From positions 1-21,050 of the IMG/VR virus record IMGVR_UViG_3300038701_001770: 21,050 nt of DNA; one strand, given 5' to 3'. This document shows positions 1-21,050 of the stretch, piece by piece. The notes under the pieces are model-generated. The model made no database searches. It saw only the letters and a program-made list of their open reading frames with translations, and was not told the DNA's origin. The position numbers were made by a program, and so were the translations under genes. This DNA comes from a virus. How positions within the stretch are numbered: position 1 is the stretch's first letter; each line of letters starts with the position of its first letter.

Positions 1-1331
1 GGAGGTTCGACGGTGAACGTCTGCCAGGACTCCTCTAGGTCTGCTGGTGTTTCATCGTGATCGACCAGAACGGCCATCCGGATTGAAAGGGGGCTTTCAG
101 CGATGATTGTTGGGGTGATACTATCGATTGAGTTTGCAGACATGCGAAACCAGCCCGTTCGGAATTGCGCGGTCATCGTTTCCCCGCCGGTCATCAGTCT
201 GGAAAGAGTCGCAAGGCGGCCGCTTGTCGTTGTGAATTGCGTGTTGGTGCCGAGATTGTGCCAAGAGTTTGCTGGGTAGTCTGTTTTGGCCCACGTCTGG
301 CTTTCAGTATAATAAACCCATTGCTCGGGCACATCTTGATAGGTTCTCCCAATGATAATCATGGTCTGGTCAGCGGCAGTGTGCATGCGCCAGTCACCGC
401 CCATCTCAACCGCGCAAATGATCTCATCGGTAATCGGTCGAGTGAAAGCGCCGACAAGCGACATGGCCCCGCGGGACAGCGTTTCAGCCACAGACACAAC
501 GCCCATAGATGTGAGGATCCACAAGTCCGTGCCGACCTGAGTGAAGCAATCCTTGCCAAGCGGCGCTGCGATCTTCGGTCGAGACAGGAGACGCCAGTCA
601 TTGGAGTCGCCAGGATCTAGACCTTCGTAGAGAACCATATCTCCGGTGCTCGTAAAGATGGCCAAAACATCGTTCATGCCGTGCCCAGCATCGACAGTAA
701 GCGACACGATGTCCTGAATTGTCCCCCTGATATTGCCAAGGCGATCGAGCGGGAACCGCGTCAATTCACCAGTGATTGCCCCGACACCGCCATAGTAGAA
801 TTCAAGCGTGCCGCCACGTTTCCAGAAATACGGGCGATCATGGTGGGCAACAAAGCCGTCAAAATCGCTTTGAGTCACGCCCGTAGATGTCGTGAACTCT
901 GTTGACTGGAACGTTCCGCCATCGAACCGCAAAGGATTGCCGAGGCCGTCTGCGACAATTGTGTTGCTGCTTATTTCGCCAAAGCTGGCGCGTCCGTTGA
1001 ACGGTCGAGTGAAGCTTGTGAAGCCGGCGCTTATGCGCTCGCTGGTGATTTCGAGATACAGACTTTTTGAAGCAAATTCGTAGGGAATGCGTTGCAATAC
1101 GGTCGATTCTTCGGTGTCGTAGTTGAACGAGGGACGCGTTTCCAAAGCTGCACCATTGGACCTCCAATTGATCAATTCCCCTGAATAGTTGACGTTCATC
1201 TCTGCGTTTTTGGCTTCCGAAAACAGGCCGCCCACGGGCAGTGGGATTGGCACATCCTGCCCGAGTCCGGACATACCTGCCCGATTGCGTTGCGCGCTTG
1301 CTTGTTGGCGACGTCTCAAGGGGCTGGTCAT
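1..1331 (-). CDS. P22 gp10-like tail hub / packaged-DNA stabilisation protein (partial)
   Basis: The frame is open for 443 codons from the ATG at 1331 and runs off the left window edge, so the C-terminus is missing. The start overlaps the collar-fibre stop as ATGA. The N-terminus is basic (MTSPLRRRQQ), followed by a segment of the form NVNYSGELINWRS...ETRPSF. After it come aromatic, Gly-rich beta repeats with several W/Y/G blades, and then a stretch ending GWFRMSANSIDSITPTI. P22 gp10-like proteins begin with a similar segment near the N-terminus and fold as beta-propeller-like hubs that close the portal channel after packaging. The position after portal, capsid and gp4-like genes agrees. The assignment rests on pattern and gene order. 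A different podoviral tail protein of beta-propeller type is the main alternative. Confidence 0.62.
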   Translation of the reverse strand, partial: MTSPLRRRQQASAQRNRAGMSGLGQDVPIPLPVGGLFSEAKNAEMNVNYSGELINWRSNGAALETRPSFNYDTEESTVLQRIPYEFASKSLYLEITSERISAGFTSFTRPFNGRASFGEISSNTIVADGLGNPLRFDGGTFQSTEFTTSTGVTQSDFDGFVAHHDRPYFWKRGGTLEFYYGGVGAITGELTRFPLDRLGNIRGTIQDIVSLTVDAGHGMNDVLAIFTSTGDMVLYEGLDPGDSNDWRLLSRPKIAAPLGKDCFTQVGTDLWILTSMGVVSVAETLSRGAMSLVGAFTRPITDEIICAVEMGGDWRMHTAADQTMIIIGRTYQDVPEQWVYYTESQTWAKTDYPANSWHNLGTNTQFTTTSGRLATLSRLMTGGETMTAQFRTGWFRMSANSIDSITPTIIAESPLSIRMAVLVDHDETPADLEESWQTFTVEP

Positions 1332-2023
1332 GTTCGGATCATCCAATTTACTGCGACGACTGGCGGGATTATGGGAACGGACTCCCCGCCGCCTGTGTTC
1401 CCGACTGTCACCCCGGTCGATGACGTAGAGTTTGTGCCGGCCGCAGTTGCGTCATCGATAGAGATACCGGTTGCCGAAGTGCCGGTTGCGCCTGCGCTGT
1501 GACCATCGGTGCCGCCCCACGCGATCGTCCCGGTTGCGCCATTAGTTGTCTCGGTATGCGCGTGACCGGGGTCTGTAACTCCATGGCTGTGCGGTGTGCC
1601 CGTGAACGTGTGCGTATGGCCGGGGTCTGTGACAGCGTGGCTATGCTCTGGCAATTGCGCCTCTGTCAGCGTCACCGATGCGGCACCACCTGTGTTTGCC
1701 AATTCTAAAGCGGGATCACCACCAGCCCCGAGGACTGAACGTCCGCGCAGGTCAGGAAGCGTGAATGTCTCGTCATCTTCACCGTAGGTCGCACCAATCA
1801 CGTCATAGAGCGCCGGGTACTCTGTTTTGAGCAACGTCTGACCATTGCAAATCTTCCAGCCGTCCCCTGGCTCTGTGTCGCGCAGAGTCGGCGCAAGCGT
1901 CCCTGTTGGGGACAGCAAGGCCGCAATTGCGTTGATGGTGCTGTCCAGCTCAGCCAAGGGAACGTCGTAGGGCCGTGTCCGTCTGCGTGACTGAGTGACA
2001 ACGGGGATTGCGATTTCTGGCAT
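1328..2023 (-). CDS. Tail fibre protein with phage collar domain
   Basis: A 231-residue protein. Residues 53-104 carry the phage tail collar signature: GDGWKICNGQ, then YPALYDVIGATYG, then FTLPDLRGRSVLGAGG. The next 40 residues contain four His-X-His pairs (127/129, 136/138, 145/147, 154/156) in near-repeated DPGHTHT-type units. In T4 gp12 and relatives, such His pairs bind metal along the trimer axis. The C-terminus (PPVVAVNWMIRT) is the usual end of collar proteins. The product probably trimerises as a short receptor-binding fibre or tail tip. The start ATG overlaps the stop of the adaptor gene by one base (TAATG), and its own stop overlaps the next ATG, so the three genes are likely translated together. 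Host specificity cannot be read from the sequence. Confidence 0.88.
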   Translation of the reverse strand: MPEIAIPVVTQSRRRTRPYDVPLAELDSTINAIAALLSPTGTLAPTLRDTEPGDGWKICNGQTLLKTEYPALYDVIGATYGEDDETFTLPDLRGRSVLGAGGDPALELANTGGAASVTLTEAQLPEHSHAVTDPGHTHTFTGTPHSHGVTDPGHAHTETTNGATGTIAWGGTDGHSAGATGTSATGISIDDATAAGTNSTSSTGVTVGNTGGGESVPIIPPVVAVNWMIRT

Positions 2024-2985
2024 TAGCTCACAATCCAGGTGTTCCCGTTGTCGTTATTGGCGTCCAGAGGCCAGCAATCCCAAGTGTCGCCGCTATTCCC
2101 CAGGCGAAACCCGCGACCACCACCAGCGTCTGTGGCAATCTTGTGCTCGACTTGGTTTTCATACTCTGCGGCCCGCTCTGCGTATGGCAGGCCAAGCGCG
2201 CGTTGCAGGTGGAACGTCATGCCAACCGAAAGGATATAATCATCATCAAACGCTGGGGTATCCGTGTCGGCTGTGAACTCGGCGCGGCGCACTTGCGGCG
2301 CGGGCTCGCGCTCGCTCAGCAAGTGAATGCGCTTCAGGATCTCTTCCGGTTCTTTGGGCCAAACACCAACGTCGAACCCTGGCTCTTCGTCGTATTTGAA
2401 ATTGGCTGAATTGGATTCTTGCACCAATGATGCATCATCAAGCTTGAGCCAGCCGTCGCGCGAAACCGCCGGCGCATTGATCTGCAACGGCGTTGTAGAC
2501 AGATTGATGTCGCCGTCTTGGATGGCGGACACCACCGGATAGCGGCTCACATACTCGATTGCCACCAGCTCGTCAGCTTGCGGCGTCGGATCGATCCACA
2601 ATAGATTGTTGCGGATCCTCCAGCCATGCGGCGCCACAGATGCAGAACCGCCATGAATCCACCATGCCCATTGTTGGGGGGACGCGGGGCCCAATAGGCC
2701 CATCGGCCAGCCGTTGCGCTGTTCCGTGCCTGGAATGATCCGGAGAAAATCGGGGGGCATGGTGTAGGCATACCGCCCCGCCTGCATTGCAAACACCCAT
2801 GTCGAAGACAGCTCAGACATACCCGTCCAGTTACTTCTGGTCAGGTAGTCGCGCATGATGTCTTTGGCCGCCGTCCTGAGGATCTTGGCAATGCGAGTGT
2901 TTGTGTCGAACAAGGTTGTGGGCGCCGGCGCTGTTGCATCGCGCTCAGCCGCTTCAATTGCGATTTCCAGAATTGAGCGTGTCAC
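2023..2985 (-). CDS. Head-tail adaptor, gp4 / tail tubular protein A-like
   Basis: A 320-residue protein starting at GTG (2985), preceded by a G-rich Shine-Dalgarno stretch. The helical N-terminal part (SILEIAIEAAERDA, then IAKILRTAAKDIMRDYL) is followed by W..AMQAGRYAYTMPPDFLRIIPGT, typical of connector proteins of the P22 gp4 / T7 tubular A type. The motif WIHGGS...WRIRNNLLWIDPTP and a later helical stretch (FHLQRALGLPYAERAAEYENQ) fit the same fold. The central region (about residues 145-240) is longer than in compact homologues. The product probably forms a ring below the portal to which tail proteins bind. The gene sits between the capsid accessory gene and the fibre gene. Only the class of protein is assigned, not an exact family. 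Confidence 0.7.
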   Translation of the reverse strand: MTRSILEIAIEAAERDATAPAPTTLFDTNTRIAKILRTAAKDIMRDYLTRSNWTGMSELSSTWVFAMQAGRYAYTMPPDFLRIIPGTEQRNGWPMGLLGPASPQQWAWWIHGGSASVAPHGWRIRNNLLWIDPTPQADELVAIEYVSRYPVVSAIQDGDINLSTTPLQINAPAVSRDGWLKLDDASLVQESNSANFKYDEEPGFDVGVWPKEPEEILKRIHLLSEREPAPQVRRAEFTADTDTPAFDDDYILSVGMTFHLQRALGLPYAERAAEYENQVEHKIATDAGGGRGFRLGNSGDTWDCWPLDANNDNGNTWIVS

Positions 2986-2998
2986 GGCGCCCCCCTAT

Positions 2999-3796
2999 TT
3001 ATGCGAGCGGATCCGGATCGCCGCCCGCCAGGTCATCATTGCCGGTTGCCATGTCACCACCGGCCAAGAAACCGTCGTTTTCATCGATCGTATCGACACT
3101 TTCGAAACCGACAGCGTCAGCCGCTGGATGGACTGGAACCGTAACCGTCTGCTGCGCTTGCGCTGGTGTCAGCGTTCGCAACGCCTTGGCTTCAGCTTCG
3201 GCCTGCATCGCGCGGGCTTGGGCGGCTTCAAGTTGCTTTTGCAGTGAGTCCAATGTCGCATGCATCTTCGCTTCGTTTTCAGCCGCAAGGACGATGTCCG
3301 ACGACCCTTCCTTGGTCTGCATCCATTTGTCGGCCACGCGATAGATCCGAGCGGCGTCCATACCAAGCTGCTGGGCCCGGTCATTGCCAAGAGCAAGCAG
3401 GTCTTCCACGCAGTAGATTGCGTGCATTTCCATCAGGTTGATCTCGGAGCGCGACACACCAGGCAATTCCATAAGAGGCGTGCCATTCATCGGGCCAGTT
3501 TCGAAATTGGTGAAGTGTGCGTATTGCTCGGGATAGTGCCGTGCGGCGTCTTCCTTGGAGATAAATGCGTGCGAGCGTGTCAGGCGATCACCGACAGGCT
3601 GCTTTGCCAAACAAAGACGTGTCTCAATCAAGCCGTGCTTGTCTGGGTTCTTGGTCTTGAGGCGCACTTGCGCCCAGAAGAAACCGACATGAACTGAGCC
3701 CTTGGCGCTGACAGGGGCCAAGTGAGTGGACAGGTCGGCGCCTGTCAGGTCGCGAGTGACTGAAGAGGCGCTTTGATTGGGGGCCATCATCTGCAT
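2999..3796 (-). CDS. Capsid-associated accessory protein with coiled coil
   Basis: A 265-residue protein in the slot after the major capsid gene. The N-terminal half contains AARHYPEQYAHFTNFETGP and GTPLMELPGVSRSEINLMEMHAIYCVEDLLAL. The latter is a helix-hairpin-helix-like segment often seen in uncharacterised virion proteins that follow the capsid gene. Residues about 165-210 (AAENEAKMHATLDSLQKQLEAAQARAMQAEAEAKAL) are Ala/Glu/Gln-rich heptads, a clear coiled coil. The C-terminal 35 residues are acidic and Gly-rich. The ATG at 3796 has a GGAG Shine-Dalgarno 9 bases upstream. The precise function is unknown. Capsid decoration, head completion or an internal head protein are possible. Confidence 0.68.
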   Translation of the reverse strand: MQMMAPNQSASSVTRDLTGADLSTHLAPVSAKGSVHVGFFWAQVRLKTKNPDKHGLIETRLCLAKQPVGDRLTRSHAFISKEDAARHYPEQYAHFTNFETGPMNGTPLMELPGVSRSEINLMEMHAIYCVEDLLALGNDRAQQLGMDAARIYRVADKWMQTKEGSSDIVLAAENEAKMHATLDSLQKQLEAAQARAMQAEAEAKALRTLTPAQAQQTVTVPVHPAADAVGFESVDTIDENDGFLAGGDMATGNDDLAGGDPDPLA

Positions 3797-3819
3797 TCTT
3801 GGATCTCCGAAAGAGTGAT

Positions 3820-3846
3820 AGGCGCGGACGTCAACCGCCCGCGCCT
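3820..3846 (-). other. Stem-loop just downstream of the major capsid gene
   Basis: A perfect 8-bp inverted repeat (arms 3820-3827 and 3839-3846, 11-base loop) begins 7 bases beyond the capsid stop and ends 23 bases before the next start codon. The stem is entirely G/C-rich. On the coding strand it is followed by ATCACTCTTTC rather than a T run, so it is not a standard intrinsic terminator. It may protect the 3' end of capsid mRNA, act as a partial terminator that lowers downstream expression, or be an RNase site. Confidence 0.55.
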
Positions 3847-3852
3847 GATGAG

Positions 3853-4809
3853 TTAGTCGCCGAGAATGCCGTTGAGCATCCGGTTTTCACAGATAAAGTT
3901 ACCCATGCCCGCAATGATAACGGTATCGCTGTCCTCGGTCAGGGGCCGACGCGGCCCGCCAAGAACAACGTTGTTCCGCTTCTTGTGCATGGTCAATTCG
4001 ATCGTGTTCAGGTTCAGGAACTTCATCCCGACAGGGGCATACCCGCCCTGACCGCCATCCGCGACAACCGGCACGGTCTCAAACATGATGTTCGAGAAAC
4101 CGCCCGACGCCAGGTTCTTGTCCGAAAAGCGCTGTTGCGCTTGCAGACCCTGGTTGTAGGTCGAGTAGTAGCTGTTGTCGCTGACAATGAGATTGACCTT
4201 GTCTGTGCCGCGGCACGTCTCAAGGTACAGATCCAGCATGTCACCGTACAGCGCGGCGGTTGTTGCACCACCGGTCACTGCGCGCTGGTTGTCCCACCAG
4301 GAATAGGTGGTCGAATTGATGCCGCCGACAGTGGCGCCAGCACCGGAACTGACCAAAAGACCAAGGCCACCGAATTCCTTGCCGGAATAGGTGGTGCCGT
4401 CACCGTGCGATGCCAGGTGCATTTGGTTCTGGATGGTCTTTTCAGCGTGACGCTGACGGGACTTCATCATCGAAATGACTTGTTCCTGACCGTCGTTCTG
4501 GAGCATTTCCAAGCCGCTGATGGACACGCCGCAAGCATATTGCTTCCACGGGAATTCAGCGGACGTCAGGACTTCCTGACCGGCGACATTCAGACCTTCG
4601 CGCCCGGTGTACCATTGGAAGTTGTTATTTTCGTCGCCCACCATGATCGGCGTGGTGATCGTGCGGCCGCCACCAATGGTGCGCATCCGCTTGCGGCGGC
4701 GCAGCTCATAGTGAAGAATGTTGTTGCGAGAGACCGCGTCAGCGATGTGCTTGCGACGATGCGCAAGCGTCGATGTCATGATCTCGCCCCAGTTTAGATT
4801 GCCTGACAT
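3853..4809 (-). CDS. Major capsid protein (HK97-like fold)
   Basis: A 318-residue protein with the features of a tailed-phage coat protein. The N-terminal arm (MTSTLAHRRKHIADAVSRNN) leads to a Gly-rich strand (IGGGRTITTPI), an E-loop-like segment (NNFQWYTGREGLNV) and then WKQYACGVSISGLEMLQNDG. A long helix follows (EQVISMMKSRQRHAEKTIQNQ). The second half contains the P/A-domain-like VNLIVSDNSYYSTYNQGLQAQQRFSDKNLASGG, and the C-terminus has TMHKKRNNVVLGGPRRP. A GGAG Shine-Dalgarno lies 7 bases before the ATG. The gene follows a scaffold-like gene, the usual order for assembly with a separate scaffold. I see no protease gene nearby. The role is well supported by size, motif layout and position, but the exact family name is less certain. 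Confidence 0.85.
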   Translation of the reverse strand: MSGNLNWGEIMTSTLAHRRKHIADAVSRNNILHYELRRRKRMRTIGGGRTITTPIMVGDENNNFQWYTGREGLNVAGQEVLTSAEFPWKQYACGVSISGLEMLQNDGQEQVISMMKSRQRHAEKTIQNQMHLASHGDGTTYSGKEFGGLGLLVSSGAGATVGGINSTTYSWWDNQRAVTGGATTAALYGDMLDLYLETCRGTDKVNLIVSDNSYYSTYNQGLQAQQRFSDKNLASGGFSNIMFETVPVVADGGQGGYAPVGMKFLNLNTIELTMHKKRNNVVLGGPRRPLTEDSDTVIIAGMGNFICENRMLNGILGD

Positions 4810-4838
4810 AATTTACTCCGTCGGCGATCCCATGTGCT

Positions 4839-6014
4839 TTATGCGCTGATTTGGCTTTTGATAGCCGCGCGGATGACGTCCTCGATATCGTCACTTTGCA
4901 CCGGGCGACGGGGGGCACCTTGGCCAGCGCCGTCAATGTTTTTGCTGGCCGCCTTCGATTTACTCAAGGTGGCCGCTTGCTGTTGTGGTGATGGTTGTGG
5001 CACCGGGGTAGGCTGTTGTGCGGCGGAATTGCCGCCAAACGATGACATCATCTGTTGCGATGCTTGGTTGTAAAATTCGTCAAGCTGAGTCACGTTCACG
5101 CGCTGACCGGTCTGGTCGTAGAAATTCTTGACCGCCTGTTCGATCATCGGGCGCAGTGTCGCGTAGTGTGGCCGCTTCAGGTTGCCGGATTCATCGGTTT
5201 CGTTGACAAAATTCAGGTAGTCACGGCGCGCTTGCTCTTGATGCTGGCGCTCTGGCGAGTCCGGACCCTTGATTTTACCCATGCCGTTTGCCGCGCGCAG
5301 CTCTTCGTTTTCACGCCTCAGAGCTTGGGTCTCAGGATCTTCGAAAAGATCATCATCTTCCCGCTTTGAAATTTTCAGATTGAGTTTTTCGGCAGCGGCG
5401 CTGAGCACATCAAACTCTTTGCCCTTTTCAGAGGCCATGCTTTCGATCGCCCAAGCGAGGTAATCCGCAGGGTCTTCATGCGCATGCGTTGCGATCCGGA
5501 TAAGCCGCTCCGACATTTGAGCCGGTGTTGCCCCAAAATGAGAAAGCTGTGATTGCGCATAGGGCGATTGAAAAGGTTGAAGCGCATCGTCGGCCGCGCG
5601 GATCCGCTTGGCGACTTCCGCGCGATGCGTATCCGGCAGGTCTTTGATCAGGTCCGAAACCGAGGCCTGTGAAATATCACCTAGCTCGTCATCGCTGGAT
5701 GTTTCGTCTGGCTCTTCAGGCTTGGTATCTTCAGGCTTGGTATCTTCAGGCTTGGTTTCAGCCTTTGGCGCATCATCTGAGCTCTTGCTGTACTTGCCCT
5801 TGAGGTTTGCATCAGACGCAAGCTGCGCCGCCTCTTCGATACCAACAGTTTCTGCTACTTCGGGATCTTCAAGCGGCGGCTGATCCAGACCAGCGTCATC
5901 ATCATCATCGGCCATTTGCTGTTGCAAGGCCTTGCGAATGATTGCGGTTTCTTCGTCATCTTCGTCTTCGAGAGCGGTGTCTACAAAGATGTCGTCAAGA
6001 TCATCATCGGCCAT
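4839..6014 (-). CDS. Scaffold-like acidic protein upstream of capsid gene
   Basis: A 391-residue, strongly acidic, low-complexity protein between portal-associated genes and the major capsid gene, where P22-like phages encode the scaffolding protein. Residues 1-130 are Asp/Glu-rich with a DTKPE pentapeptide repeat. The middle is helical with charged coiled-coil character (LFEDPETQALRRENEELRAANG). The C-terminus has a Gln/Ala/Pro linker followed by a basic/helical tail (DDIEDVIRAAIKSQISA). Scaffolds use a C-terminal helical segment to bind coat. The segment PFQSPYAQSQLSHFGATPAQMSERL with ADYLAWAI recurs in uncharacterised phage scaffolds. The ATG at 6014 has a GGAG ribosome site. The role is inferred mainly from position, composition and length. 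Confidence 0.72.
   Translation of the reverse strand: MADDDLDDIFVDTALEDEDDEETAIIRKALQQQMADDDDDAGLDQPPLEDPEVAETVGIEEAAQLASDANLKGKYSKSSDDAPKAETKPEDTKPEDTKPEEPDETSSDDELGDISQASVSDLIKDLPDTHRAEVAKRIRAADDALQPFQSPYAQSQLSHFGATPAQMSERLIRIATHAHEDPADYLAWAIESMASEKGKEFDVLSAAAEKLNLKISKREDDDLFEDPETQALRRENEELRAANGMGKIKGPDSPERQHQEQARRDYLNFVNETDESGNLKRPHYATLRPMIEQAVKNFYDQTGQRVNVTQLDEFYNQASQQMMSSFGGNSAAQQPTPVPQPSPQQQAATLSKSKAASKNIDGAGQGAPRRPVQSDDIEDVIRAAIKSQISA
5713..5757 (-). repeat. Three tandem 15-bp repeats encoding DTKPE units
   Basis: Three adjacent 15-base units (tcttcaggcttggta on the plus strand; the third differs only at its last base) lie inside the scaffold-like gene. The unit is a multiple of three and gives the peptide DTKPE/ETKPE in phase. 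It is a recent tandem expansion in a disordered acidic region, and copy number probably varies between relatives. Confidence 0.9.
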
Positions 6015-6076
6015 GGGGGACTCCGTTTAGATTGTCGCCAGATCATGGCGGCACGGAGTCACGATGTGCGGCGATT

Positions 6077-6319
6077 TTATTCTGACGTTTTTTCAGCCGC
6101 AGATACGCGAAAAGAATGTTGGGCCAGCAAAAGGCAATCGACAAGCGCAGCGCGGGCTCGGTGCCTTGTTCTTTGGGACTCTGCTGGAGCCTGGCGAAAG
6201 GAGATTGCAGCGTCCAGAGTCCCCATGATTTGACCGCTTAATCTGTTCATGGCTTCACGGAATCTTTTCTCTTCATCCGTCTCGCCGTTTGCTGGGAGCA
6301 ATATCGTGTTCTTGGTCAT
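6077..6319 (-). CDS. Small helical protein of unknown function
   Basis: An 80-residue protein whose ATG overlaps the preceding stop (ATGA). It is mostly helical and charged: EEKRFREAMNRLSGQIMGTL, then RHRARAALVDCLLLAQHSF. I do not recognise the family. It lies between a zinc-motif protein and the scaffold-like gene, so a role in head assembly or a small accessory function is possible. Codon use and spacing look like a real gene of the same operon. It ends about 60 bases before the scaffold start, and that gap holds only the scaffold Shine-Dalgarno. Confidence 0.6.
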   Translation of the reverse strand: MTKNTILLPANGETDEEKRFREAMNRLSGQIMGTLDAAISFRQAPAESQRTRHRARAALVDCLLLAQHSFRVSAAEKTSE

Positions 6320-6804
6320 TCGATGATCTCAATGTCCGAGGCGTCAATTTCAGTGCCATCATCCAGATCACCGGCCTCCATCGGCGCTGCCTTCAGGTCT
6401 GGCGGTATATTGAGTGGGTCGGTTTCTATGAAACGCTTGATATCGCTTACTATTTCTCGGTCAACCTTGTAATCATAGGTCCAATGATCATCATCCTTGG
6501 TGATACCCTCATCAAACTCGACCAGATCATTGCGCGCCATGTATTCGCGCTTTTCATGGCGACTACCGATAGTTTCGGCTGTGTCCAGGAGTCCGGTCCT
6601 GAACGCTTGGAACGGGGGCGTGATCTGCGGCGTGGAAAGATCGCGATTGCGCGGGGGCGCTGGCTTCCTGCAATTGTGGGGCCAAGGCTGGTCCAGCCGA
6701 TGCTCGCCGCCACACGTCTTGCACGCGCGATATCGACCAGGTGCGCGATCTTCGCGATGGCCGAATATTTTCTTGTGGCGGTCTGGGTCTACGGAATACT
6801 GCAT
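6316..6804 (-). CDS. Conserved phage protein with N-terminal zinc-ribbon-like motif
   Basis: A 162-residue protein. Residues 28-45 form CKTCGGEH...PHNC, a plausible zinc knuckle (Cys28, Cys31, His35 or His43, Cys45). It is followed by a Pro-rich stretch and a segment of the pattern STPQITPPFQAFRT...IGSRHEKREYMARNDLVEFDEG. That pattern recurs in small proteins of podovirus head operons. The C-terminal third is acidic (EAGDLDDGTEIDASDIEIIE). Its start is 3 bases after the preceding stop, and its end overlaps the next start as ATGA. The function is unknown. Its position between portal and scaffold suggests a virion or assembly role. Confidence 0.66.
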   Translation of the reverse strand: MQYSVDPDRHKKIFGHREDRAPGRYRACKTCGGEHRLDQPWPHNCRKPAPPRNRDLSTPQITPPFQAFRTGLLDTAETIGSRHEKREYMARNDLVEFDEGITKDDDHWTYDYKVDREIVSDIKRFIETDPLNIPPDLKAAPMEAGDLDDGTEIDASDIEIIE

Positions 6805-6807
6805 CTG

Positions 6808-7062
6808 TCAGTGCATTCCGGCTGGGTTGCGCGCGCTGTTCATCATCGCTTTTCTCGCGAAGTCGTAAAGCTTGTTGCAAGCGTCTTCACGCGCGGCAGT
6901 TTCCTCGCATCCAACACCAACGGAATTGATTCCGTTCTTGAGAGTAAGAACGCAGATGACCATCTGCGAGTCATCGGGGGCCCAATAGGATTCTCTTTTG
7001 ATGTCATCAGGCGTCAGGCGCAGCGTGCCTGAATTTTCGTTTTGGATATCAGTCTGGGGCAC
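6808..7062 (-). CDS. N4 gp49 / Sf6 gp66 family protein
   Basis: An 84-residue protein starting at GTG (7062), with a strong GGAGG 7 bases upstream. The sequence RLTPDDIKRESYW....QMVICVLTLKNGINSVGVG, followed by a charged helix (REDACNKLYDFARKAMM), matches the pattern of the gp49/gp66 phage family: an Ile-rich start, then cLTLkNGf.v.G, then a helix ending in a K-rich segment. Family members are common small phage proteins of unknown function that are sometimes encoded near structural genes. The assignment is made by eye from the LTLKNG core. Confidence 0.7.
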   Translation of the reverse strand: MPQTDIQNENSGTLRLTPDDIKRESYWAPDDSQMVICVLTLKNGINSVGVGCEETAAREDACNKLYDFARKAMMNSARNPAGMH

Positions 7063-7095
7063 TTTGTGACCTCCATCTATTGGATTGCGAATATC

Positions 7096-7389
7096 TCAGC
7101 GACCGCCTTTGAACATTTTCATAAATTCCAGTTGCGCGGGGTTCACAGCGCCCTCGGGTAATTGGCTGGCCAGAAAGTCGAAAATGCCAAGCTTTGGGGG
7201 CGTGTGCTGCTGTTCGTGGTGTCCACCCATTGGAGTGCGTGCGCCGCCATGCATTGGCGGGGCTTGCATCGGCGCTTGCGGCGCTGGACTGGTCCCTGGT
7301 GCGGCGTACATCGACTGTGTCGGCGTGGCAAATGTCGGTGTCGGTGCTGCGGCGGGCTGTGTTTGCCCTCCTTGGAAAAGACCTTTCAT
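7096..7389 (-). CDS. Pro/Met/Ala-rich small protein following portal
   Basis: A 97-residue protein. Its ATG overlaps the portal stop (ATGA), so the two are probably translationally coupled. Residues 8-65 are low complexity (Pro, Ala, Gln, Met, Gly, His) and likely disordered. The C-terminal 30 residues (IFDFLASQLPEGAVNPAQLEFMKMFKGG) form a short amphipathic helical end with a Phe/Leu core. No family is recognised. Proteins with a disordered stretch and a short helical tail are common near portals and could act as a linker or internal head protein, but that is inference. Confidence 0.6.
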   Translation of the reverse strand: MKGLFQGGQTQPAAAPTPTFATPTQSMYAAPGTSPAPQAPMQAPPMHGGARTPMGGHHEQQHTPPKLGIFDFLASQLPEGAVNPAQLEFMKMFKGGR

Positions 7390-9668
7390 CGCGGATCCCC
7401 CTGTTGAGCCTGTAGGTCATTTACACTTGGTGGCGGCGCTTCTGCGGCAGAAATGGCCGCGTCAGCGGAGCGCTCGACCATACGACCGCCGATATCCATG
7501 CGCTTGATCTCTTTGTCGTGCTCGCGATCTTTGTCCGCGTTTTGCATGTCCATCTCTTTGAGTATGCGCTGAACTTCGGCGTCAATCTTCTTGACTGTGA
7601 TCTGCGGTGCCTCGGGCTCTTGTTGTTGCTCGACCTCTTCGGGCAGGGACGCCAGGAGACTTTCGAGTGTTCGGCTCTTTGGGAACCCGCGCACGCCGAA
7701 TAGGAGCAATTCCTTGACCGTCTTCATGTCAAACTGGCCAGTGCCAACGAGCGGCGACAGCTCGTTCACAAAGGTGGCAAACGCACTCAGGAACTCAATG
7801 CGTGCTTCCTTGTCTGCCTGCTCGTCGGCCAGGATTGTTGATTGCGTTTCGATCGTCAGCGTGACCTTGCGGCCAAAGTCCGTGCGCAATCGGTTGTGGA
7901 TCTCTTCCCAACTCGTCTTTGGCACCTCGATCTCTTCGGGCTTTTGTGGCTCAGGGGGCATTTGACCAATCGGCATGCCCTGCTGCTGAGCCTGAAGGAC
8001 AGCCTGGTAGAATTGGACCTCTTTCTCATATGCGGCCAACTGCATCTGCTGTTGCATGGCCATGAACTCACGTTCGGCTTGAGTCATGGGTAGGTCAATC
8101 TCGCAAATATCGGCAATCGTTGTGGTGTCGAACTGCTCAAGCCCGACCTCCATCATCAGCCGCAGAACATCGCGTGCGAATTCAGCCATACGTCGTTGCC
8201 GGCCGGAAATGCGCAGGCCAGCATATCGCCCTTTGATCTGCTGTGCCGTGGCTGTTTCCCCAGGATCCGAGGTTGCGCGCATCACGTCAGACACACCGGA
8301 GGCCTCGAACATTGCCGCCTTCGCCTGTTCTCTCATCGTGATCAGCGCGTTCATGGCCGCAATCATCGCCTCGATCGGCAACCACTGGATAAGATTGTTC
8401 GTGCCACCCTTTTCGAGAAACTGCATCCACTCGACAACAGGCACCATCTGGTTCTTGCCGTTGAGGATCTTTTTGACCTCGTTTTCCATGTTGCCAGGGA
8501 ACAAGCCCGACACACTGAGCGTGTGCAAAATGCTGTTCAGCTTTTTGGTCGCAATCTCAACTTCTTCGGCTCGCTTCGCATAAAACTTGATGTCAGGGCG
8601 CGGGTTCAGGCTTTGCCCCTTGGTCGTTGCCAGCAAGGGCCGCGGCATTGGGTAAAACTTTTCGAGTCCAAGCGGATCCGGAACCCTGTCCAGGACGTCC
8701 CCCTTGTATGCACGCGACCACCAAATGACTTCGCCCGTCTCTTTGCTCCAGATTTCGCAGACAGGCGCTGTGTCAAACGGGCTTGGGGATGGCGTACCGG
8801 TGTCAGAGTCCGCAGTGAGCGCAGAGATACCGCGATCTTCATCCTCATCGGACAGCCCGCGCTGAGCGTCTTTCAGGCCCACATCATCGAATGCCATCCG
8901 CTCTGCAACATCCACCCCGAAACGGTCTTCGACCTGCTTACGGGTCATCGGAACCTCAAATGCCAGCCAAGGCATGACGTCCCAGGACTGGGCTGGCGCA
9001 AGAATAAGGCGGCGCCAATCAACGGCGCGTGGCACGACCTCTTCGCTCACCTTCTCCTCGACAATGACCGTCTGCCCGGTCATCGGATCGACATCATGCC
9101 TTTCCGCGATATCCACCTTGTAGAGGATGCGGGCCGCCCCGCGGCCTGCGATATTCCAGTCGTCACGCGCGTGGATCATCGGGACATCAAAATCGGTTGT
9201 GTCCAGGAAATACGATGCAAGCCTCTGGCCAACCTCTGCGCACATCAGAGCTGTTTCATCGTTGGACTTGGCATCCCCATGGAACCGCCGGCGCACGACC
9301 GGTTGCGGGGTCTCACTGTACGTCAGGGGGCCGAGCACATCGACATTGGCGTGAATCAAACCGGTCTTGTCATCCACCTGGTTCATCTTTGATGACTCTT
9401 CCTGGTTTCCGCCCCGTCCCGGATCGTTGTCCGGACCAAAATACAGGCGCTCACACTCTAGGGCTTCGATGCGCCAACGGTTCTCGTGCGTCAGTGCTGA
9501 CTTGATTTGCGAGTCCCAAAACATCCAGTCAGCGCCAGGCCCCGACTCTTCTGGTGTTTCCGGTTCAATGTCGGGCAGGTCTTCCGTCACACCCTCGTTG
9601 TAGGGCACGGCGTCAGCGCCATCAGCGCCGATTGCAAACGCTGATACGATGTCTGGGCGTCCTGCCAT
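7386..9668 (-). CDS. Portal protein, P22-like
   Basis: A 760-residue protein, close to P22 gp1 in length, directly after the large terminase. The N-terminal region (WRIEALECERLYFG, then VDDKTGLIHANVDVLGPLTYSE) and later NSILHTLSVSGLFPGN fit large portals. AAMFEASGVSDVMRATSDPGETATAQQIKGRY is the diagnostic portal segment near the tunnel. Long Gln/Met-rich helices (about residues 540-600) and an acidic/charged helical C-terminus resemble the P22 barrel. It forms the dodecameric DNA gate at one vertex. I prefer ATG 9668 because GAGG lies 6 bases before it. An in-frame TTG at 9680 would overlap the terminase stop but has no properly spaced ribosome site. Confidence 0.9.
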   Translation of the reverse strand: MAGRPDIVSAFAIGADGADAVPYNEGVTEDLPDIEPETPEESGPGADWMFWDSQIKSALTHENRWRIEALECERLYFGPDNDPGRGGNQEESSKMNQVDDKTGLIHANVDVLGPLTYSETPQPVVRRRFHGDAKSNDETALMCAEVGQRLASYFLDTTDFDVPMIHARDDWNIAGRGAARILYKVDIAERHDVDPMTGQTVIVEEKVSEEVVPRAVDWRRLILAPAQSWDVMPWLAFEVPMTRKQVEDRFGVDVAERMAFDDVGLKDAQRGLSDEDEDRGISALTADSDTGTPSPSPFDTAPVCEIWSKETGEVIWWSRAYKGDVLDRVPDPLGLEKFYPMPRPLLATTKGQSLNPRPDIKFYAKRAEEVEIATKKLNSILHTLSVSGLFPGNMENEVKKILNGKNQMVPVVEWMQFLEKGGTNNLIQWLPIEAMIAAMNALITMREQAKAAMFEASGVSDVMRATSDPGETATAQQIKGRYAGLRISGRQRRMAEFARDVLRLMMEVGLEQFDTTTIADICEIDLPMTQAEREFMAMQQQMQLAAYEKEVQFYQAVLQAQQQGMPIGQMPPEPQKPEEIEVPKTSWEEIHNRLRTDFGRKVTLTIETQSTILADEQADKEARIEFLSAFATFVNELSPLVGTGQFDMKTVKELLLFGVRGFPKSRTLESLLASLPEEVEQQQEPEAPQITVKKIDAEVQRILKEMDMQNADKDREHDKEIKRMDIGGRMVERSADAAISAAEAPPPSVNDLQAQQGDPR

Positions 9669-9676
9669 ACTGTGCC

Positions 9677-11203
9677 TCAATCCTGCTGGTTTTCGTGCCG
9701 AGAGAATAGATCATTTAGGGTCTCGCCGTGCGGCGATTTTGGCGGCGCGGCGGGTTCACCCTCAATGATCTTGTCCAGGTATCGGCCAAACAGTGTAGCG
9801 GCATCGACTGTGTCGTCATGTGGCGCAGTCGGGAATTGCATCAGCTCTTGCTCGAATGCATCCAAGTGAGCCAGGAAGGTCTTCCTGATCTCCGTGCGAT
9901 GCGGAAGGAACATTTTGCCCATTTCCGCCATGCCCAGAAGTCCTTGTGCGCGCTGCTCTTTGCTGGTCGAGCTCGTGAGCTGGACGCGGCTTACGAAAAC
10001 CTTCTCTTTGCGCATCATCATTTTAATGAACGGGCCGACACCAGACATGATCTGACCGGCCTCTTCCACCGATCTCAGCGGTTTCCACTTTTTGCAAAGG
10101 CGGATCCACTCACGGATCCAGACGTCAGACGTTGTACGCCCGCGCCACATGTCCAGAAGATAGATATTGTGATCCTCATCCACACCCCAGACCATGTGGA
10201 CAGTGTAGTCCGGATTTGAGGCGCCGGCCTCCGATGTGACCGCGTAGTCGCTGGTGATGTAGATCCTGAGGCGCGCGTGATCCAGTCGGCCAGGGCTGTA
10301 GCGCTGGATATGATCCGGCGTAAACATAAGGCCATCTTCTGGGCTCGGTCGCTGTTGATAGAGTGACGACCAGACCCAACCGCCACGCTTTCGCATGCCC
10401 CCGAGTTTTGCCTCTCCAAATTTTTCGGGCCAAAGCCAATCTCCGATGGACCGGCCAAGCGGGTCATCATCGTGCTCAGCCACGGCCGCCAGTGACAAGA
10501 CAAACCACTTTTCGCCCGTCTCTCGATCGCGATACCACCCCGTCCGACCATCGAAACCCTCTGGCAGAATGCGACCAGCCGGATCATCCATGTGCCAGCG
10601 CGTGAAAACAATAAGCTGCTTTGCGCGACCCTCCAAGCGGGACAGAAGGTCAGTCCGGTAGGTTTCCCAAGCCTCTTCGCGCATATGCGGCGACATCGCG
10701 ATCTTTCGACCTTTGATGATATCGTCCATAAACAGCCATTCAGCCGGGTTGCCGTGTTGATTACCCCCGAACATGCCAAAGCCGTTGTACTCACCGCCCT
10801 GAGGTGTCGCGAAGGCCTCCTTTGCCTGCGTGTCTTGAGCAAGATGGACTCCAGCGAATGGCCATTCCGGTTGCCTGGTACGACCGCGAACCTTCCCGCC
10901 TAGCTTTTTGGCGAAACGCTCGGTGTGAGCCACCGACATGAGTTTTGAAGTAGGGTGCCGCCCCAAGATCCAGCTCGGGAACAGGTCTGAAAACAGCGTG
11001 GTTTTACTGTGCCGCGGCGGCATGAAGATCATTGCGCGATCTACAACGTCTTCTTCCAGTCTCTGAGCCAGCTTGCACGCAAGCTTGATGTGTGGCGGCG
11101 CCGAAAATCCGGTCATGCGCTCGTAGTAGCGGAGGAAAGACCGCTGTGACGCGATCCTGTCTCTCTCGTCTAGGAGGGCTAAAAGCTCGGCTTGGCCGTC
11201 CAT
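9677..11203 (-). CDS. terL: Terminase large subunit
   Basis: A 508-residue packaging motor ATPase and nuclease. The Walker A-like loop is PPRHSKTT (62-69), with Ser where most relatives have Gly in PPRHGKS. The adenine-side strand is KLMSVAHTERFAKKL (87-101), Walker B is EWLFMDD (155-161) and the coupling motif is IVFTRWHMDD (198-207). The RNase H-like nuclease half shows acidic residues at Asp319 (ITSDYAV), Asp351 (YLLDMWRG) and in FPTAPHDDTVDA near residues 473-484. The gene overlaps the preceding small ORF by 25 bases. The 5' leader has only a weak GAAG ribosome site, which suggests coupling. It acts with the small terminase at 13914-14477, about 2.7 kb upstream, an unusually long separation. 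Confidence 0.95.
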   Translation of the reverse strand: MDGQAELLALLDERDRIASQRSFLRYYERMTGFSAPPHIKLACKLAQRLEEDVVDRAMIFMPPRHSKTTLFSDLFPSWILGRHPTSKLMSVAHTERFAKKLGGKVRGRTRQPEWPFAGVHLAQDTQAKEAFATPQGGEYNGFGMFGGNQHGNPAEWLFMDDIIKGRKIAMSPHMREEAWETYRTDLLSRLEGRAKQLIVFTRWHMDDPAGRILPEGFDGRTGWYRDRETGEKWFVLSLAAVAEHDDDPLGRSIGDWLWPEKFGEAKLGGMRKRGGWVWSSLYQQRPSPEDGLMFTPDHIQRYSPGRLDHARLRIYITSDYAVTSEAGASNPDYTVHMVWGVDEDHNIYLLDMWRGRTTSDVWIREWIRLCKKWKPLRSVEEAGQIMSGVGPFIKMMMRKEKVFVSRVQLTSSTSKEQRAQGLLGMAEMGKMFLPHRTEIRKTFLAHLDAFEQELMQFPTAPHDDTVDAATLFGRYLDKIIEGEPAAPPKSPHGETLNDLFSRHENQQD

Positions 11204-11385
11204 TCTTCGCTCTGGCCCTTTCCAAATGTCGCGATCGGATACGGATATATCGGGTATACGCTACCCGGATATCCCCCCGGTGGATCCGCTAGCGGCATCG
11301 GCATCGGAGGCGCCGGTTTTGCCTGCTGCACCAGCATATCGTAGACCTCGCGCGGGACCAGCACGTATCCTTCGGGAATGTCCAT
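11179..11385 (-). CDS. Small protein upstream of terL
   Basis: A 68-residue protein with N-terminus MDIPEGYVLVPREVYDMLVQQ, then a Pro/Gly/Tyr-rich tail (PGGYPGSVYPIYPYPIATF). The opening resembles short phage proteins that begin with a PEGYVLVP strand and a helix. No function is known. ATG 11385 is preceded by GAGG; two in-frame GTG codons just upstream (11388 and 11391) are alternatives. Its end overlaps the start of terL by 25 bases, and its start touches the stop of the preceding gene. It therefore probably feeds ribosomes into terL. Confidence 0.62.
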   Translation of the reverse strand: MDIPEGYVLVPREVYDMLVQQAKPAPPMPMPLADPPGGYPGSVYPIYPYPIATFGKGQSEEWTAKPSF

Positions 11386-11606
11386 CACCACAGGTCCTCG
11401 CTAAACAACTCGCCATCCATCGTCGCCACCTGTCCCGCCTTGAACGCAATGCGATGCGCCAAACGGCGATGTGCGAAAGTGCCGCTTGATGTCAGAAACC
11501 CTTGCTCTCCATCCATTCCAAGCCGCCCGATCAGATCAGCGTGTCGCGCCGGTTTCGGCATAGAATACGTGACGCCATCAATTCGCAGTGCCGCCGCAAC
11601 AATCAT
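11385..11606 (-). CDS. Conserved small phage protein ending SEDLW
   Basis: A 73-residue protein: RIDGVTYSMPKPARHADLIG, then GEQGFLTSSGTFAHRRLA, ending GELFSEDLW. The pattern of a DG strand, PaRH helix, GEQGFLTsdG loop, RR.A helix and LySEDLW end recurs in many phages of proteobacteria, with no known activity. ATG 11606 follows the repeated GAGGGTGAGTG ribosome-site cassette. The stop overlaps the start of the next gene. Confidence 0.75.
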   Translation of the reverse strand: MIVAAALRIDGVTYSMPKPARHADLIGRLGMDGEQGFLTSSGTFAHRRLAHRIAFKAGQVATMDGELFSEDLW

Positions 11607-11621
11607 CACTCACCCTCGCTT
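11604..11621 (-). repeat. Stop/ribosome-site/start cassette, copy 1
   Basis: The 18-base coding-strand sequence AAGCGAGGGTGAGTGATG contains GAGG as ribosome site and ends in the ATG of the 73-residue gene. The upstream gene stops with TAA at its left edge. Two further copies occur at 11824 and 12018. Confidence 0.85.
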
Positions 11622-11826
11622 AACGAGACCGCGCCTTTCGCGCGCGGGCCTCCTGAATGTCCCTTGGTTCAACCAGCGTCAAAAGTCCGTTGGTTCTTTC
11701 CTCGACCATTTTGGCCGCCCGGGCAAAGCCATCAATCAGCCCCTCATTATACCCCCGAACCACCGGCGACAGGTCTTGTCGCTTGGTCCTACCGGTGAGC
11801 GTGTTTTGACCTTCATCGTGAGACAT
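11620..11826 (-). CDS. Small helical protein of unknown function
   Basis: A 68-residue protein. The central part reads DLSPVVRGYNEGLIDGFARAAKMVEERTNGL, a helical segment, followed by a basic tail (RDIQEARARKARSR). ATG 11826 overlaps the preceding TGA by one base (TGATG) and lies in cassette copy 2, which supplies its ribosome site. I do not recognise a family. The pattern GYNEGLIDGFARAAKMVEE recurs in short phage proteins. Confidence 0.6.
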   Translation of the reverse strand: MSHDEGQNTLTGRTKRQDLSPVVRGYNEGLIDGFARAAKMVEERTNGLLTLVEPRDIQEARARKARSR

Positions 11827-11845
11827 CACTCACCCTCGCTTTTGT
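11824..11845 (-). repeat. Stop/ribosome-site/start cassette, copy 2
   Basis: These 22 bases are identical to copy 3 (12018-12039), and 18 of them also match copy 1. The upstream gene reads through the cassette as KSEGE and stops at the TGA that overlaps the next ATG. Confidence 0.85.
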
Positions 11846-12020
11846 TGACGTGCTGGCACCACGCCTTGAACCGCCGCCGGGCGGCCTGCGCGGCCTCAGC
11901 TGTGCGCCCCAACACAAAGCCACGGCAGCCGCAATCAGGACATGACTTTTGCGGCAAACCCCACCGCGCAGGCCAATCGAAACCGCAAGCACTGCAAGCG
12001 CAGTGACCAACCACAACCAT
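11826..12020 (-). CDS. Small zinc-ribbon-like protein
   Basis: A 64-residue protein with two Cys clusters: CACSAC at residues 7-12 and CPDCGC at 27-32. They are separated by 14 residues containing two Trp residues, and the pattern suits a zinc ribbon. The second half is a basic helix (AEAAQAARRRFKAWCQHV). It may bind DNA, RNA or protein. Its ATG is placed at 12020 because cassette copy 3 gives GAGG 7 bases before it; a GTG codon directly upstream is less likely. The end runs through cassette copy 2 and overlaps the next start. Confidence 0.65.
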   Translation of the reverse strand: MVVVGHCACSACGFDWPARWGLPQKSCPDCGCRGFVLGRTAEAAQAARRRFKAWCQHVNKSEGE

Positions 12021-12039
12021 CACTCACCCTCGCTTTTGT
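12018..12039 (-). repeat. Stop/ribosome-site/start cassette, copy 3
   Basis: These 22 bases are identical to copy 2. Here the upstream gene reads the cassette in a different frame and ends KRG followed by TGA, with the next ATG 3 bases later. Confidence 0.85.
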
Positions 12040-12200
12040 GCAGCCGCCATAGCAGCCAAAATTGCCATGCTTTGCCCAGTCAGGCCCACACTATGAACCG
12101 GATCGATCATCATGACACGCTGACGCTTCGGCTTTGATTGCGTCGCCTCTGCTGCCCGCTTTGTCTGACGCTCTTTGCGCTTGTTTTTCTTTCTGGGCAT
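12024..12200 (-). CDS. Short basic protein (58 aa)
   Basis: A 58-residue ORF starting at ATG 12200, which overlaps the preceding stop as ATGA. The N-terminal 28 residues are strongly basic (MPRKKNKRKERQTKRAAEAT), then MIDPVHSVGLTGQSMAILAAMAAAQKRG, an Ala/Met-rich helix. It may bind nucleic acid, but there is no family match. The ORF exactly fills the space between two better-supported genes, and both junctions have the tight geometry of the operon, which argues that it is real. Confidence 0.62.
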   Translation of the reverse strand: MPRKKNKRKERQTKRAAEATQSKPKRQRVMMIDPVHSVGLTGQSMAILAAMAAAQKRG

Positions 12201-12424
12201 CAAACAGTCTCGCCATTGAGAAATTCTACAATCTGCTTTGCGATGGAGTCGCAGTATTCACCGTGGACCTCAATCTTTGCGGCGTGACCGGGGCCGTCGA
12301 TAGTTTGCGTGGGCAATGTGTCGAATAGAAAGGATCCAGAGACTAGCGGTCCAAGTTGCCACCTGTCTGACGCGGGACTGCTGTCCTCGCGCGCATCGAT
12401 CAGTTGACTATATGTCTTCGCCAT
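12200..12424 (-). CDS. Small protein of unknown function
   Basis: A 74-residue protein: MAKTYSQLIDAREDSS, then a beta-rich middle (WQLGPLVSGSFLFDTLPTQT) and IEVHGEYCDSIAKQIVEFLNG. I do not recognise it. It starts 3 bases after the HAD phosphatase stop, with a GGAAGG ribosome site formed by the end of that gene, so it is probably co-translated. Confidence 0.58.
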   Translation of the reverse strand: MAKTYSQLIDAREDSSPASDRWQLGPLVSGSFLFDTLPTQTIDGPGHAAKIEVHGEYCDSIAKQIVEFLNGETV

Positions 12425-12427
12425 GAC

Positions 12428-12931
12428 CTACCTTCCGCTAATCAAGAGCTTGATGCGCGCCAGCCAGACGTCTTTCTGCCTGTCGCTGTATTCGCCCCAA
12501 TAGGACTGGTGGACTGCCTCTGCGAGCGCGCGCGCCGCCTTTTCGATAGCCTCGTCAGTCAACGGGTACGGATGGTCTTCGGGCATGCCTGCCATTGTCA
12601 AAGTATTTGGCACGCCCATATTCGGGACGACCGAAACGGCGCGATCATCCCACAGCTCTGTCATGCCATAGTCTTTTTCGCAGGTCACTTTCAGGCGGTA
12701 TCCGATATGTTTTTCAGACCAGTCCTGTATCGCCTTGATTGTTGAGGATTCAGCGCGCCAGGCGCGTGCCGTGAAGATGCGGACCTCAATGTCAGACTCA
12801 CACCAATCGCGCACACGCTCTACCATCGTGGCAATTGGTTCACCTATATGATCGGGCCCTCGCCACCAATCGTAGTGAGCCAGCGTTCCGTCCAAATCTA
12901 CTCCAATCCATTCTTGCGTGCTCATAACCAT
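12428..12931 (-). CDS. HAD-superfamily phosphatase-like protein
   Basis: A 167-residue protein. Motif I is GVDLDGTLAHYDWWRGP with the nucleophile Asp12 and acid/base Asp14. Motif II is RIFTAR with Thr54. Lys86 (VTCEKDYGM) and the acidic pair in ELWDDRAV (95-96) complete a small HAD core. Residues after about 110 form a helical tail. The pattern GPDHIGEP...MVERVRDW...IFTAR...ELWDDRAV is common in phage HAD proteins of unknown substrate. A nucleotide or polynucleotide 3'/5' phosphatase is plausible. ATG 12931 has AGGAGG 8 bases upstream, the best ribosome site in the window, so it is probably well expressed. Confidence 0.8.
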   Translation of the reverse strand: MVMSTQEWIGVDLDGTLAHYDWWRGPDHIGEPIATMVERVRDWCESDIEVRIFTARAWRAESSTIKAIQDWSEKHIGYRLKVTCEKDYGMTELWDDRAVSVVPNMGVPNTLTMAGMPEDHPYPLTDEAIEKAARALAEAVHQSYWGEYSDRQKDVWLARIKLLISGR

Positions 12932-12966
12932 CAACCTTCCCTCCTAAGAGTATGCACCACCATGTC

Positions 12967-12999
12967 CAGCTTTTGCTTGGCTTGATCAGCAAAAAGCTG
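12967..12999 (-). other. Stem-loop ahead of the HAD phosphatase gene
   Basis: Inverted repeat with arms 12967-12976 (cagcttttgc) and 12989-12999 (gcaaaaagctg), pairing over 10 bp with one bulged base and a 12-base loop. It lies in a 77-base spacer, the only sizeable gap in the small-gene block, and is followed by the AGGAGG ribosome site of the HAD gene. There is no T run, so it looks like a regulatory or processing hairpin rather than a terminator. Confidence 0.5.
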
Positions 13000-13008
13000 A
13001 GGCTTTCA

Positions 13009-13176
13009 TCACTCACCCCACTTCATGATATTCCCCAGCCTGACCGCGAGCAGCTTCGCCCGACCGATCTGATATTTCCGCCAAGTGTATTTTCGCGGAT
13101 ACCGCCGATACGACAAGCGCAGCCAAAGCGGGTCATCTTCGGAGATGTCAAATGCCCTGAGTCTTTTTCGGGTCAA
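13009..13176 (-). CDS. Short basic protein (55 aa) with TTG start
   Basis: A 55-residue ORF beginning with TTG 13176, which overlaps the stop of the two-TM gene (TTGA), with GAGG 7 bases before it. The sequence is LTRKRLRAFDISEDDPLWLRLSYRRYPRKYTWRKYQ split as a basic, aromatic-rich peptide ending NIMKWGE. It is unrecognised. The stop (TGA) is followed immediately by a degenerate copy of the junction cassette. The strong basic/aromatic character suggests nucleic-acid or membrane-surface contact, but this is only a guess. Confidence 0.52.
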   Translation of the reverse strand: MTRKRLRAFDISEDDPLWLRLSYRRYPRKYTWRKYQIGRAKLLAVRLGNIMKWGE

Positions 13177-13373
13177 TCGTTGGCCTCGCTTTCAGCTCTG
13201 CTGGGTGGCTGGCTGGACAAGAACCAGACAACCCACGCCACACCTGAATTGAAAGCCAGAAACCCGATAAAGATGGACTTGAACGCGACATGCATTTCCG
13301 CGCCGTCAAACATTAGAGCGACGGCCATAAAGAAGCCGAGAAAAGCGCCGATGGCGAAGTACAGAACCCACAT
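13173..13373 (-). CDS. Small membrane protein with two TM segments
   Basis: A 66-residue protein. TM1 is about residues 3-22 (WVLYFAIGAFLGFFMAVALM) and TM2 about 32-53, starting SIFIGFLAFNSGVAWVVWFL. A short hydrophilic loop (FDGAEMHVAFK) joins them, and the tail is polar. ATG 13373 overlaps the preceding TGA by one base. The size and topology fit a class II holin or a small phage inner-membrane protein. No endolysin or spanin is next to it, so a holin call is not secure. Confidence 0.68.
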   Translation of the reverse strand: MWVLYFAIGAFLGFFMAVALMFDGAEMHVAFKSIFIGFLAFNSGVAWVVWFLSSQPPSRAESEAND

Positions 13374-13531
13374 CACCCATTTAACTCCTTGAACGCCGCA
13401 TTGATTGCCGCGATGGCCCAGTCATCAACCAGCAGAGACCCGCTTATTGCGCTGTCCCTCTGCCCGCCGTGGCGCATGTTGCGGATCAGGGTTTTGCAGT
13501 CGGCGATCTGTTTTAGCTGGTCAGGGGTCAT
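13373..13531 (-). CDS. Short protein of unknown function (52 aa)
   Basis: A 52-residue ORF from ATG 13531, overlapping the upstream stop as ATGA and the downstream ATG as TGATG. The sequence starts MTPDQLKQIADCKTLIRNMR and ends LLVDDWAIAAINAAFKELNG. It reads as two amphipathic helices with normal codon use. There is no family match. Both junctions show the coupled geometry of the neighbouring genes. Confidence 0.6.
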   Translation of the reverse strand: MTPDQLKQIADCKTLIRNMRHGGQRDSAISGSLLVDDWAIAAINAAFKELNG

Positions 13532-13917
13532 ACCTTCACCCCCATGCGCTTTGCGATGGCCATCAACTTGACCAGCCTTTCTGCGTCGGTGCAGTCATCG
13601 ACGTACTGAAGATCCTGGATCGTTCTGCGCAGGTCCGCAGCCTGACGCTCACGCGCCCTAGCGGCTGCCTCCTTGAACACTGGCGACCATGACTTCTTGG
13701 ACGCAATGTCAGCAGGCAACGGGCCATCGAAAGCATAAGTCTTGCTGTCTAGCAGCTCAGCCAGCTTACTCGCCTTCCTCCAGCCCTCGCTCGGCCCCCT
13801 GGGAACCCCTGCAACACCCACCTGCCCCAATGATGACACACCAGACGGCTCTTGCGCCGCCACAGCAGCCAAAGGGCTTGCCGCGAACAGGCCGAGTATA
13901 CCCCTGCGGTGCATCAT
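13528..13917 (-). CDS. Exported protein of unknown function downstream of terS
   Basis: A 129-residue protein. Residues 1-21 look like a signal peptide: MMHRRGILGLFAASPLAAVAA, with a likely AXA-type cleavage near residue 20. Two arginines precede the hydrophobic core, loosely recalling a Tat signal. The mature part has a Gly/Pro linker, then WRKASKLAELLDSKTYAFDG and a charged helical C-terminus (AAARARERQAADLRRTIQDLQYVDD) with ERLVKLMAIAKRMGVKV. No enzyme motif is seen. The start overlaps the terS stop (ATGA) and has GGAG upstream. An exported phage protein could act in lysis or superinfection exclusion, but nothing specific supports either. Confidence 0.62.
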   Translation of the reverse strand: MMHRRGILGLFAASPLAAVAAQEPSGVSSLGQVGVAGVPRGPSEGWRKASKLAELLDSKTYAFDGPLPADIASKKSWSPVFKEAAARARERQAADLRRTIQDLQYVDDCTDAERLVKLMAIAKRMGVKV

Positions 13918-14477
13918 GCGTCGTCACTCCGGTTGTGCCTGTCCGTCAATTCCCTGATCCGCATGTCCAGCTCTTCTTCCGTCATATTTGAAAGCGATGC
14001 GGTCGCGCCTTCGACACTCTGTTCCCCTGCCCCGAGCGCGGCTTTTTCGTCCTGCGTTTTGCGGAGATTTTCAGACCATCGATCACGTTGCCTGAGTCCA
14101 AGCCAGCGACTGGCGGCGACAGTATCGGGGGCAATCTCGGTCTTTGTGACCTCCACCACAAACTCATCCGGATTGCCTGGCATGCGGCGCGCAACCTCTT
14201 TTGTCGTCACCATTCCGGTGGCTCGACGGTAGAGTGAATGCGCGACATTGGCGTCAGCGATCTTTCTACCCCCTTCTAAAGACTGAAGAAAATCCGGGTT
14301 TTCTTTCTTCCAAGCGTTCAGGGTTTTTTCTGAGATTCCGTAAAACTCTGAAATTTCAGTATCTTTCAGGCCGAGCAACGACAATCGGAAAACCGCCTCA
14401 TTCATTGACGGGTCATATTCAGTTTCTCGCCCGCGTCTTGGAAAGGCCTTGATTGGAAGCAGCTTTGCCTTTGCCAT
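13914..14477 (-). CDS. terS: Terminase small subunit (DNA-binding)
   Basis: A 187-residue protein. Residues about 15-60 hold YDPSMNEAVFRLSLLGLKDTEISEFYGISEKTLNAWKKENPDF in separate helices, a helix-turn-helix typical of small terminases. It continues with EGGRKIADANVAHSLYRRATG. A beta segment (TKEVARRMPGNPDEFVVEVT) and a helical part (DTVAASRWLGLRQRDRWSE) follow, as in proteins of the terS class that select viral DNA. ATG 14477 is preferred: it overlaps the preceding TGA and has AGGA 7 bases upstream. It should act with TerL, although about 2.7 kb of small genes separate them. Confidence 0.85.
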   Translation of the reverse strand: MAKAKLLPIKAFPRRGRETEYDPSMNEAVFRLSLLGLKDTEISEFYGISEKTLNAWKKENPDFLQSLEGGRKIADANVAHSLYRRATGMVTTKEVARRMPGNPDEFVVEVTKTEIAPDTVAASRWLGLRQRDRWSENLRKTQDEKAALGAGEQSVEGATASLSNMTEEELDMRIRELTDRHNRSDDA

Positions 14478-15316
14478 CAAACCATCCTTTCGAATTGAGC
14501 TGTGATACACCAGCCCATGCTGGCACTTCTTTCGATCATTTTTTTGCGTTGCAGGTAACGCATCATGTTGATGCTCGCGCTATCGGATATTCCCATTCCA
14601 TCGCGGATTGCCCGAACGGCCGACATCCCGGCCTGGCGGTGCTTGATGATCTTCAAAAGGCTGTAGTCTGTTGCTGAGAGTTTGCCATCCATGATGGCAC
14701 GCGGCGCGAATTGCCCCTTGGTCCTGGTTGCCGTGTAGGCTGTTGACCTGCCTGAAGCCAATGACAGCGGGTGTTGACCTGGAACAATGTATCCGGTTTC
14801 GGTCAGGATCTGGACAGTAAGAGCAATGTTGTTCAGGTCCGGTGATGTTGCCCTGTCAGCGCCAATCTGTCCGATATGATAGATGCAGACGTCTTGATAC
14901 TTTGATGCGCGGCACCAGGTCAGAAACTCTTCTATGGTTCCAACCGTGGACTGGAATGCAGCGCGCAATCCAAATCGTGTAGTGGTGATCACCTTGCGCT
15001 CGATAGGCGCCGGGGCTGGCCTTGGCTCTGGCACGGGGGGCTTTGGGGTTTCCTTTTCAGCTTGAGCTGTTACCCGGTTGATCACTTCGTAGGTGTTGGG
15101 CTTGCGGCCCTTCCCCGGAGTCCTCACCCTGATTTGATCGGTATCAATCAGATCAGAAATTGCCGCCGAAACACCGTTTCGCGTGTGCCCGACGCTATCG
15201 GCGATCGTCTTTGTCGATGCTGAAACAATACCTGATTCATCAGCATTTTGACAGAGCCAAATCAAGGCAAGAGCTGCAACACCCGTGGATTCCGTGTGTT
15301 TTAGTGCTTCAATCAT
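14477..15316 (-). CDS. Multi-winged-helix DNA-binding protein
   Basis: A 279-residue protein from ATG 15316 (GGAG 9 bases upstream; longer in-frame starts reach back to GTG 15376 but lack ribosome sites). Residues 1-80 are a winged helix (STKTIADSVGHTRNGVSAAI, then ISDLIDTDQIRVRTPGKGRK). A Pro-rich linker spans 89-105. Residues 128-195 carry W..CRASKYQDVCIYHIGQIGADRA with a following helix and a GYIVPGQH wing. Residues 213-265 are another HTH (LLKIIKHRQAGMSAVRAIRDG, then MMRYLQRKKMIER). Such proteins may act in replication or late control. It overlaps the one-TM gene stop by 8 bases and precedes terS, so a late-gene regulator is a reasonable guess. Confidence 0.65.
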   Translation of the reverse strand: MIEALKHTESTGVAALALIWLCQNADESGIVSASTKTIADSVGHTRNGVSAAISDLIDTDQIRVRTPGKGRKPNTYEVINRVTAQAEKETPKPPVPEPRPAPAPIERKVITTTRFGLRAAFQSTVGTIEEFLTWCRASKYQDVCIYHIGQIGADRATSPDLNNIALTVQILTETGYIVPGQHPLSLASGRSTAYTATRTKGQFAPRAIMDGKLSATDYSLLKIIKHRQAGMSAVRAIRDGMGISDSASINMMRYLQRKKMIERSASMGWCITAQFERMV

Positions 15317-15527
15317 CTTCACATTCTCCGACCCAGGCAAAGCGCCCATCGCTTTCGCAAATCTCGGCATGGCCACGGGTCAAGGCGTCATGCCGCCAGT
15401 CCGGTTCGACAAGCCAAACCCAAAGCAAGTAGCTGAATGCCACCAGCAAAGACATGCAGACCACCGTTGCGATGGTCAGCAATGTGCTCACGAGTTGAGG
15501 CAAACGGTTGAATGCGCTCGGGTCCAT
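15309..15527 (-). CDS. Small single-TM protein
   Basis: A 72-residue protein from ATG 15527 with AAGGA upstream. Residues about 12-35 (LVSTLLTIATVVCMSLLVAF then SYLLWVWLV) form a transmembrane helix. A short polar C-terminus carries two Cys and ends FAWVGECEDD, probably outside or inside the membrane as a small domain. Function unknown. It starts one base after the zinc-finger-like gene stop and overlaps the next gene by 8 bases. Confidence 0.6.
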   Translation of the reverse strand: MDPSAFNRLPQLVSTLLTIATVVCMSLLVAFSYLLWVWLVEPDWRHDALTRGHAEICESDGRFAWVGECEDD

Positions 15528-15528
15528 T

Positions 15529-15741
15529 TCAATTTCCTTTCGAAGTCTTTTTTGACTTCGGTGCTTGCCCGACATGATAAGTCCCGCATATCGCGCATCT
15601 GTATGCGCAAAAGTGCGCCCTGTGTTTGCGGCCCATACGCGATGCGATTTTCCGTGCAACACCAGCGGTCAAATGGTCCTTGCCTTCACACATCGACTTT
15701 CTGGCTTCTGAGACAACCTTCAGCCGACGCTTGGATCTCAT
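15529..15741 (-). CDS. Basic zinc-finger-like protein
   Basis: A 70-residue, strongly basic protein: MRSKRRLKVVSEARKSMCEG, then ARKIASRMGRKHRAHFCAYR and CAICGTYHVGQAPK. The Cys45, Cys49, Cys52, His56 set (CX3CX2CX3H) together with the YRC..CG.YHVG core recalls small phage zinc-binding proteins. It probably binds nucleic acid. ATG 15741 overlaps the stop of the tandem-HTH gene (ATGA). Confidence 0.68.
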   Translation of the reverse strand: MRSKRRLKVVSEARKSMCEGKDHLTAGVARKIASRMGRKHRAHFCAYRCAICGTYHVGQAPKSKKTSKGN

Positions 15742-16292
15742 AGCCAGGGTTCTGCCATGAGTGACACAGGGCTTGAGTAGTCATGCTTGTGCCTTCTGAA
15801 CACGCGGCGGTATGGCTTGTCATCGACAGGTTGAGGGCGGGGCGATACGTATTTTTTGCCTGTCGCCACATACATCGATCGCGACTTGTTTTTCGGATCT
15901 CGGTAGGTTTTCAGGTGCCCGCTTTCAACAATCGGCTGCACGACATAGCGCGCAGACATTACCTTGACCTTGAGGATACTGGCCATCTCGTGGGTGCTTT
16001 TGGGCTCAGCCATTTCTACGAGAAAGTCTGTCCAGTCCCTTTGTATCGGCGCTTTTAACGTCCTTTTCAGCGGCACCACATCGCCTTTTTTGTAAGGCTT
16101 TTTGGTGCGTTCATAGATGTTGGTGTTCCGTTTTTTGCAATAGTAATGAACGATATGGCCACTGGCCAGCAACGGGCGCAGGTGGTAGCGGATCGCAGGC
16201 ACGTTGCGCCCCATTGCTTTAGCAATTTCGGCGCCTGTCCGCGGGGTTTTGGTCAACTTCAGGATGTCTGAATAGTCCGAATTGTCTGTCAT
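15738..16292 (-). CDS. Tandem helix-turn-helix protein
   Basis: A 184-residue protein with two similar winged-helix units. Unit one, about residues 8-60, contains TGAEIAKAMGRNVPAIRYHL, RPLLASGHIVHYYCKKR and NTNIYERT. Unit two, about 84-140, contains STHEMASILKVKVMSARYVV, QPIVESGHLKTYRDPKNKS and RSMYVATGKKY. The repeated x(P)LLxSGHI / xPIVESGHL and wing pattern suggest an internal duplication. The C-terminus is basic and aromatic. It is likely a phage transcriptional or replication regulator. ATG 16292 overlaps the HD gene stop and has GGAG upstream. Confidence 0.7.
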   Translation of the reverse strand: MTDNSDYSDILKLTKTPRTGAEIAKAMGRNVPAIRYHLRPLLASGHIVHYYCKKRNTNIYERTKKPYKKGDVVPLKRTLKAPIQRDWTDFLVEMAEPKSTHEMASILKVKVMSARYVVQPIVESGHLKTYRDPKNKSRSMYVATGKKYVSPRPQPVDDKPYRRVFRRHKHDYSSPVSLMAEPWL

Positions 16293-16756
16293 TTCAGGAT
16301 CTCCTCAGTTTCACGATCAACGCCCAAAGCTTCAGACCATCCGCGTAACCAGATCAGCGCTTCAGGCCATCCGTCCCCCGAAAGTGCGTGTGGCGCATGG
16401 TGCTTGACCCACATGAACGCATCCAGCCTGTCGCAAAACTTGGCGCGGCTTTTTTCGATGTCTGATAGGTTCGCTGGGAATGGCCACAAAGCGAGACGCG
16501 CCCTATCCTCTTCATCCGTGGTTTCGTGCGGGCGCTTGTGTGTCGGTGGGTGATCCCCGACAACGCTCTCACCGTCATCGTGTGTCAGCATGTACTGAAT
16601 CAACGCTGGTGAGCTGTTTGGCCACAATGCCAAGAGCAACCGCGCGCAGCGCCCGCTATGTGCGTCTATCGGATCCACCGTGTGGCACAGGTCGGGGTTT
16701 GCGTGCCATCGACGGACAAAGCCCGCGCGGAAAATGGCGTTGATACGTTGAGTCAC
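16289..16756 (-). CDS. HD-domain phosphohydrolase, YfbR-like
   Basis: A 155-residue protein from GTG 16756, with GGAG 8 bases upstream and GTGA overlap with the preceding stop. His18 (RRWHANPDL), His33 (DAHSGRCARLLLAL) and HDDGESVVGDHP (59-70) provide the H...HD...D metal set of HD hydrolases. The pattern WH.NPDL.HT...HSGR.ARLLLAL......THDDGE..VGD.P is that of phage proteins related to the 5'-deoxynucleotidase YfbR. It is likely to act on deoxynucleoside monophosphates and so shape nucleotide pools during replication. The substrate is inferred. Confidence 0.8.
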   Translation of the reverse strand: MTQRINAIFRAGFVRRWHANPDLCHTVDPIDAHSGRCARLLLALWPNSSPALIQYMLTHDDGESVVGDHPPTHKRPHETTDEEDRARLALWPFPANLSDIEKSRAKFCDRLDAFMWVKHHAPHALSGDGWPEALIWLRGWSEALGVDRETEEILK

Positions 16757-17268
16757 GGCTGGTGCTCCGTTTCTTTGATCTTCGCGGGCTTTGGATTTGC
16801 GGCGATTTCAGCCAGCGCTTGCACCTCAGCGGTGCGCGCTGGTGGCTTGCACAGCCGGTATCGGATGATTGGCTGATACTCACGATCACGGCAGACGCGC
16901 AGACGCTTCCCGGACAGCCACTTGCGCCGCCAACGCCATGTCCAGCCCGGGTTCAAATCGGTAATGCAGCCTTGCGCCTGCTCGAGTGGAGTCTTGTACC
17001 TAGCCCCCGTTTCGCTTGACCACGTAGTTTGGAGCACCTCCCCCTTTTGCAGATCAAGGCTGTAGGGGAATCCTTTGCCGTCGTGATCGATCCATGGTCC
17101 GTAGTTTTCGTCAGTCATGAACTTCTCCCAAAAAAAGCGGCCTGAACCGGCGCATGGCTCCAGATACTTCGCCCCAGGTTCGATATGGCCGAGCAATGGG
17201 GATACAGCCTGAAAAGGCGTGTCGTAGCTGTCCCGCTCTCGGCGTGGGAAATCGCTCCGTTTGCCCAT
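16753..17268 (-). CDS. Methyltransferase remnant fused to small GPWI-type protein
   Basis: A 171-residue ORF with two unlike parts. Residues 1-50 (MGKRSDFPRRERDSYDTPFQ, then KYLEPCAGSGRFFWEKF) are the start of a phage DNA methyltransferase, with the DxYDTP entry and the SAM-binding motif I LEPCAGSG (36-43). None of the later motifs, including the NPPY/DPPY catalytic loop, is present. From residue 51 (MTDENYGPWIDHDGKGFPYS) the protein is a different small phage type, with WTWRWRRKW and YQPIIRYRLCKPP later on. Met51 at 17118 has its own GGGAG ribosome site 6 bases away. It may thus be the original start of a separate gene, and the fused form may not be the main product. Methylation activity is very unlikely. 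Confidence 0.65.
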   Translation of the reverse strand: MGKRSDFPRRERDSYDTPFQAVSPLLGHIEPGAKYLEPCAGSGRFFWEKFMTDENYGPWIDHDGKGFPYSLDLQKGEVLQTTWSSETGARYKTPLEQAQGCITDLNPGWTWRWRRKWLSGKRLRVCRDREYQPIIRYRLCKPPARTAEVQALAEIAANPKPAKIKETEHQP

Positions 17269-17585
17269 CAGGCCTGAGACTCCATGTCCGGACGTCTGGC
17301 AATCTCTTCGACCATCTGAAGCTGGAATGCGTAGGTCGGGTCGCATGCGCTCATTTCTTGCGCCCTACGGACAGCGTTCAAGATGCTGGTGTGATCACGC
17401 TGAAAGATCGACCCGATCTGATTGAGAGACTTTCCACAGCACCGATACGCAACGTTGATTGCGGCAAAGCGAGGATTCACAAACTCGACAAACCTGCGCT
17501 GGCCCGTAATGTCCTCTTGCCGGATGTTGAAAACGGTGCTGGCGCTGAGGACCACTTTCGTGATGGATGGATTGTCGGATCTCAT
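17268..17585 (-). CDS. Stand-alone DnaA domain IV-like protein
   Basis: A 105-residue protein resembling only the C-terminal DNA-binding domain of DnaA. Residues 12-36 (LSASTVFNIRQEDITGQRRF) match the first helix, then VNPRFAAINVAYRCCGKSL and NQIGSIFQRDHTSILNAVRR (55-74). The latter is the DnaA signature with the RDHTSxLNAV recognition helix. No AAA+ domain is present. DnaA domain IV binds 9-bp DnaA boxes, so this protein could mark the phage origin or compete with host DnaA. The stop of the initiator gene overlaps its ATG (ATGA), with GGAGG upstream, so the pair is coupled. Confidence 0.85.
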   Translation of the reverse strand: MRSDNPSITKVVLSASTVFNIRQEDITGQRRFVEFVNPRFAAINVAYRCCGKSLNQIGSIFQRDHTSILNAVRRAQEMSACDPTYAFQLQMVEEIARRPDMESQA

Positions 17586-18430
17586 TTCGCTTCCTCCAAT
17601 TTTTCTAGGAAAGCCAGGCCAGCTCGACGCACTGCATCGACGGGGCTTTCCGCCATGCGCTTTGCTTGAGCGATCTTGGCATCGAGGCTGTGTTCCCGCT
17701 GCGGCTCTGGGTAGTCGTTCCAGCGCTCGTCATTCAGCCAGGAAACCGCATGGGCGATGTATTGCGGCTTGTTGCCCTCGTTCTCGATCGCGTAACTCTT
17801 GGCGCTTGCGATGATGCGCTTCGGGTCGGTGCCTTCAGCGATGACTTCGTTGAACACTGCCCGAGCATCTTCACGCCGTGTTTCGACGGTTCGCGGATGC
17901 GCTTTCCAAAACTTTTCGAAAAAATCTGTGTGTGGGTCGGCTTCCGACACACAAGGTTCCTTTCCTGGTTCTATTCCAGGGTTCTCTATGGTGTCCGGAT
18001 TCCGGACACGGTTTTGCTGTGAATCCGGACACGGTTTTGCTGTGAATCCGGACACGGTTCCATGTCCGGTTTCTGGACACGGAACCGCTACATCTTGTGT
18101 TGGCTCATCTACATCTTGTGTCCGTGTCCGATTTTCGGACATGGGGAATTGAGGCTCATTGAACGACAAAATATAGCTAGTGACTTCCTGCTTTCCGGTC
18201 TCTTGATTGACCGATGACAGCCTCCGAATAAGACCCCTTTCCTCTAGGATTTTGAGGTGTACGTTGATGGTGCTGCGGCTGACTTGCAGGTCATAAGCCA
18301 ATGTGGCCTGACGTGGGTTGCATTGGCCTGTGTGGCCATTGTGGCAGTCTGCCAAGTGCCACAAGAGAAGCTTGGTCGTAGGGCTCAAATCGCGCTGTTT
18401 GATCGCCCAATTTGTCGCCGCATGACTCAT
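17582..18430 (-). CDS. Phage replication initiator
   Basis: A 282-residue protein. Residues 14-75 are a winged helix (SPTTKLLLWHLADCHNG, then NPRQATLAYDLQVSRSTINVH and LKILEERGLIRRL) like HTH_36 replication proteins. A low-complexity linker (about 95-165) contains the repeat cluster in its DNA. The C-terminal domain (about 170-245) reads FFEKFWKAHPRTVETRREDARAVF with YIAHAVSWLNDERWNDYP, a helical module frequent in phage initiators and helicase loaders. It probably binds repeats inside its own gene and recruits the host helicase. ATG 18430 has AAGG 8 bases upstream and overlaps the preceding stop (ATGA). Longer in-frame starts upstream read through the 55-residue ORF in another frame and are unlikely. 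Confidence 0.82.
   Translation of the reverse strand: MSHAATNWAIKQRDLSPTTKLLLWHLADCHNGHTGQCNPRQATLAYDLQVSRSTINVHLKILEERGLIRRLSSVNQETGKQEVTSYILSFNEPQFPMSENRTRTQDVDEPTQDVAVPCPETGHGTVSGFTAKPCPDSQQNRVRNPDTIENPGIEPGKEPCVSEADPHTDFFEKFWKAHPRTVETRREDARAVFNEVIAEGTDPKRIIASAKSYAIENEGNKPQYIAHAVSWLNDERWNDYPEPQREHSLDAKIAQAKRMAESPVDAVRRAGLAFLEKLEEAK
17991..18141. repeat. Iteron-like repeat cluster; candidate replication origin
   Basis: Nine TGTCC[GA]/[TC]GGACA half-sites lie in 151 bases within the initiator gene. There is a perfect 19-bp palindrome gtgtccggattccggacac (17991-18009). A 23-bp tandem unit occurs at 18001-18023 and 18024-18046 with a 14-base third copy at 18047-18060. An inverted pair lies at 18063-18079, and a perfect 7-bp-arm palindrome with 3-base spacer at 18125-18141. 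Between them, ctacatcttgtgt occurs twice, 21 bases apart (18088 and 18109). The 23-bp period is not a multiple of three, so the repeat is not preserved for the peptide. Position inside the initiator gene resembles lambda ori within O. Confidence 0.75.
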
Positions 18431-18594
18431 AGAGTGACCTTCAAAATTCGGGCGCGATCCATTAATGCAGCGCGCTCCCCAGGCATGGGCGCGCGGGCCT
18501 TGATCTTGAATACCGCCCAATGCCAACCGCAGAGCTCTCGCGCCCCGAGTTTGGCAATCAGTGATAGTTTTGATCTGATATCTGCACTGGTCAT
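18427..18594 (-). CDS. Short protein (55 aa) ahead of the initiator
   Basis: A 55-residue ORF from ATG 18594, ending in TGA that overlaps the initiator ATG (ATGA). The sequence begins MTSADIRSKLSLIAKLGARE, continues LCGWHWAVFKIKARAPMPGE and ends DRARILKVTL. It is helical and mildly basic and is not recognised. There is no clear ribosome site, but the overlap and the well-behaved amino-acid composition support it. It begins just downstream of the 9-bp stem-loop. Confidence 0.55.
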   Translation of the reverse strand: MTSADIRSKLSLIAKLGARELCGWHWAVFKIKARAPMPGERAALMDRARILKVTL

Positions 18595-18604
18595 GCTAAA
18601 CCGT

Positions 18605-18630
18605 GGCGCTCACCTTCTACAGTGAGCGCC
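18605..18630 (-). terminator. Stem-loop between DUF2303 gene and the initiator operon
   Basis: A perfect 9-bp inverted repeat (arms ggcgctcac 18605-18613 and gtgagcgcc 18622-18630, 8-base loop) lies between the stop at 18640 and the ATG at 18594. On the coding strand it is followed by ACGGTTTAGC, so the T run is minimal. It could be a weak or factor-dependent terminator separating early and replication genes, or a processing hairpin. Confidence 0.5.
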
Positions 18631-18639
18631 CCCTGTGAG

Positions 18640-19428
18640 TTAGTAGGTCTGGAAAAGCGGAATCTTGGTGTAAAACCCGTCAAGGATCGACTTTTCGCAG
18701 TGCTGGAAAGCCAGCTTTTCCAAGATTTCCCGCTCACTGATGTCGAATTTGAACCGCAGCTTGCCGTCCTGAATATCGAAGCGGATCCGTACCACAATAT
18801 CGTCGCTTTCTTCGCCTTCGAACACTGGCGTGCGCAGAACGACTTGCTCGGGCAACTGAAGACTACCTCGGGCCTCGTTCTCTTCCTGATAGAGGAATTG
18901 ACGCGAGCCATCGTGCAATCGCGTGCTTTGCTTAAACTCGACCCGCTTCAGGGCCTCGAACGACATGATCACATCCATCATGGTTGCCGGATCTGGCTTC
19001 TGCAAATCAGACGCGCGCTCTTCAAGGAAGATGCCCGCGTCTTTCTGCGACAACCAGCGCCCGTCAATCTCTCGCCACTTGCTGTAGCGGTGATCAAAGA
19101 TGGCCTTGAACCCTGCGGTATGATCGCAATGCGCCGGCAACGCGTTGTGATAGTCGATATTCACGGTGACTTCGAACGCGCCTGGAGACGAAAAGGCAAC
19201 GGTTTCTTGAGTTGAAAAACGGTTCACATATCCGCACAAGGATTCAACTGTCCTGAACTTTGGGTGCGCTTGGATACGGTTCGGACAGTCCTGAAACCGC
19301 TCCAGGCTTTCCAGGCGAAAATCATCAGGAACAACCGCAAAATTTGAGCCTTTTGAAGGGTCAAACCGCTCATAAGCACAAAGAGCGAAAGCGGCCTCTC
19401 TGGTCGCCATAATGTCATGAGATTCCAT
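18640..19428 (-). CDS. DUF2303 (YfdQ-like) protein
   Basis: A 262-residue protein with the arrangement typical of DUF2303. The early segment has VVPDDFRLESLERFQDCPNR, then FRTVESLCGYVNRF and VNIDYHNALPAH, with CDHTAGFKAIFDHRYSKWRE next. QKDAGIFLEERASDL follows and the end is beta-rich (PEQVVLRTPVFEGEESDDIVVRIRFDI split by GKLRFKFDIS). Members are found in many prophages, including E. coli YfdQ, with no established activity. Pairing with a small beta-rich protein directly upstream is common. ATG 19428 has GAAGG 8 bases upstream. Confidence 0.78.
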   Translation of the reverse strand: MESHDIMATREAAFALCAYERFDPSKGSNFAVVPDDFRLESLERFQDCPNRIQAHPKFRTVESLCGYVNRFSTQETVAFSSPGAFEVTVNIDYHNALPAHCDHTAGFKAIFDHRYSKWREIDGRWLSQKDAGIFLEERASDLQKPDPATMMDVIMSFEALKRVEFKQSTRLHDGSRQFLYQEENEARGSLQLPEQVVLRTPVFEGEESDDIVVRIRFDIQDGKLRFKFDISEREILEKLAFQHCEKSILDGFYTKIPLFQTY

Positions 19429-19431
19429 AGC

Positions 19432-19743
19432 TTAACCTTCCCGCTCAAGCAGCGAATTTTGCACGTATTGCGGTGCGTTTCTGGTAAGGTCGCCCTTGCC
19501 GTCCTGGTAAAAAAACGACTGGCCAAAATTGAGCTGTGGCGCGGATGCCTTGATCTTTCCCGTAACGGCAAATCCGGTGTCGCCGTTGGGTGAAACTTCA
19601 AGCGTGAATGTGATCGTACCTTTCTTTCCGGTGCGGTTGACCGCGCTCATCACTTCGCGCAATTGCTGGTCGGCAACCTCGATCGCGTGACCGCCATCGA
19701 TCCGTCCAATGGCCATTAGAAAATGGCTGTTTCCTTCAGGCAT
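19432..19743 (-). CDS. Conserved phage protein paired with DUF2303
   Basis: A 103-residue protein: GRIDGGHAIEVADQQLREVM, then NRTGKKGTITFTLEVSPNGD with an FAVTGKIKAS strand, then GQSFFYQDGKGDLTRNAP. It is a beta-rich small protein with an opening helix, and its type often sits beside DUF2303 genes in phages. The function is unknown; joint action with the DUF2303 protein is inferred from pairing only. ATG 19743 has AAGGA upstream and starts 22 bases beyond the preceding stop. The DUF2303 gene starts 3 bases after its stop. Confidence 0.68.
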   Translation of the reverse strand: MPEGNSHFLMAIGRIDGGHAIEVADQQLREVMSAVNRTGKKGTITFTLEVSPNGDTGFAVTGKIKASAPQLNFGQSFFYQDGKGDLTRNAPQYVQNSLLEREG

Positions 19744-19764
19744 TACTTTTCCTTTTCTTGGGGG

Positions 19765-20022
19765 TTAATCTTCGGCCCACCAGCGATCCGGCATGCCGCC
19801 ATCCTGGTTTTCAGGCTTTTCGCAGTAGCAGGGGATTTGTGCTGAGAATGAACTGGTGCGATGACGCATGCCCTGCACCATGTTTCGAGTAACACCAAAA
19901 TCCCGCGCAACACGCGTAGATCCTTGGTTTTTTCCCTCCAAAGCGTAAAGCATCTCCAGACGGAAAATGTCTTCGTCGCGATCATCATCGCGGATGTATC
20001 GCCGCCTCATTTGCTGTGTCAT
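19765..20022 (-). CDS. Small helix-turn-helix protein
   Basis: An 85-residue protein from ATG 20022 (GAGG 6 bases upstream). Residues about 20-55 (FRLEMLYALEGKNQGSTRVA then RDFGVTRNMVQGMRHR) form a helix-turn-helix. The tail (EKPENQDGGMPDRWWAED) carries the DGGMP..WW end seen in short phage regulators. A DNA-binding control role is likely. A longer in-frame start exists at 20109 but it would read through the hairpin region and lacks a ribosome site. Confidence 0.72.
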   Translation of the reverse strand: MTQQMRRRYIRDDDRDEDIFRLEMLYALEGKNQGSTRVARDFGVTRNMVQGMRHRTSSFSAQIPCYCEKPENQDGGMPDRWWAED

Positions 20023-20030
20023 GTGATACC

Positions 20031-20174
20031 TCAAAAGGCCCCGGCAGGATGGAGACCTGCCGGGGAAGTTTGTTGACGGACAGTCAACAGGGAGGATGGG
20101 ACCAAACATCCGCTACGCGGTCCCGATACGTGGCAGTGAACATGCGGATGAATTCTGTGAGTGGTGGTATTCAT
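20031..20174 (-). CDS. Possible short ORF (47 aa) over the hairpin region
   Basis: ATG 20174 overlaps the stop of the regulator gene as ATGA, with GGAGG 10 bases upstream, and the frame ends at 20031, just before the next ribosome site. The peptide starts MNTTTHRIHPHVHCHVSGPR and is His- and Pro-rich, with no recognisable fold. The GC-rich hairpin lies within it. It may equally be non-coding, so this is a weak call. Confidence 0.3.
   Translation of the reverse strand: MNTTTHRIHPHVHCHVSGPRSGCLVPSSLLTVRQQTSPAGLHPAGAF
20039..20065 (-). terminator. GC-rich stem-loop, possible intrinsic terminator or attenuator
   Basis: A perfect 10-bp stem (arms ccccggcagg 20039-20048 and cctgccgggg 20056-20065) with a 7-base loop. 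On the coding strand it is followed by CCTTTTGA, a short T run 2 bases from the stem. It lies between the regulator gene and the small HTH gene, where partial termination would set the level of downstream early genes. Confidence 0.6.
20072..20088. promoter_or_regulatory. Palindrome, possible operator
   Basis: gttgacggacagtcaac is an inverted repeat with 6-bp arms and a 5-base centre, 6 bases from the GC-rich hairpin. Its size and position between two DNA-binding-protein genes suit an operator. No good -10 box is near it, so promoter overlap is not shown. Confidence 0.4.
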
Positions 20175-20713
20175 TCGTCATCAACCTCCCATGGGAAGAT
20201 GACACCTGGCTCGCGGGACATGATGTATCCCTCGCCCCAAAGAACCCGGATTTTCACCTTGCCGCACAGTTTGATGCGCATGCGGCTTATGTAGACCTTG
20301 ACGATTCCAGCATCCGGCGGGTTCGCCGCGTCGATCAAAACGGCAGTAAGCGCCTGATCGTGTGTTAAAAGAGTGCCTTCCCGCGCATGCAGCGCTGAAA
20401 ACAGACGTCGCTCAGCGGGTGTCAAACTAATGTCTGGGAATATGCCCCACTCATCCTCTGGATTGCCCACCAGCTCTTCAACAAGACATGTCAAAAACTC
20501 GACAGCGTCGGCGACTTTCATCTCACTGACAGTTGAGCGAACAGATCGCGATAAATCGCGGGACTGTTTGAACTTCAAGCCGAACTTTTCAGTCGCGCGG
20601 CGCACGGCTCGACGGCTGTAACCGTATGACGTAGCAAACCCATATTCCGTTTGATTGTCATTTATCCCACCGACAATAGCCGCATATGGGATCTCGGGGG
20701 CTCTACTAACCAC
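20171..20713 (-). CDS. DNA-binding regulator with OmpR/CtrA-type winged helix
   Basis: A 180-residue protein from GTG 20713 (AAGGGGG 7 bases upstream; an in-frame TTG at 20749 is the longer option). Residues 20-50 hold a first HTH (EYGFATSYGYSRRAVRRATE). Residues 96-165 are a response-regulator C-terminal winged helix: ISLTPAERRLFSALHAREGT, then AGIVKVYISRMRIKLCGKVK and IRVLWGEGYIM, with the WG.GY wing. There is no receiver domain or phosphoacceptor. It may compete with or mimic a host OmpR/CtrA-class factor, or act as a dedicated phage regulator. The target sites are unknown. Confidence 0.75.
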   Translation of the reverse strand: MVSRAPEIPYAAIVGGINDNQTEYGFATSYGYSRRAVRRATEKFGLKFKQSRDLSRSVRSTVSEMKVADAVEFLTCLVEELVGNPEDEWGIFPDISLTPAERRLFSALHAREGTLLTHDQALTAVLIDAANPPDAGIVKVYISRMRIKLCGKVKIRVLWGEGYIMSREPGVIFPWEVDDE

Positions 20714-20822
20714 TCCAAAACCCCCTTCGGATCGTGCGCGCGGCCACAATAATTTCGGTAGACGACTTGTTAACCTTTTCGCTGGTCCCCACGTTTTCAG
20801 CAGGCAAGAGACCTCCGAGCAT
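20707..20822 (-). CDS. Short ORF (38 aa) between two regulator genes
   Basis: ATG 20822 overlaps the stop of the preceding HTH gene (TAATG), with GGAGG 7 bases upstream, a very good ribosome site. The peptide starts MLGGLLPAENVGTSEKVNKS and ends IIVAARTIRRGFWSG. Its stop lies a few bases into the next gene, in the coupled style of the operon. There is no family match. It is short, but initiation signals support translation. Confidence 0.5.
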
Positions 20823-21050
20823 TAGGACGCCTCCGAAAGAGGGGCGGATGACGGAGATTTAAAATTGAAAGCTGATTCAGGGCACTCAATACCCTTTTGC
20901 AAGCTCATGTCCCGGATGACCGGATACCATGACGGAGGGAACGCCCCGCGCGCCAGAGCGTTATTCACTGCGGTCGGGCCAACCTTTAGCTGTCGCGCAA
21001 TGTCTGCCTGCCCCAATTTCTGGGCTAGATCACGGGCGGATTTGATCTGA
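20822..21050 (-). CDS. Cro/YdaS-like helix-turn-helix protein (5' end outside window)
   Basis: The frame is open to the right edge, giving 75 visible residues; the true start is beyond 21050. The visible part starts QIKSARDLAQKLGQADIARQ, then LKVGPTAVNNALARGAFPPS and WYPVIRDM. That is a helix-turn-helix followed by the FP.SWY..I motif found in small Cro-like and YdaS-like regulators of alphaproteobacterial phages. The tail (FNFKSPSSAPLSEAS) is polar. It is probably part of the lysis/lysogeny or early control switch. A TTG at 21016 could serve as a start but would cut the first helix. Confidence 0.72.
   Translation of the reverse strand, partial: QIKSARDLAQKLGQADIARQLKVGPTAVNNALARGAFPPSWYPVIRDMSLQKGIECPESAFNFKSPSSAPLSEAS

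Follow-up and report, generated by a model that had tools for sequence, protein, structure and literature searches.

Does the replication initiator gene of this virus also contain the phage's origin of replication? The question is raised by a cluster of short repeats within one gene of the window, by which we mean the whole 21,050-nucleotide stretch analysed (IMG/VR virus record IMGVR_UViG_3300038701_001770). An earlier note on this DNA had proposed that the repeats, at 17991-18141, form an origin built of iterons inside the initiator gene, in the manner of phage lambda.

The initiator gene and the repeats within it

The features on which the argument depends are as follows.

17582-18430, minus strand: initiator gene, 282 aa (MSHAATNW...), with an N-terminal winged helix-turn-helix domain (wHTH; HTH_36), a disordered linker and a C-terminal helical domain
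18146-18430, minus strand: wHTH-coding part (residues 1-95), model pLDDT 93-98 over residues 1-90
18239-18277, minus strand: recognition helix, residues 52-64 (RSTINVHLKILEE), in which R52 covaries with iteron position 5, S53 with position 8 and V57 with position 9
18188-18190, minus strand: wing residue Q81, which covaries with iteron position 3
18122-18144: upstream dyad, core TGTCCGATTTTCGGACA at 18125-18141, with an extra half-site GTGTCCG abutting at 18118-18124
18060-18083: second dyad (inverted pair 18055-18087), core TGTCCGGTTTCTGGACA at 18063-18079, offset -71/-59 from iteron 3
18048-18057, minus strand: iteron 1, CCGTGTCCGG
18025-18034, minus strand: iteron 2, CCGTGTCCGG
17991-18011, minus strand: iteron 3, CCGTGTCCGG at 18002-18011, extended to a full dyad at 17991-18009
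17955-17990, minus strand: 12-bp repeats rich in A (GAACCCTGGAATA/GAACCAGGAAAG/GAACC, gene strand), a candidate DNA-unwinding element
17268-17585, minus strand: gene for a DnaA domain-IV-like protein, 105 aa, overlapping the initiator stop; Bac_DnaA_C 9.8e-13

Translation of the initiator is likelier to start at the ATG at 18430 than at an upstream TTG, since the relatives begin with MSH. A Pfam profile search matched HTH_36 (1.7e-15), and the best PHROG match was phrog_270, 'replication initiation protein' (3.1e-39, residues 2-251 of 282), with several 'replication initiation O-like' families ranking behind it. The AlphaFold model, made from 32 sequences (pLDDT 78.8), places wHTH helices at residues 3-11, 17-28, 41-48 and 52-64 and a wing at about 72-84, followed by a linker (98-165), modelled with very low confidence, and from residue 166 onwards by a helical C-terminal domain, modelled confidently. 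Structure comparison assigns the wHTH to a MarR/CRP-like fold; Foldseek/VIA matches to residues 1-94 were to generic wHTH domains only, and a sequence search of solved structures found no relative.

The repeats fall in the DNA that codes for the linker, disordered in this model, and those listed by the earlier note were recovered: a 19-bp perfect palindrome (GTGTCCGGA-T-TCCGGACAC, 17991-18009), 23-bp tandem repeats (18001-18059; 2.6 copies, 100% match), two further inverted pairs (18055-18087 and 18122-18144), and nine TGTCC/GGACA half-sites within 151 bases (17991-18141), where 0.46 would be expected from the whole window. The rest of the 21,050-bp record has no dyads of the form TGTCCGN5CGGACA, even when one mismatch is allowed. 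When the gene was shuffled with peptide and codon pool kept, one shuffle in 5000 reached the triple 23-bp array (10/10 columns), and likewise one in 5000 reached the three dyads. Because the spacing is exactly 23 bp, each iteron lies in a different codon phase, the three encoding TVSG, PCPD and NRVR; the period does break the reading frame, as had been claimed.

Between the two dyads lies a 13-bp direct repeat, CTACATCTTGTGT (gene strand ACACAAGATGTAG), at 18088-18100 and 18109-18121, 21 bp apart. It is in frame and could be a peptide or a DNA element; a similar pair is found in two relatives (L009/L010, about g292 and g313; peptide QDVEGQTQDV). Far from the initiator, a 15-bp tandem repeat at 5713-5756 (2.9 perfect copies of TCTTCAGGCTTGGTA) lies in frame in the ORF at 4839-6014 and encodes KPEDT repeats.

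The stand-alone DnaA domain-IV-like protein encoded next to the initiator matches TIGR00362 DnaA in its C-terminal part only (3.7e-13) and, judged from the domain alone, is possibly an accessory origin-binding protein; it may be a DnaA-box binder or a competitor of DnaA. The window holds no perfect DnaA box (TTWTCCACA), and five matches with up to one mismatch against 6.6 expected. A second HTH protein (14477-15376, minus strand) weakly matches phrog_8540, 'replication initiation O-like' (8.7e-6), and phrog_270 (7.9e-5); its gene adjoins that for the terminase small subunit. The protein encoded at 20171-20749 (minus strand) has a response-regulator output domain (Trans_reg_C 2.8e-9), no receiver domain being reported, and might exert a CtrA-like control.

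Conservation of the array and its covariation with the protein

Relatives were sought by similarity to the wHTH in GTDB and IMG/VR contigs and in phage and plasmid records, which yielded 248 gene entries, with some contigs represented repeatedly, and 167 after dropping those more than 95% identical. The named hosts of close relatives are Alphaproteobacteria (Hoeflea, Rhizobium, Neorhizobium, Roseibium, Rhodobacter, Paracoccus, Roseicitreum and Sulfitobacter). Counting as an array three copies of a 10-bp unit spaced exactly 23 bp, with 9 or more of the 10 columns identical, we found one in 140 of the 167 non-redundant genes, where synonymous-codon shuffles predict 0.1. The check proposed in the earlier note, whether the repeats persist as the linker peptide drifts, thus had a positive outcome. 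Two spacings alone stand out in the range 12-45, namely 23, in 140 genes, and 12, which 18 genes show in the downstream tract. The array begins at gene nt 305-454 (median 369), and in 116 of 126 relatives a reverse half-site at +12 makes iteron 3 part of a full dyad. Subsets carry additional dyads at -71 or -83, -128 and -176; the window is of the -71 type, and 39-46 of the 126 share a dyad at its -71/-59 offset. In the phage records scanned, the sites cluster within the initiator gene.

Relatives with the same initiator and no repeats, the case named as counting against an origin, turned up only as some short, distant homologues of 214-238 aa without detectable repeats (among them L181, L188, L189, L193 and L197). 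One clade has a shortened array, a dyad and two 23-bp copies, which still obeys the residue-to-base rules at positions 3 and 5. The same scan found no such array in TP901-1 rep. A circular phage-like plasmid (L042, a Sulfitobacter 46-kb plasmid record) has a short initiator whose gene abuts that for a DnaB-like helicase, and its repeats GGTAAAGTC are spaced 24, 25, 22 and 22 bp; no other replication initiator is annotated there. In the rhizobial branch (L004-L008, L017-L036; helix DERSVRR) the dyad half-sites are everted (CCGGACAATTTGTCCGG) rather than inverted, possibly reflecting a different dimer geometry.

The earlier note had suggested that selection acts on the DNA rather than on the peptide, a view strengthened here by iterons kept in all three codon phases and by bases that track the HTH recognition residues. 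Within one recognition-helix class of 48 genes, third codon positions are identical at 99.5% in the iterons, 80% in the spacers and 67% in the HTH-coding part. The three iterons of the relatives, in their three phases, encode AVSx, PCPx and SRVR-type peptides, and in five genes the phases are rotated, so that the same DNA encodes those peptides in another order. The linker peptide is probably a by-product of the DNA sites.

The iteron itself differs by lineage (CCGTGTCCG, CCATCTCCG, CCGTGTCTCA, CCGTGTCGCA, CCGTGTCCA, CCGAGTCCA; AACCGGACA in the rhizobial branch). Coupling analysis of 126 genes with a CC-type iteron, covering 95 x 10 residue-base pairs, gave as its three strongest corrected couplings the pairs 57-9, 81-3 and 52-5 (residue first, iteron position second). 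Arginine at residue 52 accompanies G at position 5 (102/102) and I/V/P/S accompany C (24/24); at residue 81, Q/K go with G at position 3 (99/99) and R with A (27/27); serine at residue 53 goes with C at position 8 (104/104); and at residue 57, R goes with C at position 9 (17/17), D/E/L/A with G (89/90) and N/T/G with A (12/13). In the AlphaFold model, the recognition helix begins with the stretch that holds residues 52, 53 and 57, and residue 81 is in the wing.

On a tree built without residues 52, 53, 57 and 81, residue and base changes fell on the same branches in 4/4, 3/3, 4 and 10 instances (hypergeometric p of 8e-9, 5e-7, 1e-6 and 2e-12, in the same order). Genes fetched later, and therefore out of sample, followed the rules at position 3 (11/11), position 5 (11/11) and position 8 (9/9), and at position 9 for D, E and R at residue 57. 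Valine, the window's own residue 57, is ambiguous (in sample it accompanies G five times and A once; out of sample, A in 5/5), and the preset rule that Val57 specifies G at position 9 was withdrawn on that out-of-sample result. Because residues and bases change in concert, the comparison strongly supports binding of the initiator to the iterons in its own gene. Under the code, a change of Q81 to R would shift the predicted binding preference from CCGTGTCC to CCATGTCC.

The C-terminal domains of the homologues fall into two large groups of 115 and 40 genes, without detectable mutual similarity, plus several small ones; the same wHTH and array are common to all of them. Such modularity fits a wHTH and iterons that would form one specificity unit, with a C-terminal domain that would recruit a helicase or loader.

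The A-rich tract, the proposed origin and its alternatives

The segment delimited by the earlier note ends just before an A-rich tract of 12-bp repeats, which belongs to it. In relatives this tract lies directly 3' of iteron 3 (CTAACCcTGTAAGgGAACC..TAAg.aAACCaGTAA), has an AT content of 55-59%, with A making up as much as 44% of the gene strand, and is the least stable part of their genes (family mean z +2.85 at offset +20). Valine is encoded by GTA in 292 of 297 tract codons as against 81 of 1899 elsewhere, and arginine by AGR in 206 of 226 as against 292 of 4163; the A-rich tract forces rare codons. The tract peptide, PVREPVxEPV, is also conserved in relatives, and a role for it is possible but leaves the codon choice unexplained. 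With 52% AT over 48 bp, the window's own tract is weaker than that of most relatives; it encodes IEPG where they have REPV, and contains both ATA codons of the gene. Stability over 40 bp at 17951 is at the 97.7th percentile of instability within the window, and a 40-mer less stable still lies at 18145-18186, on the other side of the iterons. In L105, L126, L168 and relatives a purine run, GGAGGAGGAGG, directly follows the tract at about +60 from iteron 3; it resembles a Shine-Dalgarno sequence and could mark an internal start.

Taken together, the conserved array, the covariation of residues with bases and the lambda-like layout support the proposal of an in-gene iteron origin, and we consider it probable, at about 0.87 on this comparative evidence, that the iteron array and the A-rich tract form the phage's replication origin. 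Counting against it are the comparatively weak tract of the window and the less stable 40-mer beyond the iterons, the want of a perfect DnaA box or of an excess of near matches, the distant homologues without detectable repeats, the clade with a shortened array, and the ambiguity of valine at residue 57. In the mechanism that we propose, one winged helix would bind each of the three CCGTGTCCGG iterons, which lie 23 bp or about two helical turns apart, and the dyads would be bound by two wHTH domains facing one another. The nucleoprotein complex assembled on the array would open the adjoining 12-bp-repeat tract 3' of iteron 3, and the C-terminal domain, which differs among lineages, would then recruit the host replicative helicase or its loader. 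The array, its selection as DNA, the covariation and the rare-codon tract are shown by the sequences; that strand opening, helicase loading and origin firing would all occur at this putative origin, we infer. No paper on this origin came up in a search of the open-access literature, though one may nevertheless exist.

Binding of the protein within its own gene, as supported by the covariation, could instead serve only to limit transcription: the sites would be operators, acting by road-block or autorepression, and the origin would lie elsewhere. Autoregulation is common among iteron initiators, and the MarR/CRP-like fold of the wHTH would suit such a function. Nevertheless, the sites lie about 290-440 nt into the coding region, away from the promoter, and the rest of the record has no such dyads. 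The gene start overlaps the preceding gene in several relatives, and the PHROG annotation of the protein is that of an initiator. Operators would also leave unexplained both the adjoining A-rich, rare-codon tract and the conserved three-copy 23-bp phasing, and we hold this explanation to be unlikely. Quite improbable is the reading that the HTH protein binds a site for partition (a centromere) or one related to packaging. Direct repeats and dyads are arrayed in parS and centromere sites too, but the protein family is one of replication initiation, an adjoining unwinding-prone tract would not be expected, and no ParA/ParB-like gene was detected among the window proteins scanned against Pfam and PHROG.

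The remaining alternatives concern the repeats rather than their binding. A repeated linker motif (PCPE/RVRN/REPV) might be selected as peptide, the repetition in the DNA being secondary, and the conserved, in-frame REPVxEPV peptide with its 12-bp period, together with the conservation of the linker in some clades, would be in keeping with this. Against it stand a period that is not a multiple of 3, iterons that encode three different peptides with the phase rotated in 5 genes, 140 arrays where synonymous shuffles give 0.1, the rare codons forced upon the REPV tract, and the disorder of the linker in the AlphaFold model; on the strength of the synonymous shuffle and the codon phases we rejected this very improbable reading. 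A mobile palindromic or coding repeat element, akin to the Rickettsia RPE, might instead have inserted in the linker and spread, since palindromes in a disordered linker resemble such insertions. Within the record, however, the dyads are confined to the initiator gene, where the matches cluster, the Hoeflea chromosome shows no excess (69 matches versus 84 for the reversed control), and the sequence varies among lineages in step with the HTH. This candidate was likewise rejected, its probability being close to nil.

If the array and tract are indeed the origin, then its position is fixed to single-base precision in considerably more than a hundred temperate phages and prophages, of which the close relatives with named hosts come from Alphaproteobacteria; such genes are often annotated merely as 'helix-turn-helix' proteins. 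A self-contained arrangement of the lambda type would exist with an initiator that shows no recognisable kinship to O, the code linking residues to bases would make origin specificity directly testable and suggest which prophage replicons could cross-initiate, and small replicons might be obtained for genetics in alphaproteobacterial hosts. More tentatively, and at somewhat less than even odds, the wHTH code (residues 52, 53, 57 and 81) may give each lineage a private origin, incompatible with the others and predictable from the protein, and the GAACCNGTAARG 12-mers may be a conserved single-strand loading site of an undescribed type, written in rare codons.

Comparison with known in-gene origins

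The order and position of the elements match those of lambda O, to whose layout the earlier note had likened this gene. In our lambda control the four iterons lie at gene nt 349-433, with spacings of 20, 24 and 23, and are followed by a 40-bp stretch whose gene strand is 65% A. Lambda ori (PMC7466680) and the window share dyad-like iterons that are spaced 20-24 bp and lie midway along the initiator gene, and an A-rich tract on the gene strand 3' of them. The two proteins have alike an N-terminal DNA-binding domain, a linker and a C-terminal domain, which in the window protein, too, would be the recruiting one. Unlike lambda, the window has another iteron sequence, three iterons at a strict 23 bp with separate dyads, and an A-rich tract built of 12-bp repeats. 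The initiator did not match Pfam Phage_rep_O (PF04492) at E<=0.1, whereas lambda O itself scores 5.7e-36; BLASTP gave no alignment with lambda O above chance; and no lambda P-like helicase-loader gene was found adjoining the initiator, the DnaA domain-IV-like gene lying directly downstream. The element would work like lambda ori, and membership of the O family is not supported by profile or alignment.

In the staphylococcal RepA_N plasmids pSK41 and pTZ2162 the origin is central in rep, the peptide that it encodes is dispensable, and the initiator comprises a wHTH N-terminal domain and a separate C-terminal domain, both DnaD-like (PMC5703833). The two-domain plan and the central position, in the window that of a candidate origin, are shared by pSK41 Rep and the window initiator, which did not match Pfam RepA_N (PF06970) at E<=0.1. 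The window wHTH superposes on 4pt7_B ('Structure of initiator') with Z 8.7-8.8 over 80 residues, a value equalled by many unrelated wHTH entries, and matches the DnaD N-terminal domain 2v79 at a Foldseek E of 0.02, where many unrelated wHTH entries score alike. RepA_N origins differ from the window in belonging to Firmicutes plasmids and in the form of their iterons, inverted repeats that converge towards a poly-A tract (PMC7145576).

Short tandem repeats in weak duplex beside initiator sites also characterize the 13-mers of the DNA-unwinding elements of RK2 oriV and E. coli oriC (PMC4081077), and the window and its relatives resemble them in this respect. Unlike those 13-mers, the 12-bp repeats GAACCNGTAARG are in frame within a coding region, 55-60% AT and not strongly T-rich. 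The candidate origin would belong to a known kind, that of the in-gene iteron origins represented by lambda O and pSK41 RepA_N.
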